From contig NZ_CP036319.1 in assembly GCF_007752935.1 (NCBI RefSeq), forward strand, positions 6,056,501 to 6,120,500: a DNA stretch of 64,000 bases. Direction: 5' to 3'. The translations under genes and the position numbers were made by a program. Within the stretch, counting starts at the first letter, position 1. Every line of letters starts with the position of its first letter. The notes under the pieces are model-generated. The model did no database searches and was not told where the DNA came from. It saw nothing but the letters and a program-made list of their open reading frames with translations. Of this stretch, positions 1 through 64,000 are shown piece by piece. The stretch comes from Crateriforma conspicua. GTDB taxonomy: Bacteria > Planctomycetota > Planctomycetia > Pirellulales > Pirellulaceae.

Positions 1-1
1 C

Positions 2-268
2 ATTTTGACGACGTTGAACGGTTTTTCACCGGCACGTCCCGACGCGATGATCTTGACCAAGATGGACGAAACACCGCACAGCGCAACGGTACTGGCCGCG
101 CTCGAACAGTCGGCCACAAGCGACCGCGGAAACGGGCGCTCATTGCCGCTGAGCTACGTCACACATGGTCAGCAAGTACCCGACGACATCGGCATTGCCG
201 ACGCGGATGCTTTGGCACAGCAAATGTTTCCCTCTGCGGTTTCACGACAGCACTTGGAAGCCGCCTGA
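2..268 (+). CDS. flhF: FlhF C-terminal fragment (SRP-type GTPase, flagellar placement)
   Basis: The reading frame is open at the left edge, so only about the last 88 residues are present. They contain the SRP-GTPase G4-like stretch ILTKMDET followed by the characteristic LPLSYVTHGQQVPDDI motif seen at the end of the FlhF/Ffh/FtsY NG domain. FlhF directs flagellar placement at the pole with the cell membrane. The assignment to FlhF rather than Ffh or FtsY rests on this short C-terminus (no M domain follows) and on the fliA gene 500 bp downstream on the same strand. It is truncated by the window, not by mutation. Confidence 0.8.
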   Translation: MLTTLNGFSPARPDAMILTKMDETPHSATVLAALEQSATSDRGNGRSLPLSYVTHGQQVPDDIGIADADALAQQMFPSAVSRQHLEAA

Positions 269-439
269 GAAACGGATTGTTAAAGGTTTTTCGATCAATC
301 CGATCAAGTCAAAGCCACCCGCCAACCGATACAGAAAAATGGAGCGGCCCGCACAAGAGAAATTCAGCTTGAGTCTGATTTTCAAAATCTTGCCAGATCG
401 TTCCGACAGGAATTTATTGTTTCGATTTGACCCGTTCAC

Positions 440-724
440 GTGGATGGGCCGTTGATCAGAACCTACGCCGTCTCACTCGGTTCCCTCGCCATGGCGATGG
501 TCATCATTCGCGGTGCAATCCACCGCGAATTGGTCAGCCAAGTGGTTTTGGAATCCGTGACCGTGCTGGTGGTGTTCGCGATCATCGGCGCCTTTGCCGG
601 ATGGATCACGGATCACCTGATCTGTCACAACGTCGAACAGATGTTTCGCCACCGAGTGGACTGGTATCGCCAGAGCATCGCGGAAATCGAAACGTCGACA
701 ACGAAATCCAAAAATACAGACTAA
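440..724 (+). CDS. small two-helix membrane protein between flhF and fliA
   Basis: A 94-residue protein starting at GTG. It has two predicted membrane helices (about residues 11-27 and 37-56) and a charged C-terminal tail of about 35 residues. I do not recognise a named family. It sits between flhF and fliA on the same strand, in the place where many flagellar operons carry flhG, but it has no Walker A motif and is not FlhG. The location suggests a flagellar or motility role, which is inference. The internal TTG at 452 is an alternative start; neither has a strong Shine-Dalgarno sequence. Confidence 0.6.
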   Translation: MDGPLIRTYAVSLGSLAMAMVIIRGAIHRELVSQVVLESVTVLVVFAIIGAFAGWITDHLICHNVEQMFRHRVDWYRQSIAEIETSTTKSKNTD

Positions 725-786
725 ACGTGGCCAAACGCGTCGCCGGCAGGATGCCGCGACGGCCAAATGATTTCACGGAGGATTGA

Positions 787-1584
787 ATGGCAGCGACAGT
801 CACAGCCGATGACGAGATCCTACAAGTATGGGCCACGTTGAAGGAGACGTCGAAAGACGCTCCCAACTACGAACCGCTTCGCAACAAGCTGGTCGAACGG
901 TACATGCCGCTGGTCAAATACAACGGCGAACGTATCTGGCAACGCTTGCCCGATGGCGTCGATCTGGACGACTTGATCAGCGCGGGCATCTTCGGGTTGA
1001 TGGACGCCATCGACGCGTACGACCTGGACCGCGGTGTCAAATTCGAAACCTATTGCGTGCCACGGATTCGTGGCGCCATGCTGGATGAACTGCGAACGAT
1101 GGACTGGGTCCCGCGTTTGGTTCGCAGCAAAGCCAGCAAACTGGGCGTCGCTCGCAAGACCCTGGAAACAAAGTTGGGGCGTGCCCCGACCGTCCAAGAA
1201 CTTGCCGAGCACATGGAATTGGACGTCAAAGAAGTCGAGAAGATGCAGTCCGATGCCAACGCGGTCGGCGTCGTTTCGCTGAACAAGAAGTGGTACGAAA
1301 CGGACAGTTACAAGGACGTTCGTGAAATCGACATTCTGGAAGACAAGAAGGGTGAAGACCCGACGCGTCGTGTCCAGAAGAACGACCTGATGCGTCTGGT
1401 GACCAAAGGCCTGAATCGAAACGAACGCTTGATCATCATTCTTTACTACTACGAAGAATTGACGATGAAGGAAATCGGCGCGACGTTGGATCTTTCCGAG
1501 TCACGCGTCAGCCAAATGCACACCTCCATTGTCAACCGGTTGCAAACGCAACTGGGTGTCCGCAAGACTGAATTCGCCGCCTAG
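787..1584 (+). CDS. fliA: RNA polymerase sigma factor FliA (sigma-28)
   Basis: A 265-residue sigma-70 family protein of the length typical for FliA/WhiG. Region 2 is clear (DLDDLISAGIFGLMDAID, then FETYCVPRIRGAMLDELR, a hallmark of the FliA branch), a region 3 follows, and region 4 lies near the C-terminus (LTMKEIGATLDLSESRVSQ). The start is well supported: GGAGG lies 4 bp upstream of the ATG. FliA directs transcription of late flagellar genes and is held inactive by FlgM, for which a candidate lies at 54360-54656. The gene is last in the flhF-side cluster and is followed by a rho-independent terminator. Confidence 0.92.
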   Translation: MAATVTADDEILQVWATLKETSKDAPNYEPLRNKLVERYMPLVKYNGERIWQRLPDGVDLDDLISAGIFGLMDAIDAYDLDRGVKFETYCVPRIRGAMLDELRTMDWVPRLVRSKASKLGVARKTLETKLGRAPTVQELAEHMELDVKEVEKMQSDANAVGVVSLNKKWYETDSYKDVREIDILEDKKGEDPTRRVQKNDLMRLVTKGLNRNERLIIILYYYEELTMKEIGATLDLSESRVSQMHTSIVNRLQTQLGVRKTEFAA

Positions 1585-1612
1585 ATCGTCATCTGATGCT
1601 CTAGCTCGAACA

Positions 1613-1642
1613 GCCGCCGGTGTTTTCATCGGCGGCTTTTTT
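1613..1642 (+). terminator. rho-independent terminator after fliA
   Basis: A perfect 7-bp G+C stem (GCCGCCG at 1613-1619 with CGGCGGC at 1630-1636) and a 10-nt loop are followed at once by six T residues. It lies 29 bp past the fliA stop codon and marks the end of the flagellar transcription unit. Confidence 0.88.
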
Positions 1643-1872
1643 CATGCGACAACCGTTGTCTTGATACCCCCAAACACAATCGCACTTTCGAACGTTTGCA
1701 AAGACGATTCTTCATGCCGGCGAATCGCGATCAAATCCCTATCGTCTGGTGCGCGTGACCTTGTCCACGACAGCGAACCGTGGGCCGTTGCGATAAAATC
1801 TTGGCATCCCCATTCATGGGCCCCTTTGGATTAAGCCCACCCACCAAGTCCTTTTCGCACGACCGCTGACCT

Positions 1873-3357
1873 ATGATCCTGGCACTTGACCAAGGCACCA
1901 CCAGCAGCCGCGCCCTGCTGATCCATCACGACGGATCCGTCGTTGGAATGAAACAGCAAGAGTTCACCCAGCATTATCCCAAGCCGGGCTGGGTCGAACA
2001 CGATGCGTTGCAAATCTGGCAAACCCAACGCGACGTCGCACAACAGTTGCTTCAGGAACAGCAGATTTCAGCGGACGCTGTGTCGGGAATCGGCATCACC
2101 AACCAGCGTGAAACAACCATCATCTGGAATCGCGACACCGGACAGCCTCTAGCGCCGGCAATCGTGTGGCAGGATCGCCGCACCGCCGAGCAATGCGAAC
2201 GTTTGGTCGGGGCAGGGCACAGCGAACGTGTACGAAACAAGACGGGATTGGTGATTGATCCCTACTTTTGTGCCACCAAGTTGCGGTGGCTGCTGGACCA
2301 CACACCCGACGCTCGGCGGCTAGCCGATTCCGGAAAGGTCGCGTTCGGGACCGTCGACAGTTGGCTGATCTGGAACCTGACCGGGGGGCAACACCACATC
2401 ACCGACGTCACCAACGCGTCACGAACCATGTTATGGAATCTGTCGGATCAGCGATGGGACGACGAACTGCTGCAGCTATTCGACATCCCGGCCAGCGTTT
2501 TACCCGACGTTGTTTTGTCGTCCGCGATCCATGGTGAAACGATCCCCGACTTGTTCGGTTCCCCGATTCGAATCGCCGGAATCGCGGGCGATCAACAAGC
2601 CGCTTTGATGGGACAAAATTGTTCACGACATGGTATGGCAAAAAACACCTATGGGACCGGTTGCTTCATGCTGATGAACATCGGCAATCATCCGATGCTT
2701 TCCGAATCCAAGCTGTTGACCACGGCGGCATGTCGCTTGGACGAATCGCCCTCCTACGCGCTGGAAGGCAGCATCTTTGTCGCCGGTGCAGCGGTGCAGT
2801 GGCTTCGCGACGGATTGGGCATCATCGAACAATCGTCTGATGTCGAAGCTTTGGCTGCTCAGGTCGATGACACCGATGATGTCTATTTGGTTCCGGCACT
2901 GGCCGGATTAGGGGCACCACACTGGGATGCACACGCACGCGGCACTTTGATTGGAATCACTCGGGGGACGACCCGTGCCCATTTGGCTCGCGCGACCTTG
3001 GAGGGCATTGCCTTTCAAGTTGCCGACGTCTTGGACGCAATGAAGGAAGATTCCGGCATCGATCCGACCGAGTTGCGTGTCGATGGTGGCGCGGCTGCGA
3101 ACGATCTGTTGATGCAGTTTCAAGCGGACATCCTGGGCGTTCCGGTTGTTCGCCCCAAGTCGGTGGAAACAACCGCGATGGGCGCCGCCTACCTTGCGGG
3201 TCTCGCAACCGGGTTTTGGAAAGACACCGCCGAAATCGAAACCATCTGGACCGTCGACAGAACGTTTCATCCGACGATGTCGTCCGATGAGGTCATTCAC
3301 CGTCGCGGACGTTGGCGCGACGCCGTTTCCAGATCTCGCCACTGGGATAAAGCTTGA
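1873..3357 (+). CDS. glpK: glycerol kinase
   Basis: Catalyses ATP-dependent phosphorylation of glycerol to sn-glycerol 3-phosphate in the cytoplasm. The 494-residue length matches the family. The N-terminal FGGY-kinase phosphate-binding motif is present ([10 protein letters not shown] near residues 6-15), as are the AIVWQDRR segment, the NTYGTGCF loop and the C-terminal [18 protein letters not shown] nucleotide-binding segment. The stop codon overlaps the start of glpD, so the two form a translationally coupled glycerol catabolic operon. No glycerol facilitator gene is present next to them. Confidence 0.96.
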
Positions 3358-4904
3358 TGCCCACGAATATCTCCCCCAAACCACTGGACCGGCACGCATC
3401 GATTGAACGAATCCAAAGTCGTTCTGACCCCTGGGACTTGGTTGTCATCGGAGGCGGGGCAACGGGTGTCGGCATCGCGTTGGATGCGTCAACGCGAGGC
3501 TTGGATGTCGTGCTGGTGGAACGAGACGACTTCGGCAAAGGCACCTCCAGCCGAAGTACGAAGCTGGTTCACGGTGGCGTGCGATATCTCCAGCAGGGCA
3601 ACCTAACCCTCGTCCGCGATGCACTGCGTGAACGATCGTTGTTGCGGAAGAACGCACCACACACGGTTCATCCGCTGTCGTTCATCATTCCCTGTGATTC
3701 AAAACTTGCCCGATGGTATTACTGGTCCGGGCTGAAGCTGTATGACGTGCTGGCGACCGGCGCAGGTTTCGCGGGTTCAAAAATGCTTGACGCCAAGTCC
3801 GTCGTCGAACACCTGCCTACGTTGGCCAATCACGGAACCGGCGGCGGCGTCCAATACCAAGACGGCCAGTTTGATGACACACAGTTGTTGACGGACATGG
3901 CGCTGACCGCGGCACAGCACGATGCATGCTTGCTGAACTATGCCAACGCGTTCGACTTTGAAAAGTCGGCTTCGGGGGCGATCGCTGGTGTCCACGTGAC
4001 CGATACGGAATCGCATCAATCGTTGGATATTCGGGGCAGGGCAGTGGTCAATGCGACCGGCCCCTTCTGCGACCAGCTACGAGCGGTCGATGCGCCGGAC
4101 AGTTCACCCTTGGTCGCCGCCAGCCAAGGCGTCCACATTGTCTTGCCCAAAGATTTCCTGCCGGGATCATCGGCACTGATGGTGCCCAAGACCAGCGACG
4201 GGCGTGTATTGTTCATGATCCCCTGGCACGATCATGTTTTGGTCGGAACCACCGACACGGCGATTGACAAAGCGATCGTCGAACCGTCGGCGCAGGATCA
4301 GGAAATCGATTTTATTCTGGAGACGGCATCGGATTATCTGAACCGCCGACCAGGATACGAAGACATCCAAAGCGTCTTCACCGGGATTCGCCCCTTGGTG
4401 CAAGACGATCCGAGCGCCAAGACGGCATCGCTTTCAAGAGATCACAAGATTCAGGTGTCCACCTCCGGACTAATCACCATCACTGGCGGCAAATGGACAA
4501 CCGTTCGGAAAATGGCGGAAGACGTGGTGGACCGAGCGATCAAAACAGCAAATCTGCCATCGCGACCATGTCGCACCACCGACACTGCCATCATCGATGG
4601 GAATGCCATCAAACCGGACTGTGCCGACCCGACGCCTCTTCATCAGGACTTCGCCTACACGGTTGCCGACATCCAACGAGCAGTACGCTATCAAATGGCC
4701 AGAACGGTGGAGGACGTTCTGGCACGCCGCACACGATGTCTGTTCCTGAACACATCGTCGACAATGGCGATCGCCGAGAAAGTGGCGGACATCATGGCGA
4801 CCGAACTGAAAGAAGATGGCGACTGGAAACAGACGCAACTGAGCGACTTTCGCGAAACGGCAGCTCACTTCTTTCCGCCATCTAAACCGATGGAAATTCG
4901 CTAG
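3357..4904 (+). CDS. glpD: aerobic glycerol-3-phosphate dehydrogenase
   Basis: FAD-dependent membrane-associated dehydrogenase that oxidises glycerol 3-phosphate to dihydroxyacetone phosphate and passes electrons to quinone. The 515-residue protein has an N-terminal FAD dinucleotide fold (VVIGGGATGVGIALDA, then TSSRSTKLVHGGVRYL), a central DAO domain with GTTDT and TGGKWTT motifs, and a C-terminal helical domain (about residues 420-510). I chose the ATG at 3357, which overlaps the glpK stop by one base, over a TTG three bases upstream. Together with glpK it turns glycerol into a glycolytic intermediate. Confidence 0.95.
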   Translation: MPTNISPKPLDRHASIERIQSRSDPWDLVVIGGGATGVGIALDASTRGLDVVLVERDDFGKGTSSRSTKLVHGGVRYLQQGNLTLVRDALRERSLLRKNAPHTVHPLSFIIPCDSKLARWYYWSGLKLYDVLATGAGFAGSKMLDAKSVVEHLPTLANHGTGGGVQYQDGQFDDTQLLTDMALTAAQHDACLLNYANAFDFEKSASGAIAGVHVTDTESHQSLDIRGRAVVNATGPFCDQLRAVDAPDSSPLVAASQGVHIVLPKDFLPGSSALMVPKTSDGRVLFMIPWHDHVLVGTTDTAIDKAIVEPSAQDQEIDFILETASDYLNRRPGYEDIQSVFTGIRPLVQDDPSAKTASLSRDHKIQVSTSGLITITGGKWTTVRKMAEDVVDRAIKTANLPSRPCRTTDTAIIDGNAIKPDCADPTPLHQDFAYTVADIQRAVRYQMARTVEDVLARRTRCLFLNTSSTMAIAEKVADIMATELKEDGDWKQTQLSDFRETAAHFFPPSKPMEIR

Positions 4905-4917
4905 TCCACCTGACAAC

Positions 4918-4938
4918 GTTGCATCCGATAGCTGCAAC
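4918..4938. terminator. hairpin between convergent glpD and sulfatase genes
   Basis: GTTGCA at 4918-4923 pairs with TGCAAC at 4933-4938 around a 9-nt loop. It lies in the 58-bp gap between two genes that end facing each other. There is no T-run on either strand, so a role as a bidirectional terminator is only suggested by position. Confidence 0.35.
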
Positions 4939-4962
4939 CATTGTTGACTTCCGTCGGCCCGA

Positions 4963-6552
4963 TCAAAGGGCTGCTGGTTCAAAAGGACTGGTCGGCGGAT
5001 ACGCAATAGCGCGATCCCCAAACAGTTCCCGAAGTCTTTCAACGCTGCGCCGGACCGATTCATCCGGTTGAGTTGCCAAGTTATGGAATTCCATCGGATC
5101 GCTATGGTGGTCATACAGTTCAACACCTGAATCTCCGCCATTCCATTCCGTATAGCGATACCTTCTGGTTCGAACCGAGCGTCCCATGACTGGTGTTGCC
5201 AAGCGTTGATCCGCAGGGCGTAACACCTGCGTCACCGCGCTGCCGTTCCAATCTTCAATCAGCGGTTGATCCAACAACGGCACCAATGAACGGCCATGCA
5301 GCCGTCCGGCCAAGTCACCCAACGGCACACCGGCGGTTTGTAGACAGGTCGGAAAGATATCAACAAATTCAACGATACGATCACAACTGGCGCCGTTTCC
5401 CTTGGCTTCGGGCGAATACATGATCAGCGGTGTTCGTGCCCCTTGTTCAAAGAGCGTTCGTTTTTGCCAGACGCCGTCGTGTTCTCCCAGATGGTATCCG
5501 TGATCGGACCAAAACACGATCACAAGATCATCCCACAAGTCGGCAGCGTCCACGGCATCTAATATCCGTCCCACTTGCGCGTCAACGAATGAAACGGTCG
5601 CATAATAGGCTTGGATTGCTTTCCGCAGCGTCATTGAATCCAAACCATAGTTTGGAACGGGGCAATTGTGTGCAAACGCCGGCGTGGGGATATCGTCACG
5701 ATCATTTTCGGGTGACCAAGGAAGCCGAATGGTCTGAAGTGGATAAAGATCAAAATACTTCTTGGGTGCAATGTAAGGCGTATGGGGTCGAAAGAACCCA
5801 GCTGCAATGAACTGGGGTCGTTTTGGCACATCTTCCAGCCACTGAATCGCTTGCGTTGCAACCATCCCATCGGTCTGTTCTTCATCGGTTCCATCGGCGG
5901 CCAACCATGACAACGAAGCACTGATCTTGCGATGCGGTTCGGCGTTGAAGACGAGGTGCTCCTCACGCTTGTCTCGACCTTTTGGATTGACAACCTGATC
6001 CCAAGACACAGGATCATCAAACCCATCGGTGCCGATTGCAGCGGGAACCGCATAGTGAAAAATCTTCCCGACTCGTCGGGTTTGGTACCCCGCCTTTTGA
6101 AAGGCTTGGGGCAGGGTCACGACACCGGGTAATTCTTCGCGGAAATGACGCGCCAAGTCGTACACCTTGATGGCGTCAGGCCGCAATCCGGTCATCACCG
6201 AAGCACGCGACGGATTGCAAAGAGGCAACTGGTTATAGGCACGATCAAACTTGACCCCGCGAGACGCCAACCGATCGATGTTCGGTGTCACCGCAACCGG
6301 ATCACCGTAGCACCGAATGGCGGCGCCCAAATCGTCGACCGCAATCATCAGAACCGATTTCGGCGTTTCCGCATCCACTGTGGCCGCACAAATGCCCAGC
6401 AGCGTTCCAACCAAGATGGCCAACGGAAACTTTGCGACGCTGCACAGCGATCGGTATCCGCCAAAGCACAACGAAGGACGATCCATTTCCACGAACGGCA
6501 AGAACCATTCCTTCGTCAGTCGGCGATATCGGGAAACGAGCGTGGATGCCAT
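4963..6552 (-). CDS. secreted sulfatase, iduronate-2-sulfatase-like
   Basis: Hydrolyses sulfate esters, probably from sulfated polysaccharides outside the cytoplasmic membrane. The formylglycine site is CNPSR (Cys type, needing a formylglycine-generating enzyme), preceded by the metal-binding [16 protein letters not shown] segment and followed by VGKIFHY and [12 protein letters not shown]. An N-terminal hydrophobic segment (about residues 44-60, [16 protein letters not shown]) is a likely signal peptide with a long n-region. A GGAG lies 11 bp before the ATG at 6552; starting at the ATG at 6486 would remove the 37-bp overlap with the upstream sulfatase. It is the last gene of a three-sulfatase leftward operon. 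The substrate cannot be read from sequence. Confidence 0.9.
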
Positions 6553-7913
6553 TGATTAGAATTCTCCAAAGGCCGCGGATCAGCATGAACGGTGCATTGA
6601 TCCCCCTGTTGTAGCATCCAATCGTTCAGTCTGTGTTTGAAATCACCGATGATTGCTTCATGGCTTGGATCGTTCACCAAATTCCGCTGTTCCCAGGGAT
6701 CCGATTCCAAATCGTAAAACTCCCACTCCGGCCGCATGTAGTATTTGTTGACGATCATTTTGGCACGTTCGTCGGACAGAAACCGATCCGACCATTCGTT
6801 CCAGTAGGCACCTGCACCGGGCTTGCGCAGCAGATCCGAGTGATTGGTATGTGCCCATTCTGGATGCAGGTTGTGGATCAGCTTCCAACGACGCGAACGC
6901 ACCGAGCGGATGGGATAGACATTCATCCGGCCATCGCCGGTGTGCGTGGTAAAAATCCAATCTCGGTGCTGATCCGTTTCCCCCAAGGCGACATTAGAAA
7001 ACGAACGTCCGTCCAAATCATCCGCAAGACGGCCACCAACCAGGTCGATCAGCGTCGGCAACAGATCAATCCAACTGACCATGGCACCGGTCGTCTTCCC
7101 GCTTGGAATGTGGCCTGGCCAGGCCATGATCAAGGGAACGCGGGTGCCATAATCATACAAGTTCCATTTCCCAAACGGCCATTGGGATCCATGATCACTG
7201 GAATGCACAAAGCAAACATTGGATCCCAAATGCCGGTCGACATCCGATCGCAGTTCGCCCAGGTACTGGTCCAGTTCTTTGATCTCCTGGTAATAATCCG
7301 CGCGGTGCTTGCGGGTCGCCGGCGTGTCCAGATGATGCGGTGGAAATTCTATATCGCCCACGTCAAAGGTCGTCTCGCTGGTCCAAGGAACATGAGGATT
7401 GCTCGTCCCCACAAACAGACACAGCGGTTTCGACGAATCGTATGTCCGCAAAAATTTCCGGACGTTGGGCTTCAACTGTTGGAGGGACGATTGCAATCGA
7501 ACTTGGTCGAACCCGTACCGTTTCACCTGTTTGCCGTGTGCGACTTTTCCAAACGCAGCAACATAGTATCCGGCGTCTTTCAAATTCCCGACCAGTGACG
7601 CAATTTCGGGACGTGGTTGCGTATGGTTGGCCTCCGCGCCGTTGCGAGCAGGCATCAATCCGGTCAGTAGAGCGGCGCGACTTGGCGCACAGGCGGGTGA
7701 AGCCACAAATGCATGGGTGAACACAAGACCTTCATCAGCCAAACGCTCCATCTGTGGCGTCGGAATATTTGAATTTCCATAAAGGCTGGAATCTGCCTGC
7801 GAGTGGTCATCCGAAAGATAGACGACCAAATGTGGCAACTGCGTCCCACCATCATCCGCCACAGACACCCCAATCGCGGTGAATGCAGCCATCCATATCA
7901 CAGCCAATCGCAT
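6516..7913 (-). CDS. secreted sulfatase (second of three)
   Basis: A 465-residue arylsulfatase-superfamily protein. The N-terminal metal site [12 protein letters not shown], the formylglycine motif CAPSR in an AALLTGLMP context, and FGKVAHGK are all in place. The start at ATG 7913 is chosen because GAGGGA lies 7 bp upstream and the product then begins with a short signal peptide ([19 protein letters not shown]). A longer frame reaches 7964 but lacks such support. It is 66 bp from the upstream sulfatase and its 3' end overlaps the next, so the three are probably co-transcribed. The relation to heparan or N-sulfoglucosamine-type sulfatases is a guess from overall layout. Confidence 0.9.
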
Positions 7914-7979
7914 CAACGAATCCCTCGGCAAGATGAAATACGTTTCCTTGAAATCGACACCCAAAAAGCGATCGGATGA

Positions 7980-9410
7980 CTAATTTGCCTTGGGCGAATG
8001 ACCGGGCATGCGATCATAGGCCTTCATTTCCGTCTGATGACCGGCATCGCCACAGGCGGCCATCCAACGATCCAGTTCCGCTTTCAATCGATCCTTCACC
8101 GCCGTGTACTGCGGCATTCGTGCCAGGTTTTCTTGCTCCAGCGGATCGCTTTGAATGTCGTACAATTCAAATTCCGGGCGACGTGTGTAGCGTCGAACCA
8201 ATTCGGCGGCTTGTGCGTTTCCGTTTTCTGCAGCCTCAATCCAACTTTTGAATTCTTTTGATCGAGTGCATGCGTTTTGGAACTCCATTTCAGGACTGAA
8301 GTTCCAGATGTACTTAAAGCGTCCGGAACGAACCGATCGGATTCCATAGTATTCCGATCCATGGTGAATCCCCCGCGTGGTCATTTCACCAAACACATAA
8401 TTTTTGTGTGTCTGCTTGCCCGCAAACACATTCACAAGGCTTGCGCCGTCCAGATTGTTGTCAGGCATCCCGCCGGCGACCTCAATCCAAGTCGGTAAAA
8501 AGTCCACATACTCGATCATGGCCGGATTCACCGTACCTGGCTTCACTCTTCCAGGCCAACGAACCACGCAAGCCGACTGAAGCCCTGTGTCATAGCAGGT
8601 CCATTTAGCGAACGGGAAGGAATTGCCTTGCTCGCTGACGACCATGACCAGAGTATTGTCGGTCAAACCCCGTTTATCCAACAGGTCCAACAACTTGCCG
8701 ACTTGACCATCGAAGTATGTAATCTCGGCAAGATACCGCGAGAATGCGTCACGTGTTTCAGGCGTGTCGACAAAGTAGGGCGGCAGTTCCAAATCCGACG
8801 GGGGATATTGCGACGCATCCCCCTTGTCCCACGGGCTGTGGGGTTCGTTCGAACAGGCGAGCAAACAAAACGGCTGACCAGCCTGTTTGCACTCCACAAA
8901 GAAATTGTCGATGCGTTTGAAATCGGGATTCTTGCCTCGCTTCTTCTTTGCATCTGAATTCAGCTTTTCCCAAGTGAAGACACTCTTCGGATTTACGTGT
9001 GTCTTCCCGCTTTGTGCGACGCGATACCCCAAGTCGCCCAGGTACTGAACGACCGACTTGGTCCCCGGATCGACCGTCGTATGGTTCGGATACGCCCCGC
9101 TTTTGACCGGATAGAGACCGGTGTAAACGTTGTGACGCGTGGGTGAACACATGGGGGCCGCTTGAAAGCAGTGCGTCATCCGCATGCCCTGCGTCGCCAG
9201 CGCATCGATATTGGGTGTCAACGCTTGCCCGCCATAACAACCGATATCTCGAAACGTACAATCATCCGCAATCACAAATACGATGTTGCTGGGTTCCCTT
9301 TTGGCAGCGTCGGCTGATTCACTGCCCATCGCAGTGCCAGTCCAGCAGACGCCAGAAATCCAGAAAAACGCTATCAAGAATAGACGCGCAATGCTCGTTT
9401 GATTTGGCAT
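7980..9410 (-). CDS. secreted sulfatase (first of three)
   Basis: A 476-residue sulfatase with a signal peptide (residues about 8-28, ending near AMGSESA), metal ligands in FVIADDCTFRDIGCYGG, the formylglycine motif CSPTR, and GKTHVNPK. GAGA lies 4 bp ahead of the ATG. It is the promoter-proximal gene of the leftward sulfatase row and its untranslated leader carries an extended hairpin (9433-9485). Planctomycetes typically carry dozens of such enzymes for breaking down algal sulfated polysaccharides; grouping three in one operon suggests they attack one shared substrate, which is inference. Confidence 0.9.
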   Translation of the reverse strand: MPNQTSIARLFLIAFFWISGVCWTGTAMGSESADAAKREPSNIVFVIADDCTFRDIGCYGGQALTPNIDALATQGMRMTHCFQAAPMCSPTRHNVYTGLYPVKSGAYPNHTTVDPGTKSVVQYLGDLGYRVAQSGKTHVNPKSVFTWEKLNSDAKKKRGKNPDFKRIDNFFVECKQAGQPFCLLACSNEPHSPWDKGDASQYPPSDLELPPYFVDTPETRDAFSRYLAEITYFDGQVGKLLDLLDKRGLTDNTLVMVVSEQGNSFPFAKWTCYDTGLQSACVVRWPGRVKPGTVNPAMIEYVDFLPTWIEVAGGMPDNNLDGASLVNVFAGKQTHKNYVFGEMTTRGIHHGSEYYGIRSVRSGRFKYIWNFSPEMEFQNACTRSKEFKSWIEAAENGNAQAAELVRRYTRRPEFELYDIQSDPLEQENLARMPQYTAVKDRLKAELDRWMAACGDAGHQTEMKAYDRMPGHSPKAN

Positions 9411-9780
9411 GTTTTCTCAGTTGTCGAGATCGGATCCGAGTACCGCAGAGAATGGAAATGCCATTCACGGGCGGAAACTCGGATCGAAGGGGCGGGGTAG
9501 GGTAGGGGCCGCATGTCTCGGGCCAGGACGGTCCTGGACTGTCTGCTTCAGATCGTCCGCAGGAACACCTTAACTGTAATACGATCGCCGATCGAAATGT
9601 CGACGGCAATTCAGCGTCAACTTTTGTCGGCTGAAGATGGGCGGGCGTTCATCTCCCATGTCACCGGTCCCCCAGGGCTCGTTCGGACCAGCAAATCGGC
9701 GACACTGCCACTGGAACCCCGAGCGATCGCCGCAGTGTGCCACACCAAGCCACTCGATCCCGAAATGGTCGCCAGCGGGT
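9411..9780. other. intergenic region with sulfatase leader
   Basis: 370 bp without a convincing gene, between the 5' end of the first sulfatase and the 3' end of the DUF1559 gene; both lie on the minus strand. The part next to the sulfatase holds an extended hairpin. A 109-residue plus-strand frame (9513-9842) has no recognisable features and runs over the end of the DUF1559 gene. No promoter could be assigned with confidence. Confidence 0.6.
9433..9485 (-). promoter_or_regulatory. extended hairpin in the sulfatase operon leader
   Basis: Three nested paired segments share one axis: GATCCGAGT/ACTCGGATC (9433-9441 with 9477-9485), CCGC/GCGG (9443-9446 with 9471-9474) and AATGG/CCATT (9451-9455 with 9461-9465). 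The element ends 22 bp before the start codon of the first sulfatase. It could be a leader RNA structure controlling the operon or an operator palindrome; no known riboswitch class was recognised. Confidence 0.55.
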
Positions 9781-10731
9781 TTATCGAGCGACGACCGGAC
9801 GCAGCGTACCCGCCGGCACCGAATCACCACTGTCAGGTGTGATCATCGCTTGAATGGTTGTAACGGGAGTCTGAAGATCCAATTGATGCACCTGGCCGTT
9901 TGCCGTCGTCACCAGAATGGAACCTGGATGCATACCGCGTATTTCTTCCGACATGCCGCCGTATCCCTGGTTCCATTGCTGACGAAAATCCAAGTCGGTC
10001 GGCTGCATCCAACTTCTGGTAAAAGCATCGGGCTGCACCTCCGCGACCAACAACGTGGATGCACGGCCATCGGTGATATCTTTCGGCGAAATCGACTGAC
10101 CGGGCGCAAAGACCGTTCGCGGTCCTAGAAAAACCTGATAGGGCGTTGTTCCCGGCAACCCTTCATTCCTTGGATGGCTGTAAACGTCGGGCACCACATT
10201 CGTCCACTGCCGGTTGGCCGCGTTGTCCCAGGGCAGGTCGAGCTGTATGGATTCGTATCGCTCATTTTCGCCGAGATAAGGCAATATCAAGACTCTCCAT
10301 GAATGCAGTGGAGCCCCCGACGGACCGACCGTGTAGGCCGGCGGATAACGCCCATAGTCATTGGCATAAGCATTCAAAGCTTTTGCAATCTGCTTTAGGT
10401 TGGAAGTCGACACCGCGCGGCTTTGTGCCGTCTGGATGGTCGAAACGGCTCCACCACCAAATCTCACCACCGCCACCAGCATGGCGACCAGGCAACCCAG
10501 GAAGACCAGCCCCGCGGTAAAGATGGCAAGCGGCTTGCGGGCAATGGTGCTTCGCCACCGGAACGTGTCGTTGGCGTTTGCAGTTGATCGAAGTGACGAT
10601 GCGTCAGGGCTATCAAAATCGGGAATCGTGATTGGTCGTCCACATGTCACACATGCCCCCTGCGCACCGCTAAATTTCCGATCAACTTCGGTTCGCGTCC
10701 CACAGTGCGGACAGGTGAAAAGGAATTCCAT
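9781..10731 (-). CDS. DUF1559 protein with N-terminal zinc ribbon
   Basis: A 316-residue planctomycete-type protein. The N-terminus carries two Cys pairs (CPHC at 7-10 and CVTC at 27-30), a likely zinc ribbon facing the cytoplasm. A membrane helix follows at about 67-89, then a DUF1559-like exported domain (SNLKQIAKALNAYANDYGRYPPA, later HSWRVLILPYLGE and a C-terminal MHPGSILVTTANGQ). Unlike the usual DUF1559 proteins it lacks a prepilin cleavage motif. The function of the family is unknown. It is divergent from dtd. Confidence 0.75.
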   Translation of the reverse strand: MEFLFTCPHCGTRTEVDRKFSGAQGACVTCGRPITIPDFDSPDASSLRSTANANDTFRWRSTIARKPLAIFTAGLVFLGCLVAMLVAVVRFGGGAVSTIQTAQSRAVSTSNLKQIAKALNAYANDYGRYPPAYTVGPSGAPLHSWRVLILPYLGENERYESIQLDLPWDNAANRQWTNVVPDVYSHPRNEGLPGTTPYQVFLGPRTVFAPGQSISPKDITDGRASTLLVAEVQPDAFTRSWMQPTDLDFRQQWNQGYGGMSEEIRGMHPGSILVTTANGQVHQLDLQTPVTTIQAMITPDSGDSVPAGTLRPVVAR

Positions 10732-11004
10732 GGACGATGCGGATCAAAGAATCAGGCGGCTTGCGGTCAGTTTGTATCGACGGTCCATTGTAAAACAGGC
10801 GGGGCATCTGGATCAGATCCATGGCCCAAACAGCCTGCGATTCAGCCCGGCAATCCATCGATGACATTTTGGCTGCGGACGCAGTCCCCCAGTGTCATCT
10901 TTCCCCGGGGTCGTCGAAGACGGTTGGAGGGGTTTGTCCGCGATGAATGTCGCCGCAAACCCAACGAACGTGATCGCCCTTTTTGGTCATTTGGAAACGG
11001 AAAC

Positions 11005-11445
11005 ATGCGTCTGGTTATCCAGCGAGTCACCGAAGCGACGGTGTCTGTCGACGGAAAGATCGTGGGACGCTGCGGCCCAGGCCTGATGATACTTGTCGGG
11101 GTGGGGCAGGGGGACCAAGCGGAACACGCCGAGTGGCTGGCCAAAAAATGCGCCGAACTTCGCATCTTTGATGATGGCGACGGCAAGATGAATCAATCGA
11201 TCCTGGATATCGGCGGATCGGCGTTGGCGATCAGTCAGTTCACCTTGCTGGGGGATTGTCGAAAAGGTCGTCGCCCAGGATTTACCGACGCAGCAGACCC
11301 CGCCATTGCGAATGAACTGTACCAGCATTTCGTTCACCGGTTGGTCGGGCAGGGCGTTCCGACTGAGACCGGCATCTTCGCGGCCGACATGAAAGTGGCA
11401 CTGACCAATGACGGACCGGTCACTTTCATTTTGGAGCGAGGTTGA
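11005..11445 (+). CDS. dtd: D-aminoacyl-tRNA deacylase
   Basis: Removes D-amino acids and glycine wrongly attached to tRNA. The 146-residue product matches the family length. The fold-defining motifs are present: N-terminal MRLVIQRVTEATVSVDG, the SQFTLLGDCRKGRRPGF active-site loop (the SQxTL motif) and the NDGPVTFIL C-terminal motif containing the Gly-Pro dipeptide. The same frame continues upstream to 10705, but the ATG at 11005 gives the exact family N-terminus. It is convergent with the YdjM-type gene, leaving a 20-bp gap. Confidence 0.95.
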   Translation: MRLVIQRVTEATVSVDGKIVGRCGPGLMILVGVGQGDQAEHAEWLAKKCAELRIFDDGDGKMNQSILDIGGSALAISQFTLLGDCRKGRRPGFTDAADPAIANELYQHFVHRLVGQGVPTETGIFAADMKVALTNDGPVTFILERG

Positions 11446-11465
11446 TTCTCCGATTGGTGCCAGGA

Positions 11466-12212
11466 TCATCGCCAAGGCAATCGATCGGCCCATTGCCGAA
11501 ATTCCTGCTGTGGATCGGCAATGTAGGTTTCATAGGCCGCCCCGGTTTCTTGCATGCGATTGCGTTGACGCAGACGATCCAAAATCCCGTAGTCGCCCCA
11601 CGCCAGATAAGCCAACAGAAATAGCTTGGCGTACACCGACACGTTGGCGATCCAGTTGTTGCCGAAGAATTTGAGCGCGGTTCCAAACGACTTTTTTAGT
11701 CGGAAGTGCCCGAGTCGGAAATCGATGCTCCAAATTTCGTCCAGTATCAGGTGCACCATGAAGCCCACGAAAACGGCCAACGACTTGTAAACGCGGATCC
11801 CTTCGCTGGCGCAGGGCATCGCTAGATAAGCCGAAAGTCCCGCAACCAAAGCCGCCGGAATGCTATGCCACATTCCGCGGTGGACCGTGTAGCGTTTGAA
11901 GACTTCCACGAGGATGAATCGGATCGTCACGTAAACCAGCATCGCCCCCAATGCCATCGCTTCGTTGGACAACCCCATGTCGCGAAAGCGTTCGATCATC
12001 AGGACGGGCACAATCGCCGCGGCGAACATGCTTGTTTCACGCAGCGGGATTCCCGAATCACTGTCCAGATCGGGCAGCATCCCACTGACGCTGCACAAAC
12101 CACCTGCGATGATCGCCGATTCCAGCGACATCCCCTGGGACGCCATTCCCCAATACCCATAGCCGACGCCGACCAGCGTGCTTCCGGTGATGTGGGTTTT
12201 GAAATCGGCCAC
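11466..12212 (-). CDS. YdjM/DUF457-type membrane-bound metal-dependent hydrolase
   Basis: A 248-residue membrane protein. The family metal-ligand motifs are visible: H7 in THITGS, the acidic DLDSD near 48-52, HRGMWHS near 112-118 and a following HLILDE. Several hydrophobic segments lie between them. Members are called metal-dependent hydrolases from these motifs, with YdjM of E. coli belonging to the SOS regulon, but the substrate is unknown. The C-terminal 60 residues are soluble and charged. It is transcribed divergently from the CvpA-type gene. Confidence 0.75.
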   Translation of the reverse strand: MADFKTHITGSTLVGVGYGYWGMASQGMSLESAIIAGGLCSVSGMLPDLDSDSGIPLRETSMFAAAIVPVLMIERFRDMGLSNEAMALGAMLVYVTIRFILVEVFKRYTVHRGMWHSIPAALVAGLSAYLAMPCASEGIRVYKSLAVFVGFMVHLILDEIWSIDFRLGHFRLKKSFGTALKFFGNNWIANVSVYAKLFLLAYLAWGDYGILDRLRQRNRMQETGAAYETYIADPQQEFRQWADRLPWR

Positions 12213-12559
12213 GACGCGTCGGGTTTCAATGCAGGGGTGAAGGTTGGAATCGACGGAGCAGGGCGGTCCGCGGTGTGTCGCACCGGGGCATCATTGCGTC
12301 GCCCTTGCCCCGGGCAACACGCCGGTCAGTTTGGCGATCGCTGGATTCCCATCACCAACAACAGCCATGCGGAGTTCCCCGCGTCTTACATAGCCAGTAT
12401 TCACCGCCGAATGCCACCGCGATTGGTCTTCAGATGCCTCCGGTCGATCGCGTATAAGAAAGTCGCTTGCCAGAGGCCAACGTCGCGGCGTCATGGAACA
12501 CCGAAGTCGTGTTTCATTTTTTGCTAGCAAAACGCCCTGCTCCCAAACTCGTTCGCGGA
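12213..12559. other. divergent intergenic region
   Basis: 347 bp between the divergently transcribed YdjM-type and CvpA-type genes. It must hold promoters for both. No RNA gene, clear promoter boxes or long repeat were recognised. The CvpA frame stays open back to 12467 without features of a protein N-terminus. Confidence 0.5.
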
Positions 12560-13594
12560 ATGGACAATTACGACATCCTGATGCTGGTCGTCTTGGTCGG
12601 GGCCACGTTGTTCGGCGCGATCAAAGGCTTTGCGTGGCAGCTGGCTTCGATCGCATCGATCGTCGTCAGCTACATCGTCGCGTACCAGTTTCGCGAACCC
12701 TTTAGCGAATCCATCAAAGCCGATCCGCCGTGGAATCGGTTCCTTGCGATGCTGATTTTGTACGTGGGTACGTCGCTAGTGATCTGGATGTTGTTCCGGA
12801 TGATCAGCCGGACGATCGACCGCATGCGGCTGAAAGAATTTGACCGGCAAATCGGTGCCATGTTCGGTCTGTTGAAAGGTGCCTTGTACTGCACGCTGAT
12901 TACGCTGTTCGCGGTCACGCTGTTGGGCCCGGGCCTCCGGGAGTCCATCGTCGCAAGCCACAGCGGTCGCTACATCGCTCGCGTCTTGGACAAGAGTCAA
13001 GCGATCATCCCACCGGAATTGCACGAAATCGTTCAGCCGGTTTTGGACAAATTCGACCAGCAGTTCCAACAGGCACAACCCAATCCATCCCAACCATGGT
13101 CGGCACCGTGGTCGAGTAACTCGGCAGAAAACAATCCCGCGACGCAGAACTGGAATTCCGGATTCGCATCGGGTTCGGGATCTTCGCCCGGCGGCGTACC
13201 GGCGATCCCCGCATCGGCATCATCGTGGTCCGGTGGCCAATCCAATGCGACGCCGATCAACCAGTTCATTCAACAAGGATTCGATCAGGCACGTCAGCAA
13301 GTCGACGCTTGGGGACGCCAAATTGACCAATCACAAGACGCCTATCGACAAGCCGGAAACGCGTATCAAGACGTCCGCCAATCGGCATCGCAGACGTATC
13401 AAAACGCACAGCGTGCGTACCAAAATTTTCAGCCGTCTTCTTCGTTCAACCAAGGCCAAACCGGCAACGGTTCGGCTTACGGAACGAACGGTTCTTCGCA
13501 TGGCGGATCGAATCCCGGCGGCGCATCATCGCCGCAAAACGGCGGATGGAATGACGGGGGACCGAACAACGCCGTGCCGCCGTGGCAACGCTAG
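12560..13594 (+). CDS. CvpA-family membrane protein with a long low-complexity tail
   Basis: A 344-residue protein. The first 170 residues form a CvpA domain with about four membrane helices, beginning MDNYDILMLVVLVGATLFGAI, including a KGALYCTLITLFAVTLLGPG helix. In E. coli CvpA is linked to colicin V export and envelope homeostasis. The remainder is rich in Gln, Asn, Ser, Gly and Pro, with a repetitive QAYQNxxQxYQN-like section around 260-310, and is probably disordered. The start at ATG 12560 was chosen because the domain starts there; an upstream in-frame ATG-equivalent at 12467 would add 31 residues of no family character. Confidence 0.75.
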   Translation: MDNYDILMLVVLVGATLFGAIKGFAWQLASIASIVVSYIVAYQFREPFSESIKADPPWNRFLAMLILYVGTSLVIWMLFRMISRTIDRMRLKEFDRQIGAMFGLLKGALYCTLITLFAVTLLGPGLRESIVASHSGRYIARVLDKSQAIIPPELHEIVQPVLDKFDQQFQQAQPNPSQPWSAPWSSNSAENNPATQNWNSGFASGSGSSPGGVPAIPASASSWSGGQSNATPINQFIQQGFDQARQQVDAWGRQIDQSQDAYRQAGNAYQDVRQSASQTYQNAQRAYQNFQPSSSFNQGQTGNGSAYGTNGSSHGGSNPGGASSPQNGGWNDGGPNNAVPPWQR

Positions 13595-13819
13595 CGGGGC
13601 ATGCATCGCCGAGGGTCCAGTGTGAGGAACCCGCGGATCGGCGAATCGCCTGAAACACGGGGAAAACCGCACCTCGAATACAACATAAGGGGCATTATCG
13701 GACGTTGCGGAGCGGTTAAAATTCGCCCCGCTTTCAGGCCGCATCAGCGTCAACGCCTGGGATCGACCAGCCGACTGATGGCTGGCCATGCACGCCCAAG
13801 ACAACGACAACGCAGACCA

Positions 13820-14791
13820 TCAAGCGGTCGCCGCAATCTCATCAAAGATGCCCATCGCGCGGAACTTCTCGTACCGCTGTTCGATCAACTGATCGACCGG
13901 AACGGATTCCAATTCCGACAACTTGCGAGACAGATAGGTCTTCAGCCGCGACGCCATTTGGTGGTGGTCACGATGGGCACCGCCAAGCGGTTCTTCGATG
14001 ACATCGTCGACGACGCCCAGGCGAACCAAATCGCTGCTGGTGAACCGCAGCGCGTTGGCGGCTTTGGGCGCGTGTTCGTGACTTTTCCACAAAATGCCCG
14101 CACAACCCTCGGGGCTGATCACGCTGTAGTAAGCATGCTGCAAAACGGCGACACGGTCACCGACGCCGATCCCCAGGGCGCCGCCACTGCCGCCTTCGCC
14201 GATGACGATGCAGATGACCGGCGTTTTCAACCGACTCATCATGAACATGCTTTCGGCAATCACTTGAGCTTGCCCACGTTCTTCGGCACCGACGCCGGGA
14301 TAGGCACCGGGCGTGTCGATGAAACAGATCAGCGGCAAGCGGTACTTTTCGGCCAGCCGCATTTTGACCATGGCTTTTCGATAGCCTTCGGGGTGGGCAC
14401 ATCCGAAATGACAGGCGGCACGTTCCTTGTACGTGCGGCCTTTCTGGTGACCGAGGACCATGACCTTGAATCGATCCAGCTTCGCGAATCCGCTTAACAT
14501 CGCACGGTCATCACCGAAGTGTTTGTCGCCGTGCAATTCAACGAACTCGTCGAACGCCAGGGTCAAATAGTCGCGTGTGTAAGGACGGTTCTTGTGCCGT
14601 GCGATCTGGACGGTCTGCCATGCATCCAGCGAACCGTAGACTTCCTTCAAGCGATGGACCAATTCCAATCGCAATTGACGCAACTGGTCATCATCGGCAC
14701 CGGTCCGATCGGTGGCGCGTTCGATCGCAGCGATCCGTTCTTCCAGATCGTTGATCTCTTGTTCAAATTCCAAACCGGGGCCGGCGCTCAT
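13820..14791 (-). CDS. accA: acetyl-CoA carboxylase carboxyltransferase subunit alpha
   Basis: Alpha subunit of the carboxyltransferase that moves CO2 from carboxybiotin to acetyl-CoA, the committed step of fatty-acid synthesis. The 323-residue length fits. The crotonase-type core is clear (CFIDTPGAYPGVGAEERGQ, then GEGGSGGALGIGVGDRV and YSVISPEGCAGILWK). Its ATG overlaps the stop of the upstream kinase in an ATGA arrangement, so translation is coupled. The partner accD is not in the window. Confidence 0.95.
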   Translation of the reverse strand: MSAGPGLEFEQEINDLEERIAAIERATDRTGADDDQLRQLRLELVHRLKEVYGSLDAWQTVQIARHKNRPYTRDYLTLAFDEFVELHGDKHFGDDRAMLSGFAKLDRFKVMVLGHQKGRTYKERAACHFGCAHPEGYRKAMVKMRLAEKYRLPLICFIDTPGAYPGVGAEERGQAQVIAESMFMMSRLKTPVICIVIGEGGSGGALGIGVGDRVAVLQHAYYSVISPEGCAGILWKSHEHAPKAANALRFTSSDLVRLGVVDDVIEEPLGGAHRDHHQMASRLKTYLSRKLSELESVPVDQLIEQRYEKFRAMGIFDEIAATA

Positions 14792-15732
14792 TCTTCATCA
14801 CCTTCGTTCTTTGGCTTGCCTTTGATCAACAAGTCTTCGCTGCCGCGGATTCCCGGCATGTCGTCAAAGACGCTGATTTCAGGTGGCTTGGGACGTTTCT
14901 TGAAGATCTGCAGTGATCGAAAGATCTTCAAGAACTCCCACATGGATTCGGGTCGTAGATCGGGTTTCTTGGCCATCATCTTCTTGACCAACTCCGCAAA
15001 CTCTTTGGTCACGTTGTTGTTCTGCGCGACGGCACTCGGGATGGACGCGTTGAGGTGTTTGCTGAGCAAGTCGTTCGGCGTCTGGCCGGTGTACGGCGGC
15101 TTTCCCGTTACCGCTTCGTACAACACACAGCCGAAGGAATAGACGTCGCTGCGTTCGTCACAGATCTTGCCGCGGATCTGTTCCGGCGACATGTAACTGC
15201 GAGTGCCCTGCACTGTCCCGCCGCTGCGATGAAACAACTTGCCGATGCCGGACTTCTTTTGCTCGGCGATCGTGAAGTCGATCAGCTTGGTGACGCCTTC
15301 GCGACTGACCAGATAATTGTCCGGCTTGATATCGCGATGAATCCAATTCTTGGTGTGCATGTAATACAGGCCTTCGGCGGCCTGCATGATGATCTTGTCC
15401 AACATGAACGCCAGAGACTCTGGCCCGCGTCGCAGAGCCTGCTTCATGTTCAATTCGCTGAACAATTCCATGACCAGAAACGGCACCCCGTTTTCGACAC
15501 GGTGTTCGTACATTTTGACGATGCGATCGCTGCTGAGATCTTTGGCGACGTTGAATTCGTGCTTCAGCGCGGCGATCTCCCCTTTGTTCTCCCGCATGCT
15601 GCGTTTCAAAATTTTCAACGCATACCGCTTGTGGTCATGCTCCTCGATGGCTTCCCAAACTTCGCTGGTACTGCCCGCCCGGATCAGTCGTGCCAGGCGA
15701 TAGGGGCCCAGGAAGTCGCGAGTTTTTGACAT
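14788..15732 (-). CDS. serine/threonine protein kinase (Hanks type), coupled to accA
   Basis: A 314-residue cytoplasmic kinase with no membrane helix. Visible residues: Lys40 (ALKIL), catalytic HRDIKPDN with Asp134, Lys136 and Asn139, and SYMSPEQIRG plus DVYSFGCVLYE in the C-lobe. Two deviations stand out: the glycine-rich loop is degenerate (IRAGSTSEVWEA) and the DFG motif reads DFT (152-154), keeping the metal-binding Asp. It is probably active, since all catalytic acids and lysines remain. The 4-bp overlap with accA suggests the kinase and carboxyltransferase are made together, perhaps so that one regulates the other; that is inference. Confidence 0.88.
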   Translation of the reverse strand: MSKTRDFLGPYRLARLIRAGSTSEVWEAIEEHDHKRYALKILKRSMRENKGEIAALKHEFNVAKDLSSDRIVKMYEHRVENGVPFLVMELFSELNMKQALRRGPESLAFMLDKIIMQAAEGLYYMHTKNWIHRDIKPDNYLVSREGVTKLIDFTIAEQKKSGIGKLFHRSGGTVQGTRSYMSPEQIRGKICDERSDVYSFGCVLYEAVTGKPPYTGQTPNDLLSKHLNASIPSAVAQNNNVTKEFAELVKKMMAKKPDLRPESMWEFLKIFRSLQIFKKRPKPPEISVFDDMPGIRGSEDLLIKGKPKNEGDEE

Positions 15733-15821
15733 TCGTAATCTTTGCGGCCGATGAGGGTTAGAGAAGTTTTGCGGGCTCTCATCATAGTAGACGACCGGCA
15801 GATTGGTGTAGACCGAAAGGT

Positions 15822-15868
15822 GGCCTCAATCGTCACGAACCGCACGGCGTGCGGTTGTCGCTGAGGCC
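15822..15868. repeat. nested inverted repeat downstream of the glycosyltransferase
   Basis: An outer stem GGCCTCA/TGAGGCC (15822-15828 with 15862-15868) encloses an inner 8-bp stem AACCGCAC/GTGCGGTT with a 3-nt loop (15838-15856). It lies between the 3' end of the glycosyltransferase and the 5' end of the kinase gene, both on the minus strand. It may end argG/glycosyltransferase transcription, though no T-run follows. Confidence 0.5.
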
Positions 15869-15964
15869 TCGACGGCCTGGGAACCCCTGCCGATGGCGGC
15901 AACGCTGCGGATCGCGCGAAGCTGGCCGCCAATCACCTGGTCGATGACGCACCGCCCTGCCCTT

Positions 15965-17143
15965 TCAGGAACCGGTGTGGGCCCCCGATTCGGCCAGTAA
16001 TTCTTCGTACAGATCGCGGATCCGCCGGGTCATGGTTTCGTGCTTGAACTGATCGGTGAACCGGCTTCGTCCGGCATTTCCCATCGTTTGTCGCTGCTGC
16101 GGGTCGGCGGCTAAATCGATCAATGCGCGGGTCAATGCTTCGATATCTCCGGGGGGAACAAGAAATCCGGTCTCGCCACTGATGCAAACTTCGCGGGCCC
16201 CATCGACGTCATAAGAAACCACCGGGCGGCCCGCGATCAAAGCTTGAGGCAAAGCTCGAGCCAGGCCTTCGCGGTACGACGTGTGTGCCAGGCCGTCCAT
16301 CGCGCTCAATTGACGTGGGACGTCGGTCGGTGGAACCAATCCGGCGAACACAAAGTGCTTCGTCAGCCCGAGTTCGTCCACGCGACGCTGCAGGGAATCT
16401 TTCAAGATGCCATCTCCGACCAACAGGAATTTCACCCGTGCATTGGCGGCGACAACGTCCTTGGCCGATTCGATCAGGTCGGCATGGCCCTTCAAATGAA
16501 ACAGTCGAGCGATCTTGCCGATGACGATGTCTTCATCGACAAAGCCGTAGTGACGCCGCATTTCCGTGCGATGCTGATCAGCGTCGTAAAACGGCTGCAC
16601 ATTCATTCCGCTGTGAATGGTGATGAACTTTTCACGTGGCGCGACGCATGCGTCGACCATCAAATCGGTCATCGCATCGGCCACCGAGATCAACCGGTGG
16701 CAACGCTTCGCCGCCCAGCGTTCACACGCGGCGAAGAATCGTCGCGACGCGGCAGGCTGATAAGGGTGAAATGGCGCACCGTGAACGGTGTGCACAACGG
16801 CGGGCACCTTTTCCGCCCACCCCGCCCATCGTCCCAGCATGCCGCCCTTGGCACTGTGGGTGTGAACGACATCCGGTTTGTATTGCCGAATCACTTGTCG
16901 CAATTGACGGGCGGCGGTGGCGTCACGCAACGGATGAATGTTTCGTCGCAGCGAATCAATCATCCGCACCGGCAAATCGCCGGTTCGTCCCTGACTGATC
17001 AAATCGCCTTCGGGGCCCAGCGCGGGTCCGGTCACCAGCAACACGTCATCCCCATACAGCTGAACCAAGTCCAAACAGTTCAGCAACGTGTTTTCTTGCG
17101 CGCCGCCGATGATCATTCGCGTGATGACGTGCAGTACGCGCAC
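15965..17143 (-). CDS. glycosyltransferase family 4 protein (GT-B)
   Basis: A 392-residue GT-B enzyme that transfers a sugar from a nucleotide donor, probably to an envelope glycan or lipid-linked acceptor. The N-terminus VRVLHVITRMIIGGAQENT and the C-terminal donor site REGLARALPQALIAGRPVVS with the E-x7-E spacing and a GFLVPPGD tail mark GT4. GTG at 17143 was chosen: GGGAA lies 7 bp upstream and the family N-terminus begins there. The frame stays open to a TTG at 17230, overlapping argG, but that stretch is occupied by a strong inverted repeat. The acceptor is unknown. Confidence 0.85.
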   Translation of the reverse strand: MRVLHVITRMIIGGAQENTLLNCLDLVQLYGDDVLLVTGPALGPEGDLISQGRTGDLPVRMIDSLRRNIHPLRDATAARQLRQVIRQYKPDVVHTHSAKGGMLGRWAGWAEKVPAVVHTVHGAPFHPYQPAASRRFFAACERWAAKRCHRLISVADAMTDLMVDACVAPREKFITIHSGMNVQPFYDADQHRTEMRRHYGFVDEDIVIGKIARLFHLKGHADLIESAKDVVAANARVKFLLVGDGILKDSLQRRVDELGLTKHFVFAGLVPPTDVPRQLSAMDGLAHTSYREGLARALPQALIAGRPVVSYDVDGAREVCISGETGFLVPPGDIEALTRALIDLAADPQQRQTMGNAGRSRFTDQFKHETMTRRIRDLYEELLAESGAHTGS

Positions 17144-17171
17144 AAACTTTTCCCGGTTCAAAGACGACGAA

Positions 17172-17218
17172 GCGTTCAACGGGGCCCCGGTCCGCTGCCT
17201 GGGGCCTCCGTTGAACGC
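17172..17218. repeat. 17-bp-arm inverted repeat between argG and the glycosyltransferase
   Basis: The left arm at 17172-17188 (GCGTTCAACGG then GGCCCC) pairs with the right arm at 17201-17218 with a single bulged base, leaving a 12-nt loop. It starts 9 bp past the argG stop. No T-run follows on the minus strand, so it resembles an mRNA-stabilising REP-type hairpin more than a canonical terminator. Confidence 0.8.
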
Positions 17219-17226
17219 GAACACGA

Positions 17227-18441
17227 TCAATACTTTCGCGGTGTCACCGTGCCTTGAACGCGACTGGGCAGTCCTTGAATGTTCAAGAAGCCTTCGGCGT
17301 CGTCTTGGTTGTAAGATCCGCCGCCTTCCATGGTCGCGATTTCCGCGTCGTACAAGCTGTTGGGGCTGGTTCGCGAAGCCACCATGACGTTGCCTTTGTA
17401 CAACTGCAACGTGACTTCGCCGGTCGTGTGTTTTTGGGCGTCACGGATGAACGCAAACAATGCATCCATCTTTTGTGTGTACCAAAACCCGTAGTACACC
17501 ATTTCGGCGACTTCGGGCGCCATGCGATCACGCAGGTGCATCAGATCGCGATCCATCGTCAATTGCTCGATGTACATCAATGCGTCGTACAGCACGGTCA
17601 TGCCGGGCGATTCATAGACGCCGCGACTCTTCATGCCCACGAAACGGTTTTCCACCATGTCGATCCGCCCGACTCCGTTGCGACCGGCGATCGTATTCAG
17701 CGACTCGACCATCTCCAGTGCATTGACTTGTTTGCCGTTGAGCGTCGTGGGGACTCCGGCTTCGAAACCGATCGTGACTTCCTCGGGTTGATCCGGTGCT
17801 TCTTGTGGACTGACGCCCATGCCGAAATCGACAAGCTCCACACCGTTGACATCCAATTCTTCCAACTGGCCCGCTTCGTAACTGATGTGCAGCACGTTTT
17901 CGTCGCTGCTGTAGGGCTTTGCGGCGGACGCTTTGACGGGAATCTTCTTCGCGTCACAGTAGTCGATCAATTCGGTACGTCCGGGGAACAGTTCACGGAA
18001 CTCCTTGATCCGCCATGGCGCGATGATCTTGACCGTCGGGTCCAATGCTTCGGCGGCCAATTGGAACCGACATTGGTCATTGCCCTTGCCGGTGGCACCG
18101 TGGGCAAACGCCGTCGCCCCGACTTCGCGAGCGACTTCCAAACACACCTTGCTGATCAGCGGACGGGCGATGGAAGTGCCCAGCAGATAGATCTGTTCGT
18201 ACTTGGCCTGCCATGCCAGCACGGGGAAAGCGAAGTCGCGACACAGTTCTTCGCGAACGTCGATCAGCCGCGAAGATTTCGCACCACAATCGCGAGCCTT
18301 CTGCATGATCGCGTCGCGGTCCTCGCAGGGTTGGCCCAGGTCGACATAGACCGCATGCACTTCATAGCCCTGGTCTTGCAACCAACCGAGAATGACCGAA
18401 GTGTCGAGGCCGCCGGAATAGGCGAGGACGCAGCTTTTCAT
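17227..18441 (-). CDS. argG: argininosuccinate synthase
   Basis: Joins citrulline and aspartate with ATP cleavage to give argininosuccinate, the penultimate step of arginine synthesis. The 404-residue length is standard. The N-type ATP-pyrophosphatase P-loop is at residues 8-14 (YSGGLDTS), followed by FAHGATGKGNDQCRFQ and the DMVENRFVGMKSRGVYE substrate segment. No other arginine genes lie close by. A glycosyltransferase follows on the same strand past a strong hairpin. Confidence 0.96.
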   Translation of the reverse strand: MKSCVLAYSGGLDTSVILGWLQDQGYEVHAVYVDLGQPCEDRDAIMQKARDCGAKSSRLIDVREELCRDFAFPVLAWQAKYEQIYLLGTSIARPLISKVCLEVAREVGATAFAHGATGKGNDQCRFQLAAEALDPTVKIIAPWRIKEFRELFPGRTELIDYCDAKKIPVKASAAKPYSSDENVLHISYEAGQLEELDVNGVELVDFGMGVSPQEAPDQPEEVTIGFEAGVPTTLNGKQVNALEMVESLNTIAGRNGVGRIDMVENRFVGMKSRGVYESPGMTVLYDALMYIEQLTMDRDLMHLRDRMAPEVAEMVYYGFWYTQKMDALFAFIRDAQKHTTGEVTLQLYKGNVMVASRTSPNSLYDAEIATMEGGGSYNQDDAEGFLNIQGLPSRVQGTVTPRKY

Positions 18442-18716
18442 GGATCGTTATTCTGTTGAGAAAATTTGTGACGAATTTGACGATATTGGAAAATCGAATC
18501 GTTCCGCTGGCAACCGCCCCTCCGGCGGCCTTTGTCGACCGATAGATTCGATACCGCGTCGGTCCGTGCCGATGTCGATCGATGACCGGTCTTGCGACCG
18601 GCCACGGTTTCCATTTCCGCGTCCACCCGTCACCCGCCTCCTGGTATCCGATCGGTGCCACGGGTCGGCCCCGCACCCTGCCCTGCCCTCGTTTCATCGC
18701 CAAAGCGACCGTGATT

Positions 18717-19571
18717 ATGTCTGATTCGACCCCACTGCCCGCCGATCTGATCCGCCAGCTGGAACAATTGGCCGCGGGAAACGCCAGCGTCGACGAAGTG
18801 ACCGATTGGATTCGAGCCGCCGGCGGCCCCGAATGCTTGGCCAGCCCCGCGGACAATTTGCGTTCGATCGATGGAGCGACCGTGGACCTGGGACGCCGTG
18901 ACCGGTGTGGTTTCGGCGAGGTGATTTTCGGCGAAGGCAAGTCGGCGGAACTGATCACGCGGATCATCCAAACCCAACTGGATGCCCAGCAGCACGCCTT
19001 GGTCACCCGATTGGATAACACCACGGCGGCCCAGGTTCGCCGCTGTTTCGAGCATGCGTTTTACAATCCCCTGGCCCATACGTTGCGCGTCGGCCAGCTG
19101 GAATGCCCTGCGGCGCAGCAGCTGGACATCGAACAGGTCGACCAAATCCCGCACGTCGGGGTAATCACCGCAGGCAGCACCGATCAGCACGTCGCCGAGG
19201 AAGCCATCGAGACACTGTTTTGGATGGGCATCCCGTTTCGTCGTTTCGACGACATCGGCGTCGCAGGCCCTGCCCGGTTGATGGCGTCGGTGCCTCAGCT
19301 GCAAAAGGCGGATGCCTTGGTGGTGGTCGCCGGCATGGAAGGTGCACTGCCGTCGGTCGTTTCCGGGCACGTCGCGGTTCCCGTGTTCGCGGTGCCGACC
19401 AGCGTCGGATACGGTGCCAACCTGGGCGGCCTGACTCCGCTGATGGGCATGCTTAGCAGCTGCACGGCGAACGTGGCCGTGGTGAACGTCGATGCCGGAT
19501 TCAAGGGCGGCTACTTGGCCGGGCTGGTGGTTTCGCGAATCCAACACGCCACGACGCAAGCGTCTGGCTGA
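18717..19571 (+). CDS. larB: LarB-type nickel-pincer cofactor biosynthesis carboxylase/hydrolase
   Basis: A 284-residue protein with the LarB layout: an N-terminal domain (ASVDEVTDWIRAAGG; FGEVIFGEGKSAELI) and a C-terminal PurE-like domain (HVGVITAGSTDQHVAEEA, VVAGMEGALPSVVSGHVAVP, PTSVGYGANLGGLTPLMGML). LarB carboxylates the pyridinium ring of nicotinate adenine dinucleotide, the first step towards the nickel-pincer cofactor of lactate racemase and relatives. LarC and LarE are not nearby. ATG 18717 is preferred over the upstream in-frame start at 18582 because it gives the family N-terminus. Confidence 0.88.
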   Translation: MSDSTPLPADLIRQLEQLAAGNASVDEVTDWIRAAGGPECLASPADNLRSIDGATVDLGRRDRCGFGEVIFGEGKSAELITRIIQTQLDAQQHALVTRLDNTTAAQVRRCFEHAFYNPLAHTLRVGQLECPAAQQLDIEQVDQIPHVGVITAGSTDQHVAEEAIETLFWMGIPFRRFDDIGVAGPARLMASVPQLQKADALVVVAGMEGALPSVVSGHVAVPVFAVPTSVGYGANLGGLTPLMGMLSSCTANVAVVNVDAGFKGGYLAGLVVSRIQHATTQASG

Positions 19572-19662
19572 CCCATCGAGCGACGCCATCGCGAACGATC
19601 CAGGTACGCCTGCGTCCCATCGGCGCCCGGCCTTTCGCACTTTTTCGGCACATTGAAACCCG

Positions 19663-20580
19663 ATGAACCACCCTGCCCCGCCGCTTCCAGCCCGTCCGAC
19701 CCGCAAAACTGACGCTCACAAAGGCGATTTCGGAAAATGCCTGTTGGTGGGTGGTTCGCGTGGCATGGCCGGATCGATCGCACTGAGCACCTTGGCGACG
19801 CTGCGCACCGGTTCCGGTCTGGTCACCGCCGCGGTTCCCGACGGTTGCCTGGAAACAGTGGCAGCGTTTCACCCGTGCGCGATGACGGTGCCGCTGGACG
19901 ACCAGGGCGGCCAATTCGGCGCTCAAGCGGCCCAGCAGTTGGCGGATTTCCTGCAAGACGACGCCACCGGCGGAGACATCAAGTTTGATGCGATCGGGTG
20001 CGGACCTGGAATGTCGACCAGTTTAGGGTCACAGCGGATCGTCGATTTGCTGTGGAATCAAACCACCAAGGTCCCCCGCGTGTTCGATGCCGACGCGCTG
20101 AACATTTTGTCCGCGAAAGGATGGCTGAACTCGACACAGTCCGCCGATGCATCGGCGGACGTCGGACCGGTTGTCCTGACACCCCATCCGGGCGAACTGC
20201 AGCGATTGACGGGTGTTTCCGCATCCGACCGTCAGAGACAAATCGATGCGGCTGCTTCGATCGCGAATCGTACGGGCGCTGTCATTGTGGTCAAAGGCGG
20301 GCCAACGGTGGTCGTGGGCCGCGCGGGCCGCTGGACCAACACGACCGGCAACCCGGGCATGGCGACGGCGGGATGCGGCGATGTGTTGACCGGCGTGATC
20401 ACGTCGCTGTTGGGGCAACGCGGCGACGATGGTCGGCGAATGTCTCCCTGGGATGCGGCACGGCTGGGTGTTTTTCTGCACGGCACCGCCGGCGACCGTG
20501 CGGCGGAACGGTTGGGGCAAGCCTTCATGGTGGCGACCGATGTGATTGACGGGCTGAGCGACGGTCCGTCGGATCGATGA
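19663..20580 (+). CDS. nnrD: ADP-dependent NAD(P)H-hydrate dehydratase
   Basis: Repairs hydrated, inactive NADHX and NADPHX. The 305-residue ribokinase-like protein has the conserved KGDFGKCLLVGGSRGMAGS start, DADALNIL, TPHPGELQRL, and the nucleotide-binding NPGMATAGCGDVLTG. The C-terminal half ends in the typical ATDVIDGL. The epimerase domain (NnrE), often fused to it, is absent. It lies between larB and ribF in a row of cofactor genes, which may be one transcription unit (gaps of 91 and 69 bp). Confidence 0.92.
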   Translation: MNHPAPPLPARPTRKTDAHKGDFGKCLLVGGSRGMAGSIALSTLATLRTGSGLVTAAVPDGCLETVAAFHPCAMTVPLDDQGGQFGAQAAQQLADFLQDDATGGDIKFDAIGCGPGMSTSLGSQRIVDLLWNQTTKVPRVFDADALNILSAKGWLNSTQSADASADVGPVVLTPHPGELQRLTGVSASDRQRQIDAAASIANRTGAVIVVKGGPTVVVGRAGRWTNTTGNPGMATAGCGDVLTGVITSLLGQRGDDGRRMSPWDAARLGVFLHGTAGDRAAERLGQAFMVATDVIDGLSDGPSDR

Positions 20581-20649
20581 AGCTGACGCGGCGAAGAACT
20601 GTCATCCAAAACCGGCAACCGCTGGGGGTGGGCCTTTCCGATTCGTCGC

Positions 20650-21678
20650 GTGAAGTTCATCATGCCCCCCGTGACTGAAATCGTGTACCTGGATGAAATC
20701 CCCGGCCCCGCCGGGGCGCCCCCGCGGACCTCGCCGCGCGGGGACACTGGTGCGCGTCAATCCGATTTGGATCGCTTGCAGCGCGGCGTGCTGTCGATCG
20801 GCAACTTTGATGGCGTACACCTGGGTCATCAATCGTTGTTACGCCGTTTGCGTTCCATGGCCGATGAACTGGGCGGCCCCAGTGTGGCGATCGTCTTTGA
20901 CCCGCATCCGGCAGAGATCTTGCGTCCGGATAACCCGCCGCCGCGGCTGACCACCCTGCCCCGCCGCGCAGATTTGATGTCGCCGCTGGGAATCGATTTC
21001 TTGTTGGTTTGCCGAACCACCCAGGCGCTTTTGAATCTTTCGCCGGACGACTTTTTCGACCGCTTCATCCTGTCGACACTGGCCGCCCGCGGAATGGTCG
21101 AAGGCCCCAATTTTTGCTTCGGCAAAGACCGCCGGGGAGACATTCCGATGCTGCGGCAGCGTTGCGACAAGCAACAAATGCAATTGGAGATCGTGACGGC
21201 CGCCGACGACGGCGCCGAAATGATCAGCAGCAGCCGAATTCGTCAGTGTTTGTCGCAATCCGATGTGGCATCGGCCGCCGCCATGCTGGGCCGGCCGCAT
21301 CGAGTTTCCGGGTTCGTTGTGACGGGTGATCAGCGTGGCCGCAAGATCGGGTTCCCCACCGCCAACTTGGATCAATGGTCGACGATGGCGCCTTCGCCGG
21401 GTGTGTACAGCGGACGCGTGGAATTGGAATCGGGTGCCCAACATCCCGCAGCCATTCATCTGGGGCCGAATCCGACTTTTGAAACTGACATGAAATTGAA
21501 GTTTGAGATCCACGTGTTGGACTACAGTGGGTCGCTTTACGATCAAATTCTCGCGGTCGACTTCATCGACCACATTCGCGCGGTCCATTCGTTTGCATCC
21601 GTGGACGACTTGATCGCACAGTTGAAACGCGACGTTGCCACGACGCGGCGTCACTACTTGAATTGGATGAATCGCTAA
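20650..21678 (+). CDS. ribF: bifunctional riboflavin kinase / FAD synthetase
   Basis: Converts riboflavin to FMN and then FAD. The N-terminal nucleotidyltransferase domain carries IGNFDGVHLGHQ and FDPHPAEIL, with EMISSSRIRQ at its end; the C-terminal flavokinase domain has GRKIGFPTANL and PGVYSGRV. At 342 residues it is slightly longer than usual because of about 30 extra N-terminal residues rich in Pro and Gly. The start is GTG 20650; an ATG at 20662 is an equal candidate. Its stop overlaps the start of the next gene by one base. Confidence 0.94.
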   Translation: MKFIMPPVTEIVYLDEIPGPAGAPPRTSPRGDTGARQSDLDRLQRGVLSIGNFDGVHLGHQSLLRRLRSMADELGGPSVAIVFDPHPAEILRPDNPPPRLTTLPRRADLMSPLGIDFLLVCRTTQALLNLSPDDFFDRFILSTLAARGMVEGPNFCFGKDRRGDIPMLRQRCDKQQMQLEIVTAADDGAEMISSSRIRQCLSQSDVASAAAMLGRPHRVSGFVVTGDQRGRKIGFPTANLDQWSTMAPSPGVYSGRVELESGAQHPAAIHLGPNPTFETDMKLKFEIHVLDYSGSLYDQILAVDFIDHIRAVHSFASVDDLIAQLKRDVATTRRHYLNWMNR

Positions 21679-22673
21679 TGGGCGTCAATTGGAAAGCTTT
21701 CGTCGATCAAATCTCGCACTATCAGTCTTTTGTGCTGGTCAGTCACATTCGCCCCGACTGCGATGCGTTGGGCAGCGAACTGGCAATGGCCGAAGTCCTG
21801 CGAGCGATCGGCAAAGACGTTCGGATCATCAACGCCCACCGCACACCTCCGGCGTTGCAGTTCTTGGATCCGGCCGGCAACATCGACGTGCTGGGCGATG
21901 ATGTCGAAGCGGAAGACATTCATTGCGATTGCTTCATGATCCTGGACACCAGCGCATGGGCCCAGTTGGGCGACATGGGTGATGTGATTCGCACCGCCAC
22001 CTGTGACAAGATGGTCCTGGACCACCACGTCGGTGAAGACGACTTGGGCGCGACGATGTTCAAGGACTACCAGGCCGAAGCGACCGGTCATTTGGTGATC
22101 CAAGCGGCCGATGCCTGCAACGTTCCGCTGACCCGAAAGATGGGCGTGGCGGCATTTGCGGCGATCGCCACGGATACCGGATGGTTTCGTTTCGGCAGTG
22201 TGACGCCGGAAACGTTTCGCGTGATCTCGCGGTTGGTGGAAGTCGGCGTGGTCCCCAGCGAAGTCTACGGCGACCTTTACGAACGTGACACGTTGGGCCG
22301 TTTGAAGCTGCGTGGATTGATTCTGTCACGCACCGAGGCGGAATTGGACGGAGCACTCGTTCACACCTACGTCCAGAAAGAAGACTTCGCCGCGATGGGC
22401 GCGGAACCATCGGACACCGAAGACGCGATCAACCTGACGCTTTCGGTCGGTGGCACAAAAGGCGCGGTCATTTTCGTCGGCCAACTGCGTGGCGGATACA
22501 AACTGAGCTTTCGCAGCCGCTGTGACATGGATTGCAACGAAATCGCACGCCAATTCGGCGGCGGCGGCCACAAGGCGGCTGCTGGGGCGTTCGTCGAGGG
22601 CACGTTAGCCGAAGCCCAAGAACGTGTTTTGCCGGTCGTCCGCCAAGCGATGCAAAAGGCGTTGGGGCTGTAA
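21678..22673 (+). CDS. DHH-family phosphoesterase (NrnA-like)
   Basis: A 331-residue cytoplasmic DHH/DHHA1 protein. Motifs: SHIRPDCDALGSELA (metal site), DTSAWAQLG, VLDHHVGEDDLG (the DHH triad) and C-terminal GGGGHKAAAGAF (DHHA1). Members degrade 2-5 nt RNAs and dephosphorylate 3'-phosphoadenosine phosphate. The ATG overlaps the ribF stop (TAATG), so translation is coupled. It could also be annotated as a cyclic-dinucleotide phosphodiesterase, but it lacks the GGDEF-like and membrane parts of GdpP. Confidence 0.88.
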   Translation: MGVNWKAFVDQISHYQSFVLVSHIRPDCDALGSELAMAEVLRAIGKDVRIINAHRTPPALQFLDPAGNIDVLGDDVEAEDIHCDCFMILDTSAWAQLGDMGDVIRTATCDKMVLDHHVGEDDLGATMFKDYQAEATGHLVIQAADACNVPLTRKMGVAAFAAIATDTGWFRFGSVTPETFRVISRLVEVGVVPSEVYGDLYERDTLGRLKLRGLILSRTEAELDGALVHTYVQKEDFAAMGAEPSDTEDAINLTLSVGGTKGAVIFVGQLRGGYKLSFRSRCDMDCNEIARQFGGGGHKAAAGAFVEGTLAEAQERVLPVVRQAMQKALGL

Positions 22674-22710
22674 GACGTCCGGCGAAGCGGCGTCACAACA
22701 GCCATGTCCA

Positions 22711-22732
22711 CGGCCGAACGAAGATTCGGCCG
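22711..22732. terminator. hairpin between convergent genes
   Basis: CGGCCGAA at 22711-22718 pairs with TTCGGCCG at 22725-22732 around a 6-nt loop. It sits in the 110-bp gap where the DHH gene and the large secreted-protein gene converge, so it probably serves as a bidirectional terminator even though T-runs are missing. Confidence 0.5.
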
Positions 22733-22783
22733 AAGGCATTGGCAGAACGCAATCCACGGAACGCCAAAGGTTGGCTGCGCCGC

Positions 22784-24856
22784 CTATTGCTTCAAGACAA
22801 ACCCGCACAATGCCCAACCGTCGTCGGTCGTGACCACAAAGTTACCGGCGACACCAAAGTATTTTTGGATCGTCTTGAACGGTGGCAACTTCTTCGCTTC
22901 GATCGGGTCGGGCTCGTCTTGTAATTCCGATTCGTCGACGATTCGCTTGATCAGCGACGCCAGCACCGAATCGCTATTTCGCAGTTCTCCTTGGCGAAGC
23001 AATTCATATTTGATGCGGCGCGACAGATCGGTTCGAACGATCCGATCGACTGCCACGTCTTCGGCCCCCAGCGACTGCATGGCCGCGACAGCCTTTTGCA
23101 CCCGAGTGTTCGCATTCAGACCATCGGCGGGCGGCTTTCGCATCCGCTTGGCGGTTTCGATCAGCAAATCGGAATGGCTGCTGAAGACGACATAGTCCGC
23201 TTGGCCCTCGCGAGTCGCGGGCACAACGGCGATCGCCCAGGTCGTCAACAACTGCTGTTTTTCTTCTTCGGCGGGCGCGACGTCTTGGAAGTCCCCAAAG
23301 TCGCCAAACAATTCGTCCTCGAACGATTCGTCGTCATCGGTGACTTCGTATTTCCAGACTTCCAAATCGGGAATCGATTCCAACAACGTAAAATTGGGTT
23401 CGTTTTGCATGATGCGACGCAGCGAACCCTTAATGACCGCCGCATCCTTCAGTTCCAGCGCGACCAACATGCGTTCCGATGAAACGGAAGCGGGCAAAAC
23501 GTTGTCGGTCAACAAGATCATTTCTTCGCCCAGGTTGGGCACGACGTCGTTCAAGATGTCGACGTTTGCGGTGTCTTCACCGCGGCGAATGTCTTCCAGC
23601 GTGTCCATAAAGACTTCGCTGCCCATCGCTTCGTCGACCAACGTTTCCAGCGCCAGAAACGCATCACCAACTTCCCAGCTAAGCCGCATGAAATTGGCCG
23701 TGTCGCCGCCGACCCAGTCCGGGATTTCGGGTCGTGGTCGATTCGGAAACTGTAGGACTCGAGCACCCAACAGATAGCGTTGATCGTCTTCGGCGGTCGG
23801 TGGTGCGATCACGACGCCACGGTGCAGCCAATCAAAATCACCGGTGCCGATCGCCACAGTTCCGCCGGCCGCCTGAATGGCATCGAACCCCTGGTTCTGC
23901 AACAGTTCCAAGATTTGAACATTGCCACGTCGATCAACGTGAAATGCTTCGCGTGCGATTTCGCCCATCGCAAAGGGTTCGGCATACCACTGCACGCCCA
24001 TCGGGACGCCGGGAACGTCGTCGCCCAGTCGCTGAACATCATCCTTGATCGCCGCTTCGGAACGCGAGCGAATCGTTGAATACAGATCCGCATCGCGGAT
24101 CGTGTCCGAGGGTGCACGGCCTTGAATCGCATCGATCAGTTCGGTCACCAGTGTGTCACGATCAGACGCGATCACACGATCTTCGCTTTTCCAGATCGCG
24201 ATCTGTTCGATCTTGTATTGGCCGACTTTGGTCTTTGGCATGTACACGCGAATCGTTTCGCCGGCATGTTCCAGATCCTTGCGTTGGGCTTCGCGGACTT
24301 TCATGTCGGCGTCGACCTGCTGCAGAACTTCATCAGCAGCCTCGCTACGACCACGGATGTCGGCGATCACACAAAATGCGTAGGGCCGACGCGGTTCTTT
24401 GGGGTACGGCAACCAAGCCGCGACGACTTCACCCGATGCGATGTCGTAAACGTCTTCGACCTTCAGCCCGATCTTTTTGTCCAACGAATCCAGGTACTTG
24501 TTGGCCAGTTCGCGTTGGGCTTCGCGAAACGGCTTCATCGAAGGATCGTCCAACAGCCGCCCGAAATTGGTTTCGCCGCCGGAAGCACAGAAATCAGGAA
24601 GACTGGGAAAACGCACCAGCCCGGCCGTCGTGCTGGGCAGCAAATCGATCGCCGATGCGAACGCAGCTTCCCCGTCACCGTCCGCTTCGGCGGCAGAAAC
24701 ATCGCCATCAGTTTCGACCGCATCTTGGGCGGCCGCAACGTTTTGGCCCTCGCCCGTTGCGACAACGCACAGGACCAAGCATGCCGAAAGGATCAGACGG
24801 CTGACCGACCGTGGTTGACCGATTCGCCGGATCGCAAAAAAAGACAAAAGAGACAT
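22784..24856 (-). CDS. large secreted planctomycete protein of unknown function
   Basis: A 690-residue protein with a signal peptide (hydrophobic stretch about 19-34, SRLILSACLVLCVVATGEG) and an acidic, Ala-rich linker before a long soluble exported part. Segments such as DLLPSTTAGLVRFPSLPDF and AAWLPYPKEPRRPYAFCVIADI recall planctomycete DUF3352-like proteins; I am not certain of that family. No catalytic motif was recognised. The local stretch around 495-515 is highly acidic. It is single, divergent from purB, and convergent with the cofactor cluster. Confidence 0.7.
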   Translation of the reverse strand: MSLLSFFAIRRIGQPRSVSRLILSACLVLCVVATGEGQNVAAAQDAVETDGDVSAAEADGDGEAAFASAIDLLPSTTAGLVRFPSLPDFCASGGETNFGRLLDDPSMKPFREAQRELANKYLDSLDKKIGLKVEDVYDIASGEVVAAWLPYPKEPRRPYAFCVIADIRGRSEAADEVLQQVDADMKVREAQRKDLEHAGETIRVYMPKTKVGQYKIEQIAIWKSEDRVIASDRDTLVTELIDAIQGRAPSDTIRDADLYSTIRSRSEAAIKDDVQRLGDDVPGVPMGVQWYAEPFAMGEIAREAFHVDRRGNVQILELLQNQGFDAIQAAGGTVAIGTGDFDWLHRGVVIAPPTAEDDQRYLLGARVLQFPNRPRPEIPDWVGGDTANFMRLSWEVGDAFLALETLVDEAMGSEVFMDTLEDIRRGEDTANVDILNDVVPNLGEEMILLTDNVLPASVSSERMLVALELKDAAVIKGSLRRIMQNEPNFTLLESIPDLEVWKYEVTDDDESFEDELFGDFGDFQDVAPAEEEKQQLLTTWAIAVVPATREGQADYVVFSSHSDLLIETAKRMRKPPADGLNANTRVQKAVAAMQSLGAEDVAVDRIVRTDLSRRIKYELLRQGELRNSDSVLASLIKRIVDESELQDEPDPIEAKKLPPFKTIQKYFGVAGNFVVTTDDGWALCGFVLKQ

Positions 24857-25024
24857 AGAGTCCGTCAGATTGCTAGTTGCATTTGTCGAAGCAAGATCGG
24901 CATCCGTTTGGGTTCGTCGCCGCCCCTCGCTTGTCGGGAACCGCGTTCGATTGCGGCCCCACCGCCAAGCAGTATGTTATCGAACTCGTTTTTGATTCGA
25001 TACGCCGTTTAAGACAGACCTTTC

Positions 25025-26479
25025 GTGCCTAACACCCCCCCAGACGACGGTACGTCCTTGGACACCTACCAGAACCCCCTGATCCAGCGTTATGCGTCGC
25101 CCGAAATGGCGACCCATTGGGGAAATACCCGCCGTTTTGCGACTTGGCGGTCGCTGTGGGTCGCTTTGGCAGAAGCGGAACAAGAACTGGGCATCGCGAT
25201 CACCGATGATCAGATTCGCCAGTTGAAACAGTTTCAAGACGATTTGAACCTGGACGTCGCCAAGGACTACGAAAAAAAACTACGGCATGACGTGATGGCG
25301 CACGTCCACGCCTATGGCGACCAATGCCCCGACGCCCGGGGGATCATCCACTTGGGCGCGACCAGTTGCTTCATCACCGACAACGCCGACTTGGTGTTGA
25401 TTCGTCAGGCCTTGCGACTGGTCGCCCGCCGCCTGGCGGCGACGATCCTTCGGATGGCCGATTTCGCCCAACAGCACCGTGCCTTGCCCTGCCTGGCGTT
25501 CACCCACTTTCAGCCGGCACAGCCGACGACGGTCGGAAAGCGATGCACGCTGTGGATGTACGACTTGGTGCTGGACTTGGTCGAAGTCGAACATCGCTTG
25601 GACCAACTGGCCTGCCGCAGCACCAAAGGCACCACCGGCACCCAAGCCAGCTTTTTGGAACTGTTCAGCGGCGACGCCGACAAAGTCCGGCAATTGGAAA
25701 AGCGGGTCGCCGAAAAACTGGGTTTCGAAAAGATCTACGCCGTCACTGGTCAAACCTATCCCCGCAAAGTCGACAGCCAAATCCTAGACGCCCTTTCGGG
25801 GATCGGCCAAAGCCTTCACAAGATCGCGACGGACCTGCGACTGTTGGCCGGTCGTAAGGAAGTGGAAGAGCCGTTTGAAAAACACCAAATCGGCAGTAGT
25901 GCCATGGCTTACAAACGCAACCCGATGCGAAGCGAACGGATCTGCGCTTTGTCACGGTTTGTGATCTGCCTGCAAAGCAGCCCGGCGATGACCGCCGCGA
26001 CGCAGTGGATGGAACGAACCTTGGACGACAGTGCCAATCGCCGCTTGGTCATTCCACAAGCTTTCCTGGCCATCGATGCGGCCTTGGTGCTGATGCAAAA
26101 CGTCGCCGACGGCATGGTGGTTTATCCGGCGACGATCGCCCGCAACTTGGCCGCCGAACTGCCCTTCATGGCGACCGAGAACATCTTGATGCAGGCCGTG
26201 TCGGCCGGCGGCGACCGGCAAGAACTGCATGAACAGATTCGGGTCCACAGCCAGGCGGCCGCCCAGCGGGTCAAGAACGAAGGCGCCGACAACGATCTGC
26301 TGGACCGCCTGAAACAAGACACCGCGTTTTCAGGTATCGATGTCGATGCCGCCACCGACCCGTCGGCTTTTGTCGGGCGGGCCCCCGAGCAAGTCGACGA
26401 ATTCCTTGGCGACGTCGTCGGCCCGATCCGCCAGCGTTATCAAAGCGATACTGACCTTAGCGTCGACGTTCACGTCTAA
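25025..26479 (+). CDS. purB: adenylosuccinate lyase
   Basis: Acts twice in purine synthesis, cleaving SAICAR and adenylosuccinate with release of fumarate. The 484-residue protein has the fumarase/aspartase-superfamily signature [14 protein letters not shown], plus [13 protein letters not shown] and [14 protein letters not shown]. The length and the C-terminal layout resemble the eukaryote-type PurB branch. The start is GTG 25025, with no strong Shine-Dalgarno sequence. It stands alone between divergent and convergent neighbours. Confidence 0.94.
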
Positions 26480-26604
26480 GCGCCGAAGCTGGGAACAAAG
26501 ACCGACGCCTGTTGAAGCAACGACGCCATGCCGAAAGCAAAGCACACCGGGCATCATGTTCGTTCCGTGATGTCTGGTATCGGCAACGTGCGGCCAGGCG
26601 GCGT

Positions 26605-28815
26605 TTAATCTTTCCGTGGCACCTGGGTATCGAATTGGCCACGCGACAGGTCCGTCGACGCTTTCATTCGCGCGACGGTCGCCTCGTACAACCGCTGTTG
26701 AGACCGGAAGGCAGAATCCGGATCTTCAGGCACCGTGCGAATGTACTGTCCGTTGGGCTGCATCACCCAGGCGTTGGTGTCGTCTTGGAAATAGGTCTGC
26801 AGAGTCTCGAACAGTTTCTCACGACATGCCGGATCCAGAACGGGGACCAGTAATTCCACGCGTCGATCCAAGTTCCGCGGCATCCAATCGGCGCTGCTGA
26901 TGAACAGCTGCCCGTCGCCACCGTGCCGAAAGTACAAGATCCGGGCGTGTTCCAAGTATCGATCCACGACCGAAACGACACGAATGTTCTCGCTTAGCCC
27001 CGCGATGCCTGGCTTCAGACAGCACACGCCGCGAATGTTCAACAGAACTTTCACACCGGCTCGATTGGCTCGGTACAGCGCATCGATCACTTCGGTGTCG
27101 ACCAACGCGTTAAGCTTCACGATGATTTCCGCTTGATCGCCCTGCACCGCGCGACGCGTTTCCGCATCGATCAGCGTGATCACTTTTTGTCGCAACGTCA
27201 GCGGCGCGGCCGCCAGCAATTCGAACGGCTGGGGCTGACTGGCTCCTGTGACGGCGTTGAAAAACGCGGTCGCGTCGTCGCCCAAGACTTCGTCACACGT
27301 CAGCAGCGAAACATCGCTGTAAAGCTTCGCGGTGGCTTCGTTGTAGTTTCCGGTACCAAAGTGGATGTAGCGCCGAATGCCTTCCGGTTCGCGGCGAACG
27401 ACCACACAGACCTTCGCATGAGTCTTCAAGCCGCGAATGCCGTAGATCACCTGCACCCCGGCCTGTTCCATTTCTCGGGCCCATTCGATGTTACGTGCTT
27501 CATCGAATCGTGCTTTCAATTCCACGATCGCCGAGACGTATTTGCCGTTCTGCGCGGCCTTCATCAGCGCGGCGACGATGGGACTGTTATTGCTGGTGCG
27601 ATACAAAATTTGCTTGATCGCCAGAACGTCGGGGTCTCCAGCCGCCTCCTCCAACAGCCGCACCACCGGATCGAATCGCTCGTACGGATGTACCAGCAAC
27701 CAATCACCTTCGCCCATCGTTGCAAACATCGAATCCGCTGGATCGATCCCGGGCGTCCCCTGGGGCGGCCAAGGAACGTCCTTCAGTTTGCCGAATCCCT
27801 TGATGCCACTTAGGCCGAACAAATACGTCAGGTCCAACGGACCATCAATACGAAACGTGTCCCGCTGCTGGACGCCCATCGTTTCGGTCAGAAAGGCGGT
27901 CATTTCATCGCCGGCCGTCGCGGCCAATTCCAACCGCACCACGTCGCTTTGCCGTCGGCCTTCCAGGACTTCTTCCATGCCTTCAAGCAAGTCACCGGCG
28001 CCGTCTTCACGCAATTCGATGTCGGCGTTCCGAGTGATTCGGAACGGCGTGGCTTCCAGGACGCGACGCCCCTGAAAAAACTCTGCGGCGAAGTGACCGA
28101 CCAAGTCTTCCAGCAACACGTACGCATAACCGTCATCCGACGGCAATTGAATGATCCGCGGCAACGCGCGTCCCAGTGGGATGATCGCGAAATGCCACAA
28201 CGGGGTTTCTCCGTCGGGCCCCACCACCGGCTTGCCCAACCCCGGGTCCTGTCCGTCCAACCGGACGCAAAGATGCATCGACAGCCCTTGCAGCATCGGG
28301 AACGGCCGATCGTGAAAAACCGCGTGCGGCGTCAACACGGGTAAGACATCCGCAACGAATGTTCGGTGTGCGTCTTGACGCGTGCTTTCGGAACAATTCG
28401 ACAGGTCCACACGATGGATCCCGTTTTCGACCAATTCCGGTTCCAATTGTTCGCGAAAATGGGCCCCCTGGCGTCCGACCAGCAGATGACAACGGGTCAG
28501 CACCGCTTGCAGTTGCTCGCTGACCGTCATTCCGGCGGGATCACGCGACAGGGAATTGCGTTCGTACTGCAATTTCAGCCCGCCAACGCGGACCATCACA
28601 AATTCATCCAGATTGGATCCGGTGATGGCCAAAAACTTTGCCCGTTCCAGCAACGGCACCTCGGGATCGGTCGCCTGGTCCAAGACTCTGGCGTTGAATT
28701 CCAGCCATCCCAGTTCGCGATTGACGAATCGATCGACCGGCAATTTCGATTCGGACTTGGTCGACTTTTTCGTGGCTTTCGACGTCTTTGACGTCCGTGG
28801 GGTCGAAGCACTCAA
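26605..28815 (-). CDS. ppk1: polyphosphate kinase 1
   Basis: Reversibly polymerises the gamma phosphate of ATP into inorganic polyphosphate. The 736-residue protein has the four-domain PPK1 layout: FVNRELGWLEFNARVL at the start, the autophosphorylated His in GLKTHAKVCVVVR, HFGTGNYNEATAKLYSDV, and the second conserved His in VDRYLEHARILYF. The first 25 residues are rich in Ser, Thr and Lys and not part of the family core. The start is TTG 28815; no closer ATG precedes the conserved domain, so the exact N-terminus is uncertain. Confidence 0.95.
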   Translation of the reverse strand: MSASTPRTSKTSKATKKSTKSESKLPVDRFVNRELGWLEFNARVLDQATDPEVPLLERAKFLAITGSNLDEFVMVRVGGLKLQYERNSLSRDPAGMTVSEQLQAVLTRCHLLVGRQGAHFREQLEPELVENGIHRVDLSNCSESTRQDAHRTFVADVLPVLTPHAVFHDRPFPMLQGLSMHLCVRLDGQDPGLGKPVVGPDGETPLWHFAIIPLGRALPRIIQLPSDDGYAYVLLEDLVGHFAAEFFQGRRVLEATPFRITRNADIELREDGAGDLLEGMEEVLEGRRQSDVVRLELAATAGDEMTAFLTETMGVQQRDTFRIDGPLDLTYLFGLSGIKGFGKLKDVPWPPQGTPGIDPADSMFATMGEGDWLLVHPYERFDPVVRLLEEAAGDPDVLAIKQILYRTSNNSPIVAALMKAAQNGKYVSAIVELKARFDEARNIEWAREMEQAGVQVIYGIRGLKTHAKVCVVVRREPEGIRRYIHFGTGNYNEATAKLYSDVSLLTCDEVLGDDATAFFNAVTGASQPQPFELLAAAPLTLRQKVITLIDAETRRAVQGDQAEIIVKLNALVDTEVIDALYRANRAGVKVLLNIRGVCCLKPGIAGLSENIRVVSVVDRYLEHARILYFRHGGDGQLFISSADWMPRNLDRRVELLVPVLDPACREKLFETLQTYFQDDTNAWVMQPNGQYIRTVPEDPDSAFRSQQRLYEATVARMKASTDLSRGQFDTQVPRKD

Positions 28816-28946
28816 AGGATGAACTCGCTGGATAAAAAACGCGGGAAGACAGGGATCACCGGGTTTGCAAACGTCACCACGACCGTAATGGAAATGGGTC
28901 GCGATTCGGCACGCCGCCGTCTTATCGTCACTCAGGCGGACACAAA

Positions 28947-28982
28947 ATCAATTGGGCTTACCGCATCAATCGGGCTTACCGC
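28947..28982 (+). repeat. 18-bp tandem duplication between ppk1 and the cytochrome gene
   Basis: Two adjacent 18-bp copies (28947-28964 and 28965-28982) differ at one base. They lie in the 261-bp gap between two minus-strand genes. A plus-strand frame at 28819-29142 reads through them as a repeated SIGLTA, but nothing else supports that frame as a gene. Confidence 0.7.
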
Positions 28983-29076
28983 CAATCGGTCAACGGGATC
29001 GAACGATCGTCACGATACCCCTTTGGTGACATTCGCATTCAGCCCACCCAAAGCGGCCGACCATTTTCGGCCAAGC

Positions 29077-30150
29077 CTAGCGCGGCAGCGAACCGTCGCC
29101 CCCGGCCGAGGACGGTCGCCGCGCGGTCGCGGCAACCGGTGAATCCCCCGCATCCGATTCGCCCTCGGTTTCAACAGCGTCGGAAGCCGTTTCGTCGACC
29201 TCGGAAGTCCCCAAAAGAATGCGAAACGCTTTCGGATAAAAGTCTTTTCCGTACGTCAATTCGCCACCTTGGTGACCGACCATTCCGACCATCATGGCGA
29301 CCAACAACAGCCCGCCTTTCCAAACCTTGTTCAAGTGTGACTTGTCTGATCGCAAAGCGACGATGGCGATGAACGCTGAAACACAAGCGAACACGGTGAC
29401 GATCACACCGCCCCAGCGATGCCAGAAGACTTCGCTGTCAAAATCCACTCGCGTCCAACCTGCATATCCTTTCTCCGTCGCGAACGACCAGCCCATGGCC
29501 GTGGCCGCCACCGCGGTCAACGCGCCCAAAATCAGGCACGCGGCGGGGATCTGAGTACCGATCGCCGGCCAACGCCACCCCAACACCACGAACAACGCAC
29601 CGACCAGCAACAGAGCGATGGGAAAGTGTACGGTCGCGGGGTGGAAAAAACCCTGGAACGACCAGACACGCGAAGCGACGGGCAACGCCACATCGGCGGC
29701 CTGTTCGATCGCCTCCTCAATCGGCGTGTCGTCATCGACCGCACGGACGACCACGCCCTCGGGCCAATGAGCTCCCTCATTGATCCAGGTCGCCATTAAC
29801 GTCAGTTCGGCCGAGCTCAAGGGTCCGCCTTGGGAACGCGGCGGCATCAGCATGTCGGGATCGTCGGTGGCCAGGTAGTCGGCAAAAACGCTGCTGGATT
29901 CCGCGTCCTCCGGCTCGACGTAATACATGAACTCCTCCGCCTCATCGACGCGAAAATCGTTCTTGGCTTCGTCCGCATTGTGACACTCCAAGCATCGGTC
30001 ACGCAGGATCGGCAGAATGTCTCGCTGGAAATCCACCAAACGCCCCTCGTCATCGCGTGGCATGCGTTCGTCCTGTGCCGCAGCGGTCCCCGCGACCCCC
30101 AAGACCATGCTGAATGCGATTGTGAATCGTAAGACTTGTGGAACCATCAT
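29077..30150 (-). CDS. planctomycete cytochrome c domain fused to a DUF2231-type membrane domain
   Basis: A 357-residue exported haem protein. A signal peptide (residues about 8-26) is followed by a single c-type haem motif CLECH at 53-57 in the context RDILPILRDRCLECHNADE, as in the planctomycete PSCyt1 domain, with MPPRSQGG as a candidate axial-Met region. After it come four hydrophobic segments starting FFHPATVHFPIALLLVGALF, a DUF2231-like module. The start at ATG 30150 has AAGGA 9 bp upstream; an adjacent ATG at 30147 is possible. A redox role at the cytoplasmic membrane is likely, with partner unknown. Confidence 0.82.
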   Translation of the reverse strand: MMVPQVLRFTIAFSMVLGVAGTAAAQDERMPRDDEGRLVDFQRDILPILRDRCLECHNADEAKNDFRVDEAEEFMYYVEPEDAESSSVFADYLATDDPDMLMPPRSQGGPLSSAELTLMATWINEGAHWPEGVVVRAVDDDTPIEEAIEQAADVALPVASRVWSFQGFFHPATVHFPIALLLVGALFVVLGWRWPAIGTQIPAACLILGALTAVAATAMGWSFATEKGYAGWTRVDFDSEVFWHRWGGVIVTVFACVSAFIAIVALRSDKSHLNKVWKGGLLLVAMMVGMVGHQGGELTYGKDFYPKAFRILLGTSEVDETASDAVETEGESDAGDSPVAATARRPSSAGGDGSLPR

Positions 30151-30514
30151 CGACCAGGGTCCTTGTGCGAATCTTTCGGGTGGGGAAGGCGGGAAAGTGG
30201 GGTGGCATTCGATGCCGTCGGTGCCGGGCGGCGTGCGAGTTCCAACGGCGGAGGGGATTCCATTGTCATCCCGCGCCGACGGCGTGGCTAGACCGCGGCA
30301 GTCGGCGGGATGCTGATCGTTCCCCGCTTCGTCGACACGACAGTGGAATATGGACCGGACTGACGCCAAGGCTAACGGATCATCCGACCAAGGCTTTCAA
30401 ACCCTGGACCATCATGCCCAGGTGTGTCAGATTGCCGTTGCGACCGAAAGCCCGCAGTCCAACCGAATCTTCGGTGCGCGTCATGCCCCCCTTCGACAAT
30501 GGAATCGCCTTACC
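30151..30514. other. divergent intergenic region
   Basis: 364 bp between the cytochrome gene (leftward) and the YhaM-type gene (rightward). It contains a short perfect hairpin, GGCAT/ATGCC, at 30204-30216. Both flanking frames stay open into it without recognisable protein features. Promoters for both directions are expected here but were not pinned down. Confidence 0.5.
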
Positions 30515-31483
30515 GTGACATCGACCGCCCCCCGCATCGCGATCAATCAATTGGCCGACGGCCAGACGGTGGCCCAGGCATTTCGTGTTGCCGACAAACA
30601 GATTCGAGTCAACCGCCAGGGCGGCAAGTACTTGTTCCTACGTCTGGCCGATCGAACGGGCAAGATCGTGGGCATGATGTGGAACGTCGACGAGAGAGTG
30701 GCCGATTCGTTCGACCGGGCCGACTACATCCACACCGAAGGGCGAACGCAAGTTCACAACGGTGCGTTGCAAGTCATCGTCACACAGCTGGAACGCATGG
30801 ACCCATCGGAGGTTGACCCGGCGGACTTCGAGCAATTCGACGCCGAGCAGTCTCAGCGTTTGATGGCTCGGCTGACCGAGCAGTTGGGTTCGATCGAAGA
30901 CCCCCAACTGTCACGATTGGCCCAGTGCTATCTGAACGACGGTGATCTGATGAACCAATTGGCCTCCGCCGCTGCGGCGGTCGTACATCATCACGCTTTC
31001 CCCGGTGGGTTGCTGCGTCACACCGTCGACCTGATGGAACTGGCCGACTTCGTTGGCAAGCGATACGAATCGATCGATCGCGATCTGTTGTTGCTGGGGG
31101 CTTTCCTTCACGACTTGGGAAAGATGCACGAACTGTCCAGCGACGGCGAGTTGTCGTATACCGATCGCGGCCAAATGGTCGGCCACATCGTGATCGGGAT
31201 CCAAATGCTGGGCGACAAGATCCAACAAATCGATACACCGGAGACACCTTTCCCGGTGGACTTGCGGTACCAATTGGAACACCTGATCGTCAGCCATCAC
31301 GGCGAATTCGAATACGGCAGCCCACGATTGCCGTCGACGATGGAAGCGGTGGCGTTGCATCACATTGACAACTTGGACGCCAAGATCAGCAGCTTTGCCA
31401 GCGTGATCGAACAAGACGTTTCGGCCGACCCACACTGGACCAACTACAACCCGTCGATCGGACGAAAATTGTGGAAGAAGTGA
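30515..31483 (+). CDS. YhaM-type 3'-5' exoribonuclease (OB fold plus HD domain)
   Basis: A 322-residue nuclease of the YhaM layout. An OB-fold nucleic-acid-binding domain fills about residues 15-95 ([21 protein letters not shown]) and an HD phosphohydrolase domain follows ([19 protein letters not shown], then [11 protein letters not shown] and [10 protein letters not shown]). YhaM trims RNA 3' ends and also attacks DNA. GTG 30515 is chosen because the OB domain begins just after it; an open frame extends to 30350. It overlaps queC by a few bases. Confidence 0.85.
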
Positions 31484-32172
31484 CCAAACGTAAGGCCGTT
31501 GTTTTGCTATCCGGTGGCTTGGACAGCACGACCTGTCTGGCGATCGCATCCGCCGAAGGATTCGCGGTTCACGGAATCAGCTTTCGCTATGGACAACGAC
31601 ATCAATATGAACTGGATCGGGCACACGCGGTCGCCCAACAGTTCGGCGTTGCATCGCATCGAATCGTCGACATCGACTTGGCCGCGTTTGGCGGTTCGGC
31701 GTTGACCGACCCATCGATCGATGTCCCCAAGAGCGATTCGGTGCACGGCATCGGTGAAGGGATTCCGGTGACCTATGTCCCGGCACGCAACACGGTGTTT
31801 CTGTCCTTGGCACTTGCGATGGCCGAAACGATCGAGGCGCGGGATATCTTCATCGGCGTCAACGCACTGGACTACAGTGGCTATCCGGATTGTCGCCCGG
31901 ACTTCATCGCGTCATTTGAACAGACGGCCAACTTGGCGACCAAGATCGGTGTCCAAGACGGTGGGCGGATTCGAATCCACGCGCCGCTGATCGAGTTATC
32001 CAAAGCCGAGATCATTCGCCGCGGCTTGGAACTGGGGGTCGACTACGGACAAACACTTTCGTGTTACGACCCGGGCGACGGCGGCGTCGCCTGCGGACAC
32101 TGCGACGCGTGCCTGTTGCGGCAAAAGGGATTCGAAGCCAACGGAATGCCCGACCCGGCCCCCCAAGTCTAG
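31471..32172 (+). CDS. queC: 7-cyano-7-deazaguanine synthase
   Basis: Makes preQ0 from carboxydeazaguanine with ATP and ammonia, on the queuosine pathway. The 233-residue product has the PP-loop [14 protein letters not shown] and the C-terminal zinc site CYDPG...[14 protein letters not shown] with four Cys. The start overlaps the end of the YhaM-type gene: GTG 31471 or GTG 31480, the latter forming a GTGA overlap. Other queuosine genes (queD, queE, queF) are not in the window. Confidence 0.95.
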
Positions 32173-32190
32173 CCGCCGGTGCATCGCGAC

Positions 32191-33897
32191 CTATCGCGAC
32201 CAGGGCAGCAGCCAGCCCCGTCCAGGCGGCCGATTCAACCAAGGAATTTCGGCGACCGAAACGTTGCCGAATCCCGCAACGCGGACCCCTTGGTAATCAA
32301 ACGGGCCGCTACGACGGATCGATTGACGCAACGTGGCTTTCATCGCCGACTTGTTTCGACGAGACAGAATCCACACACGATCACGGGAACTCATCGGTGC
32401 CCCCAACTGTTCCAACGGGAACAGCAAATGGCGATCGATGGGACGCACTTCAATCGCTTCGCCGTCGCCGACGTTCACCCGGTACGGGCCATGAACCGGC
32501 AACGTCAAATAGGCGATCGGACTGGAATCACCTGCCACGGACACGGTCCTGCCTTCGGATAACCCTCGCTGCAAATACGCGTCGTATTCGATCAGCCCCG
32601 CATCCACATACAACGTGTCCCCAGGCCCCATCTGTTCGTCCAGCCAGCGAATCGCGCCACGCCAGTCTTCCCCACGTGCCACCAAAGGACGCGGCAAACG
32701 AGCGATGGCCGACGGTGTCCGCTGCTGCCACATCATCCATCCCAAACTGGCCAACGCCACAACCAACGACATCGCAAAGCGAAACGCGGGCACCGACTGT
32801 CGCCGCCATGCCCATGCCCACCCACCGTGATGCACCGATGCGGCACAGCACCCCGGTACGGCTGCCAACATCGGCAGGACGACAATGAAATAGCGACGAT
32901 GCCAAAGCGGTACCCAGCCGGCCCATGATGCCAGCCAGTACGTTGTCGTTGCCGCCATCGCAATCAAAGCGATCCCAAACCCACACCGCCACACCGTCGT
33001 TCGAATTCCACCGAAGACCACCGAAACGGTCAACGGAATGATCAACAGTCCCGCCCACGGCCAGACGTGCCACCACTGGTTCCAAGTTCGCGCCGTGGCA
33101 AACGTCGCCCAGTGGTCGCGGTGTGCCCAAGAATTTAACAGCGTCCATTGCCAGGCAGCCAGCAATGCAGCGACCAGCATCGTCCATCGCAATCCATCAT
33201 TCAGCGAAACACGCAACCAGGGCTCGCGGTTTGTCCCTAAACGACGAAATGCCCATGCGGTCAGCGGCAACCAAGCGACTGCGGCAAAATTGGCGGGCTG
33301 GCACAACACAATCAGCACCATGGCGATGGTCAATTGCCATGCCGCCCTGCCCCGCCGGACGCCGGCGGTCGTCGCATCCAGCCCAGACGTGGCATCGGGC
33401 ACCGTCGCCGCATCCGGCCGCATGAGTGTGAACCAACCATCGATGGCAAACACCGACGCCAATAACACGACCGCATAGGGACGCAATTCCGTGGCAAAGA
33501 AAGTTGCGTTCGCTTCAACCGCCAGCACCAGTCCCGACGCCACTCCGGCGACTAGACAGCGACTGTGCCGGGCGATGCTGAACGTCATCGTGCCCGCGGC
33601 GGCGGCGACCGACAAAACGCTGGTCAACCGCAGCGCGATTTCACTGTCACCGGACAGGGACTTCCAAACCCAAAGCCCCCAAAAATAGACGGGCATTTGA
33701 TTGCCAAGCGCCGCGCGGCCGCGGACCTGATGCCAATCAGCATCGATGGCCCAGGCGGTGTGAAGCTCATCGACCCAAAAGCTTTCGTAGCACGACGAAA
33801 GCCTTAACAAGCACGCGGCGATCGCAACAACCGACGCGACCACGACTCCAATCGTCGTCGTCCGTCGCGGTGACCACTGGTGTTCCCACTGAAGCAT
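32191..33897 (-). CDS. integral-membrane GT-C glycosyltransferase (family 39/83-like)
   Basis: A 568-residue protein with about ten to eleven membrane helices and a C-terminal soluble part of about 170 residues. The GT-C catalytic acid motif occurs in the first external loop (SFWVDELHTAW), with a second polar motif NQMPVYFWGLW. Such enzymes use polyprenyl-phosphate sugars as donors to modify proteins or envelope glycans on the periplasmic side. ATG 33897 was preferred over TTG 33900. The substrate is unknown. It is convergent with queC, with an 18-bp gap. Confidence 0.8.
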   Translation of the reverse strand: MLQWEHQWSPRRTTTIGVVVASVVAIAACLLRLSSCYESFWVDELHTAWAIDADWHQVRGRAALGNQMPVYFWGLWVWKSLSGDSEIALRLTSVLSVAAAAGTMTFSIARHSRCLVAGVASGLVLAVEANATFFATELRPYAVVLLASVFAIDGWFTLMRPDAATVPDATSGLDATTAGVRRGRAAWQLTIAMVLIVLCQPANFAAVAWLPLTAWAFRRLGTNREPWLRVSLNDGLRWTMLVAALLAAWQWTLLNSWAHRDHWATFATARTWNQWWHVWPWAGLLIIPLTVSVVFGGIRTTVWRCGFGIALIAMAATTTYWLASWAGWVPLWHRRYFIVVLPMLAAVPGCCAASVHHGGWAWAWRRQSVPAFRFAMSLVVALASLGWMMWQQRTPSAIARLPRPLVARGEDWRGAIRWLDEQMGPGDTLYVDAGLIEYDAYLQRGLSEGRTVSVAGDSSPIAYLTLPVHGPYRVNVGDGEAIEVRPIDRHLLFPLEQLGAPMSSRDRVWILSRRNKSAMKATLRQSIRRSGPFDYQGVRVAGFGNVSVAEIPWLNRPPGRGWLLPWSR

Positions 33898-33946
33898 CAA
33901 AGCTGATTAGCCGTCCGGATTCGCCGTGCTGAAATAATCGCACAGG

Positions 33947-35011
33947 TTAGCCGTCTTGGGCCGCATCCGCTGTGTCGGCGACCGGATCATCGGCAACTTC
34001 CACCAAGATCTTGCAAGCTCGATCGATCTGCTCAGGCGAAACATCAAGATGGGTGACCAGTCGGATCGCCTGTTTGCCGAACGTGAAAGAACGCACTCCG
34101 GCTTGCTCCAGTTTTTCACAAAACTGCTGGGCTGTTCCCCAATCTGGGTGCACGTCCAACACGACCAAGTTGGTTTCCACTCGGTCGCCACGGGCGCGAA
34201 TCATGGGCGAACGACACGCGGCAACGGCCAACTTGCGTGCCGCTTCGTGATCGTTGATCAAACGGTCGCGATGGTGCTGCAGCGCGTACAAAGCCCCCGC
34301 CGCAACGATGCCGACCTGACGCATCGCACCGCCGAACAACTTTCGGGCTCGTCTGGCTTGATCCATCAAATCCCTCGGCCCCACCAAAGCCGACCCCACC
34401 GGGGCGCCCAGCCCCTTGCTGTAGCAAACACTGACGGTGTCGAACGGTGCGGCTAAATCGCCCAGCGAAATTCCTTTGGCGACCGAAGCGTTCCACAGCC
34501 TGGCGCCGTCCAAATGCCGTCGCAGCCCGTTCTCCGCCGCCCAGTCGCACAGGGCGATCGTTTCGTCGTGCGGCAAGACCCGGCCGCCCCATCGGTTGTG
34601 CGTATTTTCCAAACACAGCAACGCCGTCCGAACCATATAGTCGGTTTCCGGACGAATCTGATCTTGAACGTCGGCCACCCTCAGCACCCCGTTTTCACCC
34701 GCAATTGGATGCGCGACGAGTCCTGACAACTGGGCAAACGCCCCTTGTTCGTACTGATAGATGTGGGCCTCCGTTTCGCAAAGAAACTCGGTACCACGTT
34801 CACAATGGATTCGAATCCCGATTTGGTTGGACATCGATCCGCTGGGCATAAAGACGGCGTCCTCCTTTCCCAACAGTTCGGCTGTGAACCTTTCCAAATG
34901 TTCAACGGTCGGATCGGTATCGATCACGGCGTCACCGACTTCCGCGGTCGCCATGGCTTGCCGCATCGCGGCGGTGGGTTTGGTCAGCGTGTCACTTCGC
35001 AGGTCGATCAT
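33947..35011 (-). CDS. low-specificity L-threonine aldolase
   Basis: PLP enzyme that splits L-threonine or L-allo-threonine into glycine and acetaldehyde. The 354-residue protein begins with the diagnostic MIDLRSDTLTKPTAAM and has VGDAVIDTDPTVEHLE, ENTHNRWGG, HLDGARLWNA and the PLP-lysine motif VCYSKGLGAPVGSAL. The open frame runs to 35263, but ATG 35011 gives the family N-terminus. It is divergent from hisD; the two coding regions are 190 bp apart. Confidence 0.92.
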   Translation of the reverse strand: MIDLRSDTLTKPTAAMRQAMATAEVGDAVIDTDPTVEHLERFTAELLGKEDAVFMPSGSMSNQIGIRIHCERGTEFLCETEAHIYQYEQGAFAQLSGLVAHPIAGENGVLRVADVQDQIRPETDYMVRTALLCLENTHNRWGGRVLPHDETIALCDWAAENGLRRHLDGARLWNASVAKGISLGDLAAPFDTVSVCYSKGLGAPVGSALVGPRDLMDQARRARKLFGGAMRQVGIVAAGALYALQHHRDRLINDHEAARKLAVAACRSPMIRARGDRVETNLVVLDVHPDWGTAQQFCEKLEQAGVRSFTFGKQAIRLVTHLDVSPEQIDRACKILVEVADDPVADTADAAQDG

Positions 35012-35201
35012 GGAGCGTCCGAAAGATAGTTTGACGTAGAAACCAGCCGCCTCTTGGGTGCATCGTAACAGTCCGTTGCGATTGCTAGGATGGCGGGTCG
35101 AGTCGACCAAGCCGTTCGTCGCCCCCTCAGATTCATGCCCTGCGAATTCGTTACCTGAACCAACGTCCCGTTTCGACCTGCACCCGGATCCCGTCGTTCC
35201 A

Positions 35202-36563
35202 ATGACTCCAAGCCCCGCTCTTTCCCTGCAACGCGTCGATGCCCGTCGCGAATCGCCACCCATTTTGGATGAGCTGCGCGACCGCTTGAGCCCCCAAGGC
35301 GACGTCGTCAGCCCCCGCGGGAAAGCACTGACCGAAAAAGTTTTTGGGCGGCCTTTGACTCCGGTGGAAGTGGTTCAAACCATTTGTGCCGATGTTCAAA
35401 GTCAGGGCATCGATGCATTGCTGCGGTACACCCAAGCACTGGATGCCGCCGAACTGACCGCCGACACCATCCGCGTCCCCGATGCCGATTTAAAACAGGC
35501 TCACCAGAACGCCGATCCCGCGCTAATCGAGTCTGTCCGACGAATCCGCGACAACGTCGCTGATTTTCAGCAAGCGATTTTGCATCGCGATGTCACGATC
35601 ACTCCCAGGCCCGGCGTGGCGTTGACCCAGCGTTACCTGCCCCTGCGCCGCATCGGAGTTTGCGTTCCCGGCGGCGCCGCCGCCTATCCTTCCACGGTGT
35701 TGATGACGGTCGTCCCCGCCCAGGTCGCCGGTGTCAAAGAAATCGCCGTCGTCGCACCGCCGACCCCCTTTGGCGCCTACAACACGGACATGCTGGCGAC
35801 CTGTCACGAACTGGGCGTCACCGAGGTCTATCGCGTGGGCGGTGCGCAAGCGGTCGCGGCACTGGCATACGGTTGCCAGTCCATCGATGCGGTCGACAAA
35901 ATCGTGGGCCCGGGCAATCTGTTCGTGGCCCTGGCAAAGAAACATGTTTACGGAACGGTCGACATCGATTCGTTTGCCGGTCCCAGCGAAGTCATCGTGA
36001 TCGCCGATGAAACCGCACGCCCCGACTATGTGGCAGCCGACTTGATCGCACAGGCCGAACACAGCCCCGGCAGTGCATTGTTGATCACGTGGGACGAATC
36101 GTTGCCGGACCGGGTGGAAGCCGAATTGCAATCGCAATTGGGGGTCCTGGACCGCAGTGATTTGACCATCGATTCGCTGAACCAGTTTGGTGCCATCATC
36201 TTGGTTCGTGACGCCGATCAAGCTTGTGAATTGACCGATCGGTTTGCCCCCGAACACCTGCACATCGAAACCGCCGACCCCCGTTCCCAGATTGCCAAAA
36301 TCCGCAACAGCGGTGCCGCTTTTCTGGGACACCACACACCGGTCGCCTTGGGCGATTACGCGGCGGGCCCGTCCCACGTGCTGCCGACCGGGGGAACCTG
36401 CACTTGGGCGGCCGGCCTGTGCAGCAACAGTTTTCTTCGCAGCGGCAGCCTGACAGAGTTTGACGAAACTGCGTTACAAAGCATTGCACCCGATGTCATT
36501 CGGTTGGCGGAAAAGGAAGGGCTGACCGGTCATGCACGCAGCGTCAGTATCCGCACGTCGTGA
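35202..36563 (+). CDS. hisD: histidinol dehydrogenase
   Basis: Zinc enzyme that oxidises histidinol to histidine in two NAD-dependent steps. The 453-residue product has the family signatures VCVPGGAAAYPSTVLM, VGPGNLFVALAKK, IDSFAGPSEVIVIADE, AEHSPGSALL, FAPEHLHI and GDYAAGPSHVLPTGG. The ATG at 35202 is preferred to the open frame beginning at 35058. It is followed without a gap by hisC, so both are probably co-transcribed. Confidence 0.96.
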   Translation: MTPSPALSLQRVDARRESPPILDELRDRLSPQGDVVSPRGKALTEKVFGRPLTPVEVVQTICADVQSQGIDALLRYTQALDAAELTADTIRVPDADLKQAHQNADPALIESVRRIRDNVADFQQAILHRDVTITPRPGVALTQRYLPLRRIGVCVPGGAAAYPSTVLMTVVPAQVAGVKEIAVVAPPTPFGAYNTDMLATCHELGVTEVYRVGGAQAVAALAYGCQSIDAVDKIVGPGNLFVALAKKHVYGTVDIDSFAGPSEVIVIADETARPDYVAADLIAQAEHSPGSALLITWDESLPDRVEAELQSQLGVLDRSDLTIDSLNQFGAIILVRDADQACELTDRFAPEHLHIETADPRSQIAKIRNSGAAFLGHHTPVALGDYAAGPSHVLPTGGTCTWAAGLCSNSFLRSGSLTEFDETALQSIAPDVIRLAEKEGLTGHARSVSIRTS

Positions 36564-37694
36564 ATGCATTGCCCGCCTGATGTCGACGTCCAACAACGCA
36601 CCCATCCATCGATCCCGTTGAACATGCTGCCCTACCGCCCTGCCCTTTCCCGAATGCTGCCGTATGTGCCCGGCGAACAACCGCCGCCGGGGAAATACAT
36701 CAAGCTGAACACGAACGAAAACCCCTACCCACCGCCACCCGCGGTGGTCGAAGCAATTCAAAAAGCCGCCACCGGTCCGCTGAATCGCTATCCCGATCCG
36801 ATGGCGACGGCGTTCCGGCGTGCCGCCGCCGACGCACTGGGATTGCCAGGACCGGAATGGGTCCTGGCCGGAAACGGCAGCGATGAAATCTTGACCATGC
36901 TGGTGCGCGGGTTCGTCGGCGAGGGACAGAAACTGCGTCTGCCCTACCCCAGCTATATCCTGTATCGCACCTTGGCCGATATCCAAGGCGCGACTTGGCA
37001 ACAGACCTCGTTCGTCGATGACTGGCAATTGCCCGCGGCCTTTGGCCAGGCCGATAATGACCTGCGGTTGGTGCTGATCCCCAATCCGAACAGCCCCAGC
37101 GGGACGCTGGTCGACAAGGATGACTTGGAATCGATCGCACAAGGGTTGCCATGCCCGCTGATCATCGACGAAGCCTATGTGGACTTTGCCAGCGATGATC
37201 CGGCACAGTTCGGCAAAGGCTGTATCGAACTGGTGCAGAAACATGAAAACGTGATGATCACGCGGACGCTAAGCAAGTCTTATGGACTGGCCGGCATTCG
37301 CTTCGGCTTTCTGATCGCCCAGCCCAGCGTGGTGGCCGAACTGACCAAGATCAAAGACAGCTATAACTGCGACGCGTTGGCGATCGCCGCAGCCACCGCG
37401 GCAATGTCGTCCCAAGATTGGCTGCGTGACGTGGTCACCCGAATGAACCAGACCCGAGGCCGGATGCATGTGGAATTGGCCAAAATGGGCTTCGATGTGA
37501 CCCCGTCACAGGCCAATTTCGTCTGGTGCCGGCACCCCGACGGCGGTCACCAACGGATCTATGAAACCCTGAAGAAGGCCCAAGTGTTGATCCGTTACAT
37601 GGATTTTCCCGATTGGGGCGACGGCCTGCGAATTTCCGTCGGCACCGACGAACAGATCGACGCTTGTTTGGCCCTAATCCGACGATCAATCTAG
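36564..37694 (+). CDS. hisC: histidinol-phosphate aminotransferase
   Basis: PLP-dependent class II aminotransferase that forms histidinol phosphate. Motifs include KLNTNENPYPPPPAV, AGNGSDEIL, IPNPNSPSGTLV, IIDEAYVDFA and the PLP-lysine site TLSKSYGLAGIRFG. ATG 36564 lies directly after the hisD stop; ATG 36624 is an alternative start and would remove 20 poorly conserved residues. A 12-bp palindrome and a short hairpin follow the gene at 37702-37726, before hisB. Confidence 0.95.
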   Translation: MHCPPDVDVQQRTHPSIPLNMLPYRPALSRMLPYVPGEQPPPGKYIKLNTNENPYPPPPAVVEAIQKAATGPLNRYPDPMATAFRRAAADALGLPGPEWVLAGNGSDEILTMLVRGFVGEGQKLRLPYPSYILYRTLADIQGATWQQTSFVDDWQLPAAFGQADNDLRLVLIPNPNSPSGTLVDKDDLESIAQGLPCPLIIDEAYVDFASDDPAQFGKGCIELVQKHENVMITRTLSKSYGLAGIRFGFLIAQPSVVAELTKIKDSYNCDALAIAAATAAMSSQDWLRDVVTRMNQTRGRMHVELAKMGFDVTPSQANFVWCRHPDGGHQRIYETLKKAQVLIRYMDFPDWGDGLRISVGTDEQIDACLALIRRSI

Positions 37695-37831
37695 TAGACC
37701 TGATCAATTGATCCATCCGTTGGATCGGACCGAATCGCCCCCAGCACGAACCCGCCGGGACGCACGATTCAAACCTTGGTCCTGACACGAATTCATCCCC
37801 TGGCCCCCTGCCCTTCATTGTTGATAACGCC

Positions 37832-38419
37832 ATGGCACGCACCGCAACGATCCGCCGCAAGACCGGCGAAACCGACATCGATTTGTCGATCGATTTGGAC
37901 GGCAGCGGTGCCGGTACACGAGAATCCGGAATCGGTTTTTTGGATCACATGCTGGACCTGTTGGCCAAGCATTCCTTGATCGACTTAACGGTCCGTGCCA
38001 AGGGCGACCTGCATGTCGACGATCACCACACCAGCGAAGACATTGGGATCGCACTGGGACAAGCGGTTGACCAGGCCTTGGCGGATCGGGCCGGAATCCG
38101 CCGCTACGGACACTTCACCCTTCCCATGGATGAGTGTTTGGTCACCGCGGCGGTGGACCTGGGTGGACGCTACGCGTTCGAATACCACGCGCCGATTGCG
38201 GCGGCGAAGATCGGAACCTTCGACAGCGAATTGGTCGAGCATTTTTGGCAATCGTTTGCCGCCAACGCTCGATGCAATCTACACGTGGTACTGCATCACG
38301 GCCGCAATGCACACCACATTTCCGAATGTGTCTTCAAGACAACCGCGCGGGCGATTCGCATGGCGGCCGAGAGTGATCCTCGCAGCGACGCCATCCCCAG
38401 CACCAAGGGCGTGCTGTAA
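37832..38419 (+). CDS. hisB: imidazoleglycerol-phosphate dehydratase
   Basis: Manganese enzyme that dehydrates imidazoleglycerol phosphate. The 195-residue protein is the single-function type without the N-terminal phosphatase domain of E. coli HisB. The two metal-binding clusters are complete (FLDHMLDLLAKHS with DVDDHHTSEDIG-type motif, and LHHGRNAHHISECVFK). It follows hisC after 137 bp. The order hisD-hisC-hisB is common, but hisH, hisA and hisF are not here. Confidence 0.96.
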   Translation: MARTATIRRKTGETDIDLSIDLDGSGAGTRESGIGFLDHMLDLLAKHSLIDLTVRAKGDLHVDDHHTSEDIGIALGQAVDQALADRAGIRRYGHFTLPMDECLVTAAVDLGGRYAFEYHAPIAAAKIGTFDSELVEHFWQSFAANARCNLHVVLHHGRNAHHISECVFKTTARAIRMAAESDPRSDAIPSTKGVL

Positions 38420-38528
38420 CGTCCGCTTGGGGTGCAGCGACATCAGACGTTCGCGTCCATTCCATCAGCGGCGTTGCACGCATTCCCAGGACACGCGTTC
38501 GCAGCAGACGCACCCCGCATGCGGGACG

Positions 38529-38933
38529 CTATGGCTTCACCCCGACGAAGGTCATCCGCAAAGCGTGCAAGGCCTCGGACAACACTTGTTTTTCGTCGTC
38601 GTCCAGATTGCCTTCGGTTTTGCTTTGCAGCATCTCCAGCGTATCGATCGTGTGCTTGGCCAACGGCTTGTTGGTTTGCATCTTGCCGTCAGGGCCCGGC
38701 ATTTGCCCCAACAGAGTCATCGCCTGGGTGAACAGCATCGAAACCAGCACGGTGAAGGATGCTTCGGGCGGCCCACCGCCGGCAGGTCCCGCGGAAGCAT
38801 CCGCCGGCGCGTCGGAGGCAACTGCAGGTTGCTCAGCGTCTGACTCGGACGCTTCCTGCTCCTTTTCTTTTTGGACCTGTTCTTTCCAGTCGCTGTCGAT
38901 CACCAGTTTGGGTTCTTTTTCTTCTTCGCTCAT
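38529..38933 (-). CDS. DUF1844 protein
   Basis: A 134-residue soluble protein. A charged N-terminus and an Ala/Pro-rich linker lead into the DUF1844 core (ASFTVLVSMLFTQAMTLLGQ, then NKPLAKHTIDTLEMLQSKT and LSEALHALRMTFV). The family is widespread in planctomycetes and delta-proteobacteria and its function is unknown. It lies downstream of pyrG on the same strand (88-bp gap). Confidence 0.85.
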   Translation of the reverse strand: MSEEEKEPKLVIDSDWKEQVQKEKEQEASESDAEQPAVASDAPADASAGPAGGGPPEASFTVLVSMLFTQAMTLLGQMPGPDGKMQTNKPLAKHTIDTLEMLQSKTEGNLDDDEKQVLSEALHALRMTFVGVKP

Positions 38934-39021
38934 GGTCTTTACTTAAGACAAAGAGGCTGGACCAGGGATTCAAATTCCGACCGACCGGAATTTCCCCGAT
39001 GCACAGGATCGGCTGACAAGA

Positions 39022-40674
<1,653 letters not shown>

Positions 40675-40824
40675 TCAATGTAACGGTTGTCGGCGGGCGT
40701 CCTAGGCCCTTTCGGGTCGCCATCGACGCTGTGGCGTCGGCGGGTCGCCAGTGGCGGGCCTAACGTTGCGATTCGCCCCCCGGTTTCCACCAGCGACCTG
40801 GTCCGCAACCGTCGAAACGACGAT

Positions 40825-41607
40825 CTACTTTGCTGTTTCGACGCGGTCGGCAAACAGGCGAAAATCTTCTTCGGTATCGATCCCGGGTGTCGCGGCATTG
40901 ACCAGACCGATGGCGATCCGTCGACCGGCCTGGATGGCCCGCAATTGCTCCAAACGCTCGATTGATTCCAAAACGCCGCAAGCCTGACCTGCGAACCACC
41001 CCAGAAATTCGCGGCGGTAAGCGTAGAGCCCCAGATGCTGGTATCCAAGAACCGGCGCATCCGGCCCGTCGCCATGACCGGTCCCGAATTTGCCGTCACG
41101 GTCAAACGGGATCGGGGCCCGACTGAAATAGATCGCCCGCATGGCGTCGTCGAAGACGGCTTTGACACAGGCGGGGTCCTGCATCCGCTGACGGTCGCGA
41201 ATGGGCGTGACCACGGTCGCCATCTCGGCATCGGCGTCATCGCAAAGCGCCCTCGCCACCCGATCAATGGCGTCCGGATCGATTTCAGGTTCATCCCCTT
41301 GGACGTTGACGAAGATGTCGGTTTGCGGCTGCTGCGTGGCGACTTCCGCCACGCGGTCGGTCCCACTGGCACAATCGACGCTGGTTCGGACGGCGTGACC
41401 GCCGAACGACAGGACTTCGTCGTACAGCCGATCGTCATCAACCGCCACGATCACCGGTGACGATGAATCACTGTGAATCGCCGTTTGCGACCGCATCGCC
41501 GCGTCGTAGGTGTGTTGCAGAACCGATTTACCGCCGGCACGCAGCAGAAGCTTTTTCGGCAACCGCGACGATGCCAGCCGAGCGGGAATGACGATTTGAA
41601 TCTTCAT
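40825..41607 (-). CDS. kdsB: 3-deoxy-manno-octulosonate cytidylyltransferase
   Basis: Activates Kdo with CTP for lipopolysaccharide core assembly. The 260-residue protein begins with MKIQIVIPARLASSRLPKKLL and includes VNVQGDEPEIDP, SRAPIPFDRDG and LGLYAYRREFL, all typical of KdsB. The open frame extends to 42081 across the riboswitch region, but ATG 41607 gives the exact family start. Its presence supports a Gram-negative type outer membrane with Kdo. Confidence 0.95.
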   Translation of the reverse strand: MKIQIVIPARLASSRLPKKLLLRAGGKSVLQHTYDAAMRSQTAIHSDSSSPVIVAVDDDRLYDEVLSFGGHAVRTSVDCASGTDRVAEVATQQPQTDIFVNVQGDEPEIDPDAIDRVARALCDDADAEMATVVTPIRDRQRMQDPACVKAVFDDAMRAIYFSRAPIPFDRDGKFGTGHGDGPDAPVLGYQHLGLYAYRREFLGWFAGQACGVLESIERLEQLRAIQAGRRIAIGLVNAATPGIDTEEDFRLFADRVETAK

Positions 41608-41868
41608 GGTCAAGTTTTCGTGAACAGGTCTTCGTGACGAGGCGATCGTCGGGATCAATGGTCGCAGTCGAAGTGATCCCAAGGACGCCCAATGCACGGT
41701 TCGCCAGGTGCCCCGGGTACACGCATCGTGCCCCGGGGACACGGCCGCAGGCCCGACAGTGGACATCCCGACACGTTGGTGGACAAGTCGTCGCGGTCGT
41801 TGAATTTCGCATGATCGCCATGGCTTTCGACTTGACAGTCGGTATGACGGGGTGGATAGTCCGAGCAA
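41608..41868. other. intergenic part upstream of kdsB
   Basis: About 260 bp between the divergent kdsB gene and the cobalamin riboswitch. The only notable pattern is a short imperfect direct repeat around GTGCCCCGGG at 41708-41740. Promoters for both kdsB and the riboswitch transcript should lie here, but no clear boxes were identified. Confidence 0.5.
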
Positions 41869-42150
41869 CGATTCACGGTGACGCGGTGGTCCATTTTGGC
41901 ACGCCGCGTGAACAGGGAACTTCGGTGAAATTCCGAGACGGCCCGGCCGCTGTGATCGATGGCGATGACGAACCTGGGTGGCATCCACTTTGGTGACGCA
42001 CATCAGCCGACCGGTCTTTCTTTCTGCCATTGTTTCCATCGACGCACCCGCGGGACACGTGACGAAACGTCCGCCCCGCAATCCGTTTAGCGAAACGAGA
42101 AGGCGACCGGGCGGACATCCATCGAGAGTCAGAAGACCTACCGCGAATCG
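41869..42150 (+). ncRNA. cobalamin (adenosylcobalamin-type) riboswitch aptamer
   Basis: The core elements of the cobalamin family appear in order. The closing stem P1 is CGATTC/GAATCG (41869-41874 with 42145-42150). A perfect P2 hairpin follows, ACGCGG/CCGCGT (41881-41886 with 41904-41909), then the conserved AGGGAA (41914-41919), the GGTGAAATTCC loop-stem (41924-41934), the CCCGGCCGCTGTGA junction (41942-41955), and the B12 box AGTCAGAAGACCTACC (42127-42142), which differs from consensus at two places. A long variable arm lies between. It ends 186 bp before the DUF1559 start codon. A hairpin TGCCA/TGGCA around 42229-42242 may belong to the expression platform. Confidence 0.85.
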
Positions 42151-42336
42151 GACGCATGCCTTGGCTCTTCGTCAGAACTAGGGTGGGACCTTCTTGGGCG
42201 AGGTCGGCGTTGTGAGAAGTCCACGGGTGTGCCAGTAATGGCATAGCTCCGCGATCTTCTCTTTGATTCATCGTCTTCCAGCGGTTGATTCTTCACGCGG
42301 CTCGTTCATTCGTCGCAGCGATGCGAACGGTACGCG

Positions 42337-43185
42337 ATGCCACCGGTGGGATCGGTCCGTCGGGTCGGAACGAGTGCCTTGATCCAAACCGTCCAACGAC
42401 AGCGACGACGCTTGACCGGGTTTACCTTGGTCGAATTGCTGGTGGTGATTGCCATCATCGGCATCTTGGTCTCGCTGTTGATGCCGGCCGTTCAGGCGGC
42501 CCGTGAAGCGGCCCGGAAAACCAAGTGCCAAAACCATTTGAAGCAGATTGGTTTGGGGCTGCACGCCTATCACAACACCCACGGTTGTTTGCCGGTGGGC
42601 TGTTTCGAATGGCGGTCGTATGGTGCACCGGCGACCAACCGCCAGTACGCCTGGTCGGCGATGCTGTTGCCGTTCATCGAGCAACAAAACCTACACGACC
42701 GAATCGATTTCAACGTCGCTTTCGACCATCCCGACAACGCTTCGGCTGCGGCCGAAATCGTGCCGACCTATGTGTGCCCCTCTGCCCTGCCCCGCGATGC
42801 CCAGCGAGGTCCCAGCGATTACGGCGGTCTGTTCGGCGAACGGTTGGTCGACCGCGAACCGGAAGACGGCGTGTTCCTGTACGACCAAAGGATTCGTTTC
42901 CGTGACATCCGTGACGGCTTGAGCCAAACGCTGATCATCGGCGAAGACGTCGGCGGTCCCCATTCGGAATGGATCAACGGGCTGAACGTGTTTGTTCAAG
43001 CCCACGGCATCAATGATTCGACCGCCTGGATCGGCGACAACGAAATCCGCAGCCAACACAGTGGCGGCGCGATGGTTTTGTACGCCGACGGTCATGTCGA
43101 ATTCGAATCCGAATCGATCGACAAACAGACGCTCGGAAAACTCATCACACGATCCAAGAGTGACGTGGTGTCCGATCGACTTTAA
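42337..43185 (+). CDS. DUF1559 pseudopilin-like protein behind a cobalamin riboswitch
   Basis: A 282-residue exported protein. It has a type IV prepilin-like N-terminus (GFTLVELLVVIAIIGILVSLL, with the cleavage site after the Gly at about 28) and a DUF1559 domain (QNHLKQIGLGLHAYHNTHGCLP, WSAMLLPFIEQQNLHDRI, C-terminal SQHSGGAMVLYADGHVEF). It should be processed by a prepilin peptidase and exposed outside the inner membrane. The family is greatly expanded in planctomycetes and has no known function. It is the first gene after the cobalamin riboswitch, implying repression by B12. ATG 42337 is used; TTG 42379 is an alternative. Confidence 0.85.
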   Translation: MPPVGSVRRVGTSALIQTVQRQRRRLTGFTLVELLVVIAIIGILVSLLMPAVQAAREAARKTKCQNHLKQIGLGLHAYHNTHGCLPVGCFEWRSYGAPATNRQYAWSAMLLPFIEQQNLHDRIDFNVAFDHPDNASAAAEIVPTYVCPSALPRDAQRGPSDYGGLFGERLVDREPEDGVFLYDQRIRFRDIRDGLSQTLIIGEDVGGPHSEWINGLNVFVQAHGINDSTAWIGDNEIRSQHSGGAMVLYADGHVEFESESIDKQTLGKLITRSKSDVVSDRL

Positions 43186-43240
43186 CAGCAGGTACGCCCG
43201 GAAATTTCATCCACTAACCACACATCTAGCTTTCTACACC

Positions 43241-44209
43241 ATGAACGTTTTTCAACACATTTCCCGTCGCGGATGGATTGTCGCCGGCCTTGCCTTTTTT
43301 GTTTCGGATAGCCACGCATCCACCGTCATCGATTTTGAATCGGTGCCGGTTCCGATTCAGTCAACCTCCGCGAACTCAGGTCCCTTTCCAACAGAAACGG
43401 GAACTCAACCGGGGGCGTTTGGAGGCACCGAAGTGATTTCCGAATTCACGATCGACGGGGTCACCGTGAAGAACTACTACAATCAAGATTTTGATAGCTG
43501 GCGGGGAATCGCGGTTTCGCAACGCGGCTTACCAGCTTGGTCATCGGGCAACGATCCGATGGGCGGCTTTATTCCATTGGAATACCAAAATGACAACGAC
43601 ACAGTGACCATGACGGGCAATGGTGCCGGCGGATCGTCGACCTGGATCGTCGCCTCGGGTGATGGTCCCGATTCAAGTGTGGCCGCTGGTCTGTTCACCT
43701 CTTCGTTGGAAGCCAGCAACGGCTCCTTTTTTCAATCCATTGACGTACAGATCACTCAGACCGCGGCGCATGTGGTACAGAACGGCAGCGGATTCACGGA
43801 TCCGATGGGAAGTTCGGGCGGAAACGAGTTCCTAAGCGTCCGCTTCTACGACATTTCCACCGGAACCGCCGGCTCATTCGTCGAAGTCGACTTGGCCACC
43901 TTCACCGTTGGTGATACTGGCCCCGTCCTGCTAAATGATTGGACCACCGTGGATCTGAGTGTCTTGGGCGAGGCGACCGCTATCGGTTTGGACTTTGTCG
44001 GGAGTGATTCGGGAAGCTTTGGCGTTAATCTGCCCGCATATGTCGCCATGGACAATGTCACGGTGTCAGCCGTTCCCGAGCCGTCGATGCTGGCGGTCTT
44101 GCTGGGCGGGTCGACACTGGCGGCGACGCGCCTGCGTCGGCGACGAAACGCACTGGCCGGCCAATCGGTCTCGACCGATAACCAGGAATCGGAGAAGGTG
44201 CGTGCCTGA
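43241..44209 (+). CDS. DUF4465-type PEP-CTERM surface protein
   Basis: A 322-residue exported protein. It has a signal peptide (about residues 8-26, ending at SHAS), a beta-rich domain matching the DUF4465 pattern (TVIDFESV, then FTIDGVTVKNYYNQDFDSW, VDLATFTVGDTG, WTTVDLSVLGEATAIGLDF, FGVNLPAYVAMDNV), and a C-terminal PEP-CTERM sorting signal (PEP at 279-281, hydrophobic run, Arg cluster) with an unusual 20-residue tail. It lies 55 bp after the DUF1559 gene in the riboswitch-controlled row. My recollection, not checked here, is that related proteins in Bacteroidetes bind vitamin B12 at the cell surface. That would fit the riboswitch. Confidence 0.75.
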   Translation: MNVFQHISRRGWIVAGLAFFVSDSHASTVIDFESVPVPIQSTSANSGPFPTETGTQPGAFGGTEVISEFTIDGVTVKNYYNQDFDSWRGIAVSQRGLPAWSSGNDPMGGFIPLEYQNDNDTVTMTGNGAGGSSTWIVASGDGPDSSVAAGLFTSSLEASNGSFFQSIDVQITQTAAHVVQNGSGFTDPMGSSGGNEFLSVRFYDISTGTAGSFVEVDLATFTVGDTGPVLLNDWTTVDLSVLGEATAIGLDFVGSDSGSFGVNLPAYVAMDNVTVSAVPEPSMLAVLLGGSTLAATRLRRRRNALAGQSVSTDNQESEKVRA

Positions 44210-44480
44210 GACTCCCCCGGAAATCGAAAGCACCCTGTCGCATTCGCCGGTCCCGGCATCCGGCGGGGCCGGATCCCCGGCTTCTCAGCCGCCTGTCCCC
44301 ACCGGCGTGGTTGCGTCGCCCTGCGTTCGCCAATGCCTGCTCAACGGCCAAGGGATTTGCACGGGGTGTTTTCGGCACAGCCAAGAAATCGGCCTGTGGT
44401 CGGCAGCAAGCAACCAACAGAAACAACAGATTGTGGCAGCGGCAATGCGACGCCGTGCCGAAATCCTTATCGACCGTTAA
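44202..44480 (+). CDS. DUF1289 Cys-rich small protein
   Basis: A 92-residue protein. The C-terminal half is a DUF1289 domain (SPCVRQCLLNGQGICTGCF, then RHSQEIGLWSAASNQQK) with four Cys that probably bind iron-sulfur or zinc. GTG 44202 is chosen: GGAGAAGG precedes it and the reading frame overlaps the PEP-CTERM stop by 8 bp, so translation is coupled. It is thus part of the riboswitch-controlled row. The function is unknown. Confidence 0.8.
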   Translation: MPETPPEIESTLSHSPVPASGGAGSPASQPPVPTGVVASPCVRQCLLNGQGICTGCFRHSQEIGLWSAASNQQKQQIVAAAMRRRAEILIDR

Positions 44481-44553
44481 ACTTGGCGGACGGTCCACGC
44501 CGATCCGCCACGCTTTGAACCCACTTTATCCGTTTTCCATCAGGACACTTGTC

Positions 44554-45120
44554 ATGAAATCGTCGACACCGCGTGATTCCCAGTGGCTGCCCGAATTGTC
44601 TTCCGCACGATCGGCCGTGGCCGTTGCAGCAGCCATGGTGGCGATCGGCTTGGTCAGCCGTTTCCTGCCTCACCCGCCCAACTTTTCGCCCATCGGATCG
44701 TTGGCGTTGTTCGGCGGCGCGATGTTCGCATCGCGGCGGATGGCCGTCCTGGTTCCGCTGGCTGCAATGCTGATCAGCGACATGTTCTTGGGCTTTCACG
44801 TGGCGATGTGGGCCACCTATGGGTGCTTCGCCGCCAGCGTGATGCTGGGGCGTTGGATCCGCCGGCAACCGGGCGTGATGCGAATTGCCACCGCCGGCCT
44901 GGCCAGTTCGACCCTGTTTTTTGTGATGACCAATCTGGCCGTCTGGATGAAGTGGTACGACCCGTCGTTGGCCGGCCTGGTGACCTGCTTCACCGCCGCC
45001 ATCCCGTTCTTCCAAAACACGTTGGCCAGCGACGCGATCTTCACCGTCGCGATGTTCGGTTCGGCTGCGCTGGCCAGCCGTCCGGTCACGCAACTTCGGC
45101 CGCTTGCACAAGCTGTTTGA
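44554..45120 (+). CDS. DUF6580-type membrane protein, candidate transport component
   Basis: A 188-residue protein with about five to six membrane helices starting near residue 20. Motifs FLPHPPNFSPIGSLALFGGA, PLAAMLISDMFLGFH and TNLAVWM are those of the DUF6580 family, listed as putative transport proteins and resembling substrate-binding S components of ECF transporters. Following a cobalamin riboswitch, a role in B12 or precursor uptake is plausible but not shown. The last 35 bp overlap the converging epimerase gene. ATG 44554 has AGGA 8 bp upstream. Confidence 0.7.
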   Translation: MKSSTPRDSQWLPELSSARSAVAVAAAMVAIGLVSRFLPHPPNFSPIGSLALFGGAMFASRRMAVLVPLAAMLISDMFLGFHVAMWATYGCFAASVMLGRWIRRQPGVMRIATAGLASSTLFFVMTNLAVWMKWYDPSLAGLVTCFTAAIPFFQNTLASDAIFTVAMFGSAALASRPVTQLRPLAQAV

Positions 45121-45988
45121 TCGTCTGACGCAGCAAATCGGTGCCGCCAAATTCCATCCCCAGCGACCGAATCTTTTCGGTCGCCATCGGATGACCTGCC
45201 GATTTGGCCGGACCTGTAAAGCGTGCCGAAGTGTGGCCCAACGACTGGACGCACTGCGCGACTTCGACCTCGCTGAAGAATCGGTCACAACAGTTGAATG
45301 TCTGACCGGCGACTTTCGACTGCGGTGCGGTTAAGACCAGTCCAATGGCTTTGGCCACATCGGCGGCGTGCACGCACTTTCCACCGCCGGTCGCGGCAAC
45401 TTCTTTGCCGTCGACCAAGTCTTTGACCAGTGCATACCAGCGGCTGTCGCTGATCGGATCATCCACGCCATAGATGGTCGGCGGACGCACGGTGGCAGCC
45501 GCCAATCGGCCGGACAGACCATACGCGTGCACCAAATCTTCGGCCGACGCTTTGGCGGCCCCGTAAAAGCTGCCCGGTCGATGCGGGTGGTCTTCATCCA
45601 ACGCGAGTCCCTGGACCACATGTTGGTGAACCGCACCGGAGGACACGAAGACCAAGCGGTTGATTCCCCGATCCGTTGCACTCTGCAACAAACGAAGTGT
45701 GCCCAACACATTGGTGTCAAAGTAGCCGACCGGGTCATCCGGATGATCCATGAAGGAATCGCCGCCTCGCATCAGACCGGCATGCACCACCGCATCGGCT
45801 CCGTCGGTCAATCAATCAAGGGACGCCGGATCAGCCAAGTCGCCTTGCATCCAATGCAGGCCTTGGCGATCGGGTCCCGGATCATCGCGGCGCGTCAGGG
45901 CAACGACTTGATGCCCCAATTCATCGACGAGGTGACGGATGACGTATCGTCCCAAGAATCCGCTGCCGCCGGTCAATGCAATCTTCAT
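45086..45988 (-). pseudogene. NAD-dependent epimerase/dehydratase interrupted by an in-frame stop
   Basis: The extended short-chain dehydrogenase family protein starts MKIALTGGSGFLGRYVIRHL (NAD-binding GxxGxxG) at 45988. At 45814-45812 a TGA interrupts the frame after about 58 codons; the same frame then continues at once with LTDGADAVVHAG, the catalytic YGAAKAS and PPTIYGVDD to the stop at 45086. Nothing is shifted, so one substitution, most simply CGA to TGA, explains it. A TTG directly after the stop could restart translation but the product would lack the nucleotide-binding part. It could be a recent pseudogene or a base-calling error. The full product would be about 300 residues. Confidence 0.85.
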
Positions 45989-46073
45989 GCAAGCCAGCAT
46001 GGGCGCAGTGCGTGATGGGATCAACCCACCGCCACGGTGGCGATGAGCTTTGCACCGGCATGCCGAATCGGGA

Positions 46074-46625
46074 TCACACTTCCTGCAGGACCGTATGTGC
46101 CGCGTCGACATTGGTGCCGTTGTCCGCCACATCCGATTGCGGCGGCGGGGCCGTTGCCGCTGTGCCGCCGAGTTCTGTTTTCAGACGCTCGTTTTCGCGT
46201 CGAAGATCCAACAGTTCTTCGCGCAATTCGTTGAAGGGATCTTGCAGATCGCTCCAGAAATCGGACCCGCGAAAAAAGATCGGCTCTTCACTTTGTCCCG
46301 CACACAGACGGATCATTTCACGACGCAGGCGAAATACGGGACCGGCGAATCGATTACTGAGCTTCAGCAGGTCATAGGCGAACAATGGTGCCAACAAAAT
46401 CAAGGCCGGAACCCAATAGATCGCTTCGTCAAAGAATCGTAGCGCTGTGTCGAACCAACCCACGTCGGGATTGATCATTGACTGGGCAAAAAATTGAATG
46501 ACGGTGAAGTACGTCGCCAAAGCGCCGCCGTGAAGGGCTGCTCGAAGCAGCAGCGCCGATTGAACGTCTTTCTCAATCAGCAGTTGTTCGCGAGGCGCGG
46601 AACGTTGGTCGCTCTTATTAAACAT
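46074..46625 (-). CDS. two-helix membrane protein with HAMP-like segment and coiled coil
   Basis: A 183-residue protein. A hydrophobic helix lies near residues 28-47 and a second near 69-86 (IYWVPALILLAPLFAYDLL). The segment after it (NRFAGPVFRLRREMIRLCAG, then RGSDFWSDLQDPFNELREEL) has the Pro and spacing of a HAMP linker and runs into a charged coiled coil. It resembles the first part of a chemoreceptor or sensor but lacks any signalling output domain. A 15-bp palindrome lies 8 bp before the start. Confidence 0.65.
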   Translation of the reverse strand: MFNKSDQRSAPREQLLIEKDVQSALLLRAALHGGALATYFTVIQFFAQSMINPDVGWFDTALRFFDEAIYWVPALILLAPLFAYDLLKLSNRFAGPVFRLRREMIRLCAGQSEEPIFFRGSDFWSDLQDPFNELREELLDLRRENERLKTELGGTAATAPPPQSDVADNGTNVDAAHTVLQEV

Positions 46626-46632
46626 GGATTTC

Positions 46633-46647
46633 TACACCTAAGGTGTA
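46633..46647. promoter_or_regulatory. 15-bp palindrome upstream of the HAMP-like gene
   Basis: TACACCT and AGGTGTA flank one central base, a perfect odd palindrome. It lies 8 bp upstream of the start codon of the 46074-46625 gene and includes its weak ribosome-binding site, so a bound regulator would block expression. No regulator family can be named. Confidence 0.4.
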
Positions 46648-46798
46648 TGGTGGCAGTGGGGCATGTTGGGAGCATCGGGGCAGACGCCCTGCTTGATTGT
46701 CTTTCCGCACGAACGTTGTGGGCGCGGCGATCGTGTGAGAATCGCACCAACGTGCCTGTCGGGAGGGTGAGTCCCGTCGGGCTCCTTGCGAAAAGCAG

Positions 46799-46817
46799 GC
46801 CGGTCAAGCAAACCGGC
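46799..46817 (-). terminator. hairpin after the Flp pilin gene
   Basis: GCCGGT/ACCGGC arms (46799-46804 and 46812-46817) around a 7-nt loop lie 9 bp past the stop codon of the pilin gene on the minus strand. A weak T-rich stretch (CTGCTTTTCG) follows on that strand. Confidence 0.45.
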
Positions 46818-46825
46818 GTGGATTC

Positions 46826-47020
46826 TTAGTTGCCTAAAGCACCGACGATGGCTTCGCCGGAATTGTCAAAGCTTTCTTTCGTCTGAATCGTTAAAAAGCT
46901 GACCGAGGCGATACAGACCGCGATGATCAACGCCAACATGACGGCGTATTCGACCGCCGTCGTCGCTTCTTCGTCGGTGGCGAACCGACCGACGCAACGG
47001 ATGGTTTTTCGTAGGTTCAT
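46826..47020 (-). CDS. Flp-family type IVb pilin
   Basis: A 64-residue pilin precursor. It has a short positively charged leader and the Flp motif (ATDEEATTAVEYAVMLALII, with a hydrophobic segment of about 20 residues from Ala near 24). Such subunits build Tad pili used for surface attachment after cleavage by TadV-type peptidase. The frame extends to 47218, but ATG 47020 gives the family length. No other tad/cpa genes are in the window, so it is an orphan subunit. Confidence 0.88.
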   Translation of the reverse strand: MNLRKTIRCVGRFATDEEATTAVEYAVMLALIIAVCIASVSFLTIQTKESFDNSGEAIVGALGN

Positions 47021-47331
47021 CGCGAGTGTCAAAGACTGGGCGTTTTGGCAACGGTGTTTAAGCAACTTGGAACAATGGAAACCTAGGTCGCTGCGCTGGA
47101 ACGAAACCGTCATCGGCCGGTTCAGGGGCATTTCCATCGACCGGCCATGTTCAGCTGTACCGATATTCGCGATTATGCTGATACTGCCACGATCCAATCG
47201 CTCGGCGGGATCGTACAAGCCCCATTCGCCCGGGGGTCCCGGCGGCCCGGCGGATGATCGGGGTGTGTCGGCCGAAGCCGTCGTTTTTAGATGTCCAAAC
47301 CTTTCCCCGCTGCATTCCCCGAACGGTGACC
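47021..47331. other. divergent intergenic region
   Basis: 311 bp between the Flp pilin (leftward) and the ABC-2 permease (rightward). It contains a 7-bp-arm inverted repeat GGCCGGT/ACCGGCC at about 47114-47150. Promoters for both directions are expected; no clear boxes were recognised. Confidence 0.45.
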
Positions 47332-49101
47332 ATGCTAGGCCCGGTCTTCAATCGCGAAGCGATCGTCACGCCCAAGCGTCCGCAAACGTATCTGTCGCGG
47401 GGAATCTATGTCGGTGCACTGTTTTTGCTGCTGTGCACGGGCTATCTGGTGCTGGACGGTTCGCGTTCATTGGCCACGACGTCGGATTCGGCTCGCTTCG
47501 GCGGTTTCATGTTCGCCCTGCTGGCCCCGTTGCAACTGCTGGTCCTTTCCGCCCTGGCCGCGGTGGGGGCGGCGGGCAGTGTCGCCCAGGAAAAGGACCG
47601 GCGGACGCTGATCTTGCTGTTGCTGACGCGTCTGAGCGGGTTCGAAGTGGTGGGTGGTAAATTGACCGCGACCCTGCTGTCTCCCTTGTCGCTGTTGATT
47701 TGTGGGCTGCCCGTCTTTTTGACGTTTCCGCTGCTGGGCGGTGTTTCCCCCCAACAAGTTTTCAGTGTGTTTGCGGTCACCGCCGCCATGATCGTCCTGT
47801 CGGGAACGGTGGGCACGGTCATCGGTTTGTGGCGCGAGAAAACGTTCCAAGCGATCGCGTTGACCGTTTTGACGTTGTTGTTGTTCCTGGGTCTGGGCGA
47901 AGCGATCGCGACCCTGGTCCCACTGCCGACGTCCTGGAAGTTAGCCGTCAGCCCGATCCGCGCACTGACCGCTGCGGCGTCGCCGCTATCCAGTCTGCAG
48001 GGTGATGTGCTTGCCGGTGTGGTGCTGTTCGTCTTGCTTGCGTCGGCCCTGTCGGTGGCCTTGCTGATCTACGGCGTCGTGATGGTCCGCATCTGGAACC
48101 CATCCCGCGAAGTCCGTTTCAAGGCCCCCGAAGCGGAAAACAGCGTGGACGTCGAACCTTCCGGCGAACCAGCCAGTTGGAAAGTCCGCCAACCACGTGC
48201 CGTTTGGGACAATCCGGTGCTGTGGCGCGAAGTCCGCACGTGGGCGTATGGTCGCAAGGTGTTGATCATCCGTGCCACTTTCGTAGTTCTGTTCGCGATC
48301 GTCGCGGCATCCATTGCCTGGCAGGTCCGCAGCGGCGTCGCGTTGGAACCGGCCGGCCGCATCGATCGCGCCCTGCCTTCGGCCACCATCCCAGTGGCCA
48401 TCCTGGGCGTGGTCAGCCTGGTGCTTGTCAACGCGTTGGCGGTCAACAGCATCACCGGCGAACGCGACGGACTGGCGTTGGACCTGTTACTGGTCACCGA
48501 CCTCTGCCCGCGTGAATTCATCTTCGGGAAATTGCTGGGCGTCCTGTACGTTGCCAAGGAAATGATTGTTCTGCCGATCCTGCTGCTGATCTACATGGGG
48601 GCCAGCGATGTGATGACTTGGGAGAACACGATTTATGCGGTATTGGGTGCGTTGGTCTTGTACATCTTTGTATCGATGCTGGGCATTCACACGGGGCTGA
48701 ATTACGTCGCCGGTCGAACCGCCACCATGGCCAGTTTGGGAACCGTGTTTTTCTTGTGCGTGGGAATCGCGATTTGCATGACGATCATGGTCAGTTTCCG
48801 CGGCGCGTTCCAATTACAACTGGCACCATTCCTGGTGATGATTCTGGGTGGTGGCGCGGCATTGTTCGCTTCGCTGGGGTGGCGGAACCCGTCCAGCGCG
48901 ATCTTTGCGGCGTCATTCTTTTTGCCGTTGATCACGTTCTATGCGATCACCCAATTCTTGCTGCAAATGGACCACCTGTACGTCGTTTCGGCACTGGTGG
49001 CGGGCTACGGTTTTGCGGTGGCCGCCATGATGATTCCGGCGCTCAGCGAATTCGACGTCTGCTTGGAACCGGACCGTGGCGGGACCGGAGAATCGACCTA
49101 G
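47332..49101 (+). CDS. ABC-2 type permease, double-length
   Basis: A 589-residue membrane protein with about twelve helices in two halves. The halves resemble each other: the first begins GPVFNREAIVTPKRPQTYLSRG and the second DNPVLWREVRTWAYGRKVLIIR. Each has the ABC-2 pattern SVAQEKDRRTLILLLLTRLSG or ITGERDGLALDLLLVTDLCP. A soluble linker joins them near 255-280. The ATPase gene is not nearby on this strand. The stop codon is immediately followed by the start of the next gene, so all three genes to 51368 form one coupled row. The substrate is unknown. GTG 47326 is an alternative start. Confidence 0.8.
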   Translation: MLGPVFNREAIVTPKRPQTYLSRGIYVGALFLLLCTGYLVLDGSRSLATTSDSARFGGFMFALLAPLQLLVLSALAAVGAAGSVAQEKDRRTLILLLLTRLSGFEVVGGKLTATLLSPLSLLICGLPVFLTFPLLGGVSPQQVFSVFAVTAAMIVLSGTVGTVIGLWREKTFQAIALTVLTLLLFLGLGEAIATLVPLPTSWKLAVSPIRALTAAASPLSSLQGDVLAGVVLFVLLASALSVALLIYGVVMVRIWNPSREVRFKAPEAENSVDVEPSGEPASWKVRQPRAVWDNPVLWREVRTWAYGRKVLIIRATFVVLFAIVAASIAWQVRSGVALEPAGRIDRALPSATIPVAILGVVSLVLVNALAVNSITGERDGLALDLLLVTDLCPREFIFGKLLGVLYVAKEMIVLPILLLIYMGASDVMTWENTIYAVLGALVLYIFVSMLGIHTGLNYVAGRTATMASLGTVFFLCVGIAICMTIMVSFRGAFQLQLAPFLVMILGGGAALFASLGWRNPSSAIFAASFFLPLITFYAITQFLLQMDHLYVVSALVAGYGFAVAAMMIPALSEFDVCLEPDRGGTGEST

Positions 49102-50433
49102 ATGCGCTGCATGGGCACGTTTTGGACGACGCTGCAATCCACCCTGGAGGTGACCGCCGAACGTTGGGGTTGGATCGCCGCCATGATCGCGCTGATCTTG
49201 CTGAGCGCTTTCTTTAGCGGCAGCGAAGCCGCCTTGTTTTCGCTACGCGATCGCGACCGCCGCCGATTGCGGATGTCCGGGTTACCCGGTCAGATCGCAG
49301 ACCGTTTGTTGCAAAACCCCGAACACTTGTTGTCAGCCATTCTGTTTTGGAATTTGCTGATCAACATGACCTACTTTGCCATCGCGGCCATCGTCGGTGG
49401 GCAACTGGAAAGCAACGCATCGACCGGTTCGACCGGTGCGGTGTTGTTCACGGTGGGCAGCTTGTTGGCGATCATCTTTCTAAGCGAGATGTTGCCAAAA
49501 AGCATCGCGGTCGTTTCCCCGACGCGTTTTTCGATCGTCGTGGCTTTGCCGTTGCAGTGGGCGGTGCGTTTGATCAGCCCTGCCCTGCCCATGATTCGTT
49601 CGTCCAACGCAATCGCGCGACGGTTGTTGTGGCCGACCTTTCGCGCCGAGCCCGAGTTGGACCTGACGGATATTGAACGCGCGATCGAACTGGGGACCGA
49701 CGATGCGGCGCTGCGACGGCGCGAACGCGAGGTCTTGCGACGGTTGGTCAGCCTGTCGGATTTGCGGGCCGATGAATTGATGCGACCACGCGGACGATTG
49801 AATCTGATGACGCCGACTGGCAAACGTGAAGTGATTCAAAAATGCGTTGCCGAAGATGGGTATCTGTATTTCGCGGACGAAGACGACGAAGCCATCGTAT
49901 CGGCGCTGCAATTGCGAACGATGCGTCCGAATCGATGGAAACGCCAAGCACATCATCACGAATTGGCTGCCCAAGCAACCAATGTGATCTACGCGCCGTG
50001 GACGGCCAAAATTGCTGCGGTGTTCGACCAATTGGTCACCGAAGAACGAAACGTTGCCGTGATTGTCAACGAGTTCGGTGAATCCATCGGCGTGGTGACG
50101 ATGGAAGATCTATTGCGTCACATCCTGGGTTCATCCGACGCGGGACCGGGCGGGCTGGCTGAAATTGACGTGATCGGCCCCGACCGTTGGCGTCTGTCCG
50201 GATCCGTTCGCCTTCGTTCGCTGGTCGAATTGCTGGGCGTCGACGAACCCGCCGAGCGCGCCGCCACGGTGGCGGGCTATATCCAGCGTTGTAACGAACG
50301 TTTGCCGCGTCCGGGTGATTCTGCCGCATTGGATCGTTTCGTGCTGACCGTGTTGTCGGAATCCGACGATGATCTGTTGATCGACGTGTCGGCGGGACGC
50401 ATCAATGATGACGGGGAGGACGGCACACCGTGA
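49102..50433 (+). CDS. CNNM/CorC-type membrane protein with CBS and transporter-associated domains
   Basis: A 443-residue protein. An N-terminal DUF21 membrane domain starts ILLSAFFSGSEAALFSLRDRD and contains FLSEMLPKSIAVVSP. A CBS pair follows (about 215-350, with VAVIVNEFGESIGVVTMEDLL), and a CorC_HlyC domain closes the protein (IDVIGPDRWRLSGSVRL). Family members act in magnesium and cobalt efflux. ATG 49102 starts right after the previous stop and the 3' end overlaps the next gene (GTGA). Confidence 0.88.
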   Translation: MRCMGTFWTTLQSTLEVTAERWGWIAAMIALILLSAFFSGSEAALFSLRDRDRRRLRMSGLPGQIADRLLQNPEHLLSAILFWNLLINMTYFAIAAIVGGQLESNASTGSTGAVLFTVGSLLAIIFLSEMLPKSIAVVSPTRFSIVVALPLQWAVRLISPALPMIRSSNAIARRLLWPTFRAEPELDLTDIERAIELGTDDAALRRREREVLRRLVSLSDLRADELMRPRGRLNLMTPTGKREVIQKCVAEDGYLYFADEDDEAIVSALQLRTMRPNRWKRQAHHHELAAQATNVIYAPWTAKIAAVFDQLVTEERNVAVIVNEFGESIGVVTMEDLLRHILGSSDAGPGGLAEIDVIGPDRWRLSGSVRLRSLVELLGVDEPAERAATVAGYIQRCNERLPRPGDSAALDRFVLTVLSESDDDLLIDVSAGRINDDGEDGTP

Positions 50434-51368
50434 TCGCGATCGCATTGTTCTTGGTCGGACTGGCGCTCAGCGCGTTTTTCAGCGGCAGTGAAACGGGGCT
50501 GTATCGCGTCTCGCGCACGCGTCTGGTGCTGGACGGTCTGGACGGGTCTTGGTCGGCCCGTTGGATCGTCTGGCTTTTGAATCATCCGGCCATCTTTGTT
50601 GCCACCACACTGGTCGGTAACAACGTGGCGAATTACCTGACCAGCGTTGCCGTGGTGATCGCGGTTCAGCATTGGTTCACCGCCAATCCGGCGGCGGAAT
50701 TGATCGGCCCGATGTTGATGACGCCGATCGTTTTCGTGTTCGGTGAACTGTTGCCGAAGTACCTGTTTTTTCACGCACCGTATCGCCTGTTGATGGCGAC
50801 CAAGCCGATCTTGATTGCAGCCACCTGCCTGTTTGCACCAGTGTCATGGATGCTGGGGTTGCTGGGCGGGTTGCTGCAACGGGTCACCGGTCAGTTGCCC
50901 TTCCAGCTGCGTCTTGCGATGGCACGTCGCGAATTGGATCAAGTTCTGCGTGCGGGTCACGAAGCAGGATTACTGGCCGAAAGCCAGCGGAACTTGGCCG
51001 CCAAATTGTTCGAGGTCGGAAACCTGTCGGCCGCCACATTTGGACGATCGCCCGATCGGATTCCACAGGTGACGACGCCGATCGACGTTCCGGCTGCGGC
51101 AAAACTAGCCCAGCGCCTGAATGAATCGATCGTCCTGGTCAAAGAAGGCAAAGAATGGCTTGGCTATCTCCGGTTCATCGATTTGGTTTGCGATGAAGGT
51201 CCGCCAAGAGTGTTGCCGCTGGTGCGCGGCACGGTCAGTGACAGCCACCTCAAGACGTTGGTCCGCCTGAATGACAAAGCCAGCGGAGTCGCGATCCTGT
51301 TGGATTCGCGTGGCAACGCCAAGTCGATCGTGACCCGGCGGCAATTGCTGGCACATTTGATCAGCTGA
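50430..51368 (+). CDS. second CNNM/CorC-type protein, shortened
   Basis: A 312-residue relative of the preceding gene. The DUF21 domain is complete (LALSAFFSGSETGLYRVSRTR, NVANYLTS, FGELLPKYLFF), but the CBS region is reduced and divergent and the CorC_HlyC domain is absent. GTG 50430 overlaps the previous stop in a GTGA arrangement. Adjacent paired DUF21 proteins of unequal length suggest a heteromeric assembly; that is inference. It overlaps the converging gene by 8 bp. Confidence 0.85.
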   Translation: MIAIALFLVGLALSAFFSGSETGLYRVSRTRLVLDGLDGSWSARWIVWLLNHPAIFVATTLVGNNVANYLTSVAVVIAVQHWFTANPAAELIGPMLMTPIVFVFGELLPKYLFFHAPYRLLMATKPILIAATCLFAPVSWMLGLLGGLLQRVTGQLPFQLRLAMARRELDQVLRAGHEAGLLAESQRNLAAKLFEVGNLSAATFGRSPDRIPQVTTPIDVPAAAKLAQRLNESIVLVKEGKEWLGYLRFIDLVCDEGPPRVLPLVRGTVSDSHLKTLVRLNDKASGVAILLDSRGNAKSIVTRRQLLAHLIS

Positions 51369-51687
51369 CGCGTTGGTATCCCAGCTGATGCAACACCTTC
51401 AACATTTCATCACAGGTGATGTAGCGTCGGTGGTTTTGCAGTTTGTATTGGTCGATCGCCAGGGCCAATTCACGGCCTTCCTGTGACAGTTCTGCGTGGG
51501 AACTGCCGAACTGTCGCCGCTCGTTATGGCCGCCGCGACCACCGGAACCCTGACGTCGGTCGATAAACCCGGGCTTGTGGGATTCAACGTTCTCGTTGGT
51601 GGCGGTCGTTTTCGATGCCGCGCCGCCGATGATGAACTGAGATCCCGCTTCGGGATCGGCGGTCGACGGTATCGCTGGTAAATGCAT
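51361..51687 (-). CDS. small conserved planctomycete-type protein
   Basis: A 108-residue soluble protein. The first half is Gly/Ser-rich and probably disordered (GFIDRRQGSGGRGGHNERRQF); the second half is a compact helical segment (LSQEGRELALAIDQYKLQNHRRYITCDEMLKVLHQLGY). The ending resembles a planctomycete-restricted family known to me only from gene lists; no function. It converges with the CNNM gene and lies downstream of the TPR lipoprotein. Confidence 0.6.
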   Translation of the reverse strand: MHLPAIPSTADPEAGSQFIIGGAASKTTATNENVESHKPGFIDRRQGSGGRGGHNERRQFGSSHAELSQEGRELALAIDQYKLQNHRRYITCDEMLKVLHQLGYQRVS

Positions 51688-51889
51688 GGCAATGACTGCG
51701 TCAAAAGTGGGCCGGTGATTCGAACTATCGAAAACCTAGAACGGAAATCGACAGTCGGTCGTCTTCCCCAGGTCGTTTTGCCCGCAATCACCGGTCCGAT
51801 GATTCAGGTCGCAACGATTGGGTCACCCCTTGGGTTGCCAACACGCGACAAATGATCGCATTGATCCATGCCGATGGTGGAATTGCGTC

Positions 51890-52804
51890 CTACCGCATCT
51901 CGGTCGCGGACGACTCGTTGAAAACCGCCGCCAAACTGGGATGCTGGAATTCTCGCAGCACGTCTTCGTCCCGCCGCAGTGATGGATTCAGTCGCAACGA
52001 TTCGGCCAGAGCCTGTCGTGCCCGCTCCAAATCGCCCACGCGGACCGACTGGGACGCCAACAACAAATACGCGGCGTGGTTGCTGTCGTCTTTTTGAACC
52101 GCCGCGACGAAGCATCGCTGGGCTTCCCAGGGTCGGCCGAGCTGTCGCAGTGCGATGCCCCGCAACACATCGGCGCGGGCGGGTGTCTGTGTTTCCCCCA
52201 CGTGATCCCGCATGCGATCCATCGACGCCAGCAACCGGTCATAGCGGCCCTGTCGGTGATAGACCTCCGCCGCTTTCAACAGCGCGGCCGACAAGTCCGG
52301 CTGGATTGCCAACGCCCGGTGGTAGGCCGACAACGATTCATCCCACTGTTGCCGTGCCGCCAAGCAGTCGCCGCGAAGCACCCAATTTTCCGCCGAATTT
52401 CGGTTGGCCGCCAACGCCTGTTCGCACCTTCGGTCGGCCGCATCCAGACGCCCCAGTTCCAAATCCATTCGTCCCAGACGACTGAGCAGCATCGGATCAT
52501 CGGCGCTCAGCCGGACGGCCTGTTCCATGTGCTGCAGGGCTTCTTCGTATTCGCCTCGCTGCCACAAAGCTTCGGCCAGGCCCCAGTGCGCACGATCGTC
52601 GTCGTCGCTGACGTTCAGTGCGGCGGCAAACTTGGCCTCCGCGGCATCCCAGTTCCCGTCGTACATCCATCGCTGGCCTTCGCGGGACAGCTTGCGAGCT
52701 TCGATGGCGGGCCGGTTTTGGCGCAGATGACCGATCGCCCGACAGCCCTGTGATGCGATCGCCAGGGCCACGACGACGCAGCAAAAGGGATGGCAGATTC
52801 GCAC
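51890..52804 (-). CDS. TPR-repeat lipoprotein
   Basis: A 304-residue exported protein. The N-terminus looks like a lipoprotein signal with Cys21 after ASQG, though the lipobox is not ideal. The rest is about six or seven tetratricopeptide repeats (for example AEAKFAAALNVSDDDDRAHWG, ALQHMEQAVRLSADDPMLLS, AYHRALAIQPDLSAALLKAA). TPR proteins hold protein complexes together; no partner is indicated by the neighbours. Confidence 0.8.
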   Translation of the reverse strand: MRICHPFCCVVVALAIASQGCRAIGHLRQNRPAIEARKLSREGQRWMYDGNWDAAEAKFAAALNVSDDDDRAHWGLAEALWQRGEYEEALQHMEQAVRLSADDPMLLSRLGRMDLELGRLDAADRRCEQALAANRNSAENWVLRGDCLAARQQWDESLSAYHRALAIQPDLSAALLKAAEVYHRQGRYDRLLASMDRMRDHVGETQTPARADVLRGIALRQLGRPWEAQRCFVAAVQKDDSNHAAYLLLASQSVRVGDLERARQALAESLRLNPSLRRDEDVLREFQHPSLAAVFNESSATEMR

Positions 52805-52981
52805 GAAACCAATTTCACCTGAATAGCGACGGAGGCATGCATGGTGCTAACAAGAATCGTGCGGCTGATGCAATCGGAGTTCGTTTGTTAGGATCGCCCG
52901 TCGCCCGATGTACCCGAGGTCGCCCACCTGACGCGGGTCGCACATCTTTGACTCGAGCCCGTCCACGCTTTCCCCCGACCC

Positions 52982-53407
52982 ATGCCTGCGGAATTTAACG
53001 ATCACGGCCTGCGATTCATGTACCCCGACAACTGGACGGTGGCACAGGATGACGGCAGCAATGACGCCCAGGGTGTCACTCTGGAATTGCCCAATGGTGG
53101 CTTCTTGGCCGTCGAGTGGACGGACCCGGCTTTGACCGATGCCCAGGTCTTGGCCCAAGTCGGCCAGGCGATGGCGGCGGAATACGAAGAGTTGGAATCG
53201 GAATCCGTCGACAGCGCGGATCCAGCCGCACCACCCACGATGGAGTTCCGCTTCTATTACTTGGATCTGCTGATCCAGTCCCGTGTGGTGCTGCTAAGCA
53301 GCCGGCAGCGACGCATGCTGGTTCAAATCCAGGCAGAAGACCGCGACTTCATCGCCAACGAACAAGTCTTTCAAGCAATCCTGGTCCAGTTGCAAAACCA
53401 AGACTGA
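52982..53407 (+). CDS. DcrB/PsbP-like small protein of unknown function
   Basis: A 141-residue soluble protein without a signal peptide. It begins EFNDHGLRFMYPDNWTVAQDD, a pattern seen in DcrB/PsbP-like folds, and continues with SRVVLLSSRQRRMLVQIQAE. It is acidic and likely cytoplasmic. No function is known. It is divergent from the TPR gene and converges with the fur gene (55-bp gap). Confidence 0.6.
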   Translation: MPAEFNDHGLRFMYPDNWTVAQDDGSNDAQGVTLELPNGGFLAVEWTDPALTDAQVLAQVGQAMAAEYEELESESVDSADPAAPPTMEFRFYYLDLLIQSRVVLLSSRQRRMLVQIQAEDRDFIANEQVFQAILVQLQNQD

Positions 53408-53462
53408 ACCGCGTCCCACCGAACATTCCAGATCGCTGACACCTGGATAAACATGACCACCG

Positions 53463-53957
53463 CTAAACCAGGTCCTGTTTGCGCTTCTTGCGACGCGTTT
53501 GTGAACACTTTTGGCAAACGCCCTGAATGATCAAACGGTGTCCGGTCACGCGAAACCCCTGGTCCGCCGCCACGCGATCCCGCAACGCGATCAGTTCATC
53601 GCTGGTGAATTCGAACAGTTCCTGACACCGGGTGCAGTACAGGTGGTCGTGCTGGGGATAGCCGTAATCGTGTTCGTAGACCGTCCGGCCTTCCAGCTGA
53701 AAACTCTTCAGCAGCCCCGCATCGACGAATTCACGAAGCGTCCGGTACACGGTCGCGGAACTGACGTAATTGGGGCTTCCCCGACGCGGCAATCGCTCGA
53801 TCAATTCGTCAGCGTCAAAGTGCTCGTGCTGATTGAACACTTCGTCGATCAAGAACTTTCGCTGCTCCGTCTGACGCAATCCCTTGGCCTGCAAGTATTC
53901 CTGAAACCGTTCCTGGGGCGAAAGCGACGTCGCCAGAGGTTGCAAGGATGAGGCCAT
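53463..53957 (-). CDS. Fur-family metal-responsive repressor
   Basis: A 164-residue regulator. A winged-helix DNA-binding domain occupies about residues 15-95 (TEQRKFLIDEVFNQHEHFDADEL, YVSSATVYRTLREFVDAGLL). The dimerisation domain has HDHLYCTRC and a C-terminal CQKC, the two pairs of the structural zinc site. The metal sensed (iron, zinc, manganese or peroxide) cannot be read from this. It is single and not next to a metal transporter gene. Confidence 0.9.
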   Translation of the reverse strand: MASSLQPLATSLSPQERFQEYLQAKGLRQTEQRKFLIDEVFNQHEHFDADELIERLPRRGSPNYVSSATVYRTLREFVDAGLLKSFQLEGRTVYEHDYGYPQHDHLYCTRCQELFEFTSDELIALRDRVAADQGFRVTGHRLIIQGVCQKCSQTRRKKRKQDLV

Positions 53958-54359
53958 GTTGAATGCTCGGGGGCCAGCGGGGGATCACGAATACGGGTTG
54001 CCGGCCGCACGCCCGCACGGGGACCATCGGGCGATGCCCGGGCGGTAACCCGACGGGACGATCAACAAGCAGACAAGCAGTACAGAACAGACGAAGCGGC
54101 CGCCCCGTGCCCACCGTCGGATCCAGAACCATCCCGGAACCGACACCGTGAACGGATCGATGCACGCCGTCTATCCCCATCGTGTGCCATCGAGCGGAAT
54201 TTCGCAACGGATCCGGCACGGGCAACGACGTTTTGACGCAGATGCCTGGCCATCAAAAGACCGCTTGGATGCCTCGAGAACAACACGGTTGTCGATTTTG
54301 GGTGCCCCACACCCGGGCGTCGCGTTTGTGAAACAGCGGTCGATCAGGTCGCCCCAGCC
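53958..54359. other. intergenic region between fur and flgM genes
   Basis: 402 bp between the 5' end of the fur gene and the 3' end of the FlgM-type gene, both on the minus strand. It is G+C rich with short hairpin-forming runs such as CATCG/CGATG at 54027-54038. No RNA gene or frame with protein features was recognised. Confidence 0.45.
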
Positions 54360-54656
54360 TTAGGCGTATTGATCCAAGAATCGGTCCAACGCCGCGTCCA
54401 TTTTTTCCGGCGTGTCATAGCTGCCGCTGGCGATCTGTCGCCGAATTTCGGCCACACGATCGACGCGAATGTCGCTTTCGGTGGACGGGCTGGTGATGCC
54501 GGACAGACGATTTGCGGCGGTCGCCGCACTGGACAGATCCAATTGATCGACCGATGAAGCGGCTGGTTTTTCAGCCGGAGCGGCGGGCTTGGCCGTTCGC
54601 GAATTTGGACCGACCGGCTGCTGTGTCGATACTCGATAAGGACCGTAAATCTGCAT
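54360..54656 (-). CDS. flgM: FlgM-type anti-sigma-28 factor
   Basis: A 98-residue protein whose last 40 residues match the FlgM sigma-binding region (RVDRVAEIRRQIASGSYDT then PEKMDAALDRFLDQYA). FlgM binds FliA and keeps it inactive until the flagellar hook is complete, when FlgM is exported. The N-terminal half is Pro/Ala rich and probably disordered, as in other FlgM proteins. ATG 54656 has GGGAG 11 bp upstream. It is an isolated gene; the matching fliA is at 787-1584. Confidence 0.78.
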   Translation of the reverse strand: MQIYGPYRVSTQQPVGPNSRTAKPAAPAEKPAASSVDQLDLSSAATAANRLSGITSPSTESDIRVDRVAEIRRQIASGSYDTPEKMDAALDRFLDQYA

Positions 54657-55114
54657 CGGATGGATTGCTCCCCATGCGGGTTTGGACGTCGTCGGGGTTG
54701 ATGGAAAAACCGCGCGAGACTTCTCACGCTTATTTTTCACTACACAAACGACAGGGACGGGCAACGTGGACCGTGCGACCAGCACCCCAAACGTGGACTT
54801 CCTCCGGAAGTTTCACGAGGTGATCGTGCACACAGTTTTCGGGTCGGCCCGCGCTGCATTCCTTGTCCCAGGATGCAATCCGTCAGCCTTGAAGAGAGAC
54901 TTCGACAGCGCAGAAAGGCGAAAACATTTGTTTCATCGGCCTTCCAACGTCTTCGCTTCAGTCGAATCTGCTTTCACAGCTCGAATCCATCCGAGACAAC
55001 ATTGGCACCTTAGCGTCACCAGGATGTCGGTCGCAAGAGCGATGTTCTTGAATCCAAACGTGATGATCGAGCGATTTTTTTAACGCCATTTTTGGCGGTA
55101 TTCAAATCAGACCG
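54657..55114. other. intergenic region upstream of flgM
   Basis: 458 bp without a convincing gene; the flgM promoter is expected in it. A short hairpin CGCCA/TGGCG with a 4-nt loop lies at 55084-55097, just past the 3' end of the spermidine-synthase-like gene, flanked by a run of T on the plus strand. A frame at 54682-55083 has no protein features. Confidence 0.45.
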
Positions 55115-57262
55115 TCACCACAGCCGCAGGACGCTGGCCAGGTTGTGGTGCTGGTCAGTCCACAGCGGCCCCCGGCGACGGGTCTGCGAAGCAACCGGCG
55201 GATACTCGGCCAGTGGCCCCGTTTGCCACCACAGGGATTGTGGCGCCGCCAGGATCATCCACCGGGCCCGGCAAACCGCAGCTTCGGCGTCGCGTTCGCT
55301 TTCGACCAGTCGGCTGTCCAGATTGACCGACTGGGCCAATCGATGAACCAGCGGCACCAAGTCCAAATGATTGTTCGAGACGTGAACCGCGATCACACCG
55401 TCGGTCGCCAGTCGATCCCGATACAACTCCATGGCTTCCCGCGTCAACAGGTGTGCGGGGATCGCATCGCTGCTGAAGGCGTCCAGAACTAATAGATCAA
55501 ACTTTGCATCCGTCAAACGCTCCAACACCAACCGACCGTCACCGACGTGGATCTGCTGTCGGGCTGCACCGTCCTTCAGAAATGAAAAATGCGAATCCGC
55601 GATGTCGACGACGTCTTGGTTGATCTCGACATAATCGAAATGGTCGTCCGGTCTGCCATAGGTCGCCAAAACACCGCATCCCAGTCCGACGACACCGACA
55701 CGCATTTCACGATTGCGATCCTGCATCGCGGCAATCGTTCGTCCGACGCCACTTTCATAGCCGTAATAGCTGGTGGGTGACGTCCGGCGGTCGCCCGACA
55801 ACTGGATCCCGTGAACCGTGCGTCCGTGGATCAATTTGGTCTGCCCCGCATCGCGGGTGACTTTCAATACGCCAAAAAAGTTGCGACGACTGGTCAGCAA
55901 TTCGTCCTGCGTGGTCGTCAATCCAATCAAACACGGGATCAACATCGCCGCAGCCAACCCCCAGCGATAACGACGCAATTGAGCCCATCGGTACAACGAA
56001 TGTCCGGCCGTCGATTCAGCCGATCCCCAGTGGGTGCAAGCCACAAAGAAGGCAAACGCAACCACGGCGCTGACGCCCAACCACAACGGCAATTCCAGAT
56101 AGTTGCGAAACGCCAACGGACAGATCACCGCAACCAGAACGCCCCCGATCGCTCCACCGCCGGACAGGCACAAATAGAACGTGGTCAATCGTTCGGCCGA
56201 CGGTTTGGAACGCGCCGCTTCACCGTGGCACAGCAGACAAATGCCCAACAGCAAACCGAAATAGCCGACCGCTTCGGTGACCAGTTTTGCTCCCGATGGC
56301 AACACACAGTGGATCTGTGTCAGCATGACGCACAACAACGTCGCTGCGGCAATCCACTTGGGACGATACCACCGCGGTGAATCAAAACAAATGATGAAAC
56401 TCAGCAGGTACAAACTCAGCGGCAGCACCCATAAAAACGGGATCACCGCGATGTCCTGGCAAACATGATTGGTCACGATCAATAGCCCCGCTGACGCGAA
56501 GGCAGGCAATCCCAGCCACAACGCATATTGGGCACAGACGTTTTCCTGGGGACTTTCGTTTTTGGATGCCAGATCCTCCGGTGCATCCGCCTGTGACGCG
56601 ATCCCCGACAATCGCAACAACCAGATTGCCAAATAGCCTTCGGCGATAACGAATCCACAAAACAACATGGACCAGGTCGCCGACTGGCCTGTCAGGGAAA
56701 CGAACGGTTCGATCAGGAACGGATAGCTGAGCAATGCCGACAGCGAACCGACATTGGACAATGCGTACAATCGATAGACGCGATCGGTTCGGTCTCGATA
56801 GCTGAACCAGGACTGGACCAACGGCCCGGTGGCCGACAACACGAAATAGGGCAAACCCACGTGGGTGACCAATAACATCAATAGATAGATCGTCGGGTTT
56901 TCGTTCCCCCGTGGCTTCCAGATTTCGTCAGGCTGGATCGGCAAGAACAGCGTCGCCGCGGCCAGCATGACCAAATGGATGCCGCCTTGCACCGCCGGCG
57001 AAAACCAGCAACGCAACAGGTGCGCGTACGCATAGCCGGCGAACAGGACGATCTGAAAGAACAACATGCACGTCGTCCAAACCGCCGGCGTGCCCCCGAA
57101 CCAGGGCAGCACACACTTGCTGATGACGGGCTGGACCTGAAAAACCAAAAACGCCGACAACAAAATCGTCAACGCAAACCATGCGATCGGTGGCGACGTT
57201 GCCGCCTCTGCATGGGAGTCGGATCGGTTGGGATTTGCGGGTTGTGCGGCCGCGTCAGTCAT
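55115..57262 (-). CDS. fused MFS-like membrane / spermidine-synthase-like protein
   Basis: A 715-residue protein. The first 450 residues carry about ten to twelve membrane helices (ILLSAFLVFQVQPVISKCVLPWFGGTPAVW is the family N-terminal pattern). The last 230 residues form a Rossmann methyltransferase-like domain (VGVVGLGCGVLATYGRP, VEINQDVVDIA, GDGRLVLERL, VLDAFSSDAIPAHLL). Fused proteins of this type are common in bacteria and may transfer aminopropyl groups or have another role in the membrane; activity is unproven. ATG 57262 was chosen over GTG 57271. Confidence 0.85.
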   Translation of the reverse strand: MTDAAAQPANPNRSDSHAEAATSPPIAWFALTILLSAFLVFQVQPVISKCVLPWFGGTPAVWTTCMLFFQIVLFAGYAYAHLLRCWFSPAVQGGIHLVMLAAATLFLPIQPDEIWKPRGNENPTIYLLMLLVTHVGLPYFVLSATGPLVQSWFSYRDRTDRVYRLYALSNVGSLSALLSYPFLIEPFVSLTGQSATWSMLFCGFVIAEGYLAIWLLRLSGIASQADAPEDLASKNESPQENVCAQYALWLGLPAFASAGLLIVTNHVCQDIAVIPFLWVLPLSLYLLSFIICFDSPRWYRPKWIAAATLLCVMLTQIHCVLPSGAKLVTEAVGYFGLLLGICLLCHGEAARSKPSAERLTTFYLCLSGGGAIGGVLVAVICPLAFRNYLELPLWLGVSAVVAFAFFVACTHWGSAESTAGHSLYRWAQLRRYRWGLAAAMLIPCLIGLTTTQDELLTSRRNFFGVLKVTRDAGQTKLIHGRTVHGIQLSGDRRTSPTSYYGYESGVGRTIAAMQDRNREMRVGVVGLGCGVLATYGRPDDHFDYVEINQDVVDIADSHFSFLKDGAARQQIHVGDGRLVLERLTDAKFDLLVLDAFSSDAIPAHLLTREAMELYRDRLATDGVIAVHVSNNHLDLVPLVHRLAQSVNLDSRLVESERDAEAAVCRARWMILAAPQSLWWQTGPLAEYPPVASQTRRRGPLWTDQHHNLASVLRLW

Positions 57263-57526
57263 GTCGAACACCGGAATGTGGCACGGTTTTTGCCAAACCT
57301 TAGGTCACCAAATGGACCACGCCCGACTGCCCCGCCGATCTGCTTGTGGACGAAACTGGTCGCCGGATCCGAATGGACCCGATCGCCCGAGGGCTGCTAG
57401 CATACGACCACGAGGCCGATCGACCGCGGATTGCCGGCGGCATCGGTGTTTTTGGACGAACGCGGACGAAACGGACAACGCCCGCGACATGATGATTGAC
57501 GCCCGACCGCCGCTTGGAATCCGTCA

Positions 57527-58171
57527 GTGCTTGAACAAGTCTCCGAATTTTCCACGCATGCGATCGCCGTGGTGGCTCTATTGCACACCCTGGCCTTCAT
57601 CTACCTGGCAGGTTGGGCGCGTAAGGACCGCCACGACATTACCACCACCCTGACGCAATTCACCGATGGCCTGCCGCACCGCAGCCAGATGGACTGGAAC
57701 GCGCATCCGTCGGATCGGATCGAGGGCTTTTTGGCCGACATCGATGACGTTTTGGCCGAGCCACCGGGATCCCCCGGTCGCAAACTGCTGCACCAGCGGA
57801 TGAAGATCCTGGACGAACGTCGGCGTTATCTGCAATCGATGCGATTCGACACGGTTTGGAACGTCGCCCGGACAATGATCGAAGCCTATCCGCTAGCCGG
57901 TGTCCTGGGGACCATTTGCGCAATCGGCGCGGCACTGGCCGGCGGTGATACCGCCAGCGTCGGGGACATCGTCGGCCGTTTCGGCGATGCGATCTGGAGC
58001 ACGTTTGCGGGACTGGTCTCGGCCATCCTGCTGATGTTCATCCACAGCATGTTGGAACCCGGTTTCAGCCGATTGTCGGAAAACCGACGCCACGTTCGTG
58101 ACACGGTTGCCAAAGCGAAACGCGAACTTGCCAGCAACGGCGAAGTGCGGGATGCCGAGGCGCTGGTATGA
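57527..58171 (+). CDS. MotA/TolQ/ExbB-type proton-channel protein
   Basis: A 214-residue membrane protein with three helices: an N-terminal one near 10-28 and two near 118-137 and 152-175 (EAYPLAGVLGTICAIGAALAG, then GRFGDAIWSTFAGLVSAILL). This is the ExbB/TolQ/MotA pattern, in which the last two helices form the ion path with a partner helix. It starts at GTG 57527 and its stop overlaps the ATG of the next gene. The cytoplasmic loop contains no known motif. Confidence 0.8.
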   Translation: MLEQVSEFSTHAIAVVALLHTLAFIYLAGWARKDRHDITTTLTQFTDGLPHRSQMDWNAHPSDRIEGFLADIDDVLAEPPGSPGRKLLHQRMKILDERRRYLQSMRFDTVWNVARTMIEAYPLAGVLGTICAIGAALAGGDTASVGDIVGRFGDAIWSTFAGLVSAILLMFIHSMLEPGFSRLSENRRHVRDTVAKAKRELASNGEVRDAEALV

Positions 58172-59028
58172 CCGACACTGCGACGTCGCACCGTCCCGGC
58201 CGACGATTTGGGATCCAGTTGGCTCCGCTGGTGGACCTGTTGCTGATCGTCGTCTTTGCACAGTTCATGGACGTCCGCCAAACTGCCAACGAGCAACGCG
58301 TCGCTGCACAGCAATCCGTCACACAGTTACAGCGTCAGCGCGAGGCTGCGGAACAACGGGCTGACGCGGCCCAACAGGAACAACAAGCCGCTCGGCAGGC
58401 CGCACAGCGTCAGGCCATGCGGACACGCCAAGCAATGTCGACCATCGCCCAGGCATTCGATCTGCCCCTGCCGACGCTGAAGCGGCTGAACGAAATGGTC
58501 GGCGACGAAGACGACGGATCGGCCGAAGTCGTGCGAGCGATGTCAGAACAGGTCGCACAGGCATCGCCCGAGGAGGTCGTTCGATTCTTGGTCGGACACG
58601 CCGAACTTCTAAAGCGTGCGGAGATCTGGCACGTGCACGCCGATCCGAACCGCCGCGTCTTGCTGGGCACCGGCGACCGCGGCCTGTCGATCCGTCTGGA
58701 ACGACGCGGCCAAGACAACCGGACCGACGAAATGGAAGACCAACTGTTCGCCGCGTATAAACAGTTACCCCAGCCCAAGGGTTTGGTCGTCATCCTGGTG
58801 TCGTATTCCCCCGAGGCGGTGGCGGGAGTCTATCAGCCGATGATCGATGCCCTGCCCCACGCGCTGGAAAGAATGCGGACGGATCTGCCGGCAACGCGTT
58901 TTGAATACACGGTCCTGGGCGCGACACCTTTGCCCGATGTGATCGCCAAGCAGACCGACACGCTGATCCCGCTGGCGGATTCCACCGACACGCCATCGGT
59001 CGATGCATCCAACGAGACAACCGATTAA
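58168..59028 (+). CDS. ExbD/MotB-like partner with coiled coil and unknown C-terminal domain
   Basis: A 286-residue protein with one N-terminal membrane helix whose Asp lies in the pattern QLAPLVDLLLIVVFAQF, corresponding to the proton-carrying Asp of ExbD/TolR/MotB. A Gln/Ala/Arg-rich coiled coil follows (about 40-95). The C-terminal domain (about 110-270) has no OmpA-like peptidoglycan-binding motif and I do not recognise it. ATG overlaps the upstream stop in an ATGA arrangement, so the two subunits are made together. Confidence 0.72.
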   Translation: MTDTATSHRPGRRFGIQLAPLVDLLLIVVFAQFMDVRQTANEQRVAAQQSVTQLQRQREAAEQRADAAQQEQQAARQAAQRQAMRTRQAMSTIAQAFDLPLPTLKRLNEMVGDEDDGSAEVVRAMSEQVAQASPEEVVRFLVGHAELLKRAEIWHVHADPNRRVLLGTGDRGLSIRLERRGQDNRTDEMEDQLFAAYKQLPQPKGLVVILVSYSPEAVAGVYQPMIDALPHALERMRTDLPATRFEYTVLGATPLPDVIAKQTDTLIPLADSTDTPSVDASNETTD

Positions 59029-59052
59029 ACCACCCTTTACTCTGGTCATCCC

Positions 59053-59592
59053 ATGCGTTCCATGTTCAAAACCAAACGGCTTCTTCCGATCGCCGCCATC
59101 GGCGGGATTTTGGCATTCATCGCGGGCCAGTTCTTTTCCATCAACGTCGGTGTCAATCAATCGGAAACCAGCGTGGTCAGTCCGGATGCCGAACCGTCAG
59201 ACGAAACATCCGTCGATGCACCAGCGATGGTTCAATCGGGCGGCGAAAGCTCGATGATCGAAGATGCCAAATTGTGGCTGATCGATGTGCTGATTGACGG
59301 CACCGATTACAGCGTCCAGCGGGTCACCGAGTCCAATGTCGGGGACGATTCACCGGCAAGACAATCGATGTCGCTCGACCAAATCGTCCAAGCCGCAGGG
59401 CAGGCCGAAGGCGATGCCAGCGGTACCCGTGTTCGCATCAGCCGAACCCCCGAAGCGGTCGCCTCGGCGGAAAAGAAACTGACCACCGCCCTTCACGACG
59501 CGGGGATCGCTGACGACGCGGTCGAAACGCGACAACGGCTGGTCGAAGATAAATCGACAAACGGCGATCCGGTGCGGGCGACCGAGGGTTGA
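59053..59592 (+). CDS. membrane-anchored protein in the ExbB/ExbD-like operon
   Basis: A 179-residue protein with one N-terminal membrane anchor (about 9-28, RLLPIAAIGGILAFIAGQFF) and a soluble exported or periplasmic part, rich in Ser, Asp and Ala. I do not recognise a family. It starts 24 bp after the ExbD-like gene, so it is probably the third partner of that system. Confidence 0.6.
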   Translation: MRSMFKTKRLLPIAAIGGILAFIAGQFFSINVGVNQSETSVVSPDAEPSDETSVDAPAMVQSGGESSMIEDAKLWLIDVLIDGTDYSVQRVTESNVGDDSPARQSMSLDQIVQAAGQAEGDASGTRVRISRTPEAVASAEKKLTTALHDAGIADDAVETRQRLVEDKSTNGDPVRATEG

Positions 59593-59604
59593 TGCTGGAG
59601 ACGA

Positions 59605-61782
59605 TCAGCCGCACGTTGACTCCGGTGCAATTGATCGTGTGACCGATGTCTGCGTTAACACCAATGCCAAGATTGCTAGGGCGACGTATCCAATCTGGCT
59701 GAGCCCCAGGTAAGCCCACCAACTGAAACCGCCGGAACGTTCCCAGCCATCGATCGAATGACTCATCCCTAGTGCGGTGGTGGTCGCCAAATCTGCCGCA
59801 AGGATTGAAACCGCAAACGCTCGTCCCAGCCGCTGCGTAGGCCAGTCGTATCGCGCCGTCCAAAACGACACTGCAGCGGCCGCCAAATACAGTATCAATC
59901 CGGCGGTAGCCGTCGCTATCGAAGCGACGTCAAAACCAATTCCGACCACCCAAACGCTGCAACCGATGAGTGATCCATAAAAGGCCAGCGCGTCGTTGAT
60001 CGTCGAAGCAACCGCGGGGTGTTTTGAATCGATTCGACCGGTCAAAACCGCCTGACGCATGGCCAGTCGCCAAGCAATGACCTTGAGCAAGACCAACGCA
60101 AACAAGATTCCGCCGCCGGTAAGCAGCAAAACGTCGGCCCAGGGCGTCGGCAGCCCGTTTTCGGTCCAGCGTCGCCACATCTCAAGACGTTCCAAGTCCG
60201 CCCCACCGGCCTCCGTGCTTTCGTCAAGCCTCGCCTTCGCTTGACCGGCCGACCATGCCACCCCGCCAATCGCCGCATGGCTGGCAAAGGCCGCACCTCC
60301 CAGCGCGGCTTTGCCGATCGCCAGCCCGCCCAAACTGTACCAACCGACCGCGATACCACCGATCGCGATCCCTCCAAACGCCAGCCCAGCGATGCTGAGT
60401 ATCGCCACGCCCAGTCCGCCCAAATGGATCACCCCGATCCCGAATCCGCCAATCGTCAGCCCCCCAAAACACCACCCGCCGCAGGCGATCAAGCCACGTG
60501 CCCGGTTTCCGATGGCAATCAGCCATCCGTCAGCGCGATCGCCGACCGCGATCCAACCTTTGGCGACGTCCGTTGGGGCAACCCGCCCATCGTGGGATAC
60601 CGGGCCGAATCGAACATCGACCCATGGCCGACCCGCAAACCTATTCCGAGTGGACCAGTGAAACTCTGCACGGCGGATCCCCGCCAGACGTCGTGACGCG
60701 ACGGGATCCATTGCCCGACCTTCGCTGCGCGCGATATCACCCAGTTGCCGAAAACGACGCGCGCCCCACCAAGACGCTGCAAAAAACAATAGCTGCATCG
60801 TAAGAATGAGACCCAACAACGCAATTGCGTATCGTCCATCGTCCATCGGCACAGGTCCCGAACGTTGCCCCACCAGCCACATCAGCATGGCCGCACATAC
60901 GACCAAAGCAAACACGGACAGCAGTAAAAAGCGAACGATCAGAAGTTTCTGTGTTGTGTAGGGTGCATTGCGGTAACTGACCCAAGCGCCGAAGGCGCCA
61001 CCGGCCAAGCCGCCGAACAACCCAAAGATCGCACCGGAGATTGTCGTTCCGGTGCCTAGAACCTTGGCCGATGTGGCCGCCACACCGACAGCGGACGATT
61101 TCCCAGCCGCTATCCCCGCGACACCCGCCGCAACATTACCGGGCAGACTGCCCAACACTGCGGCCAGAAACACCACACCCGGCGTCGTCCCGCGCAGAGT
61201 CCGATCGATGACGGATTCGACTTCGTGTCGCAGCATTTTGCGGCCCCGAGCCAACCTCTGACGCACTGCGGCCTGCGACAAATCCAATGCCGCCGCTACC
61301 TCCGAAACGGACTTCCCGCCGCGATAGTACAACACCAGCGTTTCGCGATACTTGGACGGGAGCGCATCCAAACTTGCCCAAACGACCGCCTGGCGTTCGT
61401 CATCCGACACGGGATCATGTTTTTCGCCTCCGTCGGCAATTTCCGGCGGCATCCTCTCGGCCGCATGCACATCGGTCGCGCGGCGACGGCGACGCACCGC
61501 ATCAACCGCACGGTGCCGGGCGATCGAGCAGACCCAAGCGGCGAATCGCGACGCATCTGACAATTCGGACAGTTTCTGCCAGGCCTCCAGAAACACCTCC
61601 TGCCCCACGTCTTCGCTGTGGGCAAAGTCGCCGACAATGCTATACGCCACGCCGGTCACCATTGCGGCGTGGCGTTGGACCAAGACGCCGAATGCGGACC
61701 GATCACCCTGGCGAGCCGAGACGACCAATTGGTCGACGGTCAAAGATTGCAGGGTCGTGTCAGGATTGATTGTCACGGTCAA
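59605..61782 (-). CDS. ECF-type sigma factor fused to a multi-pass membrane domain
   Basis: A 725-residue protein. Residues 15-100 are sigma region 2 (SARQGDRSAFGVLVQRHAAM, EDVGQEVFLEAWQKL, RHRAVDAVRRRRR) and 133-185 sigma region 4 (LPSKYRETLVLYYRGGKSVS then QAAVRQRLARGRKML). From about 198 the protein becomes a membrane domain with about nine helices. Between about 405 and 510 there is a Gly/Ala/Ile-rich series of short repeats (pattern GLAIGGIAIGG). A membrane-tethered sigma factor is implied: the sigma part faces the cytoplasm, and signal sensing by the membrane part could release or expose it. No anti-sigma gene lies next to it. Confidence 0.85.
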   Translation of the reverse strand: MTVTINPDTTLQSLTVDQLVVSARQGDRSAFGVLVQRHAAMVTGVAYSIVGDFAHSEDVGQEVFLEAWQKLSELSDASRFAAWVCSIARHRAVDAVRRRRRATDVHAAERMPPEIADGGEKHDPVSDDERQAVVWASLDALPSKYRETLVLYYRGGKSVSEVAAALDLSQAAVRQRLARGRKMLRHEVESVIDRTLRGTTPGVVFLAAVLGSLPGNVAAGVAGIAAGKSSAVGVAATSAKVLGTGTTISGAIFGLFGGLAGGAFGAWVSYRNAPYTTQKLLIVRFLLLSVFALVVCAAMLMWLVGQRSGPVPMDDGRYAIALLGLILTMQLLFFAASWWGARRFRQLGDIARSEGRAMDPVASRRLAGIRRAEFHWSTRNRFAGRPWVDVRFGPVSHDGRVAPTDVAKGWIAVGDRADGWLIAIGNRARGLIACGGWCFGGLTIGGFGIGVIHLGGLGVAILSIAGLAFGGIAIGGIAVGWYSLGGLAIGKAALGGAAFASHAAIGGVAWSAGQAKARLDESTEAGGADLERLEMWRRWTENGLPTPWADVLLLTGGGILFALVLLKVIAWRLAMRQAVLTGRIDSKHPAVASTINDALAFYGSLIGCSVWVVGIGFDVASIATATAGLILYLAAAAVSFWTARYDWPTQRLGRAFAVSILAADLATTTALGMSHSIDGWERSGGFSWWAYLGLSQIGYVALAILALVLTQTSVTRSIAPESTCG

Positions 61783-61912
61783 AACACCCGAGAAAGCGGA
61801 CCAAGCAGCTGGCAGGATTCATTGTCTGCCTATAGGTCGTATCTCGGGCGACCAACGTGACAAAAGTTTTCTCGAAAATCGCCCGGCGTGTTGTTCGTTA
61901 CGCCACGTCGAA

Positions 61913-63565
61913 TCAGCCGTCGATCTTCTTGGTCAACGTGTCGACGACGTCATCCAGTTTGACGCGGATCTGTTCCAAGCTATCGCGGTCGCGAATCGTC
62001 ACGGTTTGATCGCTGACCGTGTCGCCGTCGATCGTGATGCAGTAGGGCGTTCCGGCTTCGTCTTGACGCCGGTAACGACGCCCGACCGCGCCTTTGTCGT
62101 CGTAGAACACGTTGAAGTGTTTCTTCAGTTCGCCATACAAGTCCTGCGCGATCTCGGGCATCCCGTCCTTTTTGACCAACGGAAAGACGGCCGCTTTGAC
62201 CGGCGCCAACCTGGGATGCAACTTCATCACCGTGCGTGTTTGCAGATTGCCCTTTTCGTCGGGCTGTTGGTCTTCGGTGTACGCTTCGCACAAGAACGCC
62301 AGCACGCCGCGATCGGCACCAGCGGACGGTTCGATCACGTGCGGGATGAATTTTTCGTTCGTCGCTTCGTCACGATAGGTCAGGTCTTTGCCGCTGCCGC
62401 GATACTTGGGCTTTCCATGTTCATTCAATTCGACGGTCATGGGATTGGTCGCCGGATCCAACTTGCCTTCCATGTGGCTGCGAAGGTCGAAATCGCCACG
62501 GTGGGCGATGCCTTCCAATTCGCCGAATTCGCCCGGCGGCAAGAACGGGAATGCGTATTCGATGTCCGCGGTACCGACGCTGTAGTGAGCCAATTCCTCC
62601 GGATCGTGCTCGCGCATGATCAGCGATTCCGATCCCATGCCCAGCGACAGATACCAGTTCATGCGGCGATCCCGCCAATAGCGATACCATTGTTGTGACT
62701 GGTCGGGGTGACAGAAGAACTCGATTTCCATCTGTTCGAATTCACGACTGCGGAACGTAAAGTTTCGCGGCGTGATTTCGTTGCGGAACGACTTGCCGAC
62801 TTGGCCGATGCCGAAGGGCACTTTCACCCGGCTGCTGTCCAACACGTTCTTGAAATTGACAAAGATGCCCTGGGCCGTTTCGGGTCGCAGGAACGTCACA
62901 TCGTCCTCGCCGCCCAAGGCCCCCAGTGTCGTCTTGAACATCAAGTTGAATTCACGCGGCTCGGTCAGCGTGCCCAGGGTCTTCGCGTCTGGTCCCAGGA
63001 CGTTTTCCGTATTGTCCAGCTTGTCGATCGTGATTGATTCGCCGCCGACGGTGATCTTGTCCGCGTCCTTGTTCCGCAGCTTGAAGAACTTCATGCCGCG
63101 GCGGCGGATGTCATCTTCTTCCTGTTCCGCTTCGGCCAAGGTGGAAACGAAGATCGTCCGATCTTGGTAGGTGACCTCGCGACCGCGAACCTGGTCAAAG
63201 CGGTACCGTTTTTTGGATTCACGACAGTCCACCATGTGATCGTGGAACAGATCGTAGTGGCCGCTGTTCTTCCACACCTGCGGGTGCATGATGATCGTGC
63301 AATCCAGACCGACCATTTCATAGGTCGACGGCGCACCGGCGGGCTGCTTCAGCTCGTTGTGGCCGCAAATCATGTCCTGCCACCAAGCTTCCTTCAGGTT
63401 CCGCTTCAGATCGACGCCCAGCGGTCCATAGTCCCAAAATCCTTGGACGCCGCCATAGATTTCACTGGACTGGAACAGGAACCCGCGTCGCTTGCAAAGC
63501 GAAACGATTTTGTCCATCGACTTGGTTTGCGGGGCGTTGGTTTCAGGGGCGTTTGCTTCGGTCAT
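61913..63565 (-). CDS. glyS: glycine--tRNA ligase, single-chain type
   Basis: A 550-residue class II synthetase of the eukaryotic/archaeal (GlyQS-unlike, homodimer) type. Motifs: IVSLCKRRGFLFQSSEIYGG at the start, GVQGFWDYGPLGVDLKRNL, motif 2 (GKSFRNEITPRNFTFRSREF), and motif 3 (EPSAGADRGVLAFLCEAY). The anticodon-binding domain is at the C-terminus. The frame extends to 63991, but ATG 63565 gives the family start. It is divergent from the partial ECF sigma gene at the right edge. Confidence 0.95.
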   Translation of the reverse strand: MTEANAPETNAPQTKSMDKIVSLCKRRGFLFQSSEIYGGVQGFWDYGPLGVDLKRNLKEAWWQDMICGHNELKQPAGAPSTYEMVGLDCTIIMHPQVWKNSGHYDLFHDHMVDCRESKKRYRFDQVRGREVTYQDRTIFVSTLAEAEQEEDDIRRRGMKFFKLRNKDADKITVGGESITIDKLDNTENVLGPDAKTLGTLTEPREFNLMFKTTLGALGGEDDVTFLRPETAQGIFVNFKNVLDSSRVKVPFGIGQVGKSFRNEITPRNFTFRSREFEQMEIEFFCHPDQSQQWYRYWRDRRMNWYLSLGMGSESLIMREHDPEELAHYSVGTADIEYAFPFLPPGEFGELEGIAHRGDFDLRSHMEGKLDPATNPMTVELNEHGKPKYRGSGKDLTYRDEATNEKFIPHVIEPSAGADRGVLAFLCEAYTEDQQPDEKGNLQTRTVMKLHPRLAPVKAAVFPLVKKDGMPEIAQDLYGELKKHFNVFYDDKGAVGRRYRRQDEAGTPYCITIDGDTVSDQTVTIRDRDSLEQIRVKLDDVVDTLTKKIDG

Positions 63566-63769
63566 CGGTGGGTATTGGGGGATGGTCGACAAATCAGATG
63601 ACAAAGGGAAGTCGCCTATCATGACCGCACGGTCCGTTTCGTCCCAGACCAGGCGGAACCCCGACGAGGCGGGAAATCTTCGTTTCTTGGCAACGTTTTT
63701 TGGGACAAGCGGGCTTTGGCGGCATCCTTGGGGTGCCCCCGACGACAAAACGCTTGTGGAAAAAGACGT

Positions 63770-64000
63770 TTGGACGCTGAACAAATATGCCGGATTTGGG
63801 ACACGCACCGTGATCGGCTGATGCTGATCGCTCGTGCGATGGATCCGCTGGTCAGCGACGGCGGCGCCGATGACGCGGTCCAGGAAGCGTTCATCGAACT
63901 GGCCAAACGCGGACAACCGCCCGACGACCCGGTGGCGTGGATGGCCCGAATCATTCGCAATCGCCTGCTGATGTGGCGACGCGGCCGACAAAGACGTCGT
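63770..64000 (+). CDS. ECF sigma factor, N-terminal fragment
   Basis: An open frame from TTG 63770 to the right edge gives 77 residues with the region 2 pattern of ECF sigma factors: ICRIWDTHRDRLMLIARAM, ADDAVQEAFIELAKRGQPP, AWMARIIRNRLLMWRRGRQ. ATG 63821 is an alternative start but would cut the family N-terminus. The rest of the gene, including region 4, lies beyond the window. Confidence 0.75.
   Translation, partial: MDAEQICRIWDTHRDRLMLIARAMDPLVSDGGADDAVQEAFIELAKRGQPPDDPVAWMARIIRNRLLMWRRGRQRRR

Follow-up and report, generated by a model that had tools for sequence, protein, structure and literature searches.

A cobalamin riboswitch heads a probable B12-acquisition operon with a predicted BtuM-like transporter in Crateriforma conspicua

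Introduction

The closest described systems are the btu operons of Bacteroides thetaiotaomicron (BtuJ1/BtuJ2), which are riboswitch-controlled and encode B12-binding DUF4465 proteins; according to passages in PMC12751083 and PMC13398666, these proteins are lipoproteins and their loci also carry BtuB, BtuG and BtuFCD. DUF4465 itself is described in part of the latter report as a B12-binding jellyroll (PMC13398666). A section of a 2009 survey states that BtuFCD seems to be missing from some B12 users, Xanthomonas axonopodis for example, and suggests that other systems are used (PMC2667541).

The locus described here lies in the window, by which we mean the whole 64 000-nucleotide stretch of DNA that was analysed. 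It is likewise led by a cobalamin riboswitch, but its DUF4465 protein ends in a PEP-CTERM segment, it encodes a pseudopilin-like protein and a DUF6580 membrane protein, and its genome has no TonB plug match or strong FecCD match. Its four genes very probably catch and import B12, and searches of the genome for the textbook B12 importers gave no match to them.

Riboswitch and leader

The first-pass annotation had placed a cobalamin aptamer at 41869–42150 on the + strand, and Rfam supports this with a significant RF00174 match of 51.1 bits (gathering score 31.5, E 8.2e-10), the sole match in the whole 7.18 Mb genome. The aptamer contains long insertions; of the motifs claimed for it, the AGGGAAC-GGTGAA core is present and the B12 box is present as a variant (AGAGTCAGAAGACCTACC). 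Comparison with one same-genus genome gave 276/282 identical positions (97.9%) in the aptamer, versus 224/261 (85.8%) in the gap upstream of it and 798/846 (94.3%) in the DUF1559 coding region. The P3 core and a promoter-like site showed no differences from the same genome. This site, a sigma-70-like TTGACA-17-GATAGT with 10/12 matches (41832–41860, +), ends 8 nt before the aptamer; one such site was found versus a mean of 0.9 in shuffled sequence, so its position is the sole argument for calling it a promoter. The leader between the aptamer and DUF1559 (42151–42336, +) contains no terminator-like site, and the folding z-score of 42100–42380 was −0.20 relative to shuffles. An intrinsic terminator was thus rejected as the expression platform, and none was found in the leader by the terminator scan or by folding against shuffles.

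Layout and recurrence of the gene row

Four genes follow on the + strand, as the first-pass annotation had noted. A DUF1559 pseudopilin-like protein (42337–43185; PF07596, 5.5e-54) has a prepilin N_methyl segment and an H-X9-DG C-terminal domain; it is followed by a DUF4465 protein, a predicted B12-binding jellyroll with a C-terminal PEP-CTERM (43241–44209; PF14717, 1.9e-20), by DUF1289, a small cysteine-rich protein with a GTG start (44202–44480; PF06945, 2.1e-16), and by DUF6580, a six-helix membrane protein predicted to be a BtuM-like B12 transporter (44554–45120; PF20221, 1.7e-52). The spacings from the aptamer onwards, taken from the sequence, are 186, 55, −8 and 73 nt, which agrees with the two short gaps and one overlapping pair first reported; the overlap is that of the DUF1289 start with the DUF4465 stop. 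By name, none of the genes is a textbook B12 gene, as had been remarked, but DUF4465 is already published as a B12-binding family, and the description of the row as novel-looking does not hold for it.

The same order recurs in relatives, namely in the same-genus genome G001, in G045 and in Rhodopirellula sallentina; among the examined loci it occurs in these and in G000, and nowhere else. The exact four-gene order is rare and its parts are widespread. One locus (L246) has a riboswitch followed by DUF1289 and DUF6580; behind the riboswitches of G005 and G037 no recognised gene precedes DUF6580, and in G019 it stands behind a riboswitch after a DUF1289-like match. Gene calls in relatives' loci are greedy open-reading-frame picks, and row counts come from profile searches, with the DUF1289 profile built on one sequence. 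The order-wide counts refer to 118 riboswitches (a 119th, the second match in G021, was below the cut-off and was dropped) from a search with stricter filters, by which weak riboswitches may be missed.

DUF4465

The window DUF4465 protein matches PF14717 with 74.4 bits (cut-off 25), a score that places it in the bottom three of the matches. PMC13398666 reports B12 binding by DUF4465 relatives, among which is a protein of Mucisphaera calidilacus. Mucisphaera calidilacus is itself a planctomycete. In 98 related genomes searched with Pfam, every one of the 46 DUF4465 domains has an RF00174 match on its own strand less than 10 kb upstream of it, so that each of the 35 DUF4465-positive genomes has the riboswitch link. 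Our own DUF4465 profile (43/118 rows) is broader than that of Pfam (35/98 genomes), and rows such as that of G088 count as DUF4465 by our profile only.

The window protein alone matches the solved B12 complex 9i2l at 1.8e-5, and a 17-member profile (the window protein and 16 of the 27 listed) matches the solved B12 binders 9hmu (4.9e-48), 9fct and 9i2l. When BtuJ1 residue numbers are counted manually along the alignment, the HI-loop tyrosine (BtuJ1 Y245) is retained as Tyr267 in NLPAY, invariant in 17/17 sequences, whereas the DE-loop tyrosine (BtuJ1 Y146) is replaced by Phe163 in the window protein and is Tyr in the other 16 of the 17. Given Phe163, we regard the protein as a DUF4465 member for which B12 binding is likely, judging by its sequence, but not assured. 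Its PEP-CTERM segment scores 18.8 bits in Pfam, under the cut-off of 20.7, and 19.6 bits versus a cut-off of 16 in NCBIfam.

DUF6580

The model of DUF6580 (pLDDT 89.3) consists of six helices. Its top Foldseek match is the BtuM–cyanocobalamin structure 8c7p (E 3.5e-3, probability 1.00, TM 0.66/0.69, 20% identity); ranks 2–8 are all S-component structures, 4huq among them, and no match reaches E 0.001. Kinship to BtuM found no support at the sequence level, as neither the single protein (E ≤ 1) nor two profiles (E ≤ 10) found a PDB match by sequence. Across 78 sequences, His40, Asp76, Tyr89 and Cys145 each show conservation of 90% or more; His40 falls below 90% in 33 Pirellulales sequences. The modelled fold and its contexts are best accounted for if DUF6580 is a B12 transporter of the inner membrane, S-component-like and solitary.

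Among the 98 genomes searched, 9/80 DUF6580 domain matches, in 9/75 positive genomes, are riboswitch-linked. The other 71 lack a riboswitch match in the 10 kb ahead of them and belong mostly to other clades (in a comparison that kept 77 of 79 proteins, two under 140 residues being dropped); at the 18 such loci tested no cobalamin riboswitch reached the gathering score. DUF6580 proteins without the link could differ in substrate. Within the order, 24 of the 79 DUF6580 genes are preceded on their own strand by a small protein belonging to a single BLAST cluster (gaps −38 to 428), and both tested members of this cluster are DUF4430; MetH lies upstream of DUF6580 in G025.

Going by record titles, DUF6580 is spread over CPR, Bacteroidota, Ignavibacteria, Verrucomicrobia, Proteobacteria and further groups. 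We examined the best 80 of at least 471 relatives as cross-phylum loci. Within two places of DUF6580 on the same strand, 57/292 genes are B12-linked, compared with 7/297 at places 4–7 on either strand; 42/80 loci have a B12-linked neighbour and 38/80 have no recognised one. Over the order and these loci together, the corrinoid handlers among the neighbours are BtuB-like and BtuF-like proteins, DUF71 (frequent, at 16 near places), PduO and MetH. The PduO adenosyltransferase adjoins DUF6580 in three Lysobacterales loci, two of them Pfam-confirmed, including a MAG titled Xanthomonas as well as other Lysobacterales MAGs, and one CPR genome has a B12-dependent RNR and DUF4430 beside it. A riboswitch motif screen (sensitivity 98/118; one match in 1.39 Mb of antisense) flagged nine of the 80 loci, and an Rfam run on these nine confirmed all of them, one (L284) on the opposite strand. 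Searches of viral contigs returned three relatives and one relative, and only the last was used.

Two of the conditions set for refuting the first-pass reading did not come true: the cobalamin model score is significant, and the gene order is present in relatives. The proposal of a planctomycete B12 capture and uptake system is therefore supported in its capture and uptake parts, by the DUF4465 B12 binders, the BtuM-like DUF6580 and the B12 neighbours, but not as a planctomycete-only system, because DUF6580 and its B12 neighbours occur in many phyla. DUF6580, named in no paper of the literature library searched, appears to be a B12 membrane transporter of wide distribution that has had no name until now, and is a direct candidate for the missing importer in B12 users that seem to lack BtuFCD, such as Xanthomonas axonopodis.

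B12 gene inventory

The genome encodes the B12 enzymes MetH and methylmalonyl-CoA mutase, and has no match to CbiC, to the TonB plug (PF07715) or to EcfT/CbiQ (PF02361), the last unlike a CbrT-type ECF B12 transporter. Its best FecCD match, 33.1 bits versus at least 243 for the 18 strong ones elsewhere, is not a strong one, so that neither BtuB nor BtuFCD could be recognised. In the order, 95/98 genomes lack a CbiC match and 83/98 lack a strong match to a FecCD (BtuC-type) permease, which poses the question of the B12 import route. DUF6580 is complementary to FecCD (our own threshold of >200 bits, 15 genomes) or CbiQ, with a contingency table of [[11,64],[17,6]] (p=2e-7), and of [[9,54],[15,2]] in 80 genomes at least 90% complete and at most 5% contaminated. 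G063, one of the two genomes of this smaller set without DUF6580, FecCD and CbiQ, carries CbiC; G046 lacks DUF6580, strong FecCD and CbiQ and also CbiC. Inside the window's own family the complementarity is weak ([[10,42],[3,5]], p=0.35). Its strength comes from the other families alone, and common descent may therefore have inflated it. CbiQ can moreover serve cobalt or other vitamins, which weakens the argument.

DUF1559 and uptake without TonB

DUF1559 is the first recognised gene behind 67/118 riboswitches. In a quick tree of the rows passing a length and motif filter (53/67 riboswitch-linked sequences and 27 own-genome paralogs), the riboswitch-linked copies fall into few groups, with three changes versus 22.6 when shuffled, and the window protein lies inside one such group. 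Riboswitch-led DUF1559 and riboswitch-led BtuB almost exclude each other across genomes ([[3,18],[58,5]] of 84, p=4e-11); riboswitch-led BtuB occurs in 0/35 genomes with Pfam DUF4465 versus 21/63 without it, and a DUF1559 row is found in 30/32 genomes that have a riboswitch and lack both a TonB plug and strong FecCD. The model of DUF1559 (mean pLDDT 54.7, five sequences) is interpretable only for its long N-terminal helix. The near-exclusivity leads to the idea of TonB-independent, pseudopilin-linked uptake. We put forward, as a tentative proposal that may well prove wrong, that B12 import in planctomycetes is independent of TonB: at the outer membrane, a dedicated DUF1559 pseudopilin under riboswitch control (forming a pilus or periplasm-spanning fibre) and a PEP-CTERM B12 catcher would replace BtuB, and at the inner membrane DUF6580, as a new cross-phylum family of solitary S-component B12 carriers, would replace BtuCD.

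Proposed function and alternatives

We consider it likely that the row is a B12-acquisition operon in which the riboswitch controls DUF4465 for capture and DUF6580 for import, with DUF1559 and DUF1289 as accessories. By analogy with other cobalamin riboswitches, scarce B12 would permit expression of the row, presumably as one transcript, and B12 binding would lower it. The exported, PEP-CTERM-anchored DUF4465 would catch cobamides at the cell surface, and DUF6580 would move them through the inner membrane without an ECF module, as is thought for BtuM. DUF1559 may stand in for the TonB receptor by aiding passage across the outer membrane. For DUF1289, a cytoplasmic action on the corrinoid is possible.

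It is unlikely that DUF6580, though B12-controlled, carries a different cargo, be it cobalt, a lower-ligand base, cobinamide alone or some other vitamin, and that DUF4465 is the only B12 handler. Many vitamins are carried by S-components, DUF6580 is complementary to the cobalt-type ECF part CbiQ, and cobalt transporters also occur under cobalamin riboswitches; but its neighbours are corrinoid handlers, its best fold match is a B12 protein of the S-component class and, with 95/98 genomes lacking CbiC, cobalt for corrin synthesis should be unneeded. A role of DUF6580 in sensing or assembly rather than transport seems least probable of all: sensor kinases and MreD share the S-component fold, as part of PMC11109136 reports, whereas the window protein has no further Pfam domain, is complementary to transporters and has BtuM as its top fold match.

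The riboswitch might also govern only DUF1559 and DUF4465, with DUF1289 and DUF6580 as chance neighbours, a reading suggested by the few carriers of the exact order and by the 73-nt gap before DUF6580. We think this very improbable, since those carriers include different genera, the 8-nt overlap couples DUF1289 to DUF4465, and the L246, G005, G037 and G019 loci place DUF6580 behind riboswitches. The role of DUF1559 is where an alternative weighs most, and a structural surface or secretion protein with no tie to B12, carried along through family abundance, is a possibility that we take seriously while doubting it. The genome has 55 DUF1559 domain matches, and passages of PMC10632474 call the function unknown and of PMC2754498 report higher expression of nine DUF1559 genes under cold and salt shock. 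Against it stand the leading position behind riboswitches, the clustering in the tree, the near-exclusivity with riboswitch-led BtuB and the description of PF07596 in part of the same report (PMC2754498) as a family of solute-binding proteins.

Comparison with known systems

Elsewhere in the order, the canonical BtuB–TonB/BtuFCD system is headed by riboswitches; it was not detected in the window's genome. The B12-salvage clusters of DUF71/COG2102 described in part of PMC3541065 resemble the DUF6580 loci, in which DUF71 is a common neighbour; it is absent from the window row, and in L270 it directly precedes DUF6580, the place held by DUF1289 in the window. BtuM, as portrayed in passages of PMC6072759, resembles DUF6580 in its six helices, S-component fold, B12 context and a genome with no EcfT/CbiQ match, although no sequence similarity was detected between the two. 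The cysteines differ in position: Cys80 of BtuM, invariant and a cobalt ligand, lies in loop 3 (PMC6072759, in part), whereas Cys145 of DUF6580 is at the start of helix 6. Compared by order only, both proteins have conserved His, Asp and Tyr residues in the same succession.

Riboswitch and organization of the row

The cobalamin aptamer that the first-pass annotation had placed upstream of the row, on the same strand, was recovered by the Rfam cobalamin covariance model (RF00174) at 41869–42150 (+), with a score of 51.1 bits and an E value of 8.2e-10. The match is modest in score and long (282 nt against the 189-position model), and the AGGGAA, GGTG, junction and B12-box features read there earlier are borne out by a GGGAA/GGTG core, a junction and a variant B12 box. 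A genome-wide Rfam search found no other cobalamin match in the C. conspicua genome. In a comparison of this genome with the one of the same genus (G001), the aptamer is 97.9% identical, the DUF1559 coding sequence 94.3% and the gap upstream of the aptamer 85.8%. The upstream neighbour, a CTP_transf_3 cytidylyltransferase gene (40825–41607) that we take to be kdsB, lies on the minus strand and thus the row begins with the riboswitch. A promoter-like site, TTGACA-17-GATAGT, ends at 41860 (+) and is backed by its position alone, since shuffled sequence contains 0.9 of them on average; the stretch from the aptamer to the DUF1559 gene showed no terminator-like site. The sequence strongly suggests that the leader of the row is cobalamin-controlled, which is the best-supported step of the mechanism proposed below.

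The row encodes, on the plus strand, a DUF1559 protein with a prepilin N-terminus (42337–43185), a DUF4465 protein with PEP-CTERM (43241–44209), a DUF1289 protein with a GTG start (44202–44480) and a DUF6580 protein (44554–45120). The overlap previously reported for one pair of genes is that of the DUF1289 start with the DUF4465 stop (8 nt). The gene order was sought in relatives, as had been proposed, and riboswitch rows with DUF1289 between DUF4465 and DUF6580 also occur in G001, in G045 of the same order and in Rhodopirellula sallentina (L293), where a 1956-aa DUF4465-related ORF is also seen. DUF1289 is likewise contained in the riboswitch row of G038 and sits between riboswitch and DUF6580 at locus L246; in G007 (L068) and G025 (L092) it is encoded in frame, directly ahead of the DUF1559 prepilin start, an arrangement that resembles a fusion or an extended cytoplasmic leader. 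Two planctomycete loci with equal ORF lengths (L270 and L287) encode DUF4465, a pseudopilin, DUF71 and DUF6580 (content tested in L270), so that DUF71 takes there the place of DUF1289; a riboswitch motif screen of both loci saw none. With its cysteines, DUF1289 would be suited to redox chemistry on a metal or a corrinoid.

Riboswitch-led genes in the order

The genome set comprised 98 genomes, C. conspicua and 97 others drawn automatically from its genus, family and order. Behind each of 118 riboswitches, the gene recognised first in a span of 900 nt, assigned by Pfam-named profiles from our own clusters, was DUF1559 in 67 cases, BtuB in 21, NrdA in nine, DUF4465 in eight, others (MetE among them) in nine and none in four. 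Five riboswitch rows hold DUF1559, CobQ, CobO, CobT, BtuF and BtuC. At the genome level, riboswitch-BtuB and riboswitch-DUF1559 almost exclude each other ([[3,18],[58,5]], 84 riboswitch genomes, p=4e-11), and riboswitch-BtuB occurs in 0 of 35 genomes with Pfam DUF4465 against 21 of 63 without. In a quick tree without bootstrap, riboswitch-linked DUF1559 proteins and 27 other DUF1559 copies from the C. conspicua genome mix at deep forks alone (3 changes against 22.6 shuffled). The link with absence of TonB plugs is weaker, both for riboswitch-DUF1559 ([[32,29],[7,30]], p=0.001) and for DUF4465 ([[20,15],[19,44]], p=0.01; p=0.06 when restricted to complete genomes), so that TonB receptors are present elsewhere in many genomes that have such rows, which counts against TonB-free uptake. 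A role of DUF1559 in bringing B12 across the outer membrane is possible, though less likely than not.

Cobalamin riboswitches precede ribonucleotide reductase NrdA at nine loci (L075, L076, L119, L125, L134, L138, L146, L148 and L167), with NrdB in eight of the nine and MetE lying in between in two; this is the pattern expected of B12-independent isozymes. At L118, L122, L152, L169 and others, the riboswitch row contains, besides DUF1559 and a methyltransferase, a gene resembling shikimate dehydrogenase and proteins that match dockerin weakly; a second type of surface protein perhaps takes the place of DUF4465 here.

Context and fold of DUF6580

DUF6580 gave 80 domain matches in 75 of the 98 genomes, nine of them riboswitch-linked, and none in 14 control genomes. 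A tree of 77 DUF6580 proteins contains a 55-member clade (support 99/94); those linked to a riboswitch fall outside it and are loosely grouped, with 4 changes where shuffling gives 8.6. Of 79 DUF6580 genes of the order, 24 are preceded on the same strand by a gene for a small protein of a single cluster, which is DUF4430 in both members tested by Pfam. DUF4430 is similar to transcobalamin's C-terminal domain. One paper mentions DUF4430 and transcobalamin together. Many riboswitch-less DUF6580 genes (L183–L241) show this second arrangement, frequently next to genes that from their sequence look like fatty-acid oxidation genes, and at L183 MetH precedes DUF6580. The one DUF4430 match in C. conspicua lies away from the row, at C1:2397054.

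Across phyla, among the best 80 of at least 471 confirmed relatives, 42 loci show a B12-linked gene on the same strand no more than two genes away, B12-linked genes fill 57 of 292 near places (same strand) against 7 of 297 at places 4–7 (either strand), and Rfam confirms cobalamin riboswitches in nine loci, on the same strand in eight. Neighbours were labelled by BLAST cluster, with spot checks against Pfam/NCBIfam; the families checked were Peripla_BP_2, Diphthami_syn_2 (DUF71), Cob_adeno_trans, DUF4430 and BtuB-like, the last with TIGR01779 (TonB-B12) as best family at a score under its cut-off. At L253 there is also a ribonucleotide reductase that scores above the threshold of NrdJ_Z, a model for the B12-dependent type. 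PduO enzymes adjoining DUF6580 in other phyla suggest that cytoplasmic trapping could drive uptake. The BtuF-like proteins of L243, L318 and other DUF71–DUF6580–BtuF loci have no evident signal peptide (read by eye) and may therefore be cytoplasmic corrinoid binders. At L266, the cobalamin riboswitch preceding DUF6580 has a c-di-GMP-I riboswitch (4972–5059, 54.2 bits) 2.7 kb upstream of it.

A DUF6580 model was built from 78 aligned sequences, the window's and 77 of these best 80 loci (L256 and L266, with short ORF calls, and L296 were left out); it has six helices and a pLDDT of 89.3. The first-ranked Foldseek match in the PDB is BtuM with cyanocobalamin (8c7p; E 3.5e-3, probability 1.00, TM 0.66/0.69, 20% identity). 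Ranks 2–8 are S-component chains (PanT complex, 4huq chain S, presumably an S-component, TmRibU, FolT and a biotin S-component), and CbiMQO is at rank 12. No Foldseek match attained E 0.001 and PDB sequence searches gave no match; the folds are thus alike, which does not prove common descent. We consider it quite probable that DUF6580 carries cobamide over the inner membrane without an ECF module.

B12 need and importers

CbiC, taken as the marker of corrin synthesis, was found in three of the 98 genomes. C. conspicua encodes MetH and methylmalonyl-CoA mutase as well as a corrinoid protein that binds B12; searches of its genome for CbiC, CbiQ and TonB plug gave no match, and none for FecCD above 34 bits. 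DUF6580 and FecCD/CbiQ are complementary across the 98 genomes (p=2e-7 overall), strongly outside the family of C. conspicua ([[1,22],[14,1]]) and weakly inside it ([[10,42],[3,5]], p=0.35), so that the genomes are not independent points. Among 80 genomes kept as complete, DUF6580, FecCD and CbiQ are all missing in two: G063, which has CbiC, and the near-complete G046, where searches for DUF6580, CbiQ, CbiC and the TonB plug gave no match and FecCD none over 200 bits. G046 carries cobalamin riboswitches and DUF4465, and none of the importer families searched for accounts for its B12 uptake.

Proposed mechanism and comparison with known DUF4465 proteins

In the proposed mechanism the leader would sense cobalamin and control the row, DUF4465 would bind cobamide, DUF6580 would move it over the inner membrane with no ECF module, and DUF1559 would help it across the outer membrane; support declines in that order, with DUF1289 last. 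We found no mention in the open-licence papers searched of DUF6580 by name, or of cobalamin riboswitches together with Planctomycetes, which does not prove absence from print.

Pfam DUF4465 gave 46 domains in 35 of the 98 genomes, all 46 less than 10 kb downstream of an RF00174 match on the same strand. A profile from 17 proteins (the window's and 16 of 27 listed riboswitch-linked ones) matches PDB entries 9hmu, 9fct, 9qpm, 4jqr, 9i2l and 4e9k. By hand count along the 9fct alignment, Y146 and Y245 of BtuJ1 fall in the family motifs TNTTY and NTPAY; in the window protein the latter tyrosine is retained and the former is replaced by Phe. DUF4465 probably binds cobamide. Very long proteins (1525–2027 aa frames) with two or three DUF4465 domains lie behind cobalamin riboswitches in G010, G013, G045, G046 and G055 and look like multivalent B12 catchers.

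Mucisphaera calidilacus is a planctomycete. The DUF4465 family is already known as B12-binding from PMC13398666, which describes B12 binding as a recurrent function across eight divergent members, one from M. calidilacus. The same paper gives more than 70% of the family as predicted lipoproteins, whereas all 17 proteins aligned here carry a PEP motif near the C-terminus.
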